From NCBI GenBank assembly GCA_004144175.1, contig SEFT01000008.1, positions 1 to 64,000 on the forward strand: a DNA stretch of 64,000 bases, written 5' to 3'. Made by a program: the position numbers and the translations under genes. The stretch is from Sphingobacteriales bacterium. Its GTDB lineage: Bacteria > Bacteroidota > Bacteroidia > Chitinophagales > Chitinophagaceae. Positions 1 through 64,000 of this stretch are shown here, in pieces; within the stretch, counting starts at the first letter, position 1; each line of letters starts with the position of its first letter. The notes under the pieces are model-generated. The model searched no databases and was not told the origin of the DNA. It worked only from the letters and a program-made list of their open reading frames with translations.

Positions 1-144
1 AAGCTACCACTAGGCTCGCCTGAACGGGCTACCCAGCACTCACAAATCCAGAGTCTCGTTGCCAGTATTAACCGGCGTTTTATTGGCAGCCAAAAAGCGA
101 ATGATATCCTGATTGAACGCAATCCTTTTATGGTCCCACTTTGA
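1..144 (+). CDS. C-terminal fragment of an unidentified protein, cut by window edge
   Basis: Frame 1 is open from the first base to the TGA at 142-144 and encodes 47 residues ending RNPFMVPL. The next gene starts on the overlapping TTG at 141, a tight spacing consistent with one operon. The fragment is basic and shows no motif I recognise. It could be the end of a phage early gene or of a lysogeny-module gene. Whether it is a real gene cannot be settled without the upstream sequence. Confidence 0.4.
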   Translation, partial: KLPLGSPERATQHSQIQSLVASINRRFIGSQKANDILIERNPFMVPL

Positions 145-395
145 GCTCATCGCATCCATATACTAGCGACACTGCAAACGCACCGAGAGAAACTGGTCAC
201 ATTGCAGAGTCGTCCGAAGTTATCAAAAAGGAAGCCAAAAACGATTTCCCAAACAATGAGGCTTTCGCAACGTTCCTCGGATTCAAGTCCAGAGCAGCAG
301 TAGAAGGGGTGTATGCAAAAGGGGGTAAAGGCGCTCGTGAAACCATCGCGGCCATGAGAAATTATTTGTCGATCAAGCAACCCGCACAAGCCTAA
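141..395 (+). CDS. Small phage protein of unknown function
   Basis: 84 residues from a TTG start that overlaps the preceding stop. The N-terminal 30 residues are polar and probably disordered. The C-terminal half (about 35-80: FPNNEAFATFLGF ... AMRNYLSIKQ) looks like a compact helical module, with the pattern of a small DNA-binding or helix-turn-helix fold, but no family is recognised. It heads a run of small + strand genes. Confidence 0.5.
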   Translation: MSSSHPYTSDTANAPRETGHIAESSEVIKKEAKNDFPNNEAFATFLGFKSRAAVEGVYAKGGKGARETIAAMRNYLSIKQPAQA

Positions 396-398
396 CCC

Positions 399-521
399 AT
401 GAACTTTTTCGACTTCATCCCCAGCGCCGAAGCGCAAGTATGGCTCCACTGGCTTTACCTGGCTGCGATTACCGGCACGCTCGCAATTGCTGGCTTCTTA
501 TTCCTGAAAGGCAAAATCTAA
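399..521 (+). CDS. Single-span 40-residue membrane protein
   Basis: A short ORF (ATG 399, TAA 519-521) filling the gap between two neighbours with 3-4 bp spacing. It starts MNFFDFIPSAEAQVW, followed by one hydrophobic helix of about 22 residues and a KGK tail. The tight packing and single clean membrane span argue that it is real. Function unknown; small phage membrane peptides of this kind are common in early regions. Confidence 0.5.
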   Translation: MNFFDFIPSAEAQVWLHWLYLAAITGTLAIAGFLFLKGKI

Positions 522-525
522 TACT

Positions 526-828
526 ATGAGTGTTCAAATAATCACCTTAGAATCTCCGGCACTATTCCAATTGATAGCCGATGCAAAGAAAGAGGGCTAT
601 CTGAAAGGCAGGGAAGAAGCAGGGATAATACAGCCAGACCCCGAGCAATGGGTAACGTTCTACGAGATAGAGGAAGAGCAGTACGGTATGGTGTGCGTGC
701 GCACGCTTATGAACTACTCGAAGTCTATGCACAACCTTAATGTTAAGCCGGTAGAGAACGGCCGCCACGCTATACAACGCAAGGACATACCAAGACTGCT
801 ACTATTCATCAAAAGAAAAGGAAAATAG
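526..828 (+). CDS. Small phage protein, possibly DNA-binding
   Basis: 100 residues. The middle (about 43-93: WVTFYEIEEEQYG ... RKDIPRLL) resembles the layout of excisionase or helix-turn-helix type proteins of Bacteroidota mobile elements, with a short basic C-terminus (FIKRKGK). The similarity is weak and by eye only. It sits 4 bp after a small membrane peptide and 2 bp before the next ORF, in an operon-like run. Confidence 0.5.
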   Translation: MSVQIITLESPALFQLIADAKKEGYLKGREEAGIIQPDPEQWVTFYEIEEEQYGMVCVRTLMNYSKSMHNLNVKPVENGRHAIQRKDIPRLLLFIKRKGK

Positions 829-830
829 CC

Positions 831-1193
831 ATGGAAGATCTACTAAACATATCACCGGTCTTAATGGTTGGGCTAATAGGTGGCGGTGTGGGCGTGGCGC
901 TTAGTGTAGTAATGCTTACGATAGACGGTATAAAGGCTTGCTTCAAATGGGCATCTAAAGGCTCTCCTATAAAGAGACTAGCCAATAGCAGATATGACAA
1001 CCTGATAGCTGCAGTATTGATAGTATTAAGTGGTGGAGCAGCAGTAGCAGGTACACTAAGGGAAATGAGCTACGACCCTTATTGTACTCCGGTAGTAGCA
1101 GTAAAGCCAGCCAAGAGAGCCAGGAGAAGGGAGTATGACATGAAGGGTGCCGGTTCTTCTTTCAGTAAGTCAACAGTAGTAACAGCACAGTAA
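831..1193 (+). CDS. Two-span membrane protein of unknown function
   Basis: 120 residues with two clear hydrophobic helices (about 8-31 and 58-76), separated by a basic loop (KWASKGSPIKRLANSRYD). A polar basic tail (KRARRREYDMKGAG) follows. Topology suggests both ends on the same side of the inner membrane. No family recognised. It lies 2 bp after its neighbour, so it is probably co-transcribed. Confidence 0.55.
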   Translation: MEDLLNISPVLMVGLIGGGVGVALSVVMLTIDGIKACFKWASKGSPIKRLANSRYDNLIAAVLIVLSGGAAVAGTLREMSYDPYCTPVVAVKPAKRARRREYDMKGAGSSFSKSTVVTAQ

Positions 1194-1243
1194 TTCCATT
1201 CTATTAATAATAAATAATCTCTCTTCTTAAAAACGCACTCTTT

Positions 1244-2185
1244 ATGAGCACACAATCAATTGCAAAAGTAAAAGGTTACAAGGTAGCTAATCCGGAAGGT
1301 AAATGCCGCGGGTATCAATACGAAGTTGGCAAAATATATACCCACGAAGGGACCGTCAAGGTTTGCGGTTCAGGCTTTCATTTTTGCCGAATAGCTGCGG
1401 ACTGCTTCAACTACTACTCATTTAATAGTAGCAACAAAGTTTTTGAAGTAGAGGCATCTGGCACGATCGAACATGGTGACGACAAAAGCGCCTGTTCTGA
1501 ATTGCTTATTGTACGTGAAATAGATTGGAGCGAGTTGTTGACAATCGTAAATACTGGCAAAGACAACACAGGCTTAGGGAACACCGGAGACAGGAACACC
1601 GGAGACAGTAACACCGGAGACAGGAACACCGGAGACAGTAACACCGGATACAGGAACACCGGATACAGGAACACCGGATACAGGAACACCGGAGACAGGA
1701 ACACCGGAAACTGGAACACCGGAAACTGGAACACCGGAAACTGGAACACCGGAGACAGGAACACCGGAGACAGGAACACCGGAGACAGGAACACCGGAAA
1801 CTGGAACACCGGAAACTGGAACACCGGATACAGTAACACCGGAAACAGGAACACCGGAGTGTTCTGTACGGGCGAAGAAAAAATAAAGCTATTCAACAAG
1901 CCTTCGGATTGGACAATAGACGATTTCGAGAATAGCAGAGCCTATCGCCTAATGTGCGATTATGTAGATACTAAAATGTGGGTGAATGAAAGCGTAATGA
2001 CTGATGAGGAAAAGCTAAAGTACCCTTCCTATAAGACTGCCGAAGGTTATTTAAAGGATATCCCCTTCAAAGAAGCCTTTACTAATGCATGGCATAACTG
2101 GCAAGAGGATTCGCGTTCCGCGTTTACATCGCTACCAAATTTCGACAAGGACATTTTCTTTCAAATAACAGGCGTTCAGCTTTAA
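1244..2185 (+). CDS. DUF7666-like protein with a pentapeptide-type NTGxx repeat array
   Basis: 313 residues in three parts. Residues 1-100 (GYKVANPEGKCRGYQYEVG ... GFHFCR) match the pattern of the N-terminal domain called DUF7666 in phages. Residues 103-207 are 21 perfect-register copies of N-T-G-x-x, where xx is mostly DR, DS, YR or NW. Residues 208-313 are a globular C-terminal region. Repeats with a 5-residue period usually form a right-handed four-sided beta-helix; in Qnr-type proteins such helices mimic DNA and bind gyrase. Binding to gyrase here is speculation. The domain order and repeat are seen; the fold is inferred. Confidence 0.75.
   Translation: MSTQSIAKVKGYKVANPEGKCRGYQYEVGKIYTHEGTVKVCGSGFHFCRIAADCFNYYSFNSSNKVFEVEASGTIEHGDDKSACSELLIVREIDWSELLTIVNTGKDNTGLGNTGDRNTGDSNTGDRNTGDSNTGYRNTGYRNTGYRNTGDRNTGNWNTGNWNTGNWNTGDRNTGDRNTGDRNTGNWNTGNWNTGYSNTGNRNTGVFCTGEEKIKLFNKPSDWTIDDFENSRAYRLMCDYVDTKMWVNESVMTDEEKLKYPSYKTAEGYLKDIPFKEAFTNAWHNWQEDSRSAFTSLPNFDKDIFFQITGVQL
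1550..1864 (+). repeat. 21-copy 15-bp tandem repeat coding for NTGxx
   Basis: Twenty-one in-frame 15-bp units. Copies 3 onwards are almost identical at DNA level (AACACCGGA plus six variable bases), with only four or five different units shuffled. Synonymous divergence is nearly absent, which points to recent expansion by slippage or unequal crossing-over. Copies 1-2 are the diverged edge. It is coding, not a CRISPR, since there are no unique spacers. Confidence 0.95.
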
Positions 2186-2196
2186 TCTCTCTTCTT

Positions 2197-2571
2197 ATGG
2201 AAACACAAAAAGCATTTCACTTTAGTACGCCGATACCTGGTAGTGACCCAATAGTAAACCTACACATAGCAGGCTTTGCAGAGTTTGACGGCGAAGAAGT
2301 AGACGTAAGACAAGGTTCGATATCAATGGTAATGAATGGCATCGATGTTACCTGCCTTGTAAAGTCGCTTGATCCGTACCAGTTAGAATACATCTGGAAA
2401 TCTATTTACGCTCATGCATATAAGCTATTTGATGTGTATGAGCCAGGCAAAAGGGAATCGAGGGAAGTAGCACCATTGCCCGATGTATTTGGGAGTGTAA
2501 AGGTTATCTGTGAGGACTACAACAAGCGCATCATCCCCGGCTACGCATCAATAGGTAATGGTGCAGTATAG
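2197..2571 (+). CDS. Hypothetical phage protein
   Basis: 124 residues, mixed alpha/beta, no signal peptide or membrane span, no motif recognised. The first half is beta-rich (AFHFSTPIPGSDPIVNLHIAG); a helical section follows (LDPYQLEYIWKSIYAHAYKLFD). The start ATG at 2197 lies directly after a CT-rich leader also seen before the gene at 1244. Confidence 0.55.
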   Translation: METQKAFHFSTPIPGSDPIVNLHIAGFAEFDGEEVDVRQGSISMVMNGIDVTCLVKSLDPYQLEYIWKSIYAHAYKLFDVYEPGKRESREVAPLPDVFGSVKVICEDYNKRIIPGYASIGNGAV

Positions 2572-2581
2572 CAGTATTCTA

Positions 2582-2601
2582 TTCTCTTAACTAAAATAAA
2601 A
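2582..2601 (+). repeat. 20-bp leader repeat, copy 1
   Basis: TTCTCTTAACTAAAATAAAA ends 7 bp before the start codon of the C5 methyltransferase. An identical 20-mer occurs at 3282-3301 before the next gene. Related CT-rich strings (AATCTCTCTTCTTA) precede the genes at 1244 and 2197. It may be a translation or promoter element. Confidence 0.7.
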
Positions 2602-2608
2602 ATTAAAG

Positions 2609-3274
2609 ATGTCAAAGTTAAAGCTGTTGGATTTGTATTGCTGTGGTGGTGGCGCAGGCTGGGGGTATCACTTTGCAGGCTTTGAAGTGACAGGGGTAGA
2701 TATCGAAGCACAGCCAAAATACAGGGCGGGCAAATTCATACAGGGTGATGCCATAGAATATTTAACTGCCAACTATAATGATTTCGATGTTATCCACGCA
2801 TCCCCGCCGTGCCAAAGATTTAGCAAGTCAGCTCAACAATGGCGCAAGGACGGCAAAGATTACCCAGACTTAGTAGAGGCAACACGAAAGGCATTGATTG
2901 ACACAGGCAAGCCTTACATAATAGAGAATGTTGAAGGGGCCCCGTTAATTAATCCTATTCTTTTATGTGGGGGGATGTTTGAAGGCTTGAAAATGTACCG
3001 CCATAGACTTTTTGAAAGCAATCTTGAGATTAGCGCACCGCCACATCCCGTGCATACCCACAAGCAGGCAAAGATGGGCAGAAAGCCTAAACAAGGAGAA
3101 TACATTCAGATGGTGGGGCATTTCTCTGGCGTAGCAATGGCGCAGGAAACAACCGGGTTAACCTGGCTAGGGCAATATGAACTAGCGCAGTGTATCCCGC
3201 CCCAATATACTCAGCATCTGGGTAAGCAGATTATAGAATACTTGTCACCCCAAAAATACAACCAGGTAGCATAA
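2609..3274 (+). CDS. Phage DNA (cytosine-5) methyltransferase
   Basis: 221 residues, short for the family. It would transfer a methyl group from S-adenosylmethionine to C5 of cytosine in phage or host DNA. Visible motifs: SAM-binding motif I near residues 7-17 (LDLYCCGGGAGWGY), motif II acid (VDIE, 30-33), the catalytic PPCQ loop (66-69, Cys68) and the ENV motif (106-108). An RHRLFES segment at 131-137 fits motif VIII. The target-recognition region is very small. No restriction endonuclease lies nearby, so it is probably an orphan enzyme protecting phage DNA from host restriction or marking it for another purpose. Confidence 0.88.
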   Translation: MSKLKLLDLYCCGGGAGWGYHFAGFEVTGVDIEAQPKYRAGKFIQGDAIEYLTANYNDFDVIHASPPCQRFSKSAQQWRKDGKDYPDLVEATRKALIDTGKPYIIENVEGAPLINPILLCGGMFEGLKMYRHRLFESNLEISAPPHPVHTHKQAKMGRKPKQGEYIQMVGHFSGVAMAQETTGLTWLGQYELAQCIPPQYTQHLGKQIIEYLSPQKYNQVA

Positions 3275-3281
3275 TCAATCT

Positions 3282-3301
3282 TTCTCTTAACTAAAATAAA
3301 A
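3282..3301 (+). repeat. 20-bp leader repeat, copy 2
   Basis: Exact second copy of the 20-mer at 2582-2601, here 11 bp before the ATG of the gene at 3313. Identity over 20 bp in short intergenic gaps suggests a functional leader, or a recent duplication with gene insertion between the copies. Confidence 0.7.
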
Positions 3302-3312
3302 CAGCTCACACA

Positions 3313-3615
3313 ATGAAAAATCTCCTTACAAGAATCATCAGCTACTTATTTGAGTCTATCTCTCTATGGTTTGAACAAGATAAAGAGCCAGTAGAGCTAT
3401 CTGTAAAAGAGTTTGAATCCATGCTATTAAAAGGCATAGCAGAAAGCAGAAATGACTTCCAGATAGATAACTGTATCGATCTCATAAAAAGGTACAAGGG
3501 CGAGGGCGCAGAATACGAAGCAGCAATAGCCAGGCTTGACAGAGCCATCATCTTAAAAAGGTATTTGATCTCTACACCTGTAAAGGCTAGTGTTAAACGG
3601 TATCAGCTTTCTTAA
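3313..3615 (+). CDS. Hypothetical helical phage protein
   Basis: 100 residues, predominantly helical. The first 20 residues (MKNLLTRIISYLFESISLWF) are amphipathic and could associate with membrane. The rest is charged (IDLIKRYKGEGAEYEAAIARLD). No family recognised. Confidence 0.5.
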   Translation: MKNLLTRIISYLFESISLWFEQDKEPVELSVKEFESMLLKGIAESRNDFQIDNCIDLIKRYKGEGAEYEAAIARLDRAIILKRYLISTPVKASVKRYQLS

Positions 3616-3693
3616 ATCTCATCCGATCCCAATACCTCCAGATAACAGGAAAAGAAATTCAATAATCAAAAACCACACTAAAAACAAACAGTT

Positions 3694-3951
3694 ATGCAAT
3701 TAGAAATTACAGGCGAGATATACAGCCAGCTATACGCCAAGTTTAGAGATAGGCTATATGTGTACGAAGCTTTTTCGGATGCCAACGGAGATAACCCAGT
3801 AGGGGTAGGCCATCCGTGTTTAGAAACTATATGGGGAATTAAAGATAGGAACGCTCCTTTCATTTCTACTTACCAGATGAAGCCTATGGTATCACAAGTT
3901 GAATGGCACACCCAATACTTCCTTTATGTGGAAGACCCAATAGTAGAATAA
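3694..3951 (+). CDS. Hypothetical phage protein
   Basis: 85 residues, no membrane span. Aromatic-rich C-terminal half (HTQYFLYVEDPIVE). Preceded by a 78-bp gap that is AT-rich and holds no clear hairpin. Not recognised. Confidence 0.5.
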   Translation: MQLEITGEIYSQLYAKFRDRLYVYEAFSDANGDNPVGVGHPCLETIWGIKDRNAPFISTYQMKPMVSQVEWHTQYFLYVEDPIVE

Positions 3952-3975
3952 TAAACCTCCTAATAACCACACTTT

Positions 3976-4227
3976 ATGAATAGCACATACAAAGAACTTG
4001 AAAGGCGTATAGATAGCCTGAAAGATTTCACCGGATCATTTAATGACTGGTACACCAAAGTATATAACCTGAGGATGGAAGTATATGAGTGTCATGCGGG
4101 TTATGATATTGAGGATACTGAAATGTTGGAACTACTGACAAAGCTCAATTCCAACTCTTACAGAGTTCCTAACAAGTACCAAGCCAGCCACTACGACCGC
4201 GCAATGAACGATGACATATACGACTAA
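3976..4227 (+). CDS. Hypothetical phage protein
   Basis: 83 residues, charged, helical at the N-terminus (YKELERRIDSLKDFTGSFNDW). No recognised motif. Spaced 24 bp from the upstream gene in the early operon. Confidence 0.5.
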   Translation: MNSTYKELERRIDSLKDFTGSFNDWYTKVYNLRMEVYECHAGYDIEDTEMLELLTKLNSNSYRVPNKYQASHYDRAMNDDIYD

Positions 4228-4268
4228 TCCCCCTTCAAAACATTAACAACTTAGAAATAGAATAAGAT

Positions 4269-4721
4269 ATGCAACAAAGAGAAATAAAGTTTAGGGTGCT
4301 TCATGGCAAGTCAGGGCACCCAATAGCCTTAGAGTCATTCACAAAAAGGGGATGGACTTACCAATTGATGAACAACTTAGTTAATGAAGGGTATGATGCG
4401 CCACATTACCAAGGTGTATTTATCGAGTCTGAATGTGGATGGACAGAAGGCTTACCACGTGTGCAATACACTGGACAAAAAGACAAGAACGGTGTGGAGA
4501 TATACGAGGGGGATGTGTGTAATGTACGGGCTATTGGTGCTAATTATCCTATTAATTACGTAATACTTTTTAACGATGAATTGGCATTCAGAATGCGATT
4601 CATAGACAGATACAAAAACGGAGAAAGTAGTTTTTACGATAGCCCAATCCAGGTAGACCAATGCGACATCTTTGAAGTCATAGGCAATATATACTCCGAT
4701 CCTGAATTGATTCAACCCTAA
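4269..4721 (+). CDS. YopX family protein
   Basis: 150 residues with the family layout: N-terminal REIKFRV (residues 4-10), the central YTGQKDKNGVEIYEGDV block (about 67-83) and the C-terminal DIFEVIGNIYSDPEL segment (135-149). YopX-domain proteins are widespread in temperate phages of Firmicutes and Bacteroidota; their role is not settled. The length is typical and all three blocks are intact. Confidence 0.85.
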   Translation: MQQREIKFRVLHGKSGHPIALESFTKRGWTYQLMNNLVNEGYDAPHYQGVFIESECGWTEGLPRVQYTGQKDKNGVEIYEGDVCNVRAIGANYPINYVILFNDELAFRMRFIDRYKNGESSFYDSPIQVDQCDIFEVIGNIYSDPELIQP

Positions 4722-4732
4722 AAATATAATAT

Positions 4733-5194
4733 ATGAATACACTAACAAATGAACAAGTAGCGAAGGTATTTGCTATGCACTTAGGGTGTGAAGTGTTGTG
4801 TGATACTGAGTTGAAAGGATACATAACAGGGTATTCTGGGTATGAGCAATTAGAGATTCAGCACCATGATGGGGTACACGCCGACGAAGAGGCAACCATT
4901 TGGCAGATGGAAGATGTAGTAATGCTCTTGCGCCCATTGTCCTCTATGACGGATGAAGACAAAATAAGGTTAAGCCTACAATGCGGGTGCCTTGAAACAC
5001 TGACAAAAGATTATTTGATAGAAGTCGCTACCGAAATATTGAATGATATGAATCAGCATTTGAGTTGGCAAGGGTACCAAGCACTTATCGATGGCGGATA
5101 TGATGTGCCGTTATACTTCGCTCCTAATCATCCTGACAATGGAAAGACCGCAATTGAATTGCAACTGGCAATTGATTCAACCCTAGCCCCATGA
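4733..5194 (+). CDS. Hypothetical phage protein
   Basis: 153 residues, acidic, no signal peptide or membrane span. The first 70 residues (LTNEQVAKVFAMHLG ... GYEQLEIQ) resemble small beta-barrel phage proteins carrying a repeated 'tunable setting' layout, but no family is assigned. The stop overlaps the ATG of the next small ORF by 4 bp (ATGA), indicating translational coupling. Confidence 0.55.
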   Translation: MNTLTNEQVAKVFAMHLGCEVLCDTELKGYITGYSGYEQLEIQHHDGVHADEEATIWQMEDVVMLLRPLSSMTDEDKIRLSLQCGCLETLTKDYLIEVATEILNDMNQHLSWQGYQALIDGGYDVPLYFAPNHPDNGKTAIELQLAIDSTLAP

Positions 5195-5394
5195 GCAAAC
5201 ATTCCTTTAATAGTAAAAGAGAAGAAGAACTAAGCCAATCCTTCTCTAAAGAAAGAACGCAATCTATTGATATGCTACTATACATGGAAGGAGATAAAAG
5301 AATACCAAACAGCTTAAAACAATCAAATGGAAAAATCTCAATCAATAGCGAACCTGGCGAAAGCTCTGTTACAGTTTCAGGGGAACATGGGTAA
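5191..5394 (+). CDS. Small polar ORF upstream of erf
   Basis: 67 residues, starting on an ATGA overlap with the preceding gene and running 68 bp into the ERF gene in another frame. Sequence is polar and serine-rich; the last 25 residues are probably forced by the ERF reading frame. It may be a genuine coupling peptide or chance. The overlapping start supports it; the long out-of-frame overlap argues against a conserved C-terminus. Confidence 0.4.
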   Translation: MSKHSFNSKREEELSQSFSKERTQSIDMLLYMEGDKRIPNSLKQSNGKISINSEPGESSVTVSGEHG

Positions 5395-5917
5395 GATCCT
5401 AAAGGACGAAAGCAACCCGTTCTTTAAATCTAAGTACGCCACACTATCGAATATCCTCGAAAATATTCAAAAGCCACTGGCTGAGGCTGGGCTGTGCTTT
5501 ACACAATTGCCGGACGGATCGGATGGGCTTACCTCTATGCTGATGCACGCAGAAAGCGGCGAATACCTGATGGCTACCTACGCTGTACACGCAGAAAAGA
5601 ATAGCCCGCAGGCGGTAGGATCGGCCATTACCTATGCACGCCGGTACGCATTAGGTGCAATGCTCGGGTTAAACATCGATGACGACGACGACGGTAATGC
5701 AGCCAGCCAGCCAGCAAAACAACAGGTTGATCCGTACACCCAAAAGTATAAGACGGTAGCCGAGGTTGAAAAGGTGCTAAAGACCTGCAAGACTGTACAG
5801 CAGTTAGGGAATCTCTTTATTGCCAATTCAGCTATGGTTGACGGTGACGCAAAGCTGAAAGATGCCTTTACCGAAAAGAAAAGTGATTTTTCTCCCATAC
5901 CAAAAGTAGCAGGGTAG
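5327..5917 (+). CDS. erf: ERF family single-strand DNA annealing protein
   Basis: 196 residues. ERF proteins bind and anneal single-stranded DNA in phage recombination, usually circularising or repairing the genome. The hallmark N-terminal block is present (IANLAKALLQFQGNMGKIL, residues 7-25, then NPFFKSKYATL, 30-40). So is the GSAITYARRYALGAMLGL block near residues 97-114. An acidic stretch (DDDDDG) and a poorly conserved tail follow. The neighbouring NinB-like and nuclease genes fit a recombination module. Confidence 0.88.
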   Translation: MEKSQSIANLAKALLQFQGNMGKILKDESNPFFKSKYATLSNILENIQKPLAEAGLCFTQLPDGSDGLTSMLMHAESGEYLMATYAVHAEKNSPQAVGSAITYARRYALGAMLGLNIDDDDDGNAASQPAKQQVDPYTQKYKTVAEVEKVLKTCKTVQQLGNLFIANSAMVDGDAKLKDAFTEKKSDFSPIPKVAG

Positions 5918-5920
5918 TAT

Positions 5921-6328
5921 ATGAAAGTAACACCAACGCAAAGTAGGGAGATCGACGGCATACTGATAATAGAAAGCCAGAAAGGTAATAGCCCGATAAA
6001 AATACACGGTGAGAAGATGCTGGGTGTAGAAGTAGACAATGATTTGGTTTATGGATTGGGTACAGCAGGTAAGAAAGAAATAATAGGTAAGGTGGATTGC
6101 AACACATTCAGCATGTTCTATTTCGATCCCTACGAAGTAAAATTCAGAAGGGTTGCCCGCCCTGTTATTGACACACCTGAAGATGACGACTTTGACTATT
6201 ACGAAGATGATAAGCAGTGCTGTTTCTACTGCGGACACGAATTTAATAGTAGTGGGCGGTGCAATACTACGGGCTGCGAGGGGAATAGCGGCCCTTTCAA
6301 CCAACTAATAATAAACGGGTACGATTAA
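5921..6328 (+). CDS. Phage protein with C-terminal zinc-ribbon-like motif
   Basis: 135 residues. The first 85 are beta-rich. An acidic segment (DDDFDYYEDD, about 87-96) leads to cysteines spaced CCFYCGHEFNSSGRCNTTGC, which could hold one zinc ion. Its position between ERF and NinB-like genes suggests a role in DNA transactions, but no family is recognised. Confidence 0.6.
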   Translation: MKVTPTQSREIDGILIIESQKGNSPIKIHGEKMLGVEVDNDLVYGLGTAGKKEIIGKVDCNTFSMFYFDPYEVKFRRVARPVIDTPEDDDFDYYEDDKQCCFYCGHEFNSSGRCNTTGCEGNSGPFNQLIINGYD

Positions 6329-6338
6329 CTACAAGTGT

Positions 6339-6743
6339 ATGCCAGTAGAGTTTAAAGCTACAACAGATGCAGCAGGCAGGCTCATAATGCCACCTGAAGA
6401 AAAGGCAAGGCTTGCTAAATGGGCAGCAGAAAACCCATGTAAAGAAGTAGTAATGGCAGTAGCGGTAGTCGAGGATAGAAGAAGCTTACAGCAAAACGCT
6501 TATTACTGGGATGTAGTAATACCTGCTATGCAAATAGGGTATGAAAGAACAGGGGTAAAGCTCCGTAAAAAGGAAGAGGTGCATGCCCAGCTAAAACAGG
6601 ACTTTAACTACGACGCTTCCACCGCCGATTTATCAAAGAAAGAGTTCTGGGACTACATGGAGATAATGGCACAATATGCCGCTGAATACATGCGTATTGA
6701 AATAAAGCTACCTAACCAAGAAAGGAATAAACAACTAAAGTAA
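6339..6743 (+). CDS. NinB-like recombination protein
   Basis: 134 residues. The segment EDRRSLQQNAYYWDVVIPAM (about 47-66) matches the RS.QQN..YW signature of NinB/Orf-type proteins, which in phage lambda act with the single-strand annealing protein in recombination. The rest is helical (KLRKKEEVHAQLKQDFNY). Its place two genes after ERF agrees with this. Assignment is by motif and context. Confidence 0.65.
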   Translation: MPVEFKATTDAAGRLIMPPEEKARLAKWAAENPCKEVVMAVAVVEDRRSLQQNAYYWDVVIPAMQIGYERTGVKLRKKEEVHAQLKQDFNYDASTADLSKKEFWDYMEIMAQYAAEYMRIEIKLPNQERNKQLK

Positions 6744-6748
6744 AAAGT

Positions 6749-7672
6749 ATGAATACAACTGCATCAAACAAAAAGGCTGGCGAAGCATGGACCGCGGAAG
6801 ATGAAGCGTATCTAACTGCAAACTTCGCCACTGTGCCTAACAGAGAACTCGCTAGAAGAATGGGGCGCACCTATGAGGCCATCAGGTGCCGCGGTCAGGT
6901 GATGAAACTAAAAAAGGTCAGGAATGTAAGAGATCGAGCCGTTTACCAAAGAAAGGAGGTGCCGAAAAAATACATTCAGTATGTGCCTTGGCTTATGGAG
7001 CATTATGGCAAAGTGCCTGTACAAGAAGTAGCAGCGCACATGGGTATTTCTATGGATAACACGTGTACCACTTTCGTTTCAGCATTGCGAAGAGCAGGGT
7101 ATGCCATACCACGAGGGGACTTTAAGCGAAAAGATACGGGATGGATGGACGCAATATTGGTTTATGTAAAAGAGAATTTTAGCAAGAAGTCAAGACAGGA
7201 AATATGCGCCCACTTAAACATAACAAATCGTACCCTTTCCACATACCTGTCTCACTGGCGCGCTAAAGGAGAAGTGTTTATAAAGCCCTCGCCTTATCCG
7301 ATAGGCACTATTCGGAAGACCGAAAAAAGAGGGTGCGTTTTGCAGGAAATACGTACAGAGCGCGGCTGGGCTTATTATAAGAGTACTACGATCAATCCTA
7401 AACCAAGACAGCCTAAACCAAGAAAAGAGCGCCCGTCAAGAGCCAAGGTTTTCTCACGCGTTTTACCGAAAGAACCAAAGCCGCAGCCAGCCCGCAAGAT
7501 TCTGGAAGACGCCAAGTTTATCAAATCAATGCTGGGCGAAAAGGTTATTAAGATCAAGCCGCGCACCGAGGGCAAAGTACTGGTAAAACTTGATACAAGA
7601 ACATCGGTGTACGCGGAGCCTGGCTACAACATAGAAGAACTACGAAGCAAGTATCTACGTAAAACCGCATAA
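6749..7672 (+). CDS. Multi-domain helix-turn-helix DNA-binding protein
   Basis: 307 residues. The N-terminus (WTAEDEAYLTANFATVPNRE, about 14-33, then AIRCRGQVMKL) has the SANT/Myb-like pattern used for DNA binding. Two further helix-turn-helix-like segments follow near residues 75-110 and 128-165 (SRQEICAHLNITNRTLSTYL). The tail (about 210-250) is very basic and proline-rich (KPRQPKPRKERPSRAK). It is likely a DNA-binding regulator or accessory replication factor; which one cannot be said. Confidence 0.65.
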   Translation: MNTTASNKKAGEAWTAEDEAYLTANFATVPNRELARRMGRTYEAIRCRGQVMKLKKVRNVRDRAVYQRKEVPKKYIQYVPWLMEHYGKVPVQEVAAHMGISMDNTCTTFVSALRRAGYAIPRGDFKRKDTGWMDAILVYVKENFSKKSRQEICAHLNITNRTLSTYLSHWRAKGEVFIKPSPYPIGTIRKTEKRGCVLQEIRTERGWAYYKSTTINPKPRQPKPRKERPSRAKVFSRVLPKEPKPQPARKILEDAKFIKSMLGEKVIKIKPRTEGKVLVKLDTRTSVYAEPGYNIEELRSKYLRKTA

Positions 7673-7682
7673 ATCACTTTTT

Positions 7683-8030
7683 ATGACAGACCACAACCAA
7701 GATTTAGTAAAGACACTACGCCGGATATTCTACTGTAACAGAATTATCAATTCTGACTTAGAACTGGTTTTTATGACAATTGGGCTGGCCCCGAATTTCA
7801 AGCAAAGGGTAAAGCGCATGATATCCGATATAGAATGGATGCGCCAGCAGCTTGCAACAGCTTCTCCCAATTCAGAGACACGAGACATTATCATGGCAAA
7901 CATCACCAGCGAACACGCCAAGGATCTTACAGAATGGCTGGACATGGGTATAAACTGTAAGAACCTGGAAGAGGTAACAGAAGTATTGCAATCGGCAAAA
8001 GTAAACGTATCTGAAAAGGAAGCAGCCTAA
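7683..8030 (+). CDS. Hypothetical phage protein
   Basis: 115 residues, largely helical, no signal peptide. Includes an amphipathic block (FKQRVKRMISDIEWMRQQLATA) that could form a coiled coil. Starts 10 bp after its neighbour. Not recognised. Confidence 0.55.
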   Translation: MTDHNQDLVKTLRRIFYCNRIINSDLELVFMTIGLAPNFKQRVKRMISDIEWMRQQLATASPNSETRDIIMANITSEHAKDLTEWLDMGINCKNLEEVTEVLQSAKVNVSEKEAA

Positions 8031-8052
8031 CCATTCATAAAACACAAAGCAC

Positions 8053-8337
8053 ATGATTTACTTCATAATAGGCGTAATTGTCCTGCTATTAGCGAAGCGT
8101 TTTATTGACAAGGAGATAGTGCCTGCCGCCGTAGATATGTACCCCATATTTAGCCCGCTATTCTTAACCCGTCTGTTCTACTTTATTGTCGGGATATTCT
8201 GGCCTGTAGCGCTATGGATATTTGCTAAGTACTGGATATCTGATGCCCATTGGTGGTGCAAGGATAGAATCTTCTTACTGCGTGCATATCTCAGGCTATT
8301 ACGCTACCGCCGACACCTGAAGAGCAAAGCAGCCTAA
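8053..8337 (+). CDS. Small inner-membrane protein
   Basis: 94 residues with an N-terminal hydrophobic helix (2-16), a second long hydrophobic region (about 41-62, FYFIVGIFWPVALWIFAKYW) and a strongly basic C-terminus (LRYRRHLKSKAA) that should stay in the cytoplasm. Function unknown. Confidence 0.55.
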   Translation: MIYFIIGVIVLLLAKRFIDKEIVPAAVDMYPIFSPLFLTRLFYFIVGIFWPVALWIFAKYWISDAHWWCKDRIFLLRAYLRLLRYRRHLKSKAA

Positions 8338-8380
8338 CCATTTCTAGACCAAAATATAAAAAACAACAAGTAAACAGCTT

Positions 8381-8632
8381 ATGACTAAAGTAATAGTACT
8401 AGGTGATCCAGAATGGAAGCCAACCGGAACAAAACCAATAGAGTTTGTAAGCCTATTAGTTTCCATGACTTATTTGGACACGCCACTTTCAGGGCCTAAA
8501 GACTGGAACAGTTTAACTCTAGTCGGGAAACACAAAGATGGTTTAGATATAATGATTGTAAGCAGATTAGGTAACCCAAGAGAAAAAGCAGTACACCTCG
8601 GCTACTTCAATGACGGAGTAGTAGGAGAGTAG
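8381..8632 (+). CDS. Hypothetical phage protein
   Basis: 83 residues, alternating beta-strand pattern, no membrane span, no recognised motif. Separated by 43 bp from the upstream gene and 36 bp from the ParB-like gene. Confidence 0.5.
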   Translation: MTKVIVLGDPEWKPTGTKPIEFVSLLVSMTYLDTPLSGPKDWNSLTLVGKHKDGLDIMIVSRLGNPREKAVHLGYFNDGVVGE

Positions 8633-8668
8633 AAACAATTATTCACTTATAAAAAACACCACAGAATT

Positions 8669-9436
8669 ATGATTGCAACAATGACAAATGGCGCTACGGT
8701 GCCTACAGCCACAAAGCCAACAAACAAAGGCGGTGTAATGTCCACGAAGGACTACGCATTATTCCAAATTATCAGCGGGAACCGGAAGATTGATAAAAAG
8801 CACGTTGAAAAGCTCAAAGCTTCCATAAAAGACAACGACCTTTTTAACCCTATACTGGTAAATGAAGACTACCAGATAATAGACGGGCAGCACAGGTTTA
8901 CGGCCCTACATCAGTTAGGGATGCCGATAAAATACATGGTAGTACCTGGCTACGGTATCAAGCAGGTACAACTACTGAATACCCACAGCAAAAACTGGTC
9001 GGTTGACGACTATATGGAGTGCTATATAAGTCAAGGCATCAAAGATTATCAAACCTATAAAGAGTTCCGTCAAAGCTACGGGTTTACACATCAGCAGACA
9101 TTAGAGATACTCGGGGCAGGGAAGATAGGCGATAAAAACTACTCCCGCGTCTTTAGAGAAGGGCAGTTCAAAATCGGCGACCTAAACAAAGCGGTAGACA
9201 CATTCCAGAAAATTAACGCCTTAGGCAAGCATTATGATGGCTATAAGCGGCGCGGCTTCGTATCGGCAATTGTCGCATGTCTAAAAAACAAAAAGTTCGA
9301 CTTTGAAGTCTTTGAAAGCAAGCTGGTTTACCAAAGCAGGAAACTGGCAGGATGTGCGAGCACAGAACAATATCTGGCGGTCATTGAAGAAGTCTACAAT
9401 TACAAAAGCCGCGCTAAAGTCAGCCTTAAATATTAA
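8669..9436 (+). CDS. ParB/Srx-like nuclease-fold protein
   Basis: 255 residues. Residues about 27-110 carry the ParB N-terminal fold: IDKKHVEKLKASIKDNDLFN then PILVNEDYQIIDGQHRFTAL, with the IDGQHR motif at 71-76. In this superfamily the motif binds CTP or ATP or is part of a nuclease or sulfiredoxin-type site. The C-terminal half is helical and may bind DNA. Phage ParB-like proteins can act in transcription control or DNA processing. No parA is nearby, so plasmid-type partition is unlikely. An in-frame ATG at residue 24 is an alternative start. Confidence 0.8.
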   Translation: MIATMTNGATVPTATKPTNKGGVMSTKDYALFQIISGNRKIDKKHVEKLKASIKDNDLFNPILVNEDYQIIDGQHRFTALHQLGMPIKYMVVPGYGIKQVQLLNTHSKNWSVDDYMECYISQGIKDYQTYKEFRQSYGFTHQQTLEILGAGKIGDKNYSRVFREGQFKIGDLNKAVDTFQKINALGKHYDGYKRRGFVSAIVACLKNKKFDFEVFESKLVYQSRKLAGCASTEQYLAVIEEVYNYKSRAKVSLKY

Positions 9437-9442
9437 AAACAA

Positions 9443-9470
9443 GGCTACTCATGCGCCAACACGAGTAGCC
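9443..9470 (+). terminator. Hairpin after the ParB-like gene
   Basis: Perfect 8-bp inverted repeat GGCTACTC / GAGTAGCC with a 12-nt loop, 7 bp after the stop codon. There is no proper T-run, so it may be an attenuator or processing site rather than a strong terminator. Confidence 0.5.
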
Positions 9471-9512
9471 TCCTAGACTTTCTTAAAACCAATTCAAAAA
9501 TACAAACAAATT

Positions 9513-9794
9513 ATGAAGTACGAATATGGTGCGATGTCCTCACGGTACGAAGTAGAGGCTGATGATAAGCTAACCGCCTACGCGACTATGGTTTACCACT
9601 ACGACCGAAGTGCTCACTTAATAGCATTATATGCTCCTGAGGAAAGCAAAAAAGATTGTTGGATGTCATTTACAGGGGAAATATCGGTACGCCTAGATGA
9701 AATATTCGGCGGAGAAGGGGCATTTGATAAATATGTGACCGAAAACTTAGAGGCTGTAAAGACGTGTATAAACACGATAAAACGACTTGTGTAA
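9513..9794 (+). CDS. Hypothetical phage protein
   Basis: 93 residues, beta-rich first half (KYEYGAMSSRYEVEADDKL), helical end. Flanked on both sides by hairpins (9443-9470 and 9800-9832), so it may be transcribed or processed as a separate unit. Not recognised. Confidence 0.5.
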   Translation: MKYEYGAMSSRYEVEADDKLTAYATMVYHYDRSAHLIALYAPEESKKDCWMSFTGEISVRLDEIFGGEGAFDKYVTENLEAVKTCINTIKRLV

Positions 9795-9799
9795 AAGTA

Positions 9800-9832
9800 A
9801 AGCCTGCTGATACTGCGAATACCAACAGGCTT
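9800..9832 (+). terminator. Hairpin before the replication module
   Basis: Inverted repeat AAGCCTG / CAGGCTT with a 19-nt loop, 5 bp after the stop at 9794, and no T-run. It precedes a 168-bp AT-rich gap that leads to the replication initiator gene, a natural place for a new promoter. Weak as a terminator. Confidence 0.4.
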
Positions 9833-10000
9833 AAATGACCAACAAATTACTTAATACCAAAAATACAAAATCAGATGTACAAACAAAACAAAGCAACAAG
9901 TGTGCCAATTCCGAAATAATAATTGTGTGGTCACCTATAACCTATCACCTTCTTATCGAAAACACAGGATATATTTTTTACACACATTAATTACGGAAAG

Positions 10001-10996
10001 ATGGCAAGGATCAGAACAGTAAAGCCCGAGTTCTGGGGTGACGAGAAACTGGCACAACAACCTGAATCTATTATGCTGACATGCATAGGCCTTCTTACAT
10101 TTTCTGACGACTACGGAGTTGTAAAAGCAAATCATCTATGGTTGAAGAATCAAATATTTCCATACAAGGCTAATCTAAGACTGGAGGTTTTTTCTAAATG
10201 GCTTGAAACGCTGCAAAAGCTAGATATAATAATCCCGATCGTTCACAGAAACGAAAGCTTCTATTATATCCGCACTTTTCGCAAGCATCAGAAGGTAGAG
10301 AAACCCTCCAAATGGAGAAACCTGAAAGAGGAAGATATTATTCGTCTACTGATAGAGAAAGATTACTACCTGCAACAAGACGGCGATTGTCTCAAAAAAC
10401 ACTCCCCGAATAGTAGGGGAATAGTAGGGGAGCACTCCCCGCCTGATAAGGAAAAGGAAATAGTAAGTAGTAATAGTAAGGGAAGGGAAGCCGCTGAAGA
10501 GCTTTTTTTTAATGGCGAAAATTTAGAAAAAGGGGATAAGCCGCAAGCGCAAGCAGAAAGCCCCCCCTCTCCCGCGCCGCCCCCCCCAGAAGAAAAGGTC
10601 GTTATGCCGGAAGGATTTAGCGAACAGTTTGCCAAGATGTGGCAGCTATGGAAAGAGTACAAGGAAGAGGTTTGGAAGTTCAAGTATAAAAGCGTCAAGT
10701 CCGAACAGGCAGCAATAGCAACACTGGTAAAGAGCGGGCAAGGCAACGAAGAGGATTGCATTTACATCATTCAGTATTCAATTGGACGGCAGTGGGAAGG
10801 ATGTTACCTGCCGGACGAACTAAAGAAAAAGTACAATGGACAACAACAAACAAATACAAGCCAACAGTGGCAAGGTCCAGGCAACGCCGTACGAACAGAG
10901 GGTGGGTATAATGCCGCTTACAAAAGAGACCTACTTAACCGTATGGCAGGAAACCAAAGTAACGGCTTCTCAAACCCAGATGGAGGTACTCAGTAA
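10001..10996 (+). CDS. Phage replication initiator-like protein
   Basis: 331 residues. The N-terminus (MARIRTVKPEFWGDEKLAQ) is the signature of a common phage replication-protein family with a winged-helix domain (about 1-125). A low-complexity linker follows (about 128-205), rich in Ser, Glu and Pro. Its DNA holds an iteron-like cluster, a T8 run and C7 and C8 runs. A C-terminal helical domain (about 208-280, FAKMWQLWKEYKEEVWKFKY) resembles DnaT/helicase-loader-binding regions. The two-domain layout with repeats inside the gene recalls lambda O, whose origin lies within its own gene. Confidence 0.75.
   Translation: MARIRTVKPEFWGDEKLAQQPESIMLTCIGLLTFSDDYGVVKANHLWLKNQIFPYKANLRLEVFSKWLETLQKLDIIIPIVHRNESFYYIRTFRKHQKVEKPSKWRNLKEEDIIRLLIEKDYYLQQDGDCLKKHSPNSRGIVGEHSPPDKEKEIVSSNSKGREAAEELFFNGENLEKGDKPQAQAESPPSPAPPPPEEKVVMPEGFSEQFAKMWQLWKEYKEEVWKFKYKSVKSEQAAIATLVKSGQGNEEDCIYIIQYSIGRQWEGCYLPDELKKKYNGQQQTNTSQQWQGPGNAVRTEGGYNAAYKRDLLNRMAGNQSNGFSNPDGGTQ
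10400..10441 (+). other. Iteron-like cluster inside the initiator gene (candidate origin)
   Basis: Arrangement: CACTCCCCG, two adjacent AATAGTAGGGG units (10409-10419 and 10420-10430), AG, then CACTCCCCG again (433-441 of the 10-kb block). The CTCCCC and GGGGAG parts are inverted complements, so the cluster can also fold. Further AATAGTAAG units follow to about 10480, and then purine-rich DNA and a T8 run. Location within an initiator gene is the main reason to suspect an origin. Confidence 0.45.
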
Positions 10997-11480
10997 GCCA
11001 ACGCCCGAAATAAGCACAATAAACCGAGGTACAGGCAGCAGGGAGAATGGAATAATGGTAATGGAAATGGTAGTACTCTCCCTGCTGGAGTACTACGGTA
11101 TCGAGTGGAGCCCGTTGCAGATCCGCGAAACCGCTGAAATGATGTTTACGGAATTCTACTGGTTGCAGATAGCAGAGTTAAAACACTTCATTTTAAAGGC
11201 CAAAATGGGCGAGGCTGGTAAGATGTTCGCCGGTAGGGCGTTCCTGCCTGTAAACCTCATGGAATGGCTAAAGAACTATGCTCAGGAAAGTTTATGGATA
11301 CGCGAGGGTAGGTATATCTCAGATTCACTCGAAGAAAGGTACGATGAGCGCTGGGCATCTAAGGGCAAAAGAGAGGCAACCGAAGCCGACCCGATATACA
11401 TGCAGGAGAAAATCAAGCAGATGCAGCGGGACGTACAAAGAAACCAATCTGATAACGCTAAAACCGGAACAAATGGGTAA
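10980..11480 (+). CDS. Phage protein, possible helicase loader partner
   Basis: 166 residues from the ATG at 10980, overlapping the initiator gene by 17 bp. The frame stays open upstream to an ATG at 10836, which would give 214 residues and a 161-bp out-of-frame overlap. The conserved-looking core is helical (VLSLLEYYGIEWSPLQIRET, then FYWLQIAELKHFILKAKMGE). The gene follows the initiator directly, where many phages encode a helicase loader. No ATPase motif is visible, so a DnaC-type loader is unlikely. Function is inferred from context only. Confidence 0.6.
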   Translation: MEVLSKPTPEISTINRGTGSRENGIMVMEMVVLSLLEYYGIEWSPLQIRETAEMMFTEFYWLQIAELKHFILKAKMGEAGKMFAGRAFLPVNLMEWLKNYAQESLWIREGRYISDSLEERYDERWASKGKREATEADPIYMQEKIKQMQRDVQRNQSDNAKTGTNG

Positions 11481-11742
11481 CAAAGCAATAACAGTGCCTC
11501 CTCAATGGGAGCTATGGCAAATGAAAATACTCCATGCCCAATTTGGTAAGATGGACGTTTTCGACCTGTCAAAGAAAATAGGCAAGTCCCCTGTGTCAAT
11601 TATCCGTATCGGTAAGAAATACGTTAAAGACAAATGGGATAGCGGAGAAGCATCAACCGGACCAGTTTCAAGACCGCCAGCTATTTACAATGCCGGTGGG
11701 GTATATGATGCCTTGATGAATAAATACGTACCGATTCAATAA
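11473..11742 (+). CDS. Small helix-turn-helix-like protein
   Basis: 89 residues from the ATG at 11473, overlapping the previous stop by 8 bp. A longer frame to 11278 exists, but its first 65 residues read like a shadow of the preceding gene. The segment MDVFDLSKKIGKSPVSIIRI (about 27-46) has a helix-turn-helix pattern, and the flanks are basic. Likely DNA-binding. Confidence 0.6.
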   Translation: MGNKAITVPPQWELWQMKILHAQFGKMDVFDLSKKIGKSPVSIIRIGKKYVKDKWDSGEASTGPVSRPPAIYNAGGVYDALMNKYVPIQ

Positions 11743-11761
11743 CCCAAAAGAAAGAACAAGT

Positions 11762-12277
11762 ATGTCAAAAGTAATAACATTTAGCAGGAAATTCCCTGCA
11801 TATCATCCAAACAAAGGTGGGCCCACCTATTTCGTAGAAAAGGTATGGGAGGCAATAGAGCCTGGTGAGAATGAAGATGATAAAATAATAGCTCTATCGA
11901 AATATCAGGATCAAACAGAGCTAAACAACGAAATGTACCGCTACCTGCGCTACGACTTCGTAAAGAAGATCCACACCATACGCAATGGTGGCAGATGGAA
12001 GACAGGGGATAAGGCCAGCCTACGAGTGTGGAGCGGCCAGCCATATCATAGCAAGCAGGTAGAAATAGCGCCAGAAATAACTATCCCCTTAGTTCTGGAC
12101 TTCGAGCTAACCGAAATGCGAGATGTGTTTATTGACGGTAAAAAGTGGACTGATATGGACGTGTTGGCAAAGAATGATGGGCTTAAAACGGATGACCTGT
12201 CGGATTGGTTCAACAAGCCATTCAGAGGGCAAATAATATTCCTGACCAATGTAGATAACCCTTATGAGTGCAGATAA
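11762..12277 (+). CDS. ASCH/PUA-like domain protein (tentative)
   Basis: 171 residues. The block HTIRNGGRWKTGDKASLRVW (about 71-90) resembles the nucleic-acid-binding loop of ASCH-type domains (IR.G.RWK.GD). PYHSKQVEIAPEI and a beta-rich stretch follow. ASCH domains bind RNA or modified bases. The match is by pattern only. The stop overlaps the next gene by 14 bp. Confidence 0.55.
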   Translation: MSKVITFSRKFPAYHPNKGGPTYFVEKVWEAIEPGENEDDKIIALSKYQDQTELNNEMYRYLRYDFVKKIHTIRNGGRWKTGDKASLRVWSGQPYHSKQVEIAPEITIPLVLDFELTEMRDVFIDGKKWTDMDVLAKNDGLKTDDLSDWFNKPFRGQIIFLTNVDNPYECR

Positions 12278-12704
12278 TATCGGATTGTGCCCTATGTGTC
12301 CTGCTGGTACTGGAGAACACCTGTTAATAGCCGGTAAATGCAAGTATCACTTTAAGCACCCCGAAACACAGAAAGCCCCGAAAGCAGTAGTACTACAATT
12401 ACGGGAGCTGATAAAGCCAGCTATCAACCAAGTATCTGAACAGAAGAAAAAAGACGATTCTAAGTACAAAAAGCTGCGAAAAGTATTCCTGAAAGAGAAC
12501 GGCTACTGCATGGTACAAAAGAAAGGATGCACCGGTACAGCAACACAGGTACACCATAAAAAGGGCAGGATAGGCAAAGATTACTTGGATGTAACAACAT
12601 GGCTACCTGTATGCCCTACCTGTCACGATCACATAACAGAGCACTCTAAAGAAGCCATAGAAGAAGGGTACTCTGAAAGAAGAATAACTAAAATAAATAA
12701 GTAA
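12264..12704 (+). CDS. HNH-type zinc-binding protein
   Basis: 146 residues. The N-terminus carries a CPMC pair plus C26 and H29 that could form a separate zinc knuckle. The C-terminal half has the HNH layout: C82 and C89, the HH pair at 97-98 (QVHHKKGR), then CPTCH (117-121) and HITEH. HNH domains cut or nick nucleic acid with a single metal ion. It is far from the terminase, so it is more likely a recombination-type nuclease (NinG-like role) than a packaging partner. Confidence 0.75.
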   Translation: MSADNIGLCPMCPAGTGEHLLIAGKCKYHFKHPETQKAPKAVVLQLRELIKPAINQVSEQKKKDDSKYKKLRKVFLKENGYCMVQKKGCTGTATQVHHKKGRIGKDYLDVTTWLPVCPTCHDHITEHSKEAIEEGYSERRITKINK

Positions 12705-12708
12705 AAAG

Positions 12709-13440
12709 ATGAAAGATATAATCTCAACACTACAACAAAGATACCCGCAGGGTGAATATAGGATTCTAAAAGAGGTCCAATACCAGAACCGTTCTGCCGA
12801 CTTCATTATTGTTAGTCTATGGCCGTCCCGTGGGCTGTCAATTATTGGCATAGAGCGAAAGTCCTACCGAAGCGACTGGCTTAGCGAACTAAAAAAGCCA
12901 GCTAAAGCAGAAGCTATTTACAACTGCTGCGACTATTGGTATCTACTTACCGACAATGAAAACGTCGCCAAGATTGAGGAAATACCCGAGACATGGGGGT
13001 GGTTACATATCAAAGATGGTAAAACATTTGAAATGAAGAAAGCCCCCAGAATACCGCACGATAGCACCGATGTTAACAGGACGTTTGCAGTGAGCGTAAT
13101 AAGAAGGTCTACTGATGGTATGATACACGAAAGTGCCATCAAAGACCGGATAGAGGCAGCCAAGATAGAGGGGTCAGAGCAGGCTAAAAGAGAGTTGGAG
13201 CGCAGCAGAAAAAATGTCGCAAGCGAGTATGAATATCTAAAAAGGGCAGTAGCAGAATTTGAAGAAAAGTCGGGTGTTCAGATTCAATCATGGAGTGGCG
13301 CGAGAATAGGGGACGCTGTAAATTTTGTTCTACAAGGCGGCATCGAACGTCAAAAAAAGGAGCTGAACGAGTTACACGGGAGAACTACCCGAATACTCAA
13401 TGCTATTAACCTTGGCATCGGTGAACAAAAGACCGCATGA
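12709..13440 (+). CDS. MmcB-like PD-(D/E)XK nuclease with coiled-coil tail
   Basis: 243 residues. Residues 24-82 show the MmcB/restriction-fold pattern: D31 in ADFIIVSLW, then IGIERKSYRSDW with E49 and K51, then LKKPAKAEAIYNCCDYWYLL. These give the D-ExK catalytic set. The C-terminal 100 residues are charged and helical (KRELERSRKNVASEYEYLKR). The 4-bp overlap with the DUF1064 nuclease gene suggests both act in DNA repair or resolution during phage replication. Confidence 0.75.
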   Translation: MKDIISTLQQRYPQGEYRILKEVQYQNRSADFIIVSLWPSRGLSIIGIERKSYRSDWLSELKKPAKAEAIYNCCDYWYLLTDNENVAKIEEIPETWGWLHIKDGKTFEMKKAPRIPHDSTDVNRTFAVSVIRRSTDGMIHESAIKDRIEAAKIEGSEQAKRELERSRKNVASEYEYLKRAVAEFEEKSGVQIQSWSGARIGDAVNFVLQGGIERQKKELNELHGRTTRILNAINLGIGEQKTA

Positions 13441-13880
13441 AACTAACTACTAAATACCTGGAAGAGCAGAAGAGAGCAGGCCTTATCAAAGACTGGTGCT
13501 ATGTAGGAGATCCGGTAAAAGGGGGCGACGTTTCATCGCTCCCTTCAAAGAAGCCCCGAAAAGCCAAGTACAACAACGAAAAGGTAGAGGCAGACGGCAA
13601 AAAGTTCGACAGTAAGCACGAGTACGAGGTGTACACAGTACTAAGATTCAGAGAAGCGGCGGGCGAGATCACAGATTTACAGACACAGGTAAAGTTTGAG
13701 CTGGTAGGCAAGCAAGGCAAGGAACGCCCGATAAGCTACGTAGCAGACTTTACCTGGCTAGAAAACGGGGAACTGAATGTAGGCGATGCAAAAAGTGAAA
13801 TCACCCGCAAATTAAGCACCTACGTAATGAAGCGTAAGCTGATGTTATCGGTGCATGGTATAACGATTCAAGAATTGTAA
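13437..13880 (+). CDS. DUF1064 nuclease (phage resolvase-like)
   Basis: 147 residues. The family pattern is complete: ADGKKFDSKHEYEVYTVLRF (52-71), GEITDLQTQVKFEL (76-89), YVADFTWLENGELNVGDAKS (101-120). D104 and D117-K119 fit the endonuclease VII/I-like PD-(D/E)XK site. DUF1064 proteins are frequent in phage recombination modules and may cut branched DNA. Starts on a 4-bp overlap with the MmcB-like gene. Confidence 0.8.
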   Translation: MKLTTKYLEEQKRAGLIKDWCYVGDPVKGGDVSSLPSKKPRKAKYNNEKVEADGKKFDSKHEYEVYTVLRFREAAGEITDLQTQVKFELVGKQGKERPISYVADFTWLENGELNVGDAKSEITRKLSTYVMKRKLMLSVHGITIQEL

Positions 13881-13903
13881 ACACACACTTAAAAAAATAC
13901 TTT

Positions 13904-14173
13904 ATGAAAAAGGTACAGATTCAAGGCAAAACGTATCAGCTGACCAATGAGCCAGTAACAGAGGGGTGCCTATGCTATGGTAGTTGGGGGCTAAGCAATT
14001 ACCAAGACAATTTGAGGTGGGGGATTTGCGAAAAGGTGTCAGGCGGGATAGCTGAAATAGCCAATCAGTACGGCAACATATCTGCTATGCCAATAGGCGG
14101 CAATAAAAAATACCCTGACGCTTATGTTAAAAAAATAGTTCCCTGTATCAAGCCACTAACCTCAACCAACTAA
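13904..14173 (+). CDS. Hypothetical phage protein
   Basis: 89 residues, beta-rich with many Gly and Tyr (GCLCYGSWGLSNY). No membrane span. The pattern resembles small phage proteins that describe cellular 'status' domains, but no family can be named. Confidence 0.5.
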   Translation: MKKVQIQGKTYQLTNEPVTEGCLCYGSWGLSNYQDNLRWGICEKVSGGIAEIANQYGNISAMPIGGNKKYPDAYVKKIVPCIKPLTSTN

Positions 14174-14178
14174 ATAAA

Positions 14179-14664
14179 ATGACACAAGAAGAAAGGAAAG
14201 TATTAGCAGTGTTAAAGAAGGCTTTCAGATGCACTTACACATGGGCTGATAACCATGATGGCGACCTATACTGGGCCAGCGATGTGAGCCAAGCCAAAAG
14301 GGATTTTTTCCAGAGAAGTGAGGGAGAAAAAGAAGATTTCCTGTGTATAAGGGCAAAGCGTGCGCCTGACTTCGATTTGCTAGAAAATCCTAATCCGCAC
14401 CCACTTTTAAATGAGTTGTCCGACAAGCAAAAAGGCAAAATGGAACATGCAATAGGGCACGACTACTACAAAGATGAGCCTTATAGGAACCGTTACGTGT
14501 GTGAAAACGATGACGACATGGAGTGTTTAATAAGTAAGGGGCTAGCACATAAAGGTAGCCGTTTATTAGATAGCAATGTTTACTGGCTCACTGAATTAGG
14601 GATTGCCGTTATCAAGTCTGCGCACCCCATTTATAGAATGAATCTTCAAAACAATATCAAATGA
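14179..14664 (+). CDS. Hypothetical phage protein
   Basis: 161 residues, basic start, helical, no signal peptide. The end (GLAHKGSRLLDSNVYWLTELG) looks like a winged-helix tail, as in small phage DNA-binding proteins, but the match is weak. The stop overlaps the next ATG by 4 bp. Confidence 0.55.
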   Translation: MTQEERKVLAVLKKAFRCTYTWADNHDGDLYWASDVSQAKRDFFQRSEGEKEDFLCIRAKRAPDFDLLENPNPHPLLNELSDKQKGKMEHAIGHDYYKDEPYRNRYVCENDDDMECLISKGLAHKGSRLLDSNVYWLTELGIAVIKSAHPIYRMNLQNNIK

Positions 14665-15209
14665 AATACCAAGTAATAGACAACAACGGCAGGATTGAGA
14701 TAGTGCAAGATTTGGAAAGTGTAGAGCCAAAGCCAGAAGACTATGAAACTCAAGAGGGGTGGGAATCTGACTATTTCGCGTGGGATTGCTCACAACCCCG
14801 TACCATCCCCACCTTAGAAACAGACAGAAACCACTGGCTACCGCTAGTAAATACGGTTATAGATGAAAGTAAGGTGAAAATAGTCCCAATAGGTGGATGG
14901 GTGCCGTCATTCAGTAACCCAGATAACATGTTTTGTGAAGAGCCAGCAGAACCCTACGCCATCCCCGCTATTGCACCTAAAGACCCTGCTAATAGAATAG
15001 ATGCTCTAAGGGAGTTTACAGGTGACAAATGTGCATCCACAGAGAAAAAATACGAACAGTTTATTGCACCTAAAGAAGAAGAGATAACATGGGAGCAGGC
15101 GTTTAATGAGTTCAGCAGGATCATTGCCGACCCAAAAAGACTTTACCCTGTTGCGACATTCATAGAAATATGCAAACAAAATGGTTATTCACTCACCCGT
15201 AAAAAGTAA
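14661..15209 (+). CDS. Hypothetical phage protein
   Basis: 182 residues, acidic, proline-rich middle (EEPAEPYAIPAIAPKDPA), helical C-terminus. No motif recognised. Translationally coupled (ATGA) to the previous gene. Confidence 0.5.
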   Translation: MKYQVIDNNGRIEIVQDLESVEPKPEDYETQEGWESDYFAWDCSQPRTIPTLETDRNHWLPLVNTVIDESKVKIVPIGGWVPSFSNPDNMFCEEPAEPYAIPAIAPKDPANRIDALREFTGDKCASTEKKYEQFIAPKEEEITWEQAFNEFSRIIADPKRLYPVATFIEICKQNGYSLTRKK

Positions 15210-15215
15210 TAGTAT

Positions 15216-15596
15216 ATGAAAGAACAAATATTAATGACACCGCAACAAGCCAAAGAGGCAGGCTATACGCATTACGTACATGCAGATGGAAATTTTGAAC
15301 CAATTCATCCGCTTGACGAGTTGGGCGAATTCACTGACAAGTGTATAGTGCTTGTCGAGCCGAAACCGTATTCGCCTACCTGCGATAGTGCAGAAATCAT
15401 ATTAGAGCAACTGGCCGAGCAAATGCATTGCAGCATATGTAATGAATCAGGGGATGATACAGATGACGTTTATGATGCCATTAAATCAATCGACAAAGAC
15501 ATGCTACAGCCGTTTGTAGATGCCGTAAATGAAAAGCTACAAAAGATAAAATACTACAGTAGTACTAGCATCCTTCTCGTTAACCAACAACCATAA
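15216..15596 (+). CDS. Hypothetical phage protein
   Basis: 126 residues, acidic. The N-terminus (MTPQQAKEAGYTHYVHADG) has a pattern shared by several small Bacteroidota phage proteins. A CSIC pair lies near residue 72. No family assigned. Confidence 0.5.
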   Translation: MKEQILMTPQQAKEAGYTHYVHADGNFEPIHPLDELGEFTDKCIVLVEPKPYSPTCDSAEIILEQLAEQMHCSICNESGDDTDDVYDAIKSIDKDMLQPFVDAVNEKLQKIKYYSSTSILLVNQQP

Positions 15597-15601
15597 TTTC
15601 T

Positions 15602-16084
15602 ATGACAGAACAACAAATAAAAGAAGCTGCTGAAAAATGGTGGATAACGCTCAACACATTTGAGATAGCAACCTATGAAGAATTGTCGGTAGACGCATGG
15701 CAAGCCTGCGCAAACTTCATTCTTTCTCAACCAGTATCGGGAACAATAATAACCACGGAGAAACTTGAAAAGATGGACGAAGAGATTGATGAAATACTAG
15801 AGCATGAAACCCCTGAATCGCTTACAGAATGGCTAGATAAAAGAAGAGAAGCGTATGATTTTCTTTCTAAACCAGTACCTGATACTGGAATTAAAGAAGA
15901 GGTAGAAAAGATATTCGACAAGTTTGCTCCAAAAGGAGATAAGATTGAACTCCTTACAGCCCTCATAAAAGCCCACGGCATCCAGCAATGCAACAAAGCT
16001 ATCGATGATGCAGCGGAGAAAGTATCGCCCGAAATAGAAATAGGCAGAATAATTCAACAATCAATCCTCACACTTAAAAAGTAA
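15602..16084 (+). CDS. Hypothetical phage protein
   Basis: 160 residues, charged and helical. The start (TEQQIKEAAEKWW) and end are typical of small phage accessory proteins without known function. Five bp from the upstream stop. Confidence 0.5.
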   Translation: MTEQQIKEAAEKWWITLNTFEIATYEELSVDAWQACANFILSQPVSGTIITTEKLEKMDEEIDEILEHETPESLTEWLDKRREAYDFLSKPVPDTGIKEEVEKIFDKFAPKGDKIELLTALIKAHGIQQCNKAIDDAAEKVSPEIEIGRIIQQSILTLKK

Positions 16085-16088
16085 TTCT

Positions 16089-16484
16089 ATGATACAACTA
16101 ACACCAAATGTAATATGCCTGGAACTGCCGGAAGATGCAGCTAAGTATAGGATAGCTCATAAAGGAAGAGCTATCGAGGTAAAATACGAAGACGATACTT
16201 CATGGAACTTCATTGAAGAGTTTGAACACGAAATGTCCATCATAGGCTTACTATCCGACTGCTTACAAAATGAAACACTGGCTGAAAAGGTGGTGGAGAA
16301 GGACGAAACAATAGCAGGGTACATTTATAGCAAACCCTATATTATGAAGGGCTTCAAAGAGTACCCTAACGCCAATAGCGTACTTGGCAGGGCTACAATC
16401 TCACTAAAATCCCTCATATCCTCCCACTCTCTAGACCTAGCTAAAACATTTGTATTACTAAGTAATAAAAAAGAAACAGTATGA
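16089..16484 (+). CDS. Hypothetical phage protein
   Basis: 131 residues, beta-rich first half, no membrane span. The stop overlaps the following ATG by 4 bp. Not recognised. Confidence 0.5.
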   Translation: MIQLTPNVICLELPEDAAKYRIAHKGRAIEVKYEDDTSWNFIEEFEHEMSIIGLLSDCLQNETLAEKVVEKDETIAGYIYSKPYIMKGFKEYPNANSVLGRATISLKSLISSHSLDLAKTFVLLSNKKETV

Positions 16485-16852
16485 TACAAGCAAATGAATT
16501 GCGTTTAAAAAACTGGGTACAGGATCGAGACGAATATTTACAGGTCGTCGCACTGGACAATGATAATGCCATTGTGCAAGACCCAAACATAAAGATGACT
16601 TATGAGTTATCTAAGCTATCGGGCATCCCCCTCACCCATGCCATACTAGAAGCAGCAGGGTTTGAGAATGAAGACATGCACGACTTAGGTGTACGGATAT
16701 ACACGCCAATAAGCACCGAAACTGATTACTGCCTGAGTTTCGTGAACGGCACTATATGGCTGGAAGAACACGACACAGGAGCGAAATACGTCCACCAATT
16801 GCAAAACCTATATTATTCTCTAACTCAAACCGAACTACAAATAAAACTATGA
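16481..16852 (+). CDS. Conserved small protein of Bacteroidota phages
   Basis: 123 residues. The layout ANELRLKNWVQ ... GIPLTHAILEAAGFE ... KYVHQLQNLYYSLTQTELQI is a pattern I recognise as recurring in Bacteroides/Chitinophaga phages and mobile elements, annotated as hypothetical. Both ends of the family (N-terminal LRLKNWV and C-terminal HQLQNLYY) are intact. Role unknown. Confidence 0.65.
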   Translation: MIQANELRLKNWVQDRDEYLQVVALDNDNAIVQDPNIKMTYELSKLSGIPLTHAILEAAGFENEDMHDLGVRIYTPISTETDYCLSFVNGTIWLEEHDTGAKYVHQLQNLYYSLTQTELQIKL

Positions 16853-17163
16853 AAAAGACAGCAATACAGGAATTGGTGGAAGTGATGCGGCGAAAGATCA
16901 AGGAGTGTAGAAAGCTTGCAATGTTGTCAGCGCAGGACGGAGATAACCACTCGAAGCGGCTTTATGCCAGCGAGGCAAGTGGGTATGAATTCTGTCTAAG
17001 ATACGCTGAATCCCTTCTCACCAAAGAGCGTGAGATAATAGAAGAGGCTCACCTAGCAGGGCAAGGAAACGGCGATGTAGGCGACACTATCGACTGGAAA
17101 AAGCAATGGGCAGAGGACTACTACAAAAATCATTATTCACAAACTGAAAATAAAGAAGGATGA
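16849..17163 (+). CDS. Hypothetical phage protein
   Basis: 104 residues from the ATG at 16849 (ATGA overlap with the previous stop). The longer frame to 16756 adds 31 residues that shadow the upstream gene. Basic and helical (IQELVEVMRRKIKECRKLAM); the helices may form a coiled coil. Not recognised. Confidence 0.55.
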   Translation: MKKTAIQELVEVMRRKIKECRKLAMLSAQDGDNHSKRLYASEASGYEFCLRYAESLLTKEREIIEEAHLAGQGNGDVGDTIDWKKQWAEDYYKNHYSQTENKEG

Positions 17164-17549
17164 TACCAGAAGAAGTAAAACAGAAGATACAGGAATTGTA
17201 TAAAAGGCATTATGCCGAAGTCAATGATGACGACCTGACTAGCCTCGGTGAGATAATTGAGGCGCACTACCCATTAGAGATAAACGACAAGACACAGCCA
17301 GAATTAGATGAATTAATGCGCGCTGTGTTTGATGAAACTGCAAAATACATGGTTAGCTGGGCTAGTAACTTCCATTACGATCTTGTCAACAACTCGCCTG
17401 AAATATGGAACCTACTAGCTAAACAGTGGATAGATGTGAATGAAAGATTGCCGGAACGCTTGGAAGATGTAATTGGTGCAAGGTCAATAACGGTATTGTT
17501 CTCTGATGGGATAGATTGGGAACGGGGCTATGCAGAATTGTGGCGCTGA
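17160..17549 (+). CDS. DUF551-like phage protein, apparently shortened
   Basis: 129 residues. The C-terminal part QWIDVNERLPERLEDVIGARSITVLFSDG resembles the DUF551 domain start (W-I-x-V-x-x-R-L-P), which normally runs on to a THWMPLP-type end. Here translation stops soon after (ERGYAELWR), so the domain looks truncated. The following ORF overlaps the end in another frame. Confidence 0.5.
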   Translation: MIPEEVKQKIQELYKRHYAEVNDDDLTSLGEIIEAHYPLEINDKTQPELDELMRAVFDETAKYMVSWASNFHYDLVNNSPEIWNLLAKQWIDVNERLPERLEDVIGARSITVLFSDGIDWERGYAELWR

Positions 17550-17710
17550 ACTCAGGAAGTCCGAGAATGACAGTGATAGGGGTCACAGCAGATGGCAGTG
17601 TTTATTGTGTGTACTACGATGAAAATGCGCACAAGTTTACTACACTGTATGGGATTGGTAGCTCCACTGGGGGTGTGGACCCGAAACTACTCTTTAAAAC
17701 CACCTCTTAA
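17516..17710 (+). CDS. DUF2158/YodC-like small protein, start uncertain
   Basis: The core VALNSGSPRMTVIGVTADGS (residues 9-28) followed by VYCVYYDENAHKFTT matches the YodC/DUF2158 pattern (V-x-L-x-S-G-x-P-x-M-T-V). The family usually starts just before with a GDVV stretch. Here the open frame begins on TTG at 17516, overlapping the DUF551-like gene by 34 bp, or on GTG at 17540. An indel may have fused or shifted the junction of the two genes. Confidence 0.5.
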   Translation: MGTGLCRIVALNSGSPRMTVIGVTADGSVYCVYYDENAHKFTTLYGIGSSTGGVDPKLLFKTTS

Positions 17711-17730
17711 TACCAAAATACAATTCGTCT

Positions 17731-17760
17731 AAGCCTCACTTAGTGGAGGCTTTTTTTATT
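17731..17760 (+). terminator. Rho-independent terminator ending the early/middle region
   Basis: Stem AAGCCTC / GAGGCTT with an 8-nt loop, followed by a run of seven T. It closes the + strand run of small genes and lies against the convergent reverse-strand ORF that ends at 17756. Confidence 0.85.
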
Positions 17761-17941
17761 TTATAGCGGCATCCTTAATGCACCTCATCCCATCTTCAAG
17801 AGCAAACCTATCCTGTATATGAGGGTTATCAACTGCTAGCTCCCTATGCTTTTGAACTAATAACACCTCATCACCGGCATGATCCGCACAAAAGAGCCGG
17901 TATTCTTCCAGTATCTCTTCTAAAGATTTAAGTTTCTCCAT
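17756..17941 (-). CDS. Small reverse-strand protein of unknown function
   Basis: 61 residues from the second in-frame ATG (17941); an upstream ATG at 17959 adds MLYCWL. Acidic, fully helical (EKLKSLEEILEEYRLFCADH). It is the only reverse gene between early and late modules and faces the early terminator. This position fits a lysogeny or control protein, but no helix-turn-helix is visible. Confidence 0.45.
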   Translation of the reverse strand: MEKLKSLEEILEEYRLFCADHAGDEVLLVQKHRELAVDNPHIQDRFALEDGMRCIKDAAIK

Positions 17942-18009
17942 AAGCCAGCAATATAGCAAACCCCTTGCCAGTTATTAAAATGTTAATAAATTTAGACGAC
18001 TCAAATAAA

Positions 18010-18041
18010 TTTGTTAGATTAATCGAACTTATGTAATTTTA
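18010..18041 (+). promoter_or_regulatory. Candidate Bacteroidota promoter before the terminase operon
   Basis: TTTG at 18010-18013, a 20-bp spacer, then TAATTTTA at 18034-18041, seven of eight matches to TAnnTTTG. The predicted start lies only about 6-8 nt before the terminase start codon, so the message would be almost leaderless. Confidence 0.45.
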
Positions 18042-18050
18042 TGCCTATAA

Positions 18051-18593
18051 ATGGCAGCAGCAGAGGGTAATACATATGCTTTAGGTAACGCAGGAGGTGC
18101 ACCAACTAAGTATAAAGAAGAGTACGCCGTACAAGCGTACAAGCTTTGCTTATTGGGTGCAACGGATGAAGAGTTGGCCGATTTCTTTGATGTGTGCGAG
18201 AAGACTATTAATAATTGGAAAGAAGAGCATGAAGAGTTTTTACAGTCCATTACGCGCGGGAAGAAGGTAGCTGACATGGAGGTGGCACATAGCCTTTACC
18301 AAAGCACTCAGGATAGGGTGGTAACAGAGCAACAGGCTTTTGTATTGAAAGAGACTGTTAACGGCGAAGGGTCCAACCAGAGGGTAGAAGTGGTAGAGCT
18401 TGAAAGGGTGATACCGGCTGACTTTAGGGCGCAGCAATTCTGGTTAAAGAACAGGCAGGGGGGCAAATGGAAGGATAAGACCGAAGTAGACAACAACATC
18501 AGAACTGAGCCTACAATAATCAAATGGACCGAGGATGATAATAGTCCCAACACCGAAACAGAGGGAAGCGAGGCGGATAGCCGACAGGCATAA
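18051..18593 (+). CDS. terS: Terminase small subunit
   Basis: 180 residues. The block GGAPTKYKEEYAVQAYKLCL (about 15-34), then TDEELADFFDVCEKTINNWK (38-57) is the helix-turn-helix that recognises the packaging site in this phage family. A central oligomerisation region follows, and then PADFRAQQFWLKNRQGGKWK (about 122-141), a common end motif. It binds phage DNA and recruits the large subunit, whose gene overlaps by 59 bp. Confidence 0.85.
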   Translation: MAAAEGNTYALGNAGGAPTKYKEEYAVQAYKLCLLGATDEELADFFDVCEKTINNWKEEHEEFLQSITRGKKVADMEVAHSLYQSTQDRVVTEQQAFVLKETVNGEGSNQRVEVVELERVIPADFRAQQFWLKNRQGGKWKDKTEVDNNIRTEPTIIKWTEDDNSPNTETEGSEADSRQA

Positions 18594-19926
18594 AATAACC
18601 CTGTACGGTGGCGCGATAAGGGGTGGAAAATCCTATTGGTTATGTCTAATGCTCTTGTCGCTTTGCTTTGAATACCCGCGCAGCAGATGGCTTATTGTGC
18701 GTGAATCATTGCCCACCATGCGTAGGACCATCTTGGTGACGTTTCAGGAGTTTTTAAACAATGGTTTTCATCAATATGTAACCACTTACGATCAGCAAAT
18801 GATGACAGTAACCTTTAATAACGGCTCACAGATCATATTCATGGCAGAAAGCTATGATACGGATAAGGAGTTGAACCGCTTTAGAGGTTTGGAGATAAAC
18901 GGGGCCGGTATAGATGAGATAAACGAAATTCAAGAGGCCACATTTAATAAAATAATCGAAAGGTCGGGTAGCTGGAACGGTTCGCCTGGCTGTCCTGTTA
19001 AGATACTGGCTACCTGTAACCCCACTAATGGTTGGGTTAAGGAGAAGTTCTACAAGCCTTGGAAAGAAAAGGCTTTGCCCTATGGCTTTGCTTATGTTCC
19101 GGCCAAAATAACAGATAACCCCCACTTATCAGCGGAGTACCTGGATTCCCTTAAAATGCTCCCCCGCTACCAATACGAGGTATTCGTAAACGGTAACTGG
19201 GATATACAATTAAAAGTAGGCGGTGAGTTCTATAAATGCTTTGAGCTCGATAAGCATGTAGGCAAATGCGATTACGATCCCGCCTTGGCACTACACATAA
19301 GCTGGGATGAGAACGTAAACCCATACCTACCATGTGGCATCTTCCAGTTGAAAGGCAAAGACATCTACATGATAGATGAAGTGGCAGCGGTCAACCCGAG
19401 AAACACCATAAAGGACGTATGCAACGAAATAAAGCGTAAATACCCGGCTCATGCGTCGGGCATGTTCATATATGGGGATGCTACCAGTAAGAAAGAAGAT
19501 GTGAAGCTGGAGAAAGGCCACGACTTCTTTAGGCTCATTATGGAGTACCTGAAAGACTACAAGCCACAGCTTAGGGTACTATCTGCTAACCCATCGGTAG
19601 CGATGAGGGGTAATTTCATTAATACCATACTGGAGAAGCAAGACACAGCCACACCATATGCAGGCATTACCGTTACAATAGATGAAAGATGCCAGAACAC
19701 TATTAATGACTTCGTACTGACTAAAGAAGCAGCAGACGGTACAAAGAATAAAGAAATGGAGACCGACCCAATAACCAAGGTAAGGTCACAGAAATACGGG
19801 CACTTCACAGACTTGTTTGATTACCTGATATGCTTTGCTTTCAGAGCAGAGTATGAGCAGTATCAAAGAGGCGATGCCCCAACAAAACGAAACTTCGGTA
19901 AGAACGTAAGTAAAAACGGTTATTGA
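18535..19926 (+). CDS. terL: Terminase large subunit
   Basis: 463 residues. ATPase-nuclease motor that packages DNA into the prohead. Walker A is GGAIRGGKS at residues 25-33; ATCNPTNGW near residue 160 fits the coupling motif. The nuclease part begins near 240 with HISWDENVNP, whose Asp is the expected first catalytic acid. It continues with YGDAT and ends with HFTDLFDYLICF, which supplies the last acid. Length is normal for the family. The start at 18535 gives a 59-bp overlap with the small subunit and a good N-terminus (VPTPKQREARRIADRHK). Confidence 0.92.
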   Translation: MIIVPTPKQREARRIADRHKITLYGGAIRGGKSYWLCLMLLSLCFEYPRSRWLIVRESLPTMRRTILVTFQEFLNNGFHQYVTTYDQQMMTVTFNNGSQIIFMAESYDTDKELNRFRGLEINGAGIDEINEIQEATFNKIIERSGSWNGSPGCPVKILATCNPTNGWVKEKFYKPWKEKALPYGFAYVPAKITDNPHLSAEYLDSLKMLPRYQYEVFVNGNWDIQLKVGGEFYKCFELDKHVGKCDYDPALALHISWDENVNPYLPCGIFQLKGKDIYMIDEVAAVNPRNTIKDVCNEIKRKYPAHASGMFIYGDATSKKEDVKLEKGHDFFRLIMEYLKDYKPQLRVLSANPSVAMRGNFINTILEKQDTATPYAGITVTIDERCQNTINDFVLTKEAADGTKNKEMETDPITKVRSQKYGHFTDLFDYLICFAFRAEYEQYQRGDAPTKRNFGKNVSKNGY

Positions 19927-20669
19927 TGGGCTACTTAATACAGAACGACTATTTAAAGCAGATACAGGCCAGCATGATCACCCAATTAGGGGGTGTAAGC
20001 GTGCTTAACCAGGTAGAACTATCAGCCGAGGGAGAACTGCGCAGCTATTTAGTACAGAAGTACGATATAGACAAAGAACTGACCAATACAGCTGCATGGA
20101 GCAACGGGGTAATCTATAAGGCTGGTAACCGCGTATACAACGATAGCAATGTTCTGTATTATGCTCAATACCCTTACGCAGTATTCAATCTACACGGCAA
20201 CTACGCCAAGGGTGACAAGGTATGGTGGAATGATCGTACCTATGAGTGCAAGCAGGCTACCACCTACATCAGCCATGCAGGCGCTATACAGTACAACAGC
20301 GTACAAAGCATACCGCCTGTGAACGTATTCCCCGATAATGGGCTGATAGGTGCGCAATACTGGACAGATTTAGGGGCATACACGATAGCTGCCGGTACAG
20401 CACTAAGCGATGCTACCAAATGGACGCAGGGCGACAACCGCAATCAGCAGTTGCTTATGTACCTCGTAGATATGGTGCTTTATCATGTTCATTCAAGAAT
20501 AGCACCTCAGAACATACCGCAATTAAGGCAAAACAGGTACGATACCGCTTTGGATTGGCTGGTAAGATCAGCAAAAGGTGAAATAACAGCCGATTTGCCG
20601 GTATTGCAGCCCAAACAAGGGGCTAGAATACGGTTTGGAGGCCATGTAAAACAGATAAACGGCTACTAA
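19926..20669 (+). CDS. Head-tail connector protein (DUF1320/Mu gp36-like) with insertion
   Basis: 247 residues from ATG 19926 (TGATG overlap with terminase). The N-terminus (about 1-56, LRSYLVQKYDIDKELT) and C-terminus (about 175-215, LLMYLVDMVLYHVHSRI) match the two halves of DUF1320-type connectors. Between them lies an insertion of about 115 residues with two repeats of W/Y..G-x-x-Y-x-x-G-x-x-V (NGVIYKAGNRVYN and GNYAKGDKVWWNDRTYECKQ), a pattern typical of CBM5/12 carbohydrate-binding modules. Confidence 0.75.
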   Translation: MGYLIQNDYLKQIQASMITQLGGVSVLNQVELSAEGELRSYLVQKYDIDKELTNTAAWSNGVIYKAGNRVYNDSNVLYYAQYPYAVFNLHGNYAKGDKVWWNDRTYECKQATTYISHAGAIQYNSVQSIPPVNVFPDNGLIGAQYWTDLGAYTIAAGTALSDATKWTQGDNRNQQLLMYLVDMVLYHVHSRIAPQNIPQLRQNRYDTALDWLVRSAKGEITADLPVLQPKQGARIRFGGHVKQINGY

Positions 20670-21998
20670 ATGAAACTATTTGGAATAAATATTACCAAAG
20701 CCAGCATACGCAATCAAGCGGTGAACGGGATAGAAAAGCAGGGCAAACATAGCCTTGCTAATACCATATCCCCTTTACAGCTCGACCGCATACGCCAGGA
20801 CGTAAGTACATGGAGAGATAGCATACGCGAGGCAGAACAGGCATGGTTCCCCCACAGGGTAAAACAGCAGCGGCTATACCTCGATACTAACCTGAATGGG
20901 CATGTACTCAGCGTAAAAGAGCGTCGTAAAGACCTTACCCTGCTAAGGGATTTCAAATTTGTAACCAAGGACGGCAAGACAGAGAGCGAAGAGCTAAAGG
21001 CCATGTTCGATCAGGAATGGTTCTATGATACCGTTTCTTACGCCTTAGATGCCCTATGGTACGGCTATTCCCTTATATCATTGGGAGATATAGTCAATGA
21101 CCAGTTCGTCAACCCATCGCTTATAAAGAGGTGGCATGTAAGCCCCGACAGAGAGGTAGTAGAAAAGTTCCTGTATGCTACATCGGGAGCCAGCTTTATA
21201 GATGGTCCAGCAGCAGACTGGCACCTATGGGTAAAGACACCGAGTGATACGGGTGTAAGTAACTGCGGCTTTGGCCTGTTTAACAGCATCGCCTTGTATG
21301 AAATAATACTCCGCAATACTACTAACTGGAACGCTGATTTCGTGGAGTTGTTCGCACAGCCATACAGGGTAGGTGTGACTACCAAGACAAGCGAGGAAGA
21401 ACGCGCAGAGCTGGAGCTGGCACTGATGCAAATGGGATCAAGCGGCTACGCAGTAGTAGACCCTACCGATGAGATAAAGTTTATTGAAAGCAAGCTATCC
21501 GGCACCGGCTGGCAGTCATATGACAACCTGGATAAGCGGTGCATGAATATGATCTCTAAAATAGGGCTAGGTCATGCTGACGCACTCGATAGCATCCCCG
21601 GTAAGTTAGGAGGTGGCCAAGGCGAAGACAACCCCGTATTCGCGGCACTGAGAGACAAGCAAACCAAAGACGGACGCTTTATCCAAAACCTCATTAACGG
21701 GCAACTGATACCTAAGATGCGCAATCTTGGCTTTAGAATACCGGAGGGCTTCACATTCATGTACAAGAATGATGACGAGAAAGAAGCGTTCCGCAAAAGG
21801 CAAGATGAAAGCAACCTTGCTACTGCCAATGTGGCTAAGGTGATGAAAGATAGCGGGCTTAAAATGGATGCCAAGTATTTCGAGGAAAGAACAGGCATAC
21901 CTACCGAAGAAGTGAAAGAAGAAGCACCAAAGCCTAGCAAGCAATTCAGCAACAGGGTACAGAATAAACTAAACGATTTGTATAAACATAAACATTGA
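20670..21998 (+). CDS. Portal protein, Mu gp29-like (DUF935)
   Basis: 442 residues. Forms the dodecameric ring at the head vertex through which DNA passes. It starts directly after the connector stop. Recognisable sections: TNLNGHVLSVKERRKDLTLL (about 75-94), KRWHVSPDREV, then the C-terminal helical region with FTFMYKNDDEKEAFRKRQ. The order portal - MuF - morphogenesis protein is that of Mu-type head modules and supports the call. Confidence 0.88.
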   Translation: MKLFGINITKASIRNQAVNGIEKQGKHSLANTISPLQLDRIRQDVSTWRDSIREAEQAWFPHRVKQQRLYLDTNLNGHVLSVKERRKDLTLLRDFKFVTKDGKTESEELKAMFDQEWFYDTVSYALDALWYGYSLISLGDIVNDQFVNPSLIKRWHVSPDREVVEKFLYATSGASFIDGPAADWHLWVKTPSDTGVSNCGFGLFNSIALYEIILRNTTNWNADFVELFAQPYRVGVTTKTSEEERAELELALMQMGSSGYAVVDPTDEIKFIESKLSGTGWQSYDNLDKRCMNMISKIGLGHADALDSIPGKLGGGQGEDNPVFAALRDKQTKDGRFIQNLINGQLIPKMRNLGFRIPEGFTFMYKNDDEKEAFRKRQDESNLATANVAKVMKDSGLKMDAKYFEERTGIPTEEVKEEAPKPSKQFSNRVQNKLNDLYKHKH

Positions 21999-23113
21999 TG
22001 GCTACCCACGAGCACCACAACCAAAGAGCTGAAGACTTTCTAAAAACGCTACCGACTAACAGCGCACCAGCTGGGCTGTCTGACTTCCCGTATGGCTTAA
22101 AGTTCATGGGTAAGAAGTGGGATTATGACCTGCCTAGCGTAGAGTGGTTGACTGAGTACTACAGAGTATTAAAGCCGGGGGCGTTTTTATTTGGGTTTTC
22201 ATCTTCACGGACTTACCACCGCCTCACGTGCAGATTGGAAGACGTAGGCTTTGAAATACGCGACTGTATCATGTGGATATATGGTAGCGGCTTCCCGAAA
22301 GGGTTGAATATCTCTAAAGCATTTGACAAGGTGCAAAACTATGTACTGCGTGATAAATGGGGTGGTTACAATACGGTACTAAAGCCAGCCTATGAACCTA
22401 TAGTAGTAGCAATGAAGCCCTACGAAGGCACTATCATACAGAACTGTGAAAAGTACGGGGTGGGAGGGCTAAACATTGATGAATGTAGGATTGAATTGAA
22501 CGGCGATCACAAAGGCGGATTAGCCAACAGGGTAAAAGGAATTGGAGAACTGCAAAATGATAGCGTGTATTCCAAGGCAAAACGATCAGTGCACGATGAC
22601 AGTGTTGGGAGGTATCCGTCAAATGTGCTATTGTCTGAATGGGCTGGGGAAGAACTAGACAAGCAAAGCGGCATTCTTAAAAGCGGTGCCAAAAAGCCAA
22701 CAGACAATAGGAATTACGGAGAGGATATTCCAAACACAGTGTTAGGAAAGTATAAATTAATCCCTTGTGACTACCCAGCAAGCGAGGGCGGTGCGTCCCG
22801 ATTCTTCTACGTAGCCAAAGCCTGCCCATCAGATAGAAACTACGGTATGCCAGCAGGCAAGAAAAACACTCACCCAACAGTAAAGCCTATAAAACTCATG
22901 CGCTATCTGGTAAGGCTATTAAAGCAGCCAAGCGAAGACTTTTTCATACTGGATGCCTGCGAAGGTAGCGGCGGTACGGGTGTGGCCTGTATGCTGGAAG
23001 GAGTGAGCTATAAAGGCAATGATATGGACGCAGGGCACCATGAGACAGCGAAGATGCGAACAGCGTTTGCGTATAATGAGTGTAGTTCTGAACTGTTCAA
23101 TAAAGCCAGTTAA
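21998..23113 (+). CDS. DNA adenine/N4-cytosine methyltransferase with altered catalytic motif
   Basis: 371 residues from ATG 21998. Family layout is clear: FLKTLPTNS, then motif IV region with YGLKFMGKKWD (32-42), EYYRVLKPGAFLFGF, HPTVKP (292-297) and SAM motif I LDACEGSGGTG (318-328). The usual catalytic (D/N/S)PP(Y/F/W) tetrapeptide reads DFPY (29-32), so the first Pro is Phe. The usual sequence before it (SVDxIVTDPPYG) is also changed (APAGLSDFPYG). It may have reduced or altered activity. It lies inside the head operon between portal and MuF with 1-bp overlaps on both sides, an unusual location for a modification gene. Confidence 0.85.
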   Translation: MATHEHHNQRAEDFLKTLPTNSAPAGLSDFPYGLKFMGKKWDYDLPSVEWLTEYYRVLKPGAFLFGFSSSRTYHRLTCRLEDVGFEIRDCIMWIYGSGFPKGLNISKAFDKVQNYVLRDKWGGYNTVLKPAYEPIVVAMKPYEGTIIQNCEKYGVGGLNIDECRIELNGDHKGGLANRVKGIGELQNDSVYSKAKRSVHDDSVGRYPSNVLLSEWAGEELDKQSGILKSGAKKPTDNRNYGEDIPNTVLGKYKLIPCDYPASEGGASRFFYVAKACPSDRNYGMPAGKKNTHPTVKPIKLMRYLVRLLKQPSEDFFILDACEGSGGTGVACMLEGVSYKGNDMDAGHHETAKMRTAFAYNECSSELFNKAS

Positions 23114-23898
23114 TGTACGTATTCAGCGAGGAATATATAACCAAACTACTGCAAGGCATCTTTGATGGCTCCATAACCCCTTATGAGCTACCAACGAACC
23201 TGTATTTCGATATAGCTGAGTACTTAAAAAAGGGATTATACGAAGGGTTTGGCGCTACGCTGGCCGATCTTGTACCGGATAGTACAGACTACGAACTACT
23301 GGCAGAGCTGAGAGAGAACATTTACATGTTTTCAGCAGCAAAAACCTACCAGGAGACACGGGAAATGACCGATATGCTCACCGATGGCGATAAAGTACGC
23401 TCATTCAGAGAGTTCAAAGAAGAGGCAAGCAAGGTGTTTACCCAGTACAATGAAAACTACTTAAGGACTGAGTACAATACAGCAATAGGGCAGGCGCAAA
23501 TGGCTAGTAAGTGGCAGCAAATAGAGCGGGATAAAGACATCTTCCCTAATCTGAGATATTCTACAATAGGCGATGCTTGTAAGATATGCGGCCCATTGGA
23601 TGGGTTTACAGCACCGGTAGACGATCCTGCATGGGATACCATTACCCCTATGAATCACTTTGAGTGCGCCTGCGTACTGGAGCAACATGACGAAGATGCG
23701 GAGCTAACGCCAAAAGAAGATCGAGACGAGTTGTTAGATACTGCTTCTGGGTTAATGCAGCCTACGTTCCGGATGAACCCCGGCAAGGATAAAGTGGTGT
23801 TTGACAAAGAGCACCCTTATTTCGACGTAGCACCAAAAGACAGAGATTTTGCAGAAATGAATTTTGGATTACCAATACCTGAAGACGATGGCGAATAA
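23113..23898 (+). CDS. Phage Mu protein F-like (head morphogenesis)
   Basis: 261 residues. The MuF core is visible: YNENYLRTEYNTAIGQAQMA (112-131), TIGDACKICGPLDG (151-164) and NHFECACVLE (181-190), with four cysteines likely to bind zinc. MuF proteins are minor head proteins near the portal; some carry toxins at the C-terminus. The 70-residue tail here is short and shows no toxin domain. Confidence 0.88.
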   Translation: MYVFSEEYITKLLQGIFDGSITPYELPTNLYFDIAEYLKKGLYEGFGATLADLVPDSTDYELLAELRENIYMFSAAKTYQETREMTDMLTDGDKVRSFREFKEEASKVFTQYNENYLRTEYNTAIGQAQMASKWQQIERDKDIFPNLRYSTIGDACKICGPLDGFTAPVDDPAWDTITPMNHFECACVLEQHDEDAELTPKEDRDELLDTASGLMQPTFRMNPGKDKVVFDKEHPYFDVAPKDRDFAEMNFGLPIPEDDGE

Positions 23899-24319
23899 GT
23901 TCCATTTTGACCGGGTAATAGCCAACATGGAGCAGGTCAAAATGGAACTACCTGTAAGGCTGGCCAAGCAAGCGGAAAACTACTTTTTAGGCGGCTGGAA
24001 GAAACAAGGCTTTGACGGCGAGAAGTGGCCGGAGGTGCAAAGAAGAATACCCGGCACCAACGCATGGAAGTATCCAAAGAATAAAGGGCTATCCAGAAGA
24101 ACCAAGCCGATCATGGTAGGCACAGGCGACACACGCAGAAAAGTAAGTAATAGTATGCGTGATGCCACATGGGAGCGTATCCGGCTGATAGTAGATAGTG
24201 GATATGCCAAGTTTTTGAATGAAGGGCGATTCCCTTTTATGTTCCAAACCGATGAACTAAAAAAGATGCAGTTAGGGCTTATAAATAAAACCATCGATAC
24301 CATATGGCGGGGCAAATAA
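23888..24319 (+). CDS. Phage virion morphogenesis protein (Mu gpG-like)
   Basis: 143 residues from ATG 23888, overlapping MuF by 11 bp. It is basic. WKKQGFDGEKWPEVQRRIPG (about 41-60) and the end section YAKFLNEGRFPFMFQTDELK match the virion morphogenesis family (gpG/tail completion). These proteins act at head completion or tail joining. Confidence 0.75.
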   Translation: MANKFHFDRVIANMEQVKMELPVRLAKQAENYFLGGWKKQGFDGEKWPEVQRRIPGTNAWKYPKNKGLSRRTKPIMVGTGDTRRKVSNSMRDATWERIRLIVDSGYAKFLNEGRFPFMFQTDELKKMQLGLINKTIDTIWRGK

Positions 24320-24840
24320 GAGTAGCGATAGAAGACATGCGCGCGCGAGGTGAGGCCGTTGCTACCGATTTCAAGTATGTAGCCATCTGGAATAACCAGA
24401 TAGAAACCTACCTGAAAGGGGAAAGCGATGTATTTGATTCGCCACAGCTCTTCATAGAAATGCTGCCACAGGCGGGCGGGGTATTGGGTGTAGGGGTAAA
24501 TCAATTCGATATCATCTGGAGGCTGCATATAGCACACTACGAACTGGATGCAGGCGACGGCAGGATGGAGCAGAACGTAACCGTATTCGACCTGCGGAAC
24601 AAGGCAGTAAAAGCATACGCTGGCTACCGTCCTTCTAACTGTACCGGCTTACAGTACGTAACAGAGAACACCGATAGCAAGCATGGCAATGTCTACCACT
24701 ACACCATAGACTTTAAATGTGCCTTTATCGATACTTCGGCCAGCCCGTTAGACCCCGATAGCACCGACTGGATAGTAAAAGAACCGCCAACCGGCATTGT
24801 AATAAACGTAGACAAAGTAATAAGCATAGACAATGGCTAG
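24304..24840 (+). CDS. Putative tail terminator/completion protein
   Basis: 178 residues, alpha/beta. The position directly after the morphogenesis protein, the size and the strand-helix pattern (FDIIWRLHIAHYELDAGDGR, then VFDLRNKAVKAYAGY) fit the tail-terminator fold (gpU/gp37-like). No diagnostic motif, so the call rests on context. Confidence 0.55.
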   Translation: MAGQIRVAIEDMRARGEAVATDFKYVAIWNNQIETYLKGESDVFDSPQLFIEMLPQAGGVLGVGVNQFDIIWRLHIAHYELDAGDGRMEQNVTVFDLRNKAVKAYAGYRPSNCTGLQYVTENTDSKHGNVYHYTIDFKCAFIDTSASPLDPDSTDWIVKEPPTGIVINVDKVISIDNG

Positions 24841-25675
24841 GACAATAGCAGATATACAGAATCAGATCATCGCCAATGTAGAGGCAGATAGCGACCTTTC
24901 AGGTGTAAACAGCCCGTCCAAAAGGGCATTATGGAGGCTATGGACCTATATAGTAGCCACTGCGATAAGTGTATTTGAGCAGATATTAGACATTGCAAGG
25001 GCGGATATTGAAGCCACCGTAGCGGCAGCGCCACCGGCGACGGCAGCATGGGTACAGCAAAGAATGTTCGAGTTCCAGTACGACGCTACCACGCCGCAGT
25101 ACGTTCAATTGGTGGACCTGGTGCCGCAATATACCACCGTAGATGAGAGCCTGCGCATTATTACCCGTTGCTCGGTTACAAAGGGCTTTTACAATAACGT
25201 AAATATCAAGCTTGCTAAAGGTGACACGCCTGAGCCGCTCACCACCGATGAGAAGAACGCAGCACAAGACTATATCAATACCATAGGCATAGCCGGTATT
25301 AACTACCTGGTAAATTCCACCGACTCGGATAAACTATACATAGCAGCTGATATCTACTATAAAGGGTCGTTCTCTTCCACTATCGCCACTACGGTTATAG
25401 CAGCTATCGACTCTTACCTGGCAGCTATACCTTTCGATGGTATTGTAAAGCTGGTGGACCTGCTGGATGTAATGAAAAGCGTAACAGGGGTAAATGATGT
25501 GGTACTGAAGAGTGTAGGGGCGCGTGAAGATTCAGTCGCCTTTGCCAATAAAACGCTGCTGATCAACAATAATACATGGCAGCTGACCCAATGGCAGACC
25601 GTATCAGGGTATATCATAGGGGAGACAACATCAGGCCAAACGTTTTTGGATAAACTAAACTTTATACCTCAGTAA
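24833..25675 (+). CDS. Baseplate J-like protein
   Basis: 280 residues. N-terminal SPSKRALWRLWTYIVATAIS and WVQQRMFEFQYDA, then a middle pattern D-K-L-Y-I-A-A-D-I-Y-Y ... VIAAIDSYLAAIPFDGIVKL and VTGVNDVVLKSV, is typical of baseplate wedge J/gp47 proteins of Bacteroidota phages. It forms part of the baseplate at the tail tip. Its place upstream of the capsid genes is unusual. Confidence 0.7.
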   Translation: MARTIADIQNQIIANVEADSDLSGVNSPSKRALWRLWTYIVATAISVFEQILDIARADIEATVAAAPPATAAWVQQRMFEFQYDATTPQYVQLVDLVPQYTTVDESLRIITRCSVTKGFYNNVNIKLAKGDTPEPLTTDEKNAAQDYINTIGIAGINYLVNSTDSDKLYIAADIYYKGSFSSTIATTVIAAIDSYLAAIPFDGIVKLVDLLDVMKSVTGVNDVVLKSVGAREDSVAFANKTLLINNNTWQLTQWQTVSGYIIGETTSGQTFLDKLNFIPQ

Positions 25676-26349
25676 TGCCGTACAATATAGACTATACAGA
25701 ACTGGTATACGACACGCTGCCACCGGATAAGCGTACTACAAGGCATGCAAAATGGCTGATAGCCTTAGTAAGCCCGCTTACCTGGTTAAAAGACCTGTTC
25801 TTTACAGACTACCTGCAAGGCACTACTTACGCCGCTTATAATCCCCTTACTACTTACGCAAAGGGGGACAGGGTAACGCTAACAAAGGCCGTATATGAGA
25901 GCCTCCAGAACAGCAATACAGGTAATGGAGTACTGGCCAACCTTGGCGTATGGTGGATCAAAGTACAGGACAACTATTTAGGCGTTGATGAGCGTGTACA
26001 GTACAACGGGCATAAGCTCATCCTGGAATACGCTTTAAACAAATGGTTTGGCGGCACATTCCGGCAACCACCTTTAGAGTCGGATATCTACATAGAGAAC
26101 ATCGCACAGTCGGACCTGTCCTTTTTAGTGGCAGCGACCGACAATATGAGTAGCCCCGTAGGCTTTACCGATTCTTTCGGTTATGTCAAAGGCACCAATG
26201 CAGGTGTTGATGAGTTGCCCGAGTTCAATTTCATCATCTACGTACCTACGGCTATATATAGCCTGTTCACAGACCCCGAAACGATCATTTCTGAATACGC
26301 AAAACAATATGTGCCCGTTGGGCTAACCTTTAAAATAGAAGAGTACTAA
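25675..26349 (+). CDS. Baseplate/tail protein (gp48-like) with carbohydrate-binding-type insertion
   Basis: 224 residues, starting on a 1-bp overlap with J. The C-terminal half (LEYALNKWFGGTFRQPP, later EYAKQYVPVGLTFKIEEY) fits a small wedge protein that follows J in this phage group. Residues about 53-98 (YNPLTTYAKGDRVTLTKAVY and GVWWIKVQDN) repeat the CBM5/12-type pattern seen in the connector at 19926. Confidence 0.6.
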   Translation: MPYNIDYTELVYDTLPPDKRTTRHAKWLIALVSPLTWLKDLFFTDYLQGTTYAAYNPLTTYAKGDRVTLTKAVYESLQNSNTGNGVLANLGVWWIKVQDNYLGVDERVQYNGHKLILEYALNKWFGGTFRQPPLESDIYIENIAQSDLSFLVAATDNMSSPVGFTDSFGYVKGTNAGVDELPEFNFIIYVPTAIYSLFTDPETIISEYAKQYVPVGLTFKIEEY

Positions 26350-26350
26350 T

Positions 26351-27148
26351 ATGAAAGATTTATTTACAGGGCAGGTAACCGATAGCGCACGTATGCCCAT
26401 TAAAAGCGGCAGCTTACAATTCATTCAGGAAGCATACCGCGAGGTATTTAAAGCGATAGGCGACTACCTGACGGACGGAGACCCCACCAAAGCCTACATA
26501 ATACAAGGGGTTTATGTAGACCTTTTAAGCGGGACCTGGAGCGTGACTGCAGGCTGGGTTTATTGTAACGGGGCTTTCTTTCGTGTCGATCCTGTCTCTT
26601 TCGTTGATGTAGTAGGGCAGGTGCCGGTCCTGCATATCGAAGAAGACCCAACGCTGGCAGCAAACCAAGACCCGGTAACATTTACCGATGGCGTTAACCG
26701 CAATGTACACCTTGACGCAACTGTCAAGTTCAAAATGGCCGTTGCAGGCGGCAGCGGTGTATCGGGTTATGTGGCGGACTATGCCAATGTGCTAAGAATA
26801 CCGCCACCTAACAGGACAATAGAAACCGGTGTACCGTTCCCTACTACATTCACGGCGCAATTTGACCGTAACTATAACCTGTTTTTCAGTGGGACCGCAT
26901 CCGGATTGAATGATATACAATTTGATTTGCGGTATGTAGCGCCAGGCGCAAGTACAAGGATAGAAGCGACTTTTGCAGCGGGGGCTTCTCTGGTATTCAC
27001 CCTTGGCGGCCAGCCTATCAATATCCGTGCTGAAGGTGGTACAGGTATAACAATACCCGGTGGCGGAGGGTTGAAAGTAATCTACCTAACCTACCAGGGG
27101 TATAACGGCTCTAACCACATCATAACATCAACTGCCTATAACTTATAA
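26351..27148 (+). CDS. Tail fibre/baseplate periphery protein
   Basis: 265 residues. The N-terminus (MKDLFTGQVTDSARMPIKSG, then FIQEAYREVFKAIG) is a pattern that links fibres to the baseplate in Bacteroidota phages. The rest is beta-rich and glycine/threonine-rich, without charge clusters, as in fibre stalks. It follows J and the wedge protein. Confidence 0.6.
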   Translation: MKDLFTGQVTDSARMPIKSGSLQFIQEAYREVFKAIGDYLTDGDPTKAYIIQGVYVDLLSGTWSVTAGWVYCNGAFFRVDPVSFVDVVGQVPVLHIEEDPTLAANQDPVTFTDGVNRNVHLDATVKFKMAVAGGSGVSGYVADYANVLRIPPPNRTIETGVPFPTTFTAQFDRNYNLFFSGTASGLNDIQFDLRYVAPGASTRIEATFAAGASLVFTLGGQPINIRAEGGTGITIPGGGGLKVIYLTYQGYNGSNHIITSTAYNL

Positions 27149-27161
27149 AAACTTTGCAAAG

Positions 27162-27371
27162 ATGAGCGAAAAGAAAAACAGCCCTCACGATAGACGAGTT
27201 GATGTGTACCTGAGGCCGCAGATATTGCCTATGGTAAAGGCATTTGCTGAGGATAACCACATGAGCCAAAGCGAGTGTATGAATTTTTTCGCCAGCCAGT
27301 ATATTGCATCATTACCGGCGGATCAAAAGGAGCGCTACAAGGCAATAGCGCAATCAAAAAACAGCTATTAA
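27162..27371 (+). CDS. Small ribbon-helix-helix-like protein
   Basis: 69 residues. DRRVDVYLRPQILPMVKAFA (about 10-29), followed by SQSECMNFFASQYIASLP, has the strand-helix-helix pattern of MetJ/Arc-type regulators. It sits at the end of a transcription unit, just before a terminator and the candidate late promoter element. It could be a local regulator. Confidence 0.5.
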   Translation: MSEKKNSPHDRRVDVYLRPQILPMVKAFAEDNHMSQSECMNFFASQYIASLPADQKERYKAIAQSKNSY

Positions 27372-27395
27372 AGACTATTCTTCATTATCAGACTG

Positions 27396-27423
27396 AGGGC
27401 CTGTTTCCACAGGCTCTTTTTTA
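27396..27423 (+). terminator. Rho-independent terminator before protease-capsid genes
   Basis: Stem GCCTGT / ACAGGC with a TTCC loop, extended by neighbouring G/C pairs, followed by CTTTTTTATT. It splits the late region into two transcription units. Confidence 0.8.
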
Positions 27424-27425
27424 TT

Positions 27426-27441
27426 GAAAATAGGTGGGGTA
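27426..27441 (+). promoter_or_regulatory. 16-bp late element, copy 1
   Basis: GAAAATAGGTGGGGTA, immediately after a terminator and 44 bp before the start codon of the protease-scaffold gene. The same 16-mer occurs at 38980-38995, 41 bp before the gp25-like gene. A TGAAATTTA-like string follows about 28 bp downstream. It probably marks a late promoter or activator site. Confidence 0.55.
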
Positions 27442-27484
27442 TAATTCATTAGCTCTTTTCTAATCATCTGAAATTTACTAACAG

Positions 27485-28618
27485 ATGATATTCCAATATA
27501 CCATAGATGAAAGTGCAGAAGAACCGATCATGCTTATCAACAAGCATATCGGTATGGATGCAGAAGACGGAGAGGGTATTATGGGCGCTCAGTTCCAGGC
27601 TGAATTATTAGCACTGGATACCATGGGCAAGAAGCGTATACAGGTATGGATCAATAGCCCCGGTGGTGGCGTAATGGATGGCATGAACATTCGCAGCGCC
27701 ATACTGAAGAGCAATACAAAGGTTGACACTTACTGCGTAGGCATTGCAGCCAGCGAAGCGGCCAACATCTTCCAGACAGGGCGCAAAAGAATCATGGCGG
27801 ACTATGCCTATATGATGATCCACAACCCCTATCATCCAACGCTTGACCAGTCAGAGAATGCCGCTTTAAAGGCGTTTCGTGACAGTATAGCTACTACACT
27901 TTGCTCCAGATCTGGCAAGACACCTGAAGAGGTGGAAGCCATGATGAATAAAGAAACATGGATGAGTTCTGCGGAGTGTTTCGGTCATGGCTTCTGTGAT
28001 GAAATAGAGGTAAGCAATCAACTGAACAAACCGCGCGCTACCCCGCAGGTGAGCGTGAAAAGCGCATGGAGCGAGTATAACAACGTACTAAACAAAATAG
28101 TAAACCAGGTAAAACAAAATACAATGGCTACAATGTCGAAGGTGACAGCAAAGCTCAATCTTACCCCGGATGCAAACGAAGATAGCATTCTGAAAGGCAT
28201 TGAGCAGATAGAAAACAGGGCTGCCGACGCAGAAACAAAGCTGGCGACAGCAAAACAAGAACTGGAAGCCGAAAAGGCCAAGCTTGTTGAAACACAGAAC
28301 AAGGTTACAGAGCTGGAGAGCAAAGTAACGGAGGCAGAGAACAAAGAAAAAGAAGCCACCGAAGCAGCCGCGAAAGTAGCAGCTACTACCGAAGTAACCA
28401 ACCATGCAAAAGTGGGCCGCATTAAGAATGACAAGGACACTATTGATGCATGGGTGAACAAATACATTGTCGACCCGGAAGGTATAAAAGCTATGCTGGA
28501 GGCTATACCAATGAATAAGACAGCGCCGAGCATCGTAGATAAGATAGAAGTGGCACCTGCCACCGCTGGTGTAGCTGGTATCATGATGGAAATTGCTAAC
28601 AAAAACAAACAACTATAA
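27485..28618 (+). CDS. ClpP-type prohead protease fused to scaffold
   Basis: 377 residues. Residues 1-200 are a ClpP-fold serine protease: oxyanion loop NSPGG (57-61), nucleophile Ser90 in GIAASEA, His113 in MMIHNP. Residues about 240-300 are a charged coiled coil (KTKLATAKQ... ELESKVTEAENKEKEATEA region), typical of internal scaffold proteins. The protease matures the prohead by cutting scaffold and itself. An in-frame ATG at 28124 could produce the scaffold alone. Confidence 0.88.
   Translation: MIFQYTIDESAEEPIMLINKHIGMDAEDGEGIMGAQFQAELLALDTMGKKRIQVWINSPGGGVMDGMNIRSAILKSNTKVDTYCVGIAASEAANIFQTGRKRIMADYAYMMIHNPYHPTLDQSENAALKAFRDSIATTLCSRSGKTPEEVEAMMNKETWMSSAECFGHGFCDEIEVSNQLNKPRATPQVSVKSAWSEYNNVLNKIVNQVKQNTMATMSKVTAKLNLTPDANEDSILKGIEQIENRAADAETKLATAKQELEAEKAKLVETQNKVTELESKVTEAENKEKEATEAAAKVAATTEVTNHAKVGRIKNDKDTIDAWVNKYIVDPEGIKAMLEAIPMNKTAPSIVDKIEVAPATAGVAGIMMEIANKNKQL
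28124..28618 (+). CDS. Possible nested scaffold protein from internal start
   Basis: The in-frame ATG at codon 214 of the protease gene (context AATACAATGGCTACAATG, with a second ATG three codons later) would give a 164-residue scaffold without the protease. Lambda C/Nu3 uses the same arrangement. There is no direct proof that the internal start is used. Confidence 0.4.
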   Translation: MATMSKVTAKLNLTPDANEDSILKGIEQIENRAADAETKLATAKQELEAEKAKLVETQNKVTELESKVTEAENKEKEATEAAAKVAATTEVTNHAKVGRIKNDKDTIDAWVNKYIVDPEGIKAMLEAIPMNKTAPSIVDKIEVAPATAGVAGIMMEIANKNKQL

Positions 28619-28621
28619 CAA

Positions 28622-29557
28622 ATGGCTAACGGTTTTGTAATTAACGATACTACTTACGCCGGTGAGGCCGCGAGTAGATTCATTGTAAAGGCTATCACAG
28701 GCAACGAGACAGTTCAAGGCGGTCACGTATACATAAAAGATGGCATCAAGAAGAAGTATACCATACCTCGTTTCGACGCAAACTATGAGGATTTTATTCA
28801 GGACCGCGCAGCTGTGCCTACCTCAAAAGGTAGCTTCACAGTAGATGGTAAAATGCTGGACCCTCAGGACTACATGATCTACACGGAGTTTAACCCGCGT
28901 GATTATGAAGACCATTGGTTTGCAACACAATTGCAGGCAACAATTGCTAATCGCCCGTTACCCGGCTCAGTTGAAAGCGTGGTAATTGAGGAAGTGCTGA
29001 AGCGTCATGATAAATACATGAACAAGGCGCTTTGGAACAACTCCACTGCCAATGCAGCGCCGAGCATCTACCGCTATTACGATGGCTTTATTAAAAAGTC
29101 GGTTGATGATGCGGATTGCATCGACGTAAGCTCGCCGGTAACGTTGACCGCAACTAATATCCAGGCAGAACTTCAAAGAGGCTACGACCTGATACCGGAC
29201 GCCCTGAAGTATGACACGAATATGAAAATATTCATGAACTACAAGCACTACGACCAGTACATGCAATCTCAGATCGCCCAAATATACAAAGGCGATGACA
29301 TTACCCAGCGAGGCCGCGATACTTTCCGTGGGCTGCGTATTGTGAAAATCGCAGACCTGCCGGATAACTTCTACTTTATCGCAAAAGGTATGGCTACACC
29401 TGAATCAAACCTTTGGATAGGCTTGAATAGTGTAGACGATGCTAAACTGGAACTGAAGCAACTGCAAGCAAACGCTGAATTGTGGTTCATTAAGATGAAC
29501 ATGAAAGTGGATGTGCAGATAGGCTGGGGTTCAGAAACGATCATGTACAAAGCGTAA
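28622..29557 (+). CDS. Major capsid protein
   Basis: 311 residues, no signal peptide, starting 3 bp after the protease-scaffold gene as is usual. Pattern of an HK97-fold capsid of Bacteroidota phages: GGHVYIKDGIKKKYTIPRFD (about 33-52), FNPRDYEDHWFATQLQ (about 90-105), IMKIFMNYKHYDQYM-type segment and the C-terminal ELWFIKMNMKVDVQIGWG. Call rests on position, size and these features. Confidence 0.82.
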   Translation: MANGFVINDTTYAGEAASRFIVKAITGNETVQGGHVYIKDGIKKKYTIPRFDANYEDFIQDRAAVPTSKGSFTVDGKMLDPQDYMIYTEFNPRDYEDHWFATQLQATIANRPLPGSVESVVIEEVLKRHDKYMNKALWNNSTANAAPSIYRYYDGFIKKSVDDADCIDVSSPVTLTATNIQAELQRGYDLIPDALKYDTNMKIFMNYKHYDQYMQSQIAQIYKGDDITQRGRDTFRGLRIVKIADLPDNFYFIAKGMATPESNLWIGLNSVDDAKLELKQLQANAELWFIKMNMKVDVQIGWGSETIMYKA

Positions 29558-29559
29558 TC

Positions 29560-29736
29560 ATGGAACTGCTCATAAAACATCTAGAAGCTACACCATCTAT
29601 ACAGGTGGTGTACTTCAATGAAAATGGCGAATGGCTATTTCACCCAAGGGCAGGCTACGAAGCCAAAACACGGGATGAAATACTAGCCCCAAAGCCTAAA
29701 GAAAAAGCATCTACTAACAAAGAAACTACCAAATAA
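29560..29736 (+). CDS. Small protein after capsid gene
   Basis: 58 residues (ATG 29560, TAA 29734-29736), packed between capsid and the next gene with 2 bp on the left and a 1-bp overlap on the right. The N-terminus MELLIKHLEATPSIQVVYFN is alpha/beta, the tail is Lys/Thr-rich. Similar small ORFs after capsid genes in Bacteroidota phages are common. Function unknown. Confidence 0.6.
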   Translation: MELLIKHLEATPSIQVVYFNENGEWLFHPRAGYEAKTRDEILAPKPKEKASTNKETTK

Positions 29737-30113
29737 TGGCAACTACTTCACGTTTTGCAGGCGGTGAGAATAACGATAACACCTACCGCATCTTAACGCA
29801 TCAGGACCAGGCACCGGCATACGCTGCCAGTATTGCAATCACTACCAAAGAGTATAGCACTACGGTAATGCCTGCGCAGCTTACAGGTGCGCTCACGCTT
29901 ACCATCGGTGTAGGCACTTCAACCACTGCCCCGATGAAAGGCGACATTGTACGCTTTGTATTCAGCGCGGACGGCACTAACCGTGTTGTTACCTTCTCTA
30001 CCGGCTTCCAGAGCGCAGGTACGCTCACAGTGGTAGCCAGCAAATTCGGTTCTGCATCGTTCATGTTCAACGGTACGGCATGGATCGAAACAGGTCGCGC
30101 ACTTACAGCATAA
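29736..30113 (+). CDS. Putative head decoration or head-fibre protein
   Basis: 125 residues, rich in Thr, Ala and Gly and almost wholly beta. FNGTAWIETGRALTA at the end is a pattern of phage fibre/decoration folds. The place between capsid and sheath fits a protein on the capsid surface. No family assigned. Confidence 0.5.
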   Translation: MATTSRFAGGENNDNTYRILTHQDQAPAYAASIAITTKEYSTTVMPAQLTGALTLTIGVGTSTTAPMKGDIVRFVFSADGTNRVVTFSTGFQSAGTLTVVASKFGSASFMFNGTAWIETGRALTA

Positions 30114-30124
30114 TCTAAACAATA

Positions 30125-30142
30125 TTTTAGACAAGTCTAAAA
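30125..30142. promoter_or_regulatory. Palindrome upstream of the sheath gene
   Basis: TTTTAGAC AA GTCTAAAA, a perfect 8+8 palindrome with a 2-bp centre, 7 bp before the sheath start codon. The short centre suits a dimeric protein operator better than an RNA hairpin. Confidence 0.45.
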
Positions 30143-30149
30143 ATAGAAA

Positions 30150-31676
30150 ATGGCTTTAAACGATATTACTTTTGTAAAAGGCGCTGGTGGTTTGGGCAGG
30201 GCATTACCGGGGGAGGACTACAACTCCGGTTTGCTCCTTTACAACAATACCTACCCTTCGGGGTTTAGCTCCAGCGCCCAGGTAAAGGCGGTTACATCGC
30301 TTGCGGCAGCGGAAGCGCTGGGTATAACAGCCGATTATAGCGACGAAACTAAGAGCGCCGCTTCTATCGCGCTGTCCGCAGCAGGTAGCACAGGAGATAA
30401 GATAACCATTACCGTTACTGAGCCCATAGTAGGCGGCACGAAAGCGGTAGTTATCGGTACTTATACCAAAGTGTCCGGCGATACCACTACCACCATACTA
30501 GCCACCAATATAGCAGCTGCGATCAACGCGGGCACTATTACCCATGGTTATACGGCGGCAGGAGCCACAGCTAATGTAAACATTACAGCAAGGGCAGGTG
30601 TAGGTGGTAGCCTGGATTCAGGCACACCGCTATCGGCAGTATTTACCGGCACTATGGCGGGTACGATCACGCAGTTTACAGGCGGTGTAGCATCTAAAAG
30701 GGTTGTCTACCACTACCATCTGAAAGAGTTTTTCCGCGTACAACCGCAAGGCGTAGTGTATGTTGGTGTGTTCCCGGTTCCTGCTTCTACTTATACGTAT
30801 GCAGAGCTGGCCACCATGCAGAACTACGCAGAGGGTAAGATAAGGCAGTTTGGTATCTTCAAAGATGCCAGCTATGCAGTAGGTGACCTTACTACGATAC
30901 AAAGCGTATGTACATCGCTAGACGACGAGCATAAGCCGGTAAGCAGCGTACTAATGGCGGCCAATATCAAAGGCACATCAGACCTTACCACACTGAGCAA
31001 CCTCGCTACACGGACCGATTCTAAATGCTCGGTGGTTATCTCTCAGGATGGCGGCGGCGAAGGTGCTTTACTGTACATCACCTGCGGCAAGTCCATTACC
31101 AATTTGGGCGCAGCACTGGGCGCAGTATCGCTGGCTAAAGTAAGTGAATCGATTGCCTGGATATCAAAGTTCAATATTTCGAGTGGTACAGAGAACGAAA
31201 CACTGGCCTTTGCGAACGGCACGCTTTACAGTGTGACCGATACGAACATCTTAACGGTACTGAATAACTACCGTTACCTGTTCCTGCGCAAGTTCGTGGG
31301 TATCTCCGGCTCCTACTTCAACGATTCGCATACGGCGGTAGCCACTACTTCGGACTATGCCTATATCGAGAACAACCGGACCATCGACAAAGCAATACGC
31401 GGTGTATATGCAACGCTATTGCCTGACCTCAACGGTCCATTGCTACTTAATAGCGACGGTACGCTGACAGATAACACCATAGCGGCACTTACAGCAGATG
31501 CAAGGCCTAACTTGGACCAGATGGTAAGGGATGGTGAAGTAAGCGCATACGCTGTGACCATTGACCCGGCGCAGAACGTACAGACCACCAGTAAAGTAGT
31601 AATAGCTATCAAGCTGGTAGGCGTAGGCGTAGCAAGAAACATAACTGTTAACATAGGTTATACAATCTCATTATAA
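30150..31676 (+). CDS. Contractile tail sheath protein (DUF2586-like)
   Basis: 508 residues. N-terminus FVKGAGGLGRALPGEDYNSG (about 8-27), a threonine-rich inserted beta domain (about 60-170), then the sheath core with FFRVQPQGVVYVGVFP, LLPDLNGPLLL and C-terminal DPAQNVQTTSKVVIAIKLVG. Sheath subunits polymerise around the tail tube and contract on infection. This is the main evidence that the phage is myovirus-like. Confidence 0.82.
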   Translation: MALNDITFVKGAGGLGRALPGEDYNSGLLLYNNTYPSGFSSSAQVKAVTSLAAAEALGITADYSDETKSAASIALSAAGSTGDKITITVTEPIVGGTKAVVIGTYTKVSGDTTTTILATNIAAAINAGTITHGYTAAGATANVNITARAGVGGSLDSGTPLSAVFTGTMAGTITQFTGGVASKRVVYHYHLKEFFRVQPQGVVYVGVFPVPASTYTYAELATMQNYAEGKIRQFGIFKDASYAVGDLTTIQSVCTSLDDEHKPVSSVLMAANIKGTSDLTTLSNLATRTDSKCSVVISQDGGGEGALLYITCGKSITNLGAALGAVSLAKVSESIAWISKFNISSGTENETLAFANGTLYSVTDTNILTVLNNYRYLFLRKFVGISGSYFNDSHTAVATTSDYAYIENNRTIDKAIRGVYATLLPDLNGPLLLNSDGTLTDNTIAALTADARPNLDQMVRDGEVSAYAVTIDPAQNVQTTSKVVIAIKLVGVGVARNITVNIGYTISL

Positions 31677-32095
31677 TGGCAACACCTTTAATAAACGGCA
31701 TTAACTACGACTGGGGTAGTGTAAACCTGATACTCTTCGGGGTGCCTGTTGTAGGCATCACTAAGATCAGCTACAAGTCGGCACAGGCTAAGGAGAACAA
31801 CTACGGGCAAGGCCGCAAGCCGGTAAGCCGTGGATATGGCGCGGTAACCTACGAGGCATCGATAGAAATGTACCTGGATGAGTGGAAGAAGATCATAGCA
31901 TTGGCTCCGAATAAGGACCCGCTGCAAATACCGGCATTTGACATATCGGTATTGTTTGGCGGTGCGGGCGTATTGCCTAAAAAAGACACGCTAAGAAGTG
32001 CTGAGTTCCTAGAAAATCCAATGGATGCTAACCAGGGCGACACAAAGCTAATGGTGACTATCCCGCTGATCATCGCAGATATTGAACACGAATAA
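31676..32095 (+). CDS. Tail tube protein
   Basis: 139 residues, starting on a 1-bp overlap with the sheath gene. LINGINYDWGSVNLILFGVP (5-24), then ISYKSAQAKENNYGQGRKPV and YEASIEMYLDEWKKI match the tube proteins of contractile tails in this phage group. Tube directly after sheath is the standard order. Confidence 0.8.
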   Translation: MATPLINGINYDWGSVNLILFGVPVVGITKISYKSAQAKENNYGQGRKPVSRGYGAVTYEASIEMYLDEWKKIIALAPNKDPLQIPAFDISVLFGGAGVLPKKDTLRSAEFLENPMDANQGDTKLMVTIPLIIADIEHE

Positions 32096-32105
32096 ACATA
32101 GAAAC

Positions 32106-32456
32106 ATGCCAGATACACCACTAACCAAAGAACAAATTGAAGCAAAGGCAAAAGAGTTAAGCGAAAAACACGCTTGCAAAGTACACGGGTTTGAATTCAT
32201 CAATCCAGAAAATGGGGATCAAGTTATAGGGTACATAAAAGAGCCAAACAGGCTTTTGAAGCTATACGCTTTAGACAAAGGTGCGCTTCAGCTGTACTCG
32301 GTAGGAGTCCAGCTTATTGACTCTTGCCTAATAAAAGATGAAAGCGACCCGCGTATCTATAGCGAGAGCCAAGAGCATGATACATATTATTTTGGGGCTA
32401 TAGACTTTGCTAACGGGTTGATAGCGTTATCTAGAGATCAGCTTAAAAAAAAATAG
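32106..32456 (+). CDS. Tail assembly chaperone, short form (G-like)
   Basis: 116 residues from ATG 32106 (the frame also opens at 32082, overlapping the tube gene). It starts PDTPLTKEQIEAKAKELSEK and ends LSRDQLKKK at a run of nine A. The place between tube and tape measure is that of gpG-type chaperones, which coat the tape measure during assembly. A longer product can be made by -1 frameshift at its last codons. Confidence 0.75.
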   Translation: MPDTPLTKEQIEAKAKELSEKHACKVHGFEFINPENGDQVIGYIKEPNRLLKLYALDKGALQLYSVGVQLIDSCLIKDESDPRIYSESQEHDTYYFGAIDFANGLIALSRDQLKKK

Positions 32457-32617
32457 AGAGCTTTAAAATAGATGAGAGTACCGGGGAAGAGCGCAAAATA
32501 AGTGCTATGCTCCGGTACTTTTTTCATTTAGACCCCGACGAACTTAGCGAAGAGGACTTTTGGAAGCGGTGGTTTGAACTGGAGTATGTATTAAAAATGA
32601 CCGGCCAAATTAAATAA
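32106..32617 (+). CDS. Tail assembly chaperone, frameshifted long form (G-T-like)
   Basis: The short form ends CTT AAA AAA AAA TAG. Slipping one base back on the A9 run (32445-32453) enters a frame open for 54 more codons, from 32453 to the TAA at 32615-32617. The extension begins IESFKIDESTGEERKISAML and includes DPDELSEEDFWKRWFELEYV, a well-formed acidic helical protein. It ends 2 bp before the tape-measure start codon. The same -1 frameshift layout is conserved in lambda-like and many other tailed phages, where both forms are needed in a fixed ratio. Confidence 0.82.
32445..32453 (+). promoter_or_regulatory. A9 slippery site for -1 ribosomal frameshift
   Basis: Nine A directly before the in-frame TAG stop of the chaperone gene; includes the A-AAA-AAA heptamer. 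Downstream, GTACCGGGG (32478-32486) can pair with CTCCGGTAC (32510-32518), giving a possible stimulatory stem about 25 nt after the site. Confidence 0.8.
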
Positions 32618-32619
32618 TA

Positions 32620-34305
32620 ATGGCAGAGAATCAGGTAGTATATGAGGTATCGTTAAGGGACCGGAACGTAAATACGCAGCTCCAGTCCTTTGACCGTAAC
32701 GCCAACCGCTTCGAGCGTTCGATACGTAGCGCAGATAGCGCACTTTCTTCTTTCGGTAAAGGTGCCATAGCTGCGTTAGGTACATTCACCATATTCGATA
32801 TCATAAGAGATTCGATAGGGGAATTTGACGCAGCAGCAAAAGCTACCGGCCAGCTCAACGCAGCCCTAAAGAGTACGGGAGGCATAGCCGGGGTAACGAT
32901 GGGGCAACTCATCGACCAGGCGGAAGCGCTCCAGAAGGTAACGCTGTTTGATGATGACAGTACCAAAGGAGCGCAGTCACTTCTACTGACCTTTACCAAC
33001 ATACGCGACGAAATATTTACCGAAGCTATACCGGCCATACAGGATCTGGCTACCCGTATGGGTACAGACCTCAACGGGGCAGCCGTACAGGTAGGTAAAG
33101 CACTGAATGACCCCATACAAGGCATCAATGCCCTGCGCAGGGTGGGGGTATCATTTACCAAAGACCAGCGTAAGGTAATAGAAACGCTGGTAAGGACCGG
33201 CAAGGTAGCTGAGGCACAAAGGCTGATACTCAAAGAACTTAATACTGAGTTTGGTGGTTCGGCCAGAGAGGCAGCACTAGCCGGGGCAGGTGCATTCCAG
33301 ATACTGCAAAATGAGATAGGAGACATAAAAGAGGACCTCGGCGAACTGGCCCTGGAACTGGTACGCGAGTTTAACCCGGGAATCAAGCAGTTCGTAAAAT
33401 CATTCAAGGATGGTGTAAAATGGCTGCGAGAGCATAAGGAAGGAGTAAAAGAGATCGTTACTACGGCTGCTAAACTAATCCCCGTATATCTTGAGTATAG
33501 GGCGCTGATATGGAGCCTCACCAAGGCCGAAGCGGCGTTATTGCTCATTCAGCAGCTACGCACCCGCGAAATGGGGCGGCAGGCCACAATGGGAGCAGCG
33601 GCAGCGGGTAGTGGTGCAGGCGGGGCGCTAGCCAGTAGCGGCCAGCTATTCGGGTACGCGGCAGCAGGCGCTTTTATCTACCAGGTATCCGGCGAGATGG
33701 CCCGCGTCATCGAAGAAAAGGATTGGTTTGGCGATATGTTCCGTAAACGTGCGGTTCAAAACTTTTGGGAGAAACAGGGATCGTTTGCAAAAGAAAACCC
33801 GAACAGCTACACCGCGGAGGTATACTATGAGCAGTACGGCAACCGCCTGGTCGATGCCATGGAAGGAGGTATCGATAAGAACATATGGAAACTAAGCCAG
33901 CAGTTCGAAAACATCGGCAAGATAGGTGGGCAGTCCATGGTAAGCGGCATAAAGGAGCAATACCTGAAGGTGGCCCAGTTCATGGATAACATCTATAAGG
34001 GCACACCGTTGGAGGGTTCTTTCTCTTCTGCCTATTACAGCACTTTAGAAAAGCTTTACGACTACAACAACAAAGAAAAAGCCGGGGGCAAAGGCCGCCC
34101 ACCTATACCTAACCTTGGCGGGGGAACGGTAGATAAAATACATGGCAACCAGCCGGTAACTATTAACGTCAAGATCGATAAGCAGATAGAAACACTGGAG
34201 ATACACGCACAGAACATGACCGAAGGGTTAGGTAAGCTAAAAGAAGGAGTGCAAGACGCTATGTCAGCAGCCATACGAGACAGCCAAATATTAGCAGGAC
34301 GATGA
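32620..34305 (+). CDS. Tape measure protein
   Basis: 561 residues. It starts with AENQVVYEVSLRDRNVNTQL; a helical region follows with TKGAQSLLLTFTNIRDEIFT and FGGSAREAALAGAGAFQ, features of tape measure proteins. An Ala/Gly-rich hydrophobic segment sits near 325-350. Tape measures set tail length at roughly 0.15 nm per residue, so a tail of about 80-90 nm would be expected (inference). Confidence 0.88.
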   Translation: MAENQVVYEVSLRDRNVNTQLQSFDRNANRFERSIRSADSALSSFGKGAIAALGTFTIFDIIRDSIGEFDAAAKATGQLNAALKSTGGIAGVTMGQLIDQAEALQKVTLFDDDSTKGAQSLLLTFTNIRDEIFTEAIPAIQDLATRMGTDLNGAAVQVGKALNDPIQGINALRRVGVSFTKDQRKVIETLVRTGKVAEAQRLILKELNTEFGGSAREAALAGAGAFQILQNEIGDIKEDLGELALELVREFNPGIKQFVKSFKDGVKWLREHKEGVKEIVTTAAKLIPVYLEYRALIWSLTKAEAALLLIQQLRTREMGRQATMGAAAAGSGAGGALASSGQLFGYAAAGAFIYQVSGEMARVIEEKDWFGDMFRKRAVQNFWEKQGSFAKENPNSYTAEVYYEQYGNRLVDAMEGGIDKNIWKLSQQFENIGKIGGQSMVSGIKEQYLKVAQFMDNIYKGTPLEGSFSSAYYSTLEKLYDYNNKEKAGGKGRPPIPNLGGGTVDKIHGNQPVTINVKIDKQIETLEIHAQNMTEGLGKLKEGVQDAMSAAIRDSQILAGR

Positions 34306-34916
34306 CAAGAAACGAATTTATCATAGGGGATATCAACCCATTGCAGCCATCGGCAGGGCTGGCGCAGTATAATACAGCACAGATAAGCCGCATAGTGATA
34401 GGGCAGGGGTTGAATAGTTTACGTAACGTACCGCAAGGCCCGGAGCCGGATAAGCCCTTGTATGCAAGTACTATGCTGGGGACACCCGTAATGGCCGACC
34501 TGCAGATATTGGGCGGCTCATACACCGGCAGGGACGGCAAGAAATACACAGTGCCCGACATAAGACTGGAAACCGTCTTAATATCGGTATCTCAGACAAA
34601 GAACATTATTACTACTCAGGTTGCTAACAGGGACGGCACCACAAAAGAATACATTGGGCTTGGTGACTACATGGTGAGCATATCGCTTATACTGGCTGCA
34701 AGCAATGGAGTATACCCAAAGGAAGAAATGGCGGCCCTCGGGAACGCGCTAAAGGCCCCTGTCACCCTTGGGGTGGTAAGTGAGTTTTTACAGCAATGGG
34801 ATATTGACAACCTGGTTATAACTGATTTTGCCACACCACAAGAACCGGGCAAATACTCTACGCAGACCGTATCGATACAGGCATTGAGCGATGATAATTT
34901 TTACATAAACCTATAA
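34302..34916 (+). CDS. DUF6046-like baseplate protein
   Basis: 204 residues, overlapping tape measure by 4 bp. The block DIRLETVLISVSQTKNIITT (about 87-106), then GLGDYMVSISLILAASNGVYP, matches the DUF6046 pattern of Bacteroidota phages and tailocins. The location between tape measure and hub suggests a hub-proximal structural role (like gp53/LysM proteins of other phages). Confidence 0.7.
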   Translation: MTRNEFIIGDINPLQPSAGLAQYNTAQISRIVIGQGLNSLRNVPQGPEPDKPLYASTMLGTPVMADLQILGGSYTGRDGKKYTVPDIRLETVLISVSQTKNIITTQVANRDGTTKEYIGLGDYMVSISLILAASNGVYPKEEMAALGNALKAPVTLGVVSEFLQQWDIDNLVITDFATPQEPGKYSTQTVSIQALSDDNFYINL

Positions 34917-34917
34917 T

Positions 34918-36126
34918 ATGCTGAGGGTAGTAACTAAAATAGTAATAGAGCAGCAGACACCGCCAGAATACCCAACGGTACGCAACAATAAGTTTACAAT
35001 AGACTTTGTAAACGAATACCAGGGTGAAAGTAGTTGGGAGAACCTGACCGATACCTTTGAGGTGACACTGCCCAAAAGCGTATATGTGCTGGATAAATAC
35101 GGCAATAAATACAACCTCTTCGGCACCAATAAGAATATTGGCGGTGGTACGGATATCCCGCCGCTCTTCCTGAGAGGCGATAAGATAACCGTAGATGCGG
35201 GCTACTGGCACTACACCGAAACAGGAGTAGAAACGCTGAGCATGACCGGCACCGGCACAATACCGCATTTATTTGAGGGGTTTATTACTCAGGTGAAATC
35301 CGATACCCCTTTCACCCTGGAGTGTGAGGATTATTTCTATACACTAAAGCAAGTGCCCAGTCCTAAAAAGAACTGGAAAGGCGTAAGTATAGACGACATG
35401 ATACGCCAGCTGGTAAAGGGAACGGGGATCACGGTAAGCCAGAAGAGCAAGATAAGCATTGGCTGGACAGCCGGGCACTATTCGACCACCGGCGAAAGTG
35501 TGGCCACCGTATTATCTTCTTTGCGCAGCCAATGCCACTTGGAGTGTTATATGCGTGGCAAGGAGCTAAGGGTAGGCTACCCGATATACTACGAAGATGA
35601 GGCCCGGCAACTGGATTTCTGCTTTAACGGGGCAAAGGGCAATATCATACAGCATGATCTTACCTACCAGCGCAAGGATGATATAGTGTTAAGTGCAGTA
35701 GCCAGCAGCACAATGGTTACGATAGACGGCGTAGACGAAGATGGCACCCCAAAAGAAAAACGAAAGCAAATTGAACTACTGATCGTGCTGAAGAACGGCA
35801 GGTTTACAGTTATAGACATCGAAAAAGGGGAGAGCGTACCGCCGAATACAGAAGGGCAAAGAAGAGATTTCCCATTCACCGACAATACCCCACGGGATAA
35901 GATGATAATGATATCAAAGGAACGGCTGATGAAGTACTATTACGACGGCTTTAGCGGGTCCTTTACCACGTTCGGGCTGCCCTTTGTAAAGCATGGCGAC
36001 ACGGTGAACCTTACCGATGATATTATGCCGGAGCGTAACGGGCGGTACAAAGTGAAGCAAGTGGGCTATAATGGCGGCGTGAACGGTCTAAGGCAAACCA
36101 TTTCTTTAGACTATAAATTGCTGTAA
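34918..36126 (+). CDS. Baseplate hub protein (gpD/gp27-like)
   Basis: 402 residues. FTIDFVNEYQGESSWENLTD and the FEGFITQV segment belong to the first hub domain. KGVSIDDMIRQLVKGTGITV and TVLSSLRSQCHLECYMRGKE resemble the central domains of phage late-control gpD proteins. GLPFVKHGDTVNLTD ... GRYKVKQVGYNGG forms the end. The hub joins tube and spike at the tail tip. Confidence 0.78.
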   Translation: MLRVVTKIVIEQQTPPEYPTVRNNKFTIDFVNEYQGESSWENLTDTFEVTLPKSVYVLDKYGNKYNLFGTNKNIGGGTDIPPLFLRGDKITVDAGYWHYTETGVETLSMTGTGTIPHLFEGFITQVKSDTPFTLECEDYFYTLKQVPSPKKNWKGVSIDDMIRQLVKGTGITVSQKSKISIGWTAGHYSTTGESVATVLSSLRSQCHLECYMRGKELRVGYPIYYEDEARQLDFCFNGAKGNIIQHDLTYQRKDDIVLSAVASSTMVTIDGVDEDGTPKEKRKQIELLIVLKNGRFTVIDIEKGESVPPNTEGQRRDFPFTDNTPRDKMIMISKERLMKYYYDGFSGSFTTFGLPFVKHGDTVNLTDDIMPERNGRYKVKQVGYNGGVNGLRQTISLDYKLL

Positions 36127-36143
36127 CTTTATAAAAAGATACT

Positions 36144-36287
36144 ATGGATAATCAATATCAAGAATTACTTAAGAAAATTGCAGAGCTAGAAAAGCGTATT
36201 AAAACGTTAGAGTCAAAAGAGCATTTTGCAAAAATGATGACAGAGATATTAAAAGATACATTGCGAGACTCACGAATAGTAGACTAA
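36144..36287 (+). CDS. Small coiled-coil protein
   Basis: 47 residues (ATG 36144, TAA 36285-36287), lying between hub and spike genes with 1 bp to the next start. MDNQYQELLKKIAELEKRIK is a clear heptad repeat. It is too short for standard ORF filters but well supported by packing and heptads. Could bridge structural subunits or be an antirepressor-type peptide. Confidence 0.6.
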   Translation: MDNQYQELLKKIAELEKRIKTLESKEHFAKMMTEILKDTLRDSRIVD

Positions 36288-36288
36288 T

Positions 36289-36957
36289 ATGGCAATACCA
36301 ATACCGGAAGCGGTCCAAACACTGGCTGGATCAGAAAAATTTGATCGTAGGGCCACACTTATAGTGGCCGACGTACTGAGTGTAAACGAAACTAAAAAGA
36401 CCTGCGTAGTGAAGGAGGTGTGGCCATGGGGCGGGGTTCAGTGGCCCGATGTGGTGTATAAGACCTCCAGCGGATCGGGCGAAATGAGTACCCCGCAGGT
36501 GGGTAGTCAAGTACTTATGCTCTTCCAAACCAACGGCGACGCTTATATAATAGGCTTTGCAGAGCTGGATAAAAAGAGAATAACAGCCGCGCAGCAAATC
36601 AGTTTCCATGCAGGCACAGGGCTATTGCCAACCTTATCCAGTGTAAAGCTTACGCCGGATAGTATTGTGTCACAAGTACCGCAAGGGGGGAATGTAACAC
36701 TGTCGAAAAGCAAGACACAACTGAATGACGGCAGTTATGGCGGGTTAGCAATAGTGGAAGCTGTCGCTAGAGAATTGAACGCATTAAGAGAAGAGGTAAA
36801 TACGATAAAAGCAGCCATCACAGCACAAGCGCCAATCGATAGCCCTATTAAGGCGCAGGCTGTACTATCAAGTTTAACGACTTGGGGAGGCCAACTACTT
36901 ACCCCTGTCCCCAAGTCTGAGTTGGAAAATACAGATGTTACTCATGGTAAAATATAA
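36289..36957 (+). CDS. Baseplate spike protein (gpV/gp45-like)
   Basis: 222 residues. The N-terminal OB-fold pattern is visible (ATLIVADVLSVNETKKTCVV, then PQVGSQVLMLFQTNGDAYII). A beta region and a coiled-coil segment follow (IVEAVARELNALREEVNTIK). It ends KSELENTDVTHG, an ending common to spike proteins of this phage group. The spike punctures the outer membrane. Its stop codon is part of the 26-bp palindrome. Confidence 0.78.
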   Translation: MAIPIPEAVQTLAGSEKFDRRATLIVADVLSVNETKKTCVVKEVWPWGGVQWPDVVYKTSSGSGEMSTPQVGSQVLMLFQTNGDAYIIGFAELDKKRITAAQQISFHAGTGLLPTLSSVKLTPDSIVSQVPQGGNVTLSKSKTQLNDGSYGGLAIVEAVARELNALREEVNTIKAAITAQAPIDSPIKAQAVLSSLTTWGGQLLTPVPKSELENTDVTHGKI

Positions 36958-36980
36958 AGTGGAGGAATTCCTCCACTTTA
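36955..36980. terminator. Perfect 26-bp palindrome shared by two convergent genes
   Basis: Perfect 13+13 inverted repeat (half-site TAAAGTGGAGGAA). Its first three bases are the TAA stop of the spike gene and its last three are the reverse-strand stop of the gene at 36978. It should act as a terminator in both directions. A 25/26 match recurs at 43282-43307 inside the spanin gene. Confidence 0.8.
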
Positions 36981-37406
36981 TTCAACAACCTCTGGTTCTT
37001 GTATTTCTGCTGGCTTATTTTTCTTCTTGCCTGCATAGTAAGCCCCCGAACCAATAGCACCATGAGATAAGGCAAGAAGTAAGTATTTAGCAAACTCTTC
37101 TTTGCCCAGATAAAGAAGTATAATCAAAAAAGCTAAGCATATTACGAGTATCCCCACTACAAAGGAGCCTATAACAATGTATCCGTAACGGTCCTGCTTT
37201 GGCTTACCCTTAAGATAGTCGGCCTGTAGCTCTAATTGCTTTATCGCAATGCGCTCATGGCTCTCTATCTGCTTTTCATTAGACACCTGTTCGGCTAGTT
37301 TTACATCTAGCCGCTTATGCTCTACATCAAATATTTTGTGTACAAGCTCAGGGTCGTTAACAACTTTCGATTGCTGCTGCTGTGGTTTGTTTGGTTGTTG
37401 GGGCAT
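36978..37406 (-). CDS. Membrane protein with two spans (DUF2335-like pattern)
   Basis: 142 residues. Gln/Pro-rich start (MPQQPNKPQQQQSK), then a charged helix (about 25-70, HERIAIKQLELQADYLKGKP). Two hydrophobic helices follow (about 75-98 and 106-122), and a polar tail (KKKNKPAEIQEPEVVE). The helix-then-two-spans plan resembles DUF2335 phage membrane proteins. Part of the reverse-strand cassette; overlaps the upstream gene by 50 bp. Confidence 0.6.
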   Translation of the reverse strand: MPQQPNKPQQQQSKVVNDPELVHKIFDVEHKRLDVKLAEQVSNEKQIESHERIAIKQLELQADYLKGKPKQDRYGYIVIGSFVVGILVICLAFLIILLYLGKEEFAKYLLLALSHGAIGSGAYYAGKKKNKPAEIQEPEVVE

Positions 37407-37584
37407 AATGGTATTGTACGCGGAAATATCCTAAATGGGATGCCCCCAATTTAGGAACTATGAAAGTTACTTTCTCAATCCCGGCCCTGTTTGCCTTTGC
37501 GATCTTCAGAAATTGTCTTGCCCCCATCTTATGCGTTACACTGCCGAAAGCCCATCTAGCTACGTTGTTGAATGCGTTTGACAT
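37357..37584 (-). CDS. Small basic protein of the reverse-strand cassette
   Basis: 75 residues, basic, alpha/beta (SNAFNNVARWAFGSVTHKMG, then KVTFIVPKLGASHLGYFRVQ). No signal peptide. Its last 17 codons overlap the start of the next reverse gene in another frame. A perfect TAnnTTTG element sits 17-24 bp upstream. Not recognised. Confidence 0.5.
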   Translation of the reverse strand: MSNAFNNVARWAFGSVTHKMGARQFLKIAKANRAGIEKVTFIVPKLGASHLGYFRVQYHYAPTTKQTTAAAIESC

Positions 37585-37600
37585 AAGTTACAATTGTTTA

Positions 37601-37608
37601 CAAAAATA
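37601..37608 (-). promoter_or_regulatory. Promoter -7 element for the inner moron genes
   Basis: TATTTTTG on the reverse strand, a perfect TAnnTTTG, 17 bp upstream of the start codon at 37584. No TTTG lies at the ideal distance further upstream. It suggests the genes at 37584 and 37406 can be expressed in the prophage state. Confidence 0.5.
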
Positions 37609-37675
37609 GTAAATAATTCAAAAATTGTACCCACCATGTGTTATGGGGAAGTAAATTATATTTATATAGCCAAAG

Positions 37676-38407
37676 TTAATTGACTACAAAACTCCGCACC
37701 TTGTCGCACACCCTATAAATATAGCTGCCAGCAGGTAGATCTCCGCGCTGTATCAGTACATCGTTAAACTGGTCCGTAACTATCATTTGCTTCACCAATA
37801 CCCCGGCGCTGTTGTAAATGTTCAGGTTTGCTTGCCTTTGTCCTTCAGGTAATTTATAGGTGATTTTAGCGACTGTCTCTACGGGATTTGGGTAGATGCT
37901 TGTTTGGCTGGCTTCTCGGGCCTCTGGCTTTAGTCCAGTGTATGTGCCCGGTAAAGAATATACGTCCGTGGTCCCCTTAGTCTGTTTTACGACCAACAAC
38001 ATAGCCTTGCCATTTACATTCTTTACCTGGCAGCTTGAAGCATCTTCGAATGTTTGCAAAGTTTTACCATCTTCATCTACAATATAGCTCTTTGTCGTAG
38101 TGCCATTGTTTACCGTTACAAGCGCCTCTACCTTATTGTCGGCATTAAACAAGTTTTTTGATAAGTATATTGTGTAGAATGGCCGCGAAAATGGCCCCGG
38201 CAGCCCTGTATTTATTTCTTTATACAGCGAATGATCTACATTATAGACACTTATGCGACTGCCTGTAATTATAGCGTATTTCTGACCCTCGCCCTCAAGC
38301 GTTTCTACACTGTAACTTGTGCTGTTATAAGTATTTTCGAAAGTGGCTACCTGGGCAAAGGAATTAAACGAAGCCATTACGGCAACGCTGGTAAATATTT
38401 TCTTCAT
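37676..38407 (-). CDS. Secreted protein with T9SS type A C-terminal sorting domain
   Basis: 243 residues. N-terminal signal peptide (MKKIFTSVAVMASFNSFAQ, cleavage after Ala/Gln near 18-19). A middle region of about 150 residues is beta-rich and looks repeat-like (TYNSTSYSVETLEGEGQKYA). The C-terminal 75 residues are a T9SS sorting domain: SIYPNPVETVAKITY, LNIYNSAGVLVKQM, LPAGSYIYRV, ending in RSFVVN. Such proteins cross the outer membrane through the host type IX system and are anchored on the surface or released. Its place within a phage late region makes it a strong candidate lysogenic-conversion gene. What the middle region binds is unknown. Confidence 0.85.
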   Translation of the reverse strand: MKKIFTSVAVMASFNSFAQVATFENTYNSTSYSVETLEGEGQKYAIITGSRISVYNVDHSLYKEINTGLPGPFSRPFYTIYLSKNLFNADNKVEALVTVNNGTTTKSYIVDEDGKTLQTFEDASSCQVKNVNGKAMLLVVKQTKGTTDVYSLPGTYTGLKPEAREASQTSIYPNPVETVAKITYKLPEGQRQANLNIYNSAGVLVKQMIVTDQFNDVLIQRGDLPAGSYIYRVCDKVRSFVVN

Positions 38408-38418
38408 ATCAGTTGGTT

Positions 38419-38841
38419 TTAATTACATCCGTAAGCTACTTTGCCATCTACCACTAAGCAATTGCATATCCAATTATTCGGGTCGGCCCAGTCGCCACTT
38501 ATGTAAGTGAGTGTACATGTATATCTGGAGCGGACTTCAGCCCCAAAAGAGTTTTTTGAATCTACATAATGGTTAACGATATATTCATTCCCTGAATTTC
38601 TAACGCGCGGTTCCGCGAACATGCCGCCAAAATCGGCACTCGACGGAGATTTTAGCGCAGACTTTACGAAATTCTGAGAGATAACAAAGGCCTTATTGTT
38701 CGTTATTTCACTTGTACTGGTGTGTGATTCTTCAGTAGGTGAACTTTTATCGCTCGTAACTAACCTGAATATTACAAAGGCTATAAATAGCCCCAATCCC
38801 CATTTCATTACATTCCATGATTCCTTTCTGTTTTGTTCCAT
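38419..38841 (-). CDS. Membrane-anchored exported protein, possible superinfection exclusion
   Basis: 140 residues. A membrane anchor near 13-29 (WGLGLFIAFVIFRLVTS), a Ser/Thr linker, then a periplasmic domain: FVKSALKSPSSADFGGMFAE (about 58-77), YIVNHYVDSKNSFGAEVRSR (about 87-106), ending with three Cys (WICNCLV, YGCN). The S-P-S-S-A-x-F plus V-D-S-x-N-S-F-G-A-x-x-R pattern belongs to a widespread small periplasmic domain often carried by prophages. Transcribed just ahead of the T9SS protein (11 bp). Confidence 0.65.
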   Translation of the reverse strand: MEQNRKESWNVMKWGLGLFIAFVIFRLVTSDKSSPTEESHTSTSEITNNKAFVISQNFVKSALKSPSSADFGGMFAEPRVRNSGNEYIVNHYVDSKNSFGAEVRSRYTCTLTYISGDWADPNNWICNCLVVDGKVAYGCN

Positions 38842-38979
38842 GGCTATCTAAGTATTAGAAACAACAAAGCCTTGAATGGCAATATGATATACCGCAGCCA
38901 TTTCGGTAATCGCTTCTTTCTCATTATCGTGTGTTTTAGGCTTTAAATGTAATCATTCCTTATATCAATAGCAATGCCA

Positions 38980-38995
38980 GAAAATAGGTGGGGTA
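38980..38995 (+). promoter_or_regulatory. 16-bp late element, copy 2
   Basis: GAAAATAGGTGGGGTA, identical to 27426-27441 and 41 bp before the start codon at 39036. A TGAATTTG string (39023-39030 region), close to TAnnTTTG, lies about 28 bp downstream. It would restart + strand late transcription after the reverse-strand cassette. Confidence 0.55.
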
Positions 38996-39035
38996 CTTAA
39001 AGCCCTGTAAATAAGGGTTTCGTGAATTTGCATAC

Positions 39036-39341
39036 ATGGCCGTAGACTACCTCTTAGACGATACCGGGGACCTGCTTTTTACAGGCGGCGACCTGGCCTA
39101 TGGCGAGAGTGACCCGCAGCATATTCAGGACACGATCAACGCTTATCCCGGCTGGTGGAAGGAATTCCCCGCAGACGGGGTAGGGATCAGAAGCTACCTG
39201 AACTCCAGCGGGCAAATGCAGAAGCTGGCCCGCGAGATAAAGATACAGCTGCAAAGTGACGGCTACGCAGTAAGCCCGGCACCAACCATCGATACCAGTA
39301 ACGGATCAATGACCGTGTACCCCAATGCCACAAGGATATAA
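39036..39341 (+). CDS. Baseplate protein, gpW/gp25-like
   Basis: 101 residues. DLLFTGGDLAYGESDPQHIQ (12-31) then YPGWWKEFPADGVGIRSYLN (37-56) and LAREIKIQLQSDGYAV fit the gp25-like baseplate wedge pattern in Bacteroidota phages. It starts a new + unit after the reverse-strand cassette. Confidence 0.72.
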   Translation: MAVDYLLDDTGDLLFTGGDLAYGESDPQHIQDTINAYPGWWKEFPADGVGIRSYLNSSGQMQKLAREIKIQLQSDGYAVSPAPTIDTSNGSMTVYPNATRI

Positions 39342-40341
39342 AACATATAGAACTGTATCGGACCAGAGTGTTTATGACCTCTGCCTGAATACCTATGGCA
39401 CATTGGATAGGCTGGGCCTACTGATGAAAGACAACGGTATTACCTCGGTAGCCCGCAGGCTGCCCGCAGGCACTTCTATTACTTACGACACTACCCTGGT
39501 AAACGATCAGCGTTTTAACGAGCAGGGTTTTACGTTCGCTACTAAAGCAAAAGTACCGGGCACACTGCTACTGGACCTGTACCCAAGTGCGGCGATAGCG
39601 GTAAGTACCCGCAAACTTAACAGCAACTACGGCGGCCCTGCCCTGCGACTGCGCCGGGAATCGGACAGCGTGGAAATGGATGTTTGGTTTAACGAAGACA
39701 ACAACCTGGACGTGCTGAATATGACGCAGTTCCTCAGCGGACAGACAGGGTATGTAGTAACCTGGTACGACCAAAGCGGCAACGGTAACCATCTGACACA
39801 GCCGACCGCCACGCGCCAGCCAATACTTTACAATTTCACCCTTGACAGGTACGCAGTAAAGAGCGACGGCAGTAACGACTTTATGTATGTACTGCTGAAT
39901 ACCCCTGTAACAAGGCCGATAACCTACCTGTTAGGGGCCAAGATAACAGGCGGTGCGGGTGAGCAGTTCGTACTACATAACCTTTCCAGCACCAATATAA
40001 ACGCGGCGCTGATAAGAAAGCTAGGCACCAACCGGGGTAGCTTCATGGGGCATACGTTCACTTACACCATGCCGTCCGATATGGAGGTGATCACCGTAAC
40101 CCGCAGCACCGCATCCGCGCAGTACTACCGCAATAACGTAGCGGTAACACCTACGCTAACGGGTAGTAGCAACCTGGATATAGCAAGGGTAAGACTATTT
40201 GCCGAGGTGAACGCAGCGCTTACTACGCCAACCAACCATGGGCTTTGCGAGGTGCCGGAACTGGTAATATGGAGCAGCGACTATTCACCCAACCTCCAGG
40301 CGATCAACAATAACATGAATAACTACTTTAAAATATACTAA
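39325..40341 (+). CDS. Tail fibre/tip protein: LysM-like N-terminus and lectin-like domain
   Basis: 338 residues. N-terminus (about 5-55, YKTYRTVSDQSVYDLCLNTY, then LPAGTSITYD) resembles a LysM/gpX-like module that anchors to baseplate. The C-terminal 240 residues contain ALRLRRESDSVEMDVWF ... YVVTWYDQSGNGNHLTQPTA, the pattern of the arabinofuranosidase-B-type/concanavalin-like domain used to bind sugars. A similar domain recurs in the gene at 41358. Likely host-receptor binding. Confidence 0.7.
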   Translation: MPQGYKTYRTVSDQSVYDLCLNTYGTLDRLGLLMKDNGITSVARRLPAGTSITYDTTLVNDQRFNEQGFTFATKAKVPGTLLLDLYPSAAIAVSTRKLNSNYGGPALRLRRESDSVEMDVWFNEDNNLDVLNMTQFLSGQTGYVVTWYDQSGNGNHLTQPTATRQPILYNFTLDRYAVKSDGSNDFMYVLLNTPVTRPITYLLGAKITGGAGEQFVLHNLSSTNINAALIRKLGTNRGSFMGHTFTYTMPSDMEVITVTRSTASAQYYRNNVAVTPTLTGSSNLDIARVRLFAEVNAALTTPTNHGLCEVPELVIWSSDYSPNLQAINNNMNNYFKIY

Positions 40342-41358
40342 ATGGGCTATACTTTTTTAAAGACAGGCAACCTATTTGAATTTACCCATACAAACGGGCG
40401 GAGCGAATCTACCAGCAAGCCATTAGAAATACTGATGGAGAATGGTATATTCTTCCTGAACGGGCTGGATAAAACAGGGCCGCTTACATTCCGTAAAGCG
40501 GACATAGACGATATAGGCGGTAGCGGCGTACCGGCAACAGATGAAGAAGTTAAAGATGCTATTGCAGCCTGTTTCCCGAACTCTACCAGCTCAGGCGGTG
40601 GTGGTGGCGGAGGCGGTGAAGTAACCATCCAAGGTGTTACGCCCGTAAGTGGGCGCTTGCCGGTATTGGCAAACATCAACACAGGACAAACCATAGGCGT
40701 AAGCGGTAATGTGGAAGTTACTAACGATTCCGGCAATCCACTACCGGTTAGCGGCTCGGTATCAATTACCGGCACGCCTGCTGTTGCTGTCTCTTCTGGC
40801 TCTATTACTGCGACCATATCAGGCACCCCCAACGTTACCCCGCAGGCTACAGAAAGCCACCTGGGCGAAGTAGGGGGCAATACCGTAGTAGTAGCGGCCA
40901 GCTTTACGAGGCCATCCGATACTGCACCTTATACCGCTTTGGATGTGGTGGGTAATACCGGCACGGCAGCGGTGATCACTTTTTCGGGGTTGGCCCGTAT
41001 CAATGGCGGCAGCGGCTACATTACCAAGTTGCGCATTATGACCGACCAGTCAACCAATACAGCCAGGTACAGGCTACACCTGTACAGTGTAGCGGTTACC
41101 GCCATTGCAGACAATTCGCCATTTACGCTTTTATGGACCAACAGGGCTAACCGCATAGGCGCTATAAGTGTAGATGCGGGATTGATCACCGAGGGTACAG
41201 GGTCTACCGCTGCATATGGTGGCACTTCTACCGTGCGTATGGCATACAAAGCAGCAACAGGCGCAACCGCTATATATGGGATACTGGAGACCTTGGACGC
41301 ATTTACACCGGCCAGCGCTCAAAACTTTTATATCGAACTAACCGCAGAGAATAACTAA
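40342..41358 (+). CDS. Tail fibre protein with polyglycine linker
   Basis: 338 residues. An N-terminal globular region (1-78) leads to an eight-Gly linker. A Val/Ser/Gly/Thr repeat stalk follows (about 92-165, e.g. SGNVEVTNDSGNPLPVSGSV) that resembles a triple beta-helix shaft, then a beta-rich tip domain (about 175-338). No charge clusters. It abuts its neighbours (1-bp gap/overlap), so all three fibre genes are co-expressed. Confidence 0.65.
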   Translation: MGYTFLKTGNLFEFTHTNGRSESTSKPLEILMENGIFFLNGLDKTGPLTFRKADIDDIGGSGVPATDEEVKDAIAACFPNSTSSGGGGGGGGEVTIQGVTPVSGRLPVLANINTGQTIGVSGNVEVTNDSGNPLPVSGSVSITGTPAVAVSSGSITATISGTPNVTPQATESHLGEVGGNTVVVAASFTRPSDTAPYTALDVVGNTGTAAVITFSGLARINGGSGYITKLRIMTDQSTNTARYRLHLYSVAVTAIADNSPFTLLWTNRANRIGAISVDAGLITEGTGSTAAYGGTSTVRMAYKAATGATAIYGILETLDAFTPASAQNFYIELTAENN

Positions 41359-42299
41359 TGCCTAACCTGATAAGAAACAGGCGCATATTGCAGCCATCTA
41401 CCACCTTTACCCCCTTGCTGGATACTTACGGCACAGGGGTAAAAAGTGCGTGGAGTATGCGGAAACTGAAGGGAAGCGCTACATCTCCTTTCAGGGTGCG
41501 CAGGGGTAGCGACAGCGTAGAGATGGATGTAGGCTTTGTAGGGCAGGAAGCCGACACGGCGGGCATGTTGAACTTCCTTGCTGGTAGCGACGGCTTTATA
41601 ACTACCATATATGACCAAAGCGGGAACGCACAGCACCTTACGCAAACATCGGTAACGGCGCAGTTCAAGATAGCCAATGCGGGCGTATTGGTAACTGAGA
41701 ACAACAAGGCATTCAACAGCGCGGACGGTGTGAATGATTTTATGTCAGTGAACTCATCTACAGCTTATTATAAGTTCCTGCATGACGGCACTGCCGACTA
41801 CTATATATTCTCTGTACAGAAATTCGGCACCACTAGTAACCCCGATACCCGCTATACGCTACTATGTTCGGCATCGGCCACTACCGCAGTAGGTAAGTGG
41901 TTGCTGTATGATGACAGGTCTGGCAGCGCCAATAACAACGCCGTATCGGGCATTATATACCGTGGGGTGAGCAGCACCACCGCCGCTACCTCGATGACGC
42001 AAAACGCCATCAACCCTAACCAGCTCATGCAGATGACAACGGTAGGCAGCCCGGGCAATGCTACCGCAGCCGATAGGCTCTACTGGCATATAAACAGCGG
42101 GGCCGCACTTAAAAGCAACGTGTCTACATCTACGGTATCGACCGCTAATGCTACAGCAGACCTGCGGGTAGGCGCTACCAATGCGGGTAGTGTGCTCTTT
42201 TTAGGAGGTATCGGCGAGATCATCATGTACACGGGTGATATGTCGGCCAACAGAGCATCGATAGAAGCAAACCAAAAGACATATTGGGGCACACCATAA
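41358..42299 (+). CDS. Lectin-like fibre/receptor-binding protein
   Basis: 313 residues. SPFRVRRGSDSVEMDVGFVG (about 43-62) and FITTIYDQSGNAQHLTQTSV repeat the domain seen in the fibre at 39325, which indicates duplication. The C-terminal part is a concanavalin-like beta sandwich (FSVQKFGTTSNPDTRYTLLC). It lacks the LysM-like N-terminus. Confidence 0.65.
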   Translation: MPNLIRNRRILQPSTTFTPLLDTYGTGVKSAWSMRKLKGSATSPFRVRRGSDSVEMDVGFVGQEADTAGMLNFLAGSDGFITTIYDQSGNAQHLTQTSVTAQFKIANAGVLVTENNKAFNSADGVNDFMSVNSSTAYYKFLHDGTADYYIFSVQKFGTTSNPDTRYTLLCSASATTAVGKWLLYDDRSGSANNNAVSGIIYRGVSSTTAATSMTQNAINPNQLMQMTTVGSPGNATAADRLYWHINSGAALKSNVSTSTVSTANATADLRVGATNAGSVLFLGGIGEIIMYTGDMSANRASIEANQKTYWGTP

Positions 42300-42325
42300 A
42301 TATTTCACCAATTTAAAATTGAAAC

Positions 42326-42694
42326 ATGATACAAGTACCAAGGATCAAGGTTTACATTCCGAATGACGCTGAGGCGACCGCAGATGCAGCGGCAGCTATC
42401 GTAGCTATCCTGGACAGGGACGCAAATATTCCACCGGAAAGTGTAACACAACATGCAGCACTGCCTTACAACTGGCAATACTGGGATGATGTAGCCAGCC
42501 CGACGAGCGATGAAGGAATGAACGCCCTGTATTTCGATGTAGACGGCACCATGTCCGACTTCTACAACGGCGTAAGCCACCCACCGCTGACACTGGCCGG
42601 GCTGGATGCAGAGTTGCAGACCATGACAGGCGTAGTGATCGTAAACGGGTCGGCATTTATCAACAATACAAAGCTGGACGCACCCGACGAATAA
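42326..42694 (+). CDS. Hypothetical phage protein near lysis cassette
   Basis: 122 residues, acidic, alpha/beta, no signal peptide. ATADAAAAIVAILDRDANIP is a long Ala-rich helix. Could be a fibre chaperone or structural protein. Not recognised. Its stop overlaps the first lysis gene by 1 bp. Confidence 0.5.
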   Translation: MIQVPRIKVYIPNDAEATADAAAAIVAILDRDANIPPESVTQHAALPYNWQYWDDVASPTSDEGMNALYFDVDGTMSDFYNGVSHPPLTLAGLDAELQTMTGVVIVNGSAFINNTKLDAPDE

Positions 42695-42882
42695 TGGAAC
42701 ACGCACACCACACAGGAAACTCGCCAATTAGTGGAATACTGCTCATGGCATCATGGGCAACAGCAGTAATAGCAAAGATGGACAAAGGCGACATATCATT
42801 TATACTCAGTTGCGCAGTATCACTCTGCGCCATATGGCACTATATCATTCAAATACGAAACTCGAAAAAGAATGTTCCGTAA
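42694..42882 (+). CDS. Small two-span membrane protein, holin candidate
   Basis: 62 residues with two hydrophobic helices (about 11-27 and 33-53), a charged loop (KMDKGD) and basic C-terminus (RNSKKNVP). Size, topology and place before spanin and endolysin fit a class II holin or antiholin. Overlaps the next gene by 11 bp. Confidence 0.6.
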   Translation: MEHAHHTGNSPISGILLMASWATAVIAKMDKGDISFILSCAVSLCAIWHYIIQIRNSKKNVP

Positions 42883-43087
42883 TTACTTCAAGCGCACCCC
42901 GAAGAAGCTGGTTAGGCTCATGCTGGCCGTAAAGGCAATACTACTGGCAGCTTCGGGGTCGGCCTATGCCAATGACCACCCAGGCCTGGCGTTCTGGATG
43001 TTGGTAGCGGGTGCGGCATTAGATGAGCTTGTAAAACTATTTACCGATGAGAACAATAACAGCACTGGTAGGGATAGTCTTACTTAG
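42872..43087 (+). CDS. Second small membrane protein, holin candidate
   Basis: 71 residues. Strongly basic N-terminus (FRNYFKRTPKKLVR), hydrophobic stretches (about 15-32 and 40-57), acidic end (DELVKLFTDENN). Together with its neighbour it may form a holin-antiholin or pinholin pair. Overlaps the spanin start by 41 bp. Confidence 0.55.
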   Translation: MFRNYFKRTPKKLVRLMLAVKAILLAASGSAYANDHPGLAFWMLVAGAALDELVKLFTDENNNSTGRDSLT

Positions 43088-43529
43088 TGGATGCTTTAGC
43101 CCTGAGAAAGCAAAGCGCGCGGTGTTCTATGCCAATAGCAGGCACCCCGAGGCGGTGGCGTCTGCCTGCAGTCAGCTATACCCACCTAAAGACAGTATCC
43201 ATACAGAAACAAAGTATCTGCCGGGGCAAGTACAATACCTGCCAGGCGATACGGTAACGGTGAATTGTGATAGCGTTATTAAAAGTGGAGGAATTCCACC
43301 ACTTTATGGAAAGCCGCGACTGGTAAGGGTTCCATGCCCACCTTGCCCATACAGGGTAGATACTTTCAAGAGCATTGAGTACAAACAAACAGAGAATACC
43401 GCCAAGGTAACCGCATTAGAAAAACAAACCGTAAGGCTGGAGCATGAGAACAGCGCGTTAAAGTGGTGGGCTATCGTAGCTACCATAGCAGCTATTATAC
43501 TGCTCACGGCTTTATTAAAAAGAAAGTGA
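43047..43529 (+). CDS. Unimolecular spanin-like lipoprotein
   Basis: 160 residues. N-terminal lipoprotein signal with lipobox LLSGC (Cys16). A periplasmic domain with Pro-rich centre (GIPPLYGKPRLVRVPCPPCP) follows, then a coiled-coil stretch (TAKVTALEKQTVRLEHENSA, about 117-136) and a C-terminal membrane helix (about 139-157). An outer-membrane lipid anchor plus inner-membrane helix is the plan of u-spanins (as in phage T1 gp11), which fuse the two membranes at the end of lysis. The gene holds a copy of the 26-bp palindrome. Confidence 0.8.
   Translation: MRTITALVGIVLLSGCFSPEKAKRAVFYANSRHPEAVASACSQLYPPKDSIHTETKYLPGQVQYLPGDTVTVNCDSVIKSGGIPPLYGKPRLVRVPCPPCPYRVDTFKSIEYKQTENTAKVTALEKQTVRLEHENSALKWWAIVATIAAIILLTALLKRK
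43282..43307 (+). repeat. Near-palindrome inside the spanin gene
   Basis: Matches 36956-36981 at 25 of 26 bases (AAAGTGGAGGAATTCC, then A instead of T, then CCACTTTAT). It is still nearly self-complementary, with one mismatched pair. It encodes SGGIPPLY in the spanin linker. It could fold as a terminator-like hairpin upstream of the endolysin gene, or be a target of mobile or recombination activity. Confidence 0.85.
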
Positions 43530-43530
43530 T

Positions 43531-44127
43531 ATGCAAGTAACAGCAGCACAACTAAAGGCCATAGCCTCCGTAAGCGATAAGCAAATAGGCATATTCCTGC
43601 CATATATCAATAAGTATGCAGCAGCCTACCAGGTGACCACCGTAAAGCGGATGGCTATGTTCCTGGCGCAGGTACTACACGAAAGCGGATGTCTGAAGTA
43701 CACAAGGGAGATGTGGGGGCCGACAGAGACACAGAAGACCTACGAAAGAGATATGTCGGCCAAGTGGGGCGAAGGACTGAAGAGTACCGACCGCAACCGC
43801 AAGGCCTATATGCTGGGTAACGTGAACCCCGGAGACGGTAAAGCCTTTGCAGGCCATGGACTGATACAGGTAACAGGACGTACCAACCACTTTAAATGCA
43901 GCTACGACCTGTTTAAGGACGACCGGCTAATAAAGACCCCGGAGCTACTTACTACCCCGGAATTTGCGGTACTATCGGCTTATTGGTTTTGGGGCAGGAA
44001 CAACCTGAACACACTGGCAGACGGGGCAGACCCGCTACTGGCATGTACCAAGCGGATCAACGGCGGCACCAATGGTATAGCCGAGAGAAAAAAATACTAC
44101 GAGGCCGGACTGAAAGCACTGGCATAA
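43531..44127 (+). CDS. Endolysin, glycoside hydrolase family 19
   Basis: 198 residues, one domain, no signal peptide, so release depends on the holin. GH19 pattern: FLAQVLHESGCLKYTREMWG (44-63) with catalytic Glu51 and Glu60, then FAGHGLIQVTGRTNHF and YWFWGRNNLN. The enzyme cuts the glycan strand of peptidoglycan (lysozyme/chitinase fold). Starts 1 bp after the spanin gene. Confidence 0.88.
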   Translation: MQVTAAQLKAIASVSDKQIGIFLPYINKYAAAYQVTTVKRMAMFLAQVLHESGCLKYTREMWGPTETQKTYERDMSAKWGEGLKSTDRNRKAYMLGNVNPGDGKAFAGHGLIQVTGRTNHFKCSYDLFKDDRLIKTPELLTTPEFAVLSAYWFWGRNNLNTLADGADPLLACTKRINGGTNGIAERKKYYEAGLKALA

Positions 44128-44193
44128 GATAGGTTTAGGGTTTATATGGATGGAGGGCGGGTATTCTTACCTGCCTTTTTCTATTTTCAGGCC

Positions 44194-44424
44194 ATGGACC
44201 TGATAGATATAACCTTTGAACACTATGGAGTAAGCTACCACGTAGAGGTGAGCCAGCCTGGCGGAGTTGGCAGCTATCATGTATTTGTAAACAGGTACTT
44301 TGTAGGGCAGGTAGTGGAAAGACCGGATGGGTGGTTCTCATACGTAGAGAGTGAACTATTATACAGTGATGATATACTGGTAATACTGGAGGCGATAAAT
44401 TTAAAGGGAAGTTTGGTCATATAA
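44194..44424 (+). CDS. Small protein at the prophage right end
   Basis: 76 residues from ATG 44194; an upstream ATG at 44146 adds 16 hydrophobic residues (MDGGRVFLPAFFYFQA) that look like read-through. Core YHVEVSQPGGVGSYHVFVNR is beta-rich and of a type common in Bacteroidota genomes, next to phage ends or elsewhere. Could belong to the host rather than the phage. Confidence 0.5.
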   Translation: MDLIDITFEHYGVSYHVEVSQPGGVGSYHVFVNRYFVGQVVERPDGWFSYVESELLYSDDILVILEAINLKGSLVI

Positions 44425-44549
44425 TTAGACATAAACGTTTTACGACATCTTGAAACACAATATAGGAAAGGGATTCAGGCGTGAAAGGCTTTAACGCAGC
44501 TTTAACGGGCAATATATTTTATGAATATAATCCAACCCGCGGTATGTGC

Positions 44550-44557
44550 TAAATTTG
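44550..44557 (+). promoter_or_regulatory. Promoter -7 element for the ABC transporter operon
   Basis: TAAATTTG, a perfect TAnnTTTG, 57 bp upstream of the TTG start at 44615. No clear TTTG at the -33 position. It lies in the 190-bp gap that contains the prophage-chromosome junction. Confidence 0.5.
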
Positions 44558-44614
44558 CATAGGCTTACGCATCTTTGGTGCACTGCCTGTTCACTGCACT
44601 AATTTTTCGATCAT

Positions 44615-45547
44615 TTGGAACACATCCTGGAGGCCCGGCAACTTACCAAAACTTTTGGCTCGTTCCGGGCAGTCGATCAACTCTCTTTCGGTATAAAGCC
44701 GGGCGATATCTATGGCTTCCTGGGCCAAAACGGTGCCGGTAAAAGCACTACGCTGCGTATGGTGCTTGGGCTTATCTATCCTGATAACGGTTCGGTATAC
44801 ATAAAAGGTGAGCTTTTGAACAATAGCAGCAGGAAACTGTTGAAGCATGTAGGGGCAATTATTGAGCGGCCGGATATGTATGGTTATCTCTCTGGTCGCG
44901 ATAATCTAAAGATGTTTGCCCGGATAAGCGGCAGCAAAGTTGATAGCAAGCGGTTAGATGAGGTATTTACCATTGTTGGTCTCAAGGGTAGGGAACAGGA
45001 TAAGGTTCGTGCCTACTCGCAAGGCATGAAGCAGCGCCTGGGCATAGCCATCGCCATGGTCCATAACCCTGACCTGCTGATACTGGACGAGCCTACCAAT
45101 GGCCTGGATCCACAGGGTATTGCAGATATGCGGCAACTGATCTTGAGGTTGAGCAAAGAGTTTGGCAAAACAATATTGATATCGTCGCACCTCCTTTATG
45201 AGATCGAACAGATGGCTACCCGTATGATCATTATTAATCGCGGAAAGAAAATAGTTGAGGGGCCAACCCGCGACTTGCTCAGGCCCGAAGAAACACTTAT
45301 GGAGATTGACTTCCTACATAATGACGCAATTACCTCGCTCATGCAAAGGTCGGAGTGGGGTAGTGTATTCGTTTCGGGCAACGAGACACAGGCAGTTGTA
45401 AAAATGCATCCGGAGCAAATGCCGCGGCTCAATAACTGGCTGGTAGCGAATGGTGCACAAGTGTTGGAGATAAGATCAAAACACTCGCTCGAAGCTTATT
45501 TTTTATCTCTTACCAACGACACACATGCTGCGACTGGAACTGTATAA
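44615..45547 (+). CDS. ABC transporter ATP-binding protein
   Basis: 310 residues from a TTG start (no ATG fits the conserved N-terminus). Walker A GQNGAGKS (37-44), signature YSQGM (134-138), Walker B LLILDEP (154-160), then SHLLYEIEQM with the switch His. The 80-residue C-terminal extension is typical of the CcmA/NatA-like exporter subfamily (bacitracin-type, gliding or antibiotic export). It drives the permease encoded by the next gene, which overlaps by 23 bp. Confidence 0.92.
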   Translation: MEHILEARQLTKTFGSFRAVDQLSFGIKPGDIYGFLGQNGAGKSTTLRMVLGLIYPDNGSVYIKGELLNNSSRKLLKHVGAIIERPDMYGYLSGRDNLKMFARISGSKVDSKRLDEVFTIVGLKGREQDKVRAYSQGMKQRLGIAIAMVHNPDLLILDEPTNGLDPQGIADMRQLILRLSKEFGKTILISSHLLYEIEQMATRMIIINRGKKIVEGPTRDLLRPEETLMEIDFLHNDAITSLMQRSEWGSVFVSGNETQAVVKMHPEQMPRLNNWLVANGAQVLEIRSKHSLEAYFLSLTNDTHAATGTV

Positions 45548-46355
45548 GATATTCCGCAGGCCAAGGACCTATATCAGCTTTGCCATCATTACTGCCATTA
45601 CATTCGTTATACAACTGGCTATGCTGGTAGACGGCAGCAGCTTTATGGACTTTGCATTACAGGGCGTAGGTGAGCAGTTTGATATACAGGGTAATGTACT
45701 CAACGGCTATCTGGTTACATACCTCATCCTGCAATCTCTGTTGATACATATACCCCTTCTGGTAGCTTTGGTTGCTGGTGATGCCCTGGCGGGTGAAGCC
45801 AATCTGGGTACACTACGGCTGCTGCTTACCAAGCCGGTTTCGCGGGCAAAGCTGGTGCTGGTAAAATTTGCAGGTAGTCTTTTATACACTTTGCTGCTGC
45901 TGATATGGTTGGCGGTAGTGGGGCTGGGTTTGTCGCTGATCTTGTTTGGCGATGGCGATATGATAAACCTGAAAAGTGATGCCTTCGTGATGCTACTACG
46001 CGACGATATTATGTGGCGTTACATGGCCGCATTCGGTTTTGCTGCATTGGCCATGACATCGGTAGCTGCGTTAGCATTACTGCTTTCTGCCTTTGCTGAT
46101 AACTCGATAGGTCCAATCATTAGTACCATGGGCATTATCGTAGTGCTCACCATACTGTCAAACCTCGAGTTGCCGTTGTTTAATATTATAAAGCCTTACC
46201 TCCTTACCACCCATATGATAGGGTGGAAAGGTTTCTTCGACGACCCGGTGCCGTATGAGGCTATCCAACATTCTGCAATAGTATTGCTGGCCTATACCAT
46301 ACTATTCGTTGCTATTACCGTTTTGTACTTCAATAAAAAGGATATTAAATCATGA
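45525..46355 (+). CDS. ABC-2 type permease
   Basis: 276 residues with six hydrophobic segments. N-terminal ELYKIFRRPRTYISFAIITA and the ALAGEANLGTLRLLLTKPVS loop (about 87-106) are the standard marks of ABC-2 permeases. It pairs with the upstream ATPase. The 4-bp overlap with the LolA-like gene suggests a three-gene unit. Confidence 0.9.
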   Translation: MLRLELYKIFRRPRTYISFAIITAITFVIQLAMLVDGSSFMDFALQGVGEQFDIQGNVLNGYLVTYLILQSLLIHIPLLVALVAGDALAGEANLGTLRLLLTKPVSRAKLVLVKFAGSLLYTLLLLIWLAVVGLGLSLILFGDGDMINLKSDAFVMLLRDDIMWRYMAAFGFAALAMTSVAALALLLSAFADNSIGPIISTMGIIVVLTILSNLELPLFNIIKPYLLTTHMIGWKGFFDDPVPYEAIQHSAIVLLAYTILFVAITVLYFNKKDIKS

Positions 46356-47080
46356 GGATGTTCAGGCTGTTATTTGTGTTATTGTTTCTACTGCCCGTTC
46401 AGCTAATTGCCGCTACTGCCGATGCTAACTTGCTTTTTCTACAGATGCGGCAAAAGCTGGATTATGTAAAAGATTACGTGGCCGATGTGAAGATGAAAGT
46501 AGACGTAACTTTTATGAAAGTACCACCGCTACATGGCAAGCTATACTTCAAGGCCCCAGATAAAATGAAGCTGGACCGCAGTGGCGGCATTTCTATAATG
46601 CCCCGTAAAAGCATCAGCATGACCCTGAATAACCTGATTCCTTCGGGCGACGCAACGGTAATAGATGCAGGTTACGAGCAAGTAGGTGCAGTAAGAACAA
46701 AAGTGATAAAGGTAGTGCCGGGCACGGATCAGACAGATATTATACTCACCAAGATATGGATAGACGAAAGCCGTATGCTGGCAATGCGTACCGAAACTAC
46801 TACCCGTGATAACGGAACTATAAATATGGATCTCGTATACGGCAAATATGCAGAAATAGGTTTGCCCGATAAGATCACTTTTTTTGTGGACGTAAAAGAA
46901 TTTAAGCTACCGAAAGGCGTCACGATGGACTACGACCAAGGGAATAAACCGGCAACCGCCGCTGCTGCGCCGGAAGCAGGGAAGCAGAAACGTAAGAAAG
47001 GGAAGATCGAGATCACGTATCTGAATTATGTGGTGAACAAAGGCATATCTGACGATGTATTCCGCGACGATAAGAAATAA
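46352..47080 (+). CDS. LolA-like outer-membrane lipoprotein-sorting family protein
   Basis: 242 residues with signal peptide (FRLLFVLLFLLPVQLIAATA). The body is beta-rich: VADVKMKVDVTFMKVPPLHG, LYFKAPDKMKLDRSG and IILTKIWIDESRMLAMRTET are typical of LolA/LolB-type half-barrels (DUF4292/outer-membrane lipoprotein-sorting group). A low-complexity insert (PATAAAAPEAGKQKRKKGK) lies before the last strand. It probably carries the hydrophobic cargo of the ABC exporter across the periplasm. Confidence 0.72.
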   Translation: MRMFRLLFVLLFLLPVQLIAATADANLLFLQMRQKLDYVKDYVADVKMKVDVTFMKVPPLHGKLYFKAPDKMKLDRSGGISIMPRKSISMTLNNLIPSGDATVIDAGYEQVGAVRTKVIKVVPGTDQTDIILTKIWIDESRMLAMRTETTTRDNGTINMDLVYGKYAEIGLPDKITFFVDVKEFKLPKGVTMDYDQGNKPATAAAAPEAGKQKRKKGKIEITYLNYVVNKGISDDVFRDDKK

Positions 47081-47146
47081 TTAGCCCTCAGGCTTTTGCA
47101 ACATCAATATATTGATTAGTTTTAGGTGCTTAATTTTTAGAATACT

Positions 47147-47638
47147 ATGAAGTATTGCATACTACTCATGTCTGCATTGGTATTTGTTGCAGTGTCTTGT
47201 AAAAAGGTAGAGACGCCTAAGTTCAAGGAGGATACGCTTCGTGAGGGTAAGTGGAAGCTATCGCACGTAATAAAAAAGACCAGACTAGCTGATACTGTCA
47301 CATATGTTGATACGCTTTCGAGGATAGAGCCGGATGCAACCTGCAAAGCCGACGACTACCTGGAATTCAAGATCAATAATAATGGCATGCTGAAAACAGG
47401 CGAGAATAAATGCCAGCGCGAGATAGATGAAATTCCATTTAAATGGGGCATCACAGATAACTATACCAAAATGTATATTTATCAGGCAGGAGAAATGTTC
47501 TTTGGGAACAACGATGTATCTGGTAACATAAAGCAGTTTGAGGATAACCAGGTAGTGATCGACTATTACACACTGAGCAACTCACCGGGTGGACGTATCG
47601 ATACGCTTAAGTACGAAGCACTCCTGAAAAGGTTCTGA
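47147..47638 (+). CDS. Lipoprotein of unknown function
   Basis: 163 residues. Type II signal ALVFVAVSC with Cys18, followed by KK; no Asp at +2. The rest resembles lipocalin-like/DUF4923 Bacteroidota lipoproteins (EGKWKLSHVIKK, YLEFKINNNGMLKTG, IPFKWGITDNYTKMYI). It ends at a strong terminator. Confidence 0.72.
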   Translation: MKYCILLMSALVFVAVSCKKVETPKFKEDTLREGKWKLSHVIKKTRLADTVTYVDTLSRIEPDATCKADDYLEFKINNNGMLKTGENKCQREIDEIPFKWGITDNYTKMYIYQAGEMFFGNNDVSGNIKQFEDNQVVIDYYTLSNSPGGRIDTLKYEALLKRF

Positions 47639-47656
47639 TATTAATAACTTTTAGAT

Positions 47657-47702
47657 AAGCCACCGGTATCAGATATTCTGCCGGTGGCTTCTTATTTTTT
47701 TA
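47657..47702 (+). terminator. Rho-independent terminator after the lipoprotein gene
   Basis: 10-bp perfect stem AAGCCACCGG / CCGGTGGCTT with a 14-nt loop, followed by CTTATTTTTTT. Confidence 0.88.
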
Positions 47703-47728
47703 GAAACATATACAGCATTGCAATTTTG

Positions 47729-47736
47729 TACATTTG
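47729..47736 (+). promoter_or_regulatory. Promoter -7 element for thrS
   Basis: TACATTTG, a perfect TAnnTTTG, 37 bp before the thrS start codon. No clear -33 TTTG. No T-box or riboswitch structure is visible in the short leader. Confidence 0.55.
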
Positions 47737-47773
47737 CAGCTGTTTTTAGTAAAACAACCCGAAAGAACGTATT

Positions 47774-49732
47774 ATGATTCATATCACTTTTCCTGATGGC
47801 GCCGTACGCGAGTATCAGGAAGGTACTTCATCACTCGACATTGCAAAGTCGATAAGTGAAGGCCTTGCAAGAAAAGTATTGGCAGCAGAGGTAGACGGAC
47901 AAGTTGTAGATGCAACGCGTCCGCTGGATAAAGATGCACAGATAAAATTCCTGACCTGGGACGATAAAAGTGGAAAATCTACTTTTTGGCACTCGTCTGC
48001 GCACCTGATGGCAGAGGCGCTGGAAAGCGTTTTTCCTGGCGTTAAGCTGGGTATCGGCCCTGCTATCGAAACCGGCTTTTATTATGATATAGACCTCGAC
48101 GGCAGAAGCATAACAGAAGAAGACCTCAAGCGCATTGAAGATAAAATGCGCGAACTGTCAAAAAGCAATAGCGAGTATCAGCGCCGCGAGATTGGCAAGG
48201 ACGATGCAATAGCTTACTTCACCGAGAAAAATGATCCGTACAAGCTGGAGCTACTGCGCGACCTGCAAGATGGCCAGATCACTTTTTATACCCAGGGAGG
48301 CTTTACCGACTTATGTCGCGGCCCGCATATACCGCACACCGGCTTTATAAAGGCTGTAAAGCTGATGAACATCGCCGGTGCATACTGGAGGGGTAATGAA
48401 AAGAACAAGATGCTTACCCGCATCTATGGTGTTACCTATCCATCTCAGAAAGAGCTGGATCAGTACCTGACACTGCTGGAAGAAGCTAAAAAGCGCGACC
48501 ACAGGAAGCTGGGTAAAGAGCTGGAGCTATTTGCCTTTTCTGAAAAAGTAGGTAGTGGTTTGCCTTTGTGGCTGCCTAAAGGCGCCATGCTGCGCGAACG
48601 CTTACAACAGTTCCTGCAAAAAGCACAGCTGGCAAGCGGATACCTTCCGGTGGTTACGCCACATATCGGTAGCAAGCAGCTATACATTACTTCAGGCCAC
48701 TGGGAGAAGTACGGTAAGGACAGTTTCCGTCCTATTACTACTCCCCAGGAAGGGGAGGAGTTCATGCTAAAGCCAATGAACTGTCCACACCATTGCGAAA
48801 TATATAAGACGCAGCCAAGGTCTTACAAAGACCTGCCGCTAAGGTTAGCCGAGTTCGGAACTGTATACCGCTACGAGCAGTCGGGAGAATTGCATGGACT
48901 GACCCGCGTGCGCGGATTTACTCAGGATGATGCGCACCTTTTTTGTCGTCCCGACCAGGTGAAGGATGAATTTAAAAAGGTAATCGACCTGGTACTGTAC
49001 GTATTCCGCTCGCTCGATTTTCACGAGTTTACTGCACAGGTATCTCTGCGCGACCAGGTAGACCGTAGTAAATATATAGGCAGCGAAGACAACTGGCATA
49101 TTGCAGAACAAGCCATTATAGAAGCTGCATCAGAGAAAGGTCTGAAGACAGTAATAGAGTACGGCGAAGCGGCTTTCTACGGCCCTAAGCTCGACTTTAT
49201 GGTGCGCGATGCCCTCGGTCGTAGCTGGCAGCTAGGTACCATACAGGTAGACTATAATCTTCCGGAGCGCTTTGAACTGGAATATGTTGACTCGGACAAT
49301 ACCCGTAAGCGGCCGGTAATGATACATCGCGCGCCGTTTGGCTCAATGGAGCGCTTCATTGCTGTATTGCTGGAGCACTGCGCTGGTAATCTGCCGCTGT
49401 GGTTAGCACCTGTACAGGTAAAAGTGCTTCCGATCAGCGATAAGTTTGGTGAATATGCCGAAGCTGTAGCTGTCGCGTTGAGAAATGCCGATATACGTGC
49501 AGAAGTAGATGACCGCAACGAAAAAATAGGTAAGAAGATACGCGATACAGAGCTGATGAAAGTACCATACATGCTGGTAGTGGGCGAAAAAGAAATGACC
49601 AATCGACAGGTAGCCGTACGTAAGCACGGCGAGGGCGATAAGGGCGTAGAAGGACTGGAAGAATTCATAAATAATATAACAGCAGCAATAAAAGAACAGA
49701 TAGGCGGCAAACCCGCCACGGTAGTAGCATAG
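47774..49732 (+). CDS. thrS: Threonine-tRNA ligase
   Basis: 652 residues, full length. Domains: TGS (1-63, [20 protein letters not shown]), editing domain (H73 and H77 in [10 protein letters not shown], plus CRGPHIPH), catalytic class II core ([13 protein letters not shown] with zinc Cys, motif 2 [20 protein letters not shown], motif 3 region [20 protein letters not shown]) and anticodon-binding domain (about 545-640). It charges tRNA-Thr in protein synthesis. The thrS-infC order is common in bacteria. Confidence 0.98.
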
Positions 49733-49772
49733 AGTTTTTGATAGTTTATATACTTGGAAACTACAAATACGC

Positions 49773-49780
49773 TATTTTTG
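49773..49780 (+). promoter_or_regulatory. Promoter -7 element for infC
   Basis: TATTTTTG, perfect TAnnTTTG, 21 bp before the infC start codon. A TTGG lies 16 bp upstream. It indicates infC can be made independently of thrS. Confidence 0.5.
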
Positions 49781-49801
49781 CCACACTTTTAAAAACCTTT
49801 A

Positions 49802-50353
49802 ATGCAAAAAAGAAGCAAACCTTTTTTTAAACCAAGAGTACCGCAGAACGAACATCGTTTAAACAGAGAGATTACAGCACCGGAAGTGCGTGTAATAGGT
49901 GAAGGCATCGAGCCGGGAATATACCCTGTGGCCGAAGCGCTGAAAATGGCGCAGGACCAGGAAGTAGACCTTGTGGAGATATCGCCTAATGCCGTTCCTC
50001 CCGTTTGCCGCCTTATAGACTACAAGAAGTTCCTTTACGAGAAGAAAAAGAAAGACAAGGAGCAGAAAGCAAAAGCAAAACAGTCGGAGGTGAAAGAGAT
50101 CAGGTTTACGCCTAATACCGACGACCATGATTTTGACTTTAAAGCGAAACATGCTGAAAAGTTCCTGCAGGAAGGTAATAAAGTAAAGTGCTATGTGCAG
50201 TTTAAAGGTAGGGCTATCATGTTTCAAGAACGTGGAGAGCTATTGCTGCTAAAATTCGCTGAGCGCCTTGCAGAGGCCGGTACACTGGAGTCTATGCCTA
50301 AAATGGAAGGACGCCGTATGTTGGTGATATTCACTCCTAAAAAGAAGAAATAA
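49802..50353 (+). CDS. infC: Translation initiation factor IF-3
   Basis: 183 residues. N-terminal domain with HRLNREITAPEVRVIGEGIE (about 18-37), the Lys-rich linker (YEKKKKDKEQKAKAKQSEVK), then the C-terminal domain with EIRFTPNTDDHDFDFKAKHA and FKGRAIMFQERGE. IF-3 binds the 30S subunit and checks start codon pairing. Here the start codon is ATG, not the rare ATT/ATC found in Enterobacteria, so the classical autoregulation by start codon does not apply. The usual rpmI-rplT genes do not follow. Confidence 0.97.
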   Translation: MQKRSKPFFKPRVPQNEHRLNREITAPEVRVIGEGIEPGIYPVAEALKMAQDQEVDLVEISPNAVPPVCRLIDYKKFLYEKKKKDKEQKAKAKQSEVKEIRFTPNTDDHDFDFKAKHAEKFLQEGNKVKCYVQFKGRAIMFQERGELLLLKFAERLAEAGTLESMPKMEGRRMLVIFTPKKKK

Positions 50354-50567
50354 GCAATAGCAATTGTTTTCTAATTGTTTATAGTTTGTTTTTCAGTTGT
50401 TAATGTATGTTTGGTTGGTGTAAATGATTGGTTATTAATGTGTTACGAGGTTGTAAAAGTTCAAAAAAATCTAACAAAAACTTGTGCATAAGATAATCTG
50501 TGATTAACTTTGTTCTATCGAAAGAACGATAACAAAAAGATCATTTTCACTTCGGTGTTAATATAAG

Positions 50568-50622
50568 AAGTTTTCATGGTGATAGGGTTTATAGGGGCTG
50601 GCCTGTTCTCAGGCTGGCTTTT
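50568..50622 (+). ncRNA. Candidate small RNA or hairpin element, copy 1
   Basis: 55 bp beginning AAGTTTTCATGGTGATAGGG and ending in a 9-bp stem GCTGGCCTG / CAGGCTGGC with loop TTCT and T-rich tail. It differs from copy 2 at four positions; the three in the stem all keep pairing. No good promoter of its own (TTAATATAAG only), so it may terminate read-through from infC. Confidence 0.5.
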
Positions 50623-50690
50623 CTATTTTTAGTCGACTCTAAAAATATGTAGATACATATACTGTCTATGTAAGTATTTGTCAAATCAAT

Positions 50691-50720
50691 TTTGAGTATT
50701 GTAAATCAGCCGTATTTTTG
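50691..50720 (+). promoter_or_regulatory. Promoter directly before hairpin copy 2
   Basis: TTTG (50691-50694), 18-bp spacer, TATTTTTG (50713-50720). Both elements match the Bacteroidota consensus exactly. The predicted start lies at about 50726, the first bases of copy 2. It is the best-matching promoter I found in this window. Confidence 0.7.
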
Positions 50721-50723
50721 TAA

Positions 50724-50778
50724 AAGTTTTCATAGTGATAGGGTTTATAGGGGCTGGCCTGTTCTCGGGTCGGCTTTT
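50724..50778 (+). ncRNA. Candidate small RNA, copy 2
   Basis: Predicted transcript of about 55 nt from the promoter at 50691-50720, ending in stem GCTGGCCTG / CGGGTCGGC (loop TTCT, three wobble pairs) plus seven T. The 25 nt before the stem (GTGATAGGGTTTATAGG core) are the conserved single-stranded part. It could also be a transcription attenuator for the downstream gene. Confidence 0.55.
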
Positions 50779-50815
50779 TTTATGTAGTTTTAAGACCTAA
50801 TTAGCGGTGATTATC

Positions 50816-51904
50816 ATGCCTTTGAAGAAAGCTTTACTTCTCCTTCTGTGTACTGTATTTGTTTCTGCTGTAATGGCCCAGCCGCTGGCAGTATATACTA
50901 ATATGCAAAACCAGGTGATAGTTTGGGATCGCGGGATAATGAGAAAGGTAGACTACCTGCCACCGGTAGAAGTAAAGACCGGGCGCACTGCCATTCCTTA
51001 TCTGGATAATTCAAGGTCATTTAAGATATACTACAAGGGTGGGGCGCGCACTGTAAATGCGGGATTTACTAATGAATTTGTCGTTAGTGATAACCTTATA
51101 GCATTCCTGAACGCAAAGTCGCTGAAGGTATTTGACAATGGCAACATCAAAGACCTTTCAACCTTCTGCACGCAGTATTACATGGGTGATAGCGTACTGA
51201 TGTTCTTCGATGGCGTACGCTCCGAGTACAAGGCATACTATAACGGGACTGTTTATCCAATCGAGGGCTTCCTTGCCGGTAATCCGCTGGAGGTAGTTAA
51301 GGTATCGGATAATATCGCCGCTTACGATAACTACGCAAATCAATTCCGCATCTTCTACCACGGTAATATCATTGAGCAGGAAGACTATGCAGTGAGCAGC
51401 TTCGAAGTAGGCCGTAACACCGTCGCGTACGTAGATATCAATCGCCAGTTCAAGATATTCCATAATGGCAAAACATACCTTACAGAAGAGTTTCCTCCGA
51501 GTGCGTTCCAGGTAGGCGATAATGTAGCCGCTTACGTGTCAAACGATGGTTACTTTAAGGTCTTTTACGGCGATAGTGTGCGTTCGCTTGGATTCTTCAC
51601 ACCCGAGTTCAGGGTAGCTGATAACATGGTCACTTACCGCGATCCTGGTGGTTATTTTAAAGTGTTCTACAAAGGTGATATCTACACTCTTGAGAGCTAT
51701 TATCCGGAAAAGACTGTAGTTCAGTATAACTCTATCGCTTACGTCAACAGGGCAAACATTCTTCGCCTGTTTACAGAGGGTGAGATATATGATGTCACCA
51801 ATGCAGAACTGGAAAGCTGGCAGCTTAATTACGATGTAATTAAGTATCAGATCGGCCGCAATATGTTCCGCATCTATTACAAAGGCACGGAATACAGCCA
51901 GTAA
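50816..51904 (+). CDS. Secreted repeat protein of unknown function
   Basis: 362 residues from ATG 50816 (GTG at 50807 adds MII). Signal peptide KKALLLLLCTVFVSAVMAQ. The body consists of about seven repeats of roughly 45 residues around F-K-(I/V)-(F/Y)-Y-x-G (SFKIYYKGG, EYKAYYNGT, QFRIFYHGN, QFKIFHNGK, YFKVFYGDS, YFKVFYKGD, MFRIYYKGT), with N-(T/V/I)-(A/V)-(A/T)-Y-V between them. This suggests a beta-propeller or solenoid in the periplasm or outside the cell. No T9SS domain. Confidence 0.65.
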   Translation: MPLKKALLLLLCTVFVSAVMAQPLAVYTNMQNQVIVWDRGIMRKVDYLPPVEVKTGRTAIPYLDNSRSFKIYYKGGARTVNAGFTNEFVVSDNLIAFLNAKSLKVFDNGNIKDLSTFCTQYYMGDSVLMFFDGVRSEYKAYYNGTVYPIEGFLAGNPLEVVKVSDNIAAYDNYANQFRIFYHGNIIEQEDYAVSSFEVGRNTVAYVDINRQFKIFHNGKTYLTEEFPPSAFQVGDNVAAYVSNDGYFKVFYGDSVRSLGFFTPEFRVADNMVTYRDPGGYFKVFYKGDIYTLESYYPEKTVVQYNSIAYVNRANILRLFTEGEIYDVTNAELESWQLNYDVIKYQIGRNMFRIYYKGTEYSQ

Positions 51905-51910
51905 ATAACC

Positions 51911-52696
51911 TTAGATATACCGTTTGATTAACCTCAATGTGTGGGTGCGTTTGCGCAATGTTGTGCTGATGATTCCACCCGGGTCTATCTTATCGATAAC
52001 AACCCTGCCGGTAGCGCCGGTGGCATGTATAATTGTCTGATTATCGAGCAATATGCCTACATGGATGATTTTACCCTCGGCATTATCAAAGAAAGCCAGG
52101 TCGCCACATTTGGCATTTTGCAGGAAGTCGACAAGTACACCCTCCAATGCCTGTTTATCAGCATCCCTTTGAGTTGCTTTCCCGCAAAGCTTAAACGCCA
52201 TCTGTACAAGCCCCGAACAATCGATGCCCGCGATGCTACGCCCGCCCCATAGGTAAGGAGCGTTCAGGTAAGTCATGGCGGCGGCTACTACTGAGTCGCA
52301 GTTCAAGTCCAGTTTCTTAACGGCAATCTTTTTGCCTTTGAACTTCCCCTGCTGATTGTATATGCTTATTTTTCCTTTCTTGATGTTGAACAGGTCTGCG
52401 CCCTGTGGTATCCACTGGTGGCCATTCTCAAATACCAGTTTACCATTGTTGTTGGCAGCCAGGTGTTTGGCTGTTTTCCTGAATTCTTTCTGGGTAATTA
52501 TGGTTAGCTGTCCCAGTCTGCACCAGCCGACGTATTCGTCCCAATAGCAGCGTATGCGGGCCCAGTCGCCATCGTTTATTTCCAGTATCTCTATCCTTTC
52601 GCCAAATAGTACTTCATTAACCTGCTCGGCCCTGTGACTGGGTTCAGCGCGCATTGGCATATTAGATACATTGCAAAAGGCGTAAGATAGAACCAT
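51911..52696 (-). CDS. NlpC/P60 family peptidoglycan hydrolase with SH3 domains
   Basis: 261 residues. Bacterial SH3-type region first (about 1-60, CNVSNMPMRAEPSHRAEQVN; second around 100-125). The C40 peptidase domain follows from about 130: YLWGGRSIAGIDCSGLVQMA with the catalytic Cys, then IIHVGILLDNQTIIHATG with the catalytic His. It cuts peptide stems between D-Glu and the diamino acid. No signal peptide is visible at the chosen start, as is frequent in annotated Bacteroidota homologues. Confidence 0.88.
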   Translation of the reverse strand: MVLSYAFCNVSNMPMRAEPSHRAEQVNEVLFGERIEILEINDGDWARIRCYWDEYVGWCRLGQLTIITQKEFRKTAKHLAANNNGKLVFENGHQWIPQGADLFNIKKGKISIYNQQGKFKGKKIAVKKLDLNCDSVVAAAMTYLNAPYLWGGRSIAGIDCSGLVQMAFKLCGKATQRDADKQALEGVLVDFLQNAKCGDLAFFDNAEGKIIHVGILLDNQTIIHATGATGRVVIDKIDPGGIISTTLRKRTHTLRLIKRYI

Positions 52697-52901
52697 CGTA
52701 TTTTATATAGAATTGAATCAGCAATATTACTGTGTTCGGCGGATATTGTATGGCGCAGCGCTCAATTTCCTTTCCCCGATTTCTTTTATTAACTTAGCAC
52801 GCTAAAGTTATGCCCTATATTATTAGTTTACACTTCTATATAATATATGTGTCAGGCTGATAGAATGGAATAAATCACAAGACTAAAGATTTTAAACAAT
52901 T

Positions 52902-54530
52902 ATGGATTCTACAATTATTGTTGCCATCGTAGCGGTGGGAGCTATTCTAATAGGGATATTCCTTGGCAAAATGATCTTTGCCAAAAATACCCAGCGCCAA
53001 ATAGAAGAAGCAGATCAACAAGCGAAAAAAGTACTGGAAGACGCGAAAGCGCACGCAGAAACACTGAAGGAAAAGAAAATACTGGAAGCCAAGGAGCATT
53101 TCCTCCAGCTAAAGAACAAGAGCGAAAAAGAACTGCTGGAACTGAAAAGCCAGCAAGACAAAGCAAAGAACGAGCATGAGAAGGAGTTGCTGAAGCGCAG
53201 CCAGAAGGTAGTAGAAGACGAAGCAAAGCTGAAACAACAGCAGCAGAGCATCAACGATAAAAATGCTTCTCTGCAAAAGCAGATCAATGAGAATGAGCAG
53301 ATAAAAACAGAGCTTGAAAAGCAAGTAGAGGTAGTAAACATCAAGCGCTCGGAGCTGGAAAAGCACGTGGATGAGCATAAGCGCAGCCTCGAAAAAGTAG
53401 CGAACCTTTCTGCAGAGCAAGCTAAAGCCGAGCTTATTGAGCTGGTAAAAGAAGAGGCTCGAACCAAGGCTATGGCCCATGTGAAGGAGATAATGGAAGA
53501 GGCTAAACTCAATGCTACCAAAGAGGCTAAGAAGATCGTAATACAAACTATCCAGCGTACAGCTGCTGAGCAAACCATCGAGAATGCGATTACGGTGTTC
53601 AACCTGGAGAGCGATGAGATAAAAGGGCAGATCATTGGCCGTGAAGGCCGTAACATACGTGCGCTGGAAGCTGCTACAGGTGTCGACTTGATCATTGATG
53701 ATACCCCGGAGGCTATCGTACTCAGCTGTTTCGATCCCCTTCGCCGCGAGGTAGCACGCCTATCGCTGCAGCGCCTGGTGCAGGATGGCCGTATACACCC
53801 TGCCCGTATCGAAGAAGTGGTAGAAAAAACCAAGAAGCAACTGGAAGAGCAGGTAATGGAAATAGGGGAGCGTACCATTATAGAACTGGGCGTGCATGGC
53901 CTGCACAAAGACCTGGTACGTATGATAGGTAAGATGCGTTTCCGTTCGTCTTATGGCCAAAACCTGCTGATGCACTCTAAGGAAACAGCTAATCTTTGCG
54001 GTATAATGGCTGCTGAACTGGGCCTGGGTCAAAAAGTAGTAAAGTTGGCTAAGCGCGCAGGTCTGCTGCACGATATAGGTAAAGTACCCGACGAAGAAAC
54101 AGAACTGAGCCACGCATTGCTGGGTGCTAAGCTGGCCGAAAGATGTGGTGAGCATCCTGCAATTATAAACGCTATAGGCGCGCACCACGATGAGATGGAA
54201 ATGACCTACATTATTTCGCCTATTATACAGGCTTGTGATGCCATCAGTGGCGCACGCCCTGGTGCCCGTCGCGAAATGATGCAAAGTTACCTGCAGCGCA
54301 TCAAAGACCTTGAGAACCTGGCTATGGCCTACAATGGCGTAGAAAAAGCATACGCCATACAAGCAGGCCGCGAACTAAGGGTAATCGTTGAAGCTGATAA
54401 AGTAACAGATGCAGACAGTGACCGTCTGTCGTTTGAGATAGCCGATAAGATACAGAAGGAAATGCAGTATCCCGGCCAGATCAAAGTGACGGTAATACGT
54501 GAGTTGAGGGCGGTGAACATAGCACGCTAA
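52902..54530 (+). CDS. rny: Ribonuclease Y
   Basis: 542 residues. Endoribonuclease that starts mRNA decay at the membrane. One N-terminal membrane helix (about 4-24), a long coiled coil (about 28-215, Lys/Glu/Gln-rich), KH domain ([31 protein letters not shown]) and HD domain ([20 protein letters not shown] with HD near residue 390). Length and order are as in the family (about 520 residues). Ends AVNIAR, close to the common ALEVAK-type end. Confidence 0.96.
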
Positions 54531-54552
54531 TATTACATTTATATCATTCTAC

Positions 54553-54580
54553 AAGCGGCAACAGATATCTGTTGCCGCTT
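54553..54580 (+). terminator. Terminator after rny
   Basis: Perfect 28-bp palindrome (half-site AAGCGGCAACAGAT), followed by TTGTTTT. A strong rho-independent signal 22 bp after the rny stop. Confidence 0.88.
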
Positions 54581-54658
54581 TTGTTTTGGGCTAAATGGCA
54601 TAGCTTTTTAGCATCGTTAGGTTAGGATAAATCGATAAAGGCCCTCGGCTATTGTTTC

Positions 54659-54666
54659 TAGCTTTG
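54659..54666 (+). promoter_or_regulatory. Promoter -7 element for the NDH-2 gene
   Basis: TAGCTTTG, perfect TAnnTTTG, 20 bp before the start codon at 54687. The -33 position has no clear TTTG. Confidence 0.5.
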
Positions 54667-54686
54667 TGCCGTCTTAAAAACGCATT

Positions 54687-55994
54687 ATGGATAAGAAGCG
54701 TGTAGTAATACTAGGGGCAGGATTTGCAGGTTTGTTATTGGCTAAGAAGTTGAAGAACAGTGCATACGATATAACGCTGATTGACCAATATAATTTTCAC
54801 CAGTTTCAGCCGTTGTTTTATCAGGTAGCAACAGCGAGGCTCGAGCCTAGTTCCATTTCTTTCCCACTGCGTAAAATTTTCCAGCGCCGGAAGAATGTGC
54901 ATGTGCGTATTGGCAAAATAAAAAGCGTGGATACGGCGGCACAAAAAGTAATCACAGAAGAGTGTACGTTCCCATATGATTATTTGGTCGTTGCCACTGG
55001 TTGCACCAGCAACTTCTTTGGTAACAAGAACATTGAGAAATATGCATTTCCTATGAAGTCGACCACGGAGGCTATCACCCTCCGCAACAGGCTTTTGCTC
55101 AACTTTGAAGATGCACTTGATTGCAGCGAGTCGGAATTGGAGGGCATTATGAACATCGTAGTAGCGGGTGGTGGCGCCACCGGCGTAGAGCTTGCAGGCG
55201 CGCTGGCAGAAATGAAAAAGAATGTACTGCCACGCGACTACCCTGATATGGACTTTTCGAAGCTGAATGTGTACCTGCTGGAAGGTGGGCCGGTAACGCT
55301 GGCGCCTATGAGCAAAGAATCGCAGCAAAAGTCGCAGGAGTACCTCGAGAAGCTGGGTGTAAAAGTATGGACCGATGCACTGATACAAGACTATGATGGT
55401 AAGGTGGTAAGCCTGAAAGATGGCCAAACAATACGCACCAATAACCTGATATGGGCGGCGGGTATCATAGGCAATGTACCCGATGGCATACCTAAAGAAG
55501 TGTTGGTGCGAGGTAACAGGATAAAGGTGGATCAGTATAATAGGGTAGAAGGCACAACCAATATATTTGCGCTGGGTGACATAGCCTATATGGAAACACC
55601 CGAATTCCCACGGGGGCATGCGCAGCTGGCAAATGTAGCCAACAACCAGGCCGCTAACCTGGCTAAGAATATGGAGCGCATGCTGGATAACAGGGAGCTA
55701 AAACCATTTGTATACAAGAGTCCTGGCACCATGGCTACCGTAGGTAAGCGTAAAGCGGTAGTAGACCTGTCGTGGATCAAGTTCCAGGGATTCTTTGCAT
55801 GGCTGGTGTGGATGTTCCTGCACCTCATGCTGATATTAAGTGCCAAAAATAAACTCATCATATTTATCAACTGGGCCATTAGCTATTTTACGAACGATAC
55901 TACGCTAAGGCTTATCTTACTGCCTACGCGGAAGCAGATAGAACTGGCGCGTGAGCATCATCGGTTAGATAGTGGCGATGCACAAACAGCTTAA
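54687..55994 (+). CDS. ndh: Type II NADH dehydrogenase (NDH-2)
   Basis: 435 residues. It moves electrons from NADH to menaquinone without pumping protons. FAD site VVILGAGFAGLLLAKKL (6-22), NADH site NIVVAGGGATGVELAGALAE (about 156-175), FALGDIAYME with the FAD-binding Asp, and a C-terminal membrane-associating region (about 360-400, FFAWLVWMFLHLMLILSAKN) that is characteristic of NDH-2. Confidence 0.92.
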   Translation: MDKKRVVILGAGFAGLLLAKKLKNSAYDITLIDQYNFHQFQPLFYQVATARLEPSSISFPLRKIFQRRKNVHVRIGKIKSVDTAAQKVITEECTFPYDYLVVATGCTSNFFGNKNIEKYAFPMKSTTEAITLRNRLLLNFEDALDCSESELEGIMNIVVAGGGATGVELAGALAEMKKNVLPRDYPDMDFSKLNVYLLEGGPVTLAPMSKESQQKSQEYLEKLGVKVWTDALIQDYDGKVVSLKDGQTIRTNNLIWAAGIIGNVPDGIPKEVLVRGNRIKVDQYNRVEGTTNIFALGDIAYMETPEFPRGHAQLANVANNQAANLAKNMERMLDNRELKPFVYKSPGTMATVGKRKAVVDLSWIKFQGFFAWLVWMFLHLMLILSAKNKLIIFINWAISYFTNDTTLRLILLPTRKQIELAREHHRLDSGDAQTA

Positions 55995-55995
55995 G

Positions 55996-56029
55996 ATGAA
56001 AAGAGTCCTCATCTGAGGACTCTTTTCAT
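55996..56029. terminator. Bidirectional terminator between ndh and a convergent gene
   Basis: 16-bp perfect stem (ATGAAAAGAGTCCTCA and its complement) with a 2-nt loop; A- and T-rich ends allow action in both directions. It overlaps the last codons of the ndh stop region (TAA at 55992-55994). Confidence 0.88.
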
Positions 56030-56049
56030 TTGATATTATGTTATAAATA

Positions 56050-56763
56050 TTACGCCGCTTCAGCTATATGCCTCACCAACATCCGTTTTGCAATTGGTAG
56101 CAATGTCTCGTCAAGCGGCACCTGCATCTGCGACTCAATACAATATACTGCTGGGTTAGGCAGCGTACGTATCTGGTTTATTATGTCACGCTTAATACTC
56201 TCGTAGGTATTAGCTAAGCTCTTGGTGTAGCGGTCCACATAGTTCACTTTGATACCTCTGTATTTGGCCTGCTGGTGTTCAAATAAAGTAATGCTGTATG
56301 AGTAGGCTTTTATTTCCGATTGGTTGCCATAACGCAGCAGCATGTAGCCTTCGTTTTTGTACAGTGGTATGATGCCAATAGGTTCTATTCTCAACTGTTT
56401 TTCAACCAGCTCATATATTTCAGCACCGTTATCGATAATGCTCTTCATCTCACTGACGGCATAGTTGGTAATAGATTCCAATTCATTCATTACCTCATCA
56501 TCCGCCAGCATCTTTTCGTACATCAGCTCCAAGTTGCGCATATCTACTTTATTTAGCTGTTGCGGAAACTGATCTTGTAACAACTTTTTATTGGTGCGGA
56601 ATGCAAGCAGATTATTATGATGAAAAATAACATCGCCCAGCTGTGGATAAAGCTTGGCCTCATTGAAGTATTTATTTACCTCCTGCAGATAGGCGAGCAA
56701 GCGATACTTCTGCAGCTCGAAATCTATATGCCCTTCCATAAACCATGTTTCACTCAACCTCAT
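56050..56763 (-). CDS. Conserved hypothetical protein
   Basis: 237 residues, cytoplasmic, helical first half (IDFELQKYRLLAYLQEVNKY) and alpha/beta second half (LRIEPIGIIPLYKNEGYMLL). I recognise it as the type of conserved Bacteroidota protein annotated without function. Convergent with ndh. Confidence 0.65.
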   Translation of the reverse strand: MRLSETWFMEGHIDFELQKYRLLAYLQEVNKYFNEAKLYPQLGDVIFHHNNLLAFRTNKKLLQDQFPQQLNKVDMRNLELMYEKMLADDEVMNELESITNYAVSEMKSIIDNGAEIYELVEKQLRIEPIGIIPLYKNEGYMLLRYGNQSEIKAYSYSITLFEHQQAKYRGIKVNYVDRYTKSLANTYESIKRDIINQIRTLPNPAVYCIESQMQVPLDETLLPIAKRMLVRHIAEAA

Positions 56764-56843
56764 AGCTACTAATGTTTTATCTTCTTACTTATAAAAAGCA
56801 AAAAGGGTGCCATAAGCAGGTCTGTAAGTCACAGCGTTGTAGT

Positions 56844-57239
56844 TTATACCACCCTTGTTTCGATGACCAGCGGATTGGTAATTGCCTTGTGCATTGGGCA
56901 CTTGCCGGCTATCACCAGCAACCGCTGTTTCTGGTCGTCGCTAAGTGTACCTGTAAGCTTTATGTTAAGGCTCAACACGGGTATCGGGTTGTCGGTGTGG
57001 TAATGCACATTCACGGTTGCCTCTATCTGTTCAACAGGCCACTGCTTCCTGTTGGCATACATACGCAGTGTAATGCAGGTGCAGGCTCCCAACGATGCAG
57101 CCAACAGCTCCTCCGGCATAGGCCCTTTATCTGTCCCGCCTTTTGCTACAGGCTCGTCGGCAAGTAGTGCATGTTCTCTTTCGCTTACTATGTTGGTGGT
57201 ATAACGATCTTGGCCGATGGTGGCTATAATGCTGCCCAT
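56844..57239 (-). CDS. OsmC family peroxiredoxin-like protein
   Basis: 131 residues from ATG 57239. The frame extends upstream to 57428, but that part overlaps the glycosylase gene in another frame and has no family similarity. Core: KGGTDKGPMPEELLAASLGACTCITL has the first redox Cys, and GKCPMHKAI the second. OsmC/Ohr proteins reduce organic hydroperoxides or bind small molecules. Confidence 0.88.
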   Translation of the reverse strand: MGSIIATIGQDRYTTNIVSEREHALLADEPVAKGGTDKGPMPEELLAASLGACTCITLRMYANRKQWPVEQIEATVNVHYHTDNPIPVLSLNIKLTGTLSDDQKQRLLVIAGKCPMHKAITNPLVIETRVV

Positions 57240-57264
57240 GTTATGCTGTTTAGCCGATAAAATA

Positions 57265-57996
57265 CTACTTATATAGTATCTGGCAATTTTCGCAGTAGAA
57301 TGTCCGGCGTTTACCCGCGCCCAGGTAGTCTTTATGAAAGGGCAGGTTGCAGCGTTTGCATGTTTTTTGTGCATTGGCAAGCCAATGCTTCCGTAATACA
57401 TATTGCCGCTTCCATTCAAGGAATTCAAAAGTGTATACTCTTGCTTCTTTGATCAGTTCCGACAGCTTTTTGGGCGGCAAGGCACCAATAGTGCTTAACG
57501 GATGTACTTTGATCCTGTATAACACTTCATTCTTAATGATGTTGCCCACGCCCGAGAATATCTGCTGGTCGAGCAGCGCGTCGCACACAAGCATATCAGG
57601 CGCAGCTTTTAGCTTATTCCTGGCCTTGGCTGCATCCCAGCTGTCTGACATCACATCTGCACTCCAGTCATAAATCTCATCCAGTGGTTCTTCTATCCAT
57701 TTCACCGCTGTAGTATAAAAGTTCCACTCGTCGTCCTTAAACCTTAGAGATAACCTTAGTTGTTTGTCTTTGCGTTCATTGATATAATACACCCCAAACA
57801 TTAGGAAGTGTACGCGGAGCGTAAAGTCTTTGAAACAGATAAGAAAATGCTTTCCCCAGGTTTTGATGTCAATTATCTTCTGTCCGGCAATCCGGTCCAT
57901 GTCGATCTTCGAATTGCCTGTAGCCTCCAGCACTTTCTTTCCGATAAATCTTACCGTATCTTCTTTGAACATTACCAGTGAAGGACCTTCGGGCAT
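57265..57996 (-). CDS. Fpg/Nei family DNA glycosylase (endonuclease VIII-like)
   Basis: 243 residues. N-terminal PEGP (2-5) with the catalytic Pro2-Glu3; the central helix-two-turn-helix (LLDQQIFSGVGNIIKNEVLY) and C-terminal zinc finger with Cys213, 216, 235, 238. It removes oxidised bases and cuts the abasic site. MPEGPS and the short form suggest Nei rather than MutM. Confidence 0.88.
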   Translation of the reverse strand: MPEGPSLVMFKEDTVRFIGKKVLEATGNSKIDMDRIAGQKIIDIKTWGKHFLICFKDFTLRVHFLMFGVYYINERKDKQLRLSLRFKDDEWNFYTTAVKWIEEPLDEIYDWSADVMSDSWDAAKARNKLKAAPDMLVCDALLDQQIFSGVGNIIKNEVLYRIKVHPLSTIGALPPKKLSELIKEARVYTFEFLEWKRQYVLRKHWLANAQKTCKRCNLPFHKDYLGAGKRRTFYCENCQILYK

Positions 57997-58187
57997 AATC
58001 TCAGCATTTTATCAGCAACTCAAAATTTTTATTCCAATGAAACTACACACAGTAACCGTGCCTAATGGTATGTATGTCAGAAAATTAACGTCGTAGTTTA
58101 AAATATTGACCACTAGTTGTCTATGTGATATATTTTATATTGATTAATTGTGTAAATTGCAGCCATCTTCAATAGTCAAGTAGGGAA

Positions 58188-59105
58188 ATGATCAGGAAAT
58201 TGTGCAGTATGTTGCTACTTGGAGTAGTGTTGTCCACTCCCGGGTTTACGCAGACCAATGAATTAGTTGCAAGCTTAAATATACCTAACCGCATACCGGG
58301 CGAGGTATCTACCGAAAACGAAACCGCAGTGGCAGCGTCCGAAAAAAAGGAAGTTACGTTACCACTGCCGGAGTTAAATGAGAGAGCAAAAATCTCTTTT
58401 AGTCCTGAATATCTTACCCCCTTACCGTCAGACCCGTTCAAAGTTAAACCTCGTTCTTTCATCATGCCCGCCGGCCTAATTGCCGTCGGTACCTACAGTC
58501 TATTCAGCGAAGACTGTAAAGACTTCAACTCTTTTGCCCGGGATAATATGTGGGACAAGCGTGACCGTAGTGGTGAGCATCGTGGGTTTGTGCCGGATGA
58601 TTATACAATGTTCCTACCGTTTGTAGCCTATTATGGACTCAATCTAGCAGGCGTAAAAAGCCAGCATAAAATGGTGGATGGTACACTCCTCTACGTAATG
58701 TCTACGGCCATCACCAATACCATCGTTTTTACCACTAAGAACCGCTCGGCAGTGGAACGCCCCGACCAGTCAGATCTGTTATCGTTCCCTTCAGGCCATA
58801 CGGCCCAGGCGTTCGTATCGGCCGAATTTTTCAGGCAAGAATATAAGCATCTGTCTCCGTTGTACGGCGTGGCGGGTTATGCAGCGGCTGTTACTACAGG
58901 AGCATTACGTATGCGCCACAACAAACATTGGCTGAATGATGTTGTAGCCGGTGCCGGCGTCGGTATATTATCTACGAGGTTTTCGTATTGGCTGTACCCT
59001 AAGATGAAAAAGCTGGTAATGCCAAATGCAAAAAACGACATGATGGTAGCGCCATCGTATAATAATGGCGCGGTGGGCTTGTCTTTTATGTACAGTTTTA
59101 AATAG
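58188..59105 (+). CDS. PAP2 family phosphatase, exported
   Basis: 305 residues. Signal peptide (LCSMLLLGVVLSTPGFTQ). The three PAP2 motifs are present: KNRSAVERP, SFPSGHTAQAF and RMRHNKHWLNDVVAG (R-x5-H-x3-D). These phosphatases act on lipid-linked phosphates (for example undecaprenyl pyrophosphate or lipid A) in the cell envelope. The 90-residue linker before the first motif is charged. Confidence 0.88.
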   Translation: MIRKLCSMLLLGVVLSTPGFTQTNELVASLNIPNRIPGEVSTENETAVAASEKKEVTLPLPELNERAKISFSPEYLTPLPSDPFKVKPRSFIMPAGLIAVGTYSLFSEDCKDFNSFARDNMWDKRDRSGEHRGFVPDDYTMFLPFVAYYGLNLAGVKSQHKMVDGTLLYVMSTAITNTIVFTTKNRSAVERPDQSDLLSFPSGHTAQAFVSAEFFRQEYKHLSPLYGVAGYAAAVTTGALRMRHNKHWLNDVVAGAGVGILSTRFSYWLYPKMKKLVMPNAKNDMMVAPSYNNGAVGLSFMYSFK

Positions 59106-59151
59106 TGCCTGTCTCGGATACTGGATTTGGGATAGATATCATACTTTAATA

Positions 59152-59187
59152 AAACAGTAAAGGCACCATGCGGTGCCTTTACTGTTT
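59152..59187. terminator. Bidirectional terminator between PAP2 and BI-1 genes
   Basis: 16-bp perfect stem (AAACAGTAAAGGCACC and complement) with ATGC loop; sits in the gap between convergent genes. Confidence 0.88.
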
Positions 59188-59201
59188 ATGCTAATTTAAA
59201 C

Positions 59202-59948
59202 CTAGTCTCTTTTGCCACCGAAAAGACGCAGCAGCATCAGGAACAGGTTTACGAAATCAAGATAAAGAGTAAGTGCGCCTAATACCGACATCTTTGTTGC
59301 ACTGGCAGTGTCTACCCCTTCATATTCTACCCCTTCACCCACTCGCTTCAGTTTCTGCACATCGTAAGCTGTAAGGCCTGTAAACACCATCACGCCTATA
59401 ATGCTGATGATATAACCCATACGCTCGCTTTGCAGGAAGTAATTTACGATCATTGCTATTACAATGCCGATCAGTCCCATCATCATAATGCGGCCAAAAG
59501 ACGTGAGGTCCTTATCAGTAGTATAGCCCATGAAAGCCATAATTCCGAACATTGCAGATGCAGATATAAAGCAGCCCAGCACCGAACTAGCTGTATATGT
59601 AAGCAGTATAAAACTAAAGCTGATACCATTGATGGCAGCATACAGTATGAATAACCCGATCATGGCCGGTGCCGATAACCTGGCAAAACCGAACGACATA
59701 AGCAGGACAAAACCAAGCGGTGCAAACATTACGATATAGCCAAGCAAATTTCGCCCGCTGCCGTCGCCTATAATTAATGTGCTAAGTAGCGCCGGCGACG
59801 ACGCAAACACTCCTGCGAAAAGCGCTGAAATGCCCAGTGCTGCAAACATCCACAAAAAGACATTGGCCATGAATTTTTTCGCGGCTAAGGGTTTAGTATT
59901 GCTTTCTAAAACAGTAAAATTGGTAAACGGCTGATTCTGATTTTCCAT
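59202..59948 (-). CDS. Bax inhibitor-1/YccA family membrane protein
   Basis: 248 residues, seven hydrophobic helices. AAKKFMANVFLWMFAALGIS starts the first; GLTAYDVQKLKRVGEGVEYE and LGALTLYLDFVNLFLMLLRL near the end are the BI-1/TMBIM signature, with the conserved Asp pair of the pH-sensing calcium leak. The role in bacteria is linked to membrane protein quality control or ion leak. Confidence 0.92.
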   Translation of the reverse strand: MENQNQPFTNFTVLESNTKPLAAKKFMANVFLWMFAALGISALFAGVFASSPALLSTLIIGDGSGRNLLGYIVMFAPLGFVLLMSFGFARLSAPAMIGLFILYAAINGISFSFILLTYTASSVLGCFISASAMFGIMAFMGYTTDKDLTSFGRIMMMGLIGIVIAMIVNYFLQSERMGYIISIIGVMVFTGLTAYDVQKLKRVGEGVEYEGVDTASATKMSVLGALTLYLDFVNLFLMLLRLFGGKRD

Positions 59949-60158
59949 GTAGTCGTATATTGGATAGCTAAAATACGGAAAACAAAATAAAGGGAGGGTA
60001 GCAGCGCATCTGTTGAGGCCGCATTTAACGGAACATTACGTATAGCAGGCCAGTTGTGTTTCAGCGGGTTAGCGTACAAAAATTTGCAACACCTCGAAAA
60101 AACCTATTTCTTTGCTATATACTCCATCAATGGAGTCTTTTTGTTTAACGCAGTATCA

Positions 60159-60899
60159 ATGTTAAAAAAAATAAATTCGTTCAGTAAGGATTTTTTGCTG
60201 GCTTCGAGGGTGGGTGTGCTGCTTTCGCCGCTGAAGAACTTTTTCAGGTTCATGGGCAACTTTTGCGACCTGAGTCTTTGGGTACACCGTCAGCATAAAA
60301 AGGTTCTGTTCACTGATTTTTATAAGCCCGTAAGAACGTATTCTGACCGTGAAAAGCTATATAGCCACGTATCAAAGCTTATAGATCTGCAAAACAGGGC
60401 CATACAGTACTACGAGTTTGGTGTAGCTTCAGGAGCATCATTCAGATGGTGGCTAAAGGAGAATAAAAATCCCGCGTCTGAATTTTATGGCTTCGATACA
60501 TTTGAGGGACTGCCGGAAGACTGGCATTTTTACAAGAAGGGCGATATGAGTTTTGGCATCCCGCAGGTAGACGATGAACGCGCTCATTTCTTCAAAGGTT
60601 TATTTCAGGATACGGTGCCGGGATTCATTAGGGAAACTACCCCGCATAATAATGCCGTAAAAGTGCTGCATATGGACGCCGATCTATACTCGTCCACTTT
60701 GTACGTGCTCACTTATTTTGCACCTTACCTGAATGAAGGGGACGTTATCTTCTTTGATGAGTTCAACGTGCCAAACCACGAATTTGCAGCATGGAATGAC
60801 TTTGTGCGCAGCTACTATGTTCAGTACGACGTGATGGGTGGAGTAAATAACTATTACCAAACCTGCTTTATGTACAAAGGCACAAAAGTGGAGTTTTAA
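60159..60899 (+). CDS. TylF/macrocin O-methyltransferase-like protein
   Basis: 246 residues from ATG 60159; a TTG at 60054 extends it by 35 less typical residues. SAM-binding YYEFGVASGASFRWWLKEN (motif I), FDTFEGLPEDW, LHMDADLYSST and EGDVIFFDEFN fit TylF-type methyltransferases, which act on sugars or small molecules. The cluster of Asp residues (DADLY, FFDEF) would hold the metal ion. No sugar gene cluster is nearby. Confidence 0.8.
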   Translation: MLKKINSFSKDFLLASRVGVLLSPLKNFFRFMGNFCDLSLWVHRQHKKVLFTDFYKPVRTYSDREKLYSHVSKLIDLQNRAIQYYEFGVASGASFRWWLKENKNPASEFYGFDTFEGLPEDWHFYKKGDMSFGIPQVDDERAHFFKGLFQDTVPGFIRETTPHNNAVKVLHMDADLYSSTLYVLTYFAPYLNEGDVIFFDEFNVPNHEFAAWNDFVRSYYVQYDVMGGVNNYYQTCFMYKGTKVEF

Positions 60900-60920
60900 A
60901 AGACAATCTCATACCTTTTT

Positions 60921-60958
60921 ACACAAGAACGGCGCCTTTACAGGCGCCGTTCTTGTGT
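60921..60958. terminator. Strong bidirectional hairpin
   Basis: 17-bp perfect stem (ACACAAGAACGGCGCCT and complement) with a TTAC loop between the methyltransferase and the convergent VOC gene. Confidence 0.85.
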
Positions 60959-60974
60959 ATAGCAGTAAAGCTTA

Positions 60975-61367
60975 TTATTCCATAGAGAACAGTCCAAACG
61001 GGTTTCCTTCCGTATCGATACAGATAGAGCAGTAGCCAAATTCACCAATCGAAAATTTTGGACGGCTCACTTCTCCGCCTGCTTCCTTCACCCGTTTTTC
61101 TTCTACACTGGAGTCGTGGCAAGGGAAGTACACCATCGTATTTACGCAGTGTCCGTCGCCTTCTTTAGTGCCCGGCATTTCGATCAATGCTCCGGATACG
61201 CCTTGGTTTTCCATCGGTGAGAAAAAAGACATCTTCATGCTATCTGGCGAATCGCCGGGCACAGGACTGTCGATAAATGCGGTGCCTAATACTGCATTGT
61301 AAAATTTCTTGGCCCGCTCCATATCCTTCACATAGATCTCAAACCAGCAGATAATGTTTTGGTTCAT
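60975..61367 (-). CDS. VOC family protein (glyoxalase/bleomycin-resistance fold)
   Basis: 130 residues: two beta-alpha-beta-beta-beta units. ICWFEIYVKDMERAKKFYNA (6-25) starts the first; the metal ligands would come from Glu10, the HCVNTMVYF strand and the end GNPFGLFSME. Substrate unknown. The 223-bp gap upstream holds a TATTTTG-like element. Confidence 0.85.
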   Translation of the reverse strand: MNQNIICWFEIYVKDMERAKKFYNAVLGTAFIDSPVPGDSPDSMKMSFFSPMENQGVSGALIEMPGTKEGDGHCVNTMVYFPCHDSSVEEKRVKEAGGEVSRPKFSIGEFGYCSICIDTEGNPFGLFSME

Positions 61368-61590
61368 GTTGTTGATTTTTATTCAATCGAAGGTATGCTA
61401 AACGATTTTTTTGCTGGATGGCTGAATGCGTCGTTTAGAGGGGTATTTGCGACAGGGAAAAGTATTGTACTTAACCAAGCAAGAAACTATTTTGCATTTT
61501 GTGCATAAATTATACAGCCAAATTTTAGCATAAGAACGGGTTGTTTTTCTAAGCTATTCATAGTTCATCTTGTAACATTACTTTTACTAC

Positions 61591-62016
61591 ATGTCTGACA
61601 GACTCAAAGCAATAGTAAATGCGCTACCGCTAACGGATGGGATGAGAATACTGGAGATAGGCTGCGGCACGGGTGTGGCAGCAAGAGGGATTGTGAAGCG
61701 AGTTAGCAGTTGCTATATGTTAGCAATAGATCGATCAGAAACAGCCATCCGGCAAGCTGTAAAAGGGTCTTCCGCAGAAATTGAATCCGGAAGGCTATCG
61801 TTCAGGCAAGTAGCCATTGAGCATTTCGAACTGGAACAGGATGAAGCATTATTCGATATTGCATTTGCAATTAGGGTTGGGGCATTAGATGGCCGTCATC
61901 CGGAGATCGAAAAGCAGGCGTTTACGCAAATTGCGAAAGCGCTGAAGACAAACGGAAGGCTTTTTATAGATGGAGGAAATCCGTTGAAAGAAGTTGACTT
62001 AGATCCTTATCGCTAA
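61591..62016 (+). CDS. Class I SAM-dependent methyltransferase, short
   Basis: 141 residues. Motif I ILEIGCGTGVAARGI (20-34) and motif IV-like LFDIAFAIRVGALD; the GRLFIDGG segment matches the fifth strand. The protein ends right after it, so the last strands of the Rossmann fold (about 50 residues) are missing. Either a compact variant or a truncated gene. The stop at 62014-62016 is followed by no in-frame continuation of the family pattern. Confidence 0.75.
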   Translation: MSDRLKAIVNALPLTDGMRILEIGCGTGVAARGIVKRVSSCYMLAIDRSETAIRQAVKGSSAEIESGRLSFRQVAIEHFELEQDEALFDIAFAIRVGALDGRHPEIEKQAFTQIAKALKTNGRLFIDGGNPLKEVDLDPYR

Positions 62017-62072
62017 TTACAATCCCGGATTTGTAAAAAGATCACACCTCCTAATGTTGAGATACTATAAAG

Positions 62073-62097
62073 AAGGCCCGGCGTTTTGCCGGGCCTT
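62073..62097 (-). terminator. Terminator of the tRNA-Ser gene
   Basis: 10-bp stem AAGGCCCGGC / GCCGGGCCTT with loop GTTTT. In the reverse direction it is followed by CTTTAT and lies 16 bp after the tRNA. It may also stop + strand transcription of the methyltransferase gene. Confidence 0.82.
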
Positions 62098-62113
62098 AAG
62101 CTTGTAACGTTTG

Positions 62114-62202
62114 CGGAGAGAAAGGGATTCGAACCCTTGATACCCTTTGACAGGTATACACACTTTCCAGGCGTGCCTCTTCAACCACTCGAGCATCTCT
62201 CC
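62114..62202 (-). tRNA. tRNA-Ser (anticodon GGA)
   Basis: 89 nt on the reverse strand. Acceptor stem GGAGAGA / TCTCTCC, discriminator G, long variable arm typical of class II tRNAs, T-arm with GGTTCGAATCC, and anticodon GGA at 62166-62168 in the loop CTGGAAA. It reads UCC/UCU codons. No CCA is encoded directly after the discriminator base. Confidence 0.97.
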
Positions 62203-62233
62203 GGTTGAGGGGAGGCAAAGTTAATCATTACAA

Positions 62234-62998
62234 TCAGTTAGCGAAAATTTTTTCTGCATTCTTGCTGGTGATTGCAACCACTTCCGCTACCTCTATTTCC
62301 TTTAGCTCGGCCACTTTTGCAGCAATTAACGGTATATAGCTGCTCTCATTTCGCTTGCCCCGGTATGGAGTGGGAGCGAGGTATGGAGCATCGGTTTCTA
62401 GTACAATATGATCGAGCAAGACTTCTTTTACAATATTCTGCAGACTGCTTTTTTTAAATGTAACTACACCACCAATGCCGAGGTAAAATCCCAGATCAAC
62501 GATTTGTTTTGCTTCTTCAAGTGTACCGCTGAAGCAATGAAAAATACCATTGAGTTTTCCATTTTGCTTTGCTCTTACTACATCAATACAATCTTGCGTC
62601 GATTCGCGGCTATGGATGACGATGGGCAGGTCGTATTGCAGCGCCCAGTCTGTCTGTTGTTCAAATGCCTGTTTTTGTTGGGCAACATGTGTTTTATCCC
62701 AGTAGTAGTCCAGGCCTATTTCGCCAATGGCCGAAAACTTTCGCTTACCTAGCCAGTCTTCCACTATCGCTAGCTCGTCTTTATAGTTATCATTTACATA
62801 GCAAGGATGTAAGCCCATCATAGGGTAGCAGTTGTCCGGCCATTTATCGGCCAGTGTCATCATGCCTGCAATGGTCCTGCTGTCACAGTTAGGCATATAC
62901 ATCTTGGTGACCCCAGCATAGATAGCCCGCTGTATGTTTATATCTCCTTCTGCAATCAGTTGCTCGTCGTAAAGGTGTGTATGCGTGTCTATATACAT
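62234..62998 (-). CDS. tatD: TatD family deoxyribonuclease
   Basis: 254 residues, TIM-barrel metal hydrolase. The metal ligands are visible: THTH (5-8), GEIGLDYY with Glu, VIHSRES with His, GIFHCFSG with His and ETDAPYL with Asp. TatD enzymes degrade DNA 3'-5' and act in repair. It shares a 1-bp overlap with the deacetylase gene upstream. Confidence 0.93.
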   Translation of the reverse strand: MYIDTHTHLYDEQLIAEGDINIQRAIYAGVTKMYMPNCDSRTIAGMMTLADKWPDNCYPMMGLHPCYVNDNYKDELAIVEDWLGKRKFSAIGEIGLDYYWDKTHVAQQKQAFEQQTDWALQYDLPIVIHSRESTQDCIDVVRAKQNGKLNGIFHCFSGTLEEAKQIVDLGFYLGIGGVVTFKKSSLQNIVKEVLLDHIVLETDAPYLAPTPYRGKRNESSYIPLIAAKVAELKEIEVAEVVAITSKNAEKIFAN

Positions 62999-63627
62999 TA
63001 GTACTTAGGTAATGCTTTCAGCATCCAGTTTTTGTTCTTACAATAGGCTAATACCTGTGGTAGCGCGTAGCTCATCCGCTCCCATGCCTTCTCGCTATCG
63101 TGAAAGACGATGATGGAACCAGGCTGTATGTTCTTCAAAACATTTTCGGCGCATTGCTGTCCGGTTATATTCCGGTCAAAGTCGCCGCTCAGTACATCCC
63201 ACATATATATCTTCCAAGAGGCTTTCAGTAGCCTGCTCGCTTGTCCCCTGCGTATCTTACCATAGGGAGGACGAAAGATGCGGCTGTTGATATGTGAAGA
63301 AGCCTGATGGATATTTTCCAGATAGGTCTTCGTTTTACTCTTCCAGCCATTCAGGTGGTTATAGGTATGGTTGCCTGTTGTATGACCTTTTGCTAATAGT
63401 TCACTGTATAGTTCAGGGTGTGCCACTACATTCTTACCAATGCAGAAAAATGTGGCTTTCGCATGGTACTGCTCCATCATATCCAAAGCATATCTCGTAG
63501 CTATCGGGTGCGGACCGTCGTCGAATGTGATGTACACTGTGGGTTCATCACTTGCAGGCATCTTCCAGATAAGACGCGGATAGACTAAATGGCTCAGCCA
63601 CCATGGTGTTTTTACCTGATATGCCAT
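62998..63627 (-). CDS. Polysaccharide deacetylase family protein
   Basis: 209 residues, NodB fold. Motif 1 ITFDDGPHP (catalytic Asp and metal Asp), motif 2 GHTTGNHTYNH (metal His pair), motif 3 FRPPYGK, motif 4 WDVLSGDF and motif 5 IIVFHDSE. It removes acetyl groups from peptidoglycan or another glycan. No signal peptide is visible; many Bacteroidota homologues lack one. Confidence 0.92.
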   Translation of the reverse strand: MAYQVKTPWWLSHLVYPRLIWKMPASDEPTVYITFDDGPHPIATRYALDMMEQYHAKATFFCIGKNVVAHPELYSELLAKGHTTGNHTYNHLNGWKSKTKTYLENIHQASSHINSRIFRPPYGKIRRGQASRLLKASWKIYMWDVLSGDFDRNITGQQCAENVLKNIQPGSIIVFHDSEKAWERMSYALPQVLAYCKNKNWMLKALPKY

Positions 63628-63641
63628 AGTGCAAAATTAGC

Positions 63642-64000
63642 TTAGATTTTGGTGAGCTTGTCTTTTTGTATCCAACCGGTGCGGCCATCAGGTAGCTGTA
63701 TTTCTACCCAGTTGTTTTCGGCCTGCTCTATCCTTACGGTAGTGCCCTCCGGTAACAGGCTTTGGTATTTGCTTTCCCTGGGGGCGTTCATCAATTCTGC
63801 ATCCGGCTCCATTATTACCGCATGACCGCTATCTGCTCTCCGCATCGATGCGGTGTAGGAGAATATTAACAGCAATGCCAGGCCGGTACCCAAGGCTATC
63901 TGGATCCTCACATCGGGTCGCCGTGCTTTACCGAGCCTCGATGCGATGAGCCAGCCTATCCATGAAAGGAATACAAGAAGGCTGATGACAGCCCATATGT
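63642..64000 (-). CDS. C-terminal part of a membrane protein with SH3 domain (BatE-like?)
   Basis: The reverse frame is open to the window edge, so the gene starts outside; the GTG at 63911 is internal. Visible are about 118 residues with two hydrophobic helices (VISLLVFLSWIGWLIASRLG, then IALGTGLALLLIFSYTAS) separated by KARRPDVR. A bacterial SH3 domain follows (about the last 50 residues, ending WIQKDKLTKI). TPR - membrane helices - SH3 is the plan of BatE proteins of the Bat aerotolerance operon, but the TPR part is not in view. Confidence 0.65.
   Translation of the reverse strand, partial: IWAVISLLVFLSWIGWLIASRLGKARRPDVRIQIALGTGLALLLIFSYTASMRRADSGHAVIMEPDAELMNAPRESKYQSLLPEGTTVRIEQAENNWVEIQLPDGRTGWIQKDKLTKI

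What the first reader, a model, noticed from the sequence alone, without database searches (positions are those of the whole stretch)
36978..38841. Moron cassette in a prophage that carries its own T9SS cargo protein
Seen: four reverse-strand genes split the + strand late region between spike and gp25-like genes, and one (37676-38407) has a signal peptide and a complete T9SS type A sorting domain. Known: the host T9SS exports proteins by this domain to the cell surface. Inference: the lysogen would display or release a phage-encoded protein through the host's own secretion machine, changing adhesion, gliding or phage receptors. The adjacent periplasmic-domain protein (38419-38841) could block DNA entry of related phages. 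I know of few described cases of prophage cargo for T9SS.
Basis: partly seen in the sequence, partly recalled or inferred. Interest (0 to 1): 0.85.

Follow-up and report, generated by a model that had tools for sequence, protein, structure and literature searches.

The report
Phage-carried protein for host's secretion machine
A prophage in a Bacteroidota genome carries, backwards inside its tail genes, a gene for a protein tagged for export to the cell surface by the bacterium's own type IX secretion system, and related genes sit in other prophages, twice beside the phage repressor, which suggests that the dormant virus uses it to change its host's surface.

Summary
The four reverse-strand genes are there, and 37676-38407 has a sorting domain over both curated cut-offs (PF18962 31.5 bits, cut-off 27; TIGR04183 29.8, cut-off 23). 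The host has SprA, PorU and at least 150 other sorting-domain matches. The insert behaves as a moron: 20 of 20 other genomes with related tail modules lack the cargo at this site (spike to gp25-like gap -4 to 39 nt in 13, about 213-501 in 7), against 2078 nt here. The three family members found in the host all lie at the spike gene of three divergent prophages. Two Mu-like prophages elsewhere carry relatives directly downstream of S24-type repressors, which points to expression in the lysogen. Otherwise the family is mainly chromosomal: one propeller-like module plus sorting domain; its phage/chromosome label changed at least three times. Best reading: lysogenic conversion of the cell surface by a type IX cargo, superinfection exclusion being the likeliest benefit, untested. 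Phage-encoded T9SS cargo was reported before (PMC7468147), so the kind is known; I found no report of this family or its repressor linkage.

The parts
37676..38407 (-). T9SS cargo protein, 243 aa: signal peptide (by eye), one propeller-like module (about residues 20-160), type A sorting domain (171-242)
38419..38841 (-). 140-aa protein, one N-terminal hydrophobic segment (by eye) then a soluble domain of phage families of unknown function (phrog_13160, phrog_2320); 11 nt upstream of the cargo gene, so probably one transcript (inference)
37357..37584 (-). 75-aa protein, phrog_2711; second reverse unit with a TATTTTTG box 16 nt before its start codon
36978..37406 (-). 142-aa protein, phrog_2720, hydrophobic stretches in its second half (by eye); forms a gene pair with phrog_2711 also in two other genomes
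36954..36981 (.). 28-bp perfect palindrome where the spike gene and the cassette end head-on; possible terminator (the terminator scan did not list it and found no excess over shuffles)
36289..36957 (+). baseplate spike (label by position; sub-threshold PF04717)
39036..39341 (+). gp25-like baseplate gene (label by position)
34918..36126 (+). baseplate hub, phrog_4930; about 27% identical to hubs of Winoviridae phages

Best explanation
The insert 36978-38841 is a moron in a contractile-tail prophage distantly related to Winoviridae. Its cargo gene belongs to a Bacteroidota family of secreted proteins, from which phages probably took it. In the lysogen the protein passes the inner membrane by its signal peptide, is recognised through its C-terminal domain by the host's T9SS (SprA, PorU and partners), and is fixed on or released from the cell surface, where its propeller-like domain binds something. 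The most likely benefit is protection of the lysogen, and so of the prophage, by masking or altering a surface structure that related phages use (superinfection exclusion at the surface), perhaps together with the envelope companion 38419-38841. Shown by sequence: sorting domain, host machinery, absence of the insert from relatives, recurrence in several phage types, repressor linkage in two. Inferred: direction of transfer, expression in the lysogen, actual export, and the exclusion function.
For: Sorting domain over the PF18962 cut-off in the window copy, both sister prophages, G006, G352, G267 and G013. Host SprA 2582 bits, PorU 1195 bits. The 3 full-length family members found in the 4.34-Mb host lie at a spike gene in three prophages: 17 nt (C77) and 35 nt (C89) from it, and in the window between spike and gp25-like gene with the phrog pair in between; pairwise cargo identity 42-49%. 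20 of 20 other genomes with related tail modules and 3 isolate phages have no cargo there. In G006 the cargo starts 4 nt after an HTH/S24 repressor, divergent from a transposase (phrog_310); in G352 the order is S24 repressor, lipoprotein (by eye), cargo, divergent from a transposase 42% identical to that of G006. The cargo frame is open in C89 although that prophage looks degraded. The sorting domain is clearly better conserved than the exposed module in one of three pairs (45/73 against 62/142, C88/C89), slightly in the other two (37/78 against 57/136; 35/73 against 55/123).
Against: No expression data. No Bacteroidota -7 box found upstream of 38841 or of the cassettes in C77 and C89; sigma-70-like and terminator-like sites no more than in shuffles. 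No PADLOC match for the cargo or the three companions scanned. Most family members are chromosomal as far as tested: phage genes near 1 of 76 GTDB loci and 7 of 35 rows examined from the Chitinophagaceae search, 8 with the G013 element, so the basic role need not concern phages. No relative in 50,697 phage records at E 0.1 or in three IMG/VR scans. Related tail modules mostly do without the gene.
Confidence: 0.55

Rival explanations
1. Lysogenic conversion for the host's benefit unrelated to phages: the cargo is an adhesin, sugar-binding or competition protein that raises host fitness, as its chromosomal relatives presumably do.
For: Most relatives look chromosomal and carry one or three modules plus a sorting domain; a propeller-like fold fits ligand binding (weak matches).
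Against: Does not by itself explain the coupling with repressors and with extra envelope proteins, though it is compatible with both.
Confidence: 0.31
2. Virion component: the gene is a late structural accessory of the baseplate, placed on the other strand by inversion.
For: It lies at baseplate genes in three prophages.
Against: Sorting domain and apparent signal peptide; opposite strand; absent at this site in 20 of 20 other genomes and 3 isolate phages; relatives in repressor operons and in chromosomes.
Confidence: 0.04
3. Neutral passenger: a host gene caught in the prophages and not selected.
For: No promoter could be named for the cargo unit; one relative (G019) is frame-broken.
Against: Open frames with a sorting domain over cut-off in 7 of 8 phage- or element-borne copies; three copies in one host at 42-49% identity, one kept open in a degraded prophage.
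Confidence: 0.1

Closest known systems
Cryophage T9SS cargo genes (PMC7468147, Nat Commun 2020; passages read)
   Same: Phage genes with type A sorting domains, variable between phage variants; authors suggest superinfection exclusion or inter-strain competition
   Different: Those are an endoglucanase, a GH39 and a PA14 protein; here a small propeller-like family in prophages, recurrent in several phage types and twice next to the repressor
crAss-like contigs with BACON and T9SS sorting domains (PMC6949934, Viruses 2019; passages read)
   Same: Sorting-domain genes in phage contigs
   Different: BACON proteins and sorting-domain genes near the head section; no reverse moron or repressor link in the passages seen
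Uncultured Caudovirales proteins named 'Secretion system C-terminal sorting domain' in BFVD
   Same: Viral proteins named for the same sorting domain
   Different: Matched weakly, by structure (TM about 0.2-0.3); genome context not seen
Phage-encoded receptor-blocking or surface-converting morons of other bacteria (recalled, no call)
   Same: Small lysogeny-expressed gene changing the lysogen's surface
   Different: They use other export routes, not T9SS

Membership tests
T9SS type A cargo | C-terminal sorting domain | tested here: met
   PF18962 31.5 bits (cut-off 27), TIGR04183 29.8 (23); the family profile also matches solved sorting domains 8glj and 8glk
T9SS type A cargo | Sec signal peptide | tested here: inconclusive
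   by eye only; Q19 invariant in 11 aligned rows
T9SS type A cargo | Host has a T9SS | tested here: met
   SprA and PorU over cut-off; other components not searched
T9SS type A cargo | Exported, and cleaved or anchored, by T9SS | not testable with these tools
   needs a mutant and proteomics
Phage moron | Extra gene absent from related phages | tested here: met
   no cargo at the site in 20 of 20 other genomes (gap -4 to 39 nt in 13; 213-226 in 4; about 226, 238 and 501 in 3 where the spike is placed by gene order only) and in 3 isolate phages
Phage moron | Own promoter and terminator | tested here: inconclusive
   -7 box only for the 37584 unit; 28-bp palindrome; scans not above shuffles
Phage moron | Expressed in the lysogen | not testable with these tools
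   indirect only: repressor-operon position of relatives
Superinfection exclusion protein | Match to a described defence family | tested here: not met
   PADLOC at E 0.1: none for the cargo and 4 of 5 other proteins scanned; one weak hit (PtuB, E 0.022) for 36978-37406
Superinfection exclusion protein | Lysogen resists related phages through it | not testable with these tools
   needs plating and adsorption tests
Winoviridae | Homologous baseplate hub and tail gene order | tested here: met
   about 27% identity over 93-96% to hubs of Peternella_1, lotta8-2 and FPSV phages; order read from annotation
Winoviridae | Genome-wide relatedness as used for the family | not tested
   left end of the prophage is missing

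The most novel reading that the evidence does not exclude
Temperate phages of Bacteroidota form a guild that repeatedly recruits one family of small propeller-like type IX cargo proteins, expresses them from the lysogeny control region or from a reverse-strand moron, and uses the host's T9SS to put a phage-specific coat protein on the lysogen that excludes competing phages.
Probability: 0.3. Interest if true: 0.8.

Novelty: new variant of a known kind. Interest (0 to 1): 0.56.

Why it matters
Surface conversion by prophages is well known in Proteobacteria (recalled), but for Bacteroidota, whose surface proteins are largely delivered by T9SS, my searches found little. A phage-borne gene family that carries the T9SS address label, sits twice beside a repressor, and consists of single genes that are easily deleted makes the question 'do prophages remodel the Bacteroidota surface through T9SS?' directly testable. 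At least one genome with a repressor-linked relative (Chitinophagaceae bacterium IBVUCB1, record title) bears a strain name and is not marked as a MAG.

Tried and rejected
Searches for cargo relatives in phage records and IMG/VR gave nothing; the hub found no IMG/VR relative either. The idea that all family members are phage-borne was rejected. The idea that the 301-aa companion in sister prophage C77 is a TonB-C protein got no Pfam match; it has no relative but itself in 196 genomes. phrog_2711/phrog_2720 looked phage-specific but the pair also lies among host-like genes in G035 and G020, so I claim no phage role for that half. Foldseek gave only weak matches (best E 2.9e-3 for the module; five at E <= 0.001 for the whole protein with TM 0.2-0.31), so no ligand is proposed. 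My phage-context test used 110 phage proteins from this and related prophages and would miss other phage kinds; several stretches were short contigs. My first count of empty sites (gap of 39 nt or less) did not hold for all relatives: one search added seven with 213-501 nt; two of these show a short same-strand ORF in the gap and none shows cargo. Odds for the best reading were lowered from 0.6 to 0.55 on checking, because the sorting-domain conservation is clear in one pair only and the 'head protease' beside the G267/G019 copies is sub-threshold.

Full report
What is there. Between a + strand spike-like gene (36289-36957) and a + strand gp25-like gene (39036-39341) lie four minus-strand ORFs. 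Host genes on the right (ABC transporter, threonyl-tRNA synthetase, IF-3) and phage genes to the left (terminase, portal, sheath, tape measure, hub, endolysin, Erf, replication initiator) show an integrated contractile-tail phage. The contig begins at window base 1, so the left end is missing; no integrase or repressor was identified, but only six of the early-region proteins were scanned.

The cargo. 37676-38407 matches PF18962 and TIGR04183 above both curated cut-offs. The host has at least 150 other TIGR04183 matches over cut-off (capped at 150 scored of 206), SprA at 2582 bits and PorU at 1195 bits, so the export route exists. AlphaFold2 on a 49-row alignment gives mean pLDDT 88.2, pTM 0.66; the exposed module alone, with 72 rows, gives 91.4 and pTM 0.85 with 11 strands. 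The PDB matches that Foldseek lists for the module are mostly beta-propellers by their titles (BBS1, NHL domains, neuraminidases, designed Cake3 and Bagel4, surface-layer protein BACUNI_02894), but none has E <= 0.001; 'propeller-like, about three blades' is therefore an inference. Relatives of about 530 aa, mostly from Flavobacteriaceae contigs, hold up to three such modules in tandem before one sorting domain. In the 49-row set, 46 members match TIGR04183.

It is a moron. In the own genome (97.6% complete) I found three members with the module; the other 13 rows align with the C-terminal part only. All three lie at the spike gene of a prophage, on the opposite strand: C77 (17 nt from the spike), C89 (35 nt) and the window, where the phrog_2711/2720 pair lies between. 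The prophages are divergent: hub 46-48%, spike 29-36%, cargo 43-49% identical to the window's. In C77 the gp25-like gene is 74% identical to the window's, and the insert holds the cargo plus a 301-aa protein with an apparent signal peptide. C89 was read over its whole contig; no sheath or gp25-like gene was matched there, yet its cargo frame is open and passes the PF18962 cut-off.

Control for the site. I examined all 15 other genomes with a hub match (16 of 394 with G000), the four further genomes from the spike search, and G019: 20 in all. The spike to gp25-like gap is -4 to 39 nt in 13, 213-226 nt in four, and in three, where the spike gene is placed by order only, about 226, 238 and 501 nt. 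In two of these last three a short same-strand ORF fills the gap. None holds the cargo module there. Three isolate phages of Winoviridae (Winogradskyella phage Peternella_1, Flavobacterium phages lotta8-2 and FPSV-S1) have the two genes -11, 3 and 1 nt apart, by order and size. Here the gap is 2078 nt and in C77 1882.

Other phages carry it elsewhere. In G006 (also found as L093, Chitinophagaceae bacterium IBVUCB1) the cargo lies 4 nt downstream of an HTH/S24 repressor, divergent from a transposase (phrog_310); the adjoining tail module, probably of the same prophage, has an empty spike/gp25 site. In G352 the order repressor (S24), lipoprotein (by eye), cargo is found again, divergent from a transposase 42% identical to that of G006. 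In G267, and frame-broken in G019, the gene lies divergent from a phage gene that resembles a head protease only below cut-off, followed by a capsid gene over cut-off; the two genomes share this phage (96-99.7% protein identity), so they count as one case. In G013 the gene lies in an element with a tyrosine integrase and a terminase small subunit but no other phage match. A gene in the repressor operon of two prophages is best explained by expression during lysogeny; that inference is carried over to the window copy.

How widespread. The module was found in 11 of 196 relatives (single sequence) and in 22 of 394 family genomes (profile; 38 rows, with at most 9 candidates scored per genome). I fetched the surroundings of 35 of these 38 rows; with 110 phage query proteins, 7 of the 35 showed phage genes (three in G000, G006, G352, G267, G019), and G013 adds an eighth by its integrase and terminase. 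Four more loci (G007, G008, G168, G194) showed none. Of 76 GTDB loci, 1 (the G006 locus) showed phage genes. In a tree of 90 rows (the window plus 89 of the 113 found; copies, fragments and three-module proteins dropped) the 8 phage or element rows need 4 changes of label against 7.8 in shuffles, 0 of 500 as low, and starred branches force at least 3; gains and losses are not told apart. The window copy and its two sisters form a starred clade; with the two repressor-linked copies they fall together with three non-phage rows (support 97/63, not starred). Transfer from chromosomes to phages is the natural reading, since most members are chromosomal, but the root is not fixed.

Selection. Between prophage copies the sorting domain is clearly more alike than the exposed module in one pair (C88/C89, 45/73 against 62/142), slightly in the others (C88/C77 37/78 against 57/136; C77/C89 35/73 against 55/123). 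This fits a constant address label with a changing exposed face, weakly.

The rest of the cassette. 38419-38841 lies 11 nt upstream of the cargo and matches phage families of unknown function (phrog_13160, 1e-15); it has relatives in 2 other genomes of 196 and in 4 phage records. The pair phrog_2711/phrog_2720 (37357-37584, 36978-37406) forms a second unit with a TATTTTTG box. The pair is also found in G035 and G020, among host-like genes without a match to the 110 phage proteins; phrog_2720 alone is matched in G065. No promoter could be named for the cargo unit.

Mechanism and limits. Best reading: lysogenic conversion of the surface through T9SS, with superinfection exclusion as likeliest benefit. 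In three of the cassettes the cargo travels with a different protein that looks envelope-targeted (window 140 aa, C77 301 aa, G352 lipoprotein; by eye), which suits an exclusion role but is only an association. No defence model matched the cargo. Conversion of some kind I put at about 0.86, exclusion at about 0.55.

Prior work. Library searches gave two directly relevant papers, of which I read passages: PMC7468147 (Cryophage, three cargo genes, superinfection exclusion suggested) and PMC6949934. In PMC10367356, on phages of Porphyromonas gingivalis, a term search found no mention of T9SS. Those searches gave no description of this family in phages, but the library lacks most subscription papers and holds no preprints.

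Noticed in passing
L056:336-608 and L056:7790-9220 (contig C77): The sister prophage in C77 has its terminase close to host-like genes (one SurE-like by eye), while a fragment at the very start of the contig is 60% identical to an early gene of the window phage: a prophage that lost or was separated from its early region.
   Followed up: no
L060/L061 (contig C89): Degraded-looking sister prophage with a tyrosine integrase and a Prim-Pol gene near tail genes; the cargo gene is still open.
   Followed up: partly
window 39325-40341 and 41358-42299: Two separate proteins in the tail region match the alpha-L-arabinofuranosidase B catalytic domain over cut-off (PF09206, 3e-8 and 2e-10): possible glycan-binding tail fibres.
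   Followed up: no
L214:1657-2361: A DnaJ-like gene (by eye) lies between the gp25-like gene and the next small tail gene of the G019 phage.
   Followed up: no
L044:1959-7629: Three tandem pairs of tail-collar-like (microcystin-dependent-protein-like, by eye) genes lie upstream of a chromosomal cargo relative in G007.
   Followed up: no
L230:9095-9532 and next frame upstream, L231:9681-10341: The gene pair phrog_2711/phrog_2720 lies among host-like genes in two Chitinophagaceae genomes, so it may move between phages and chromosomes.
   Followed up: partly
L062 and L063: A contig filed under an alphaproteobacterial MAG carries a near-copy of a Bacteroidales family member: perhaps a misbinned contig.
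   Followed up: no
window 38845-38922, minus strand: A short ORF of about 25 codons for a small basic, hydrophobic peptide lies just upstream of 38841 (read by eye).
   Followed up: no
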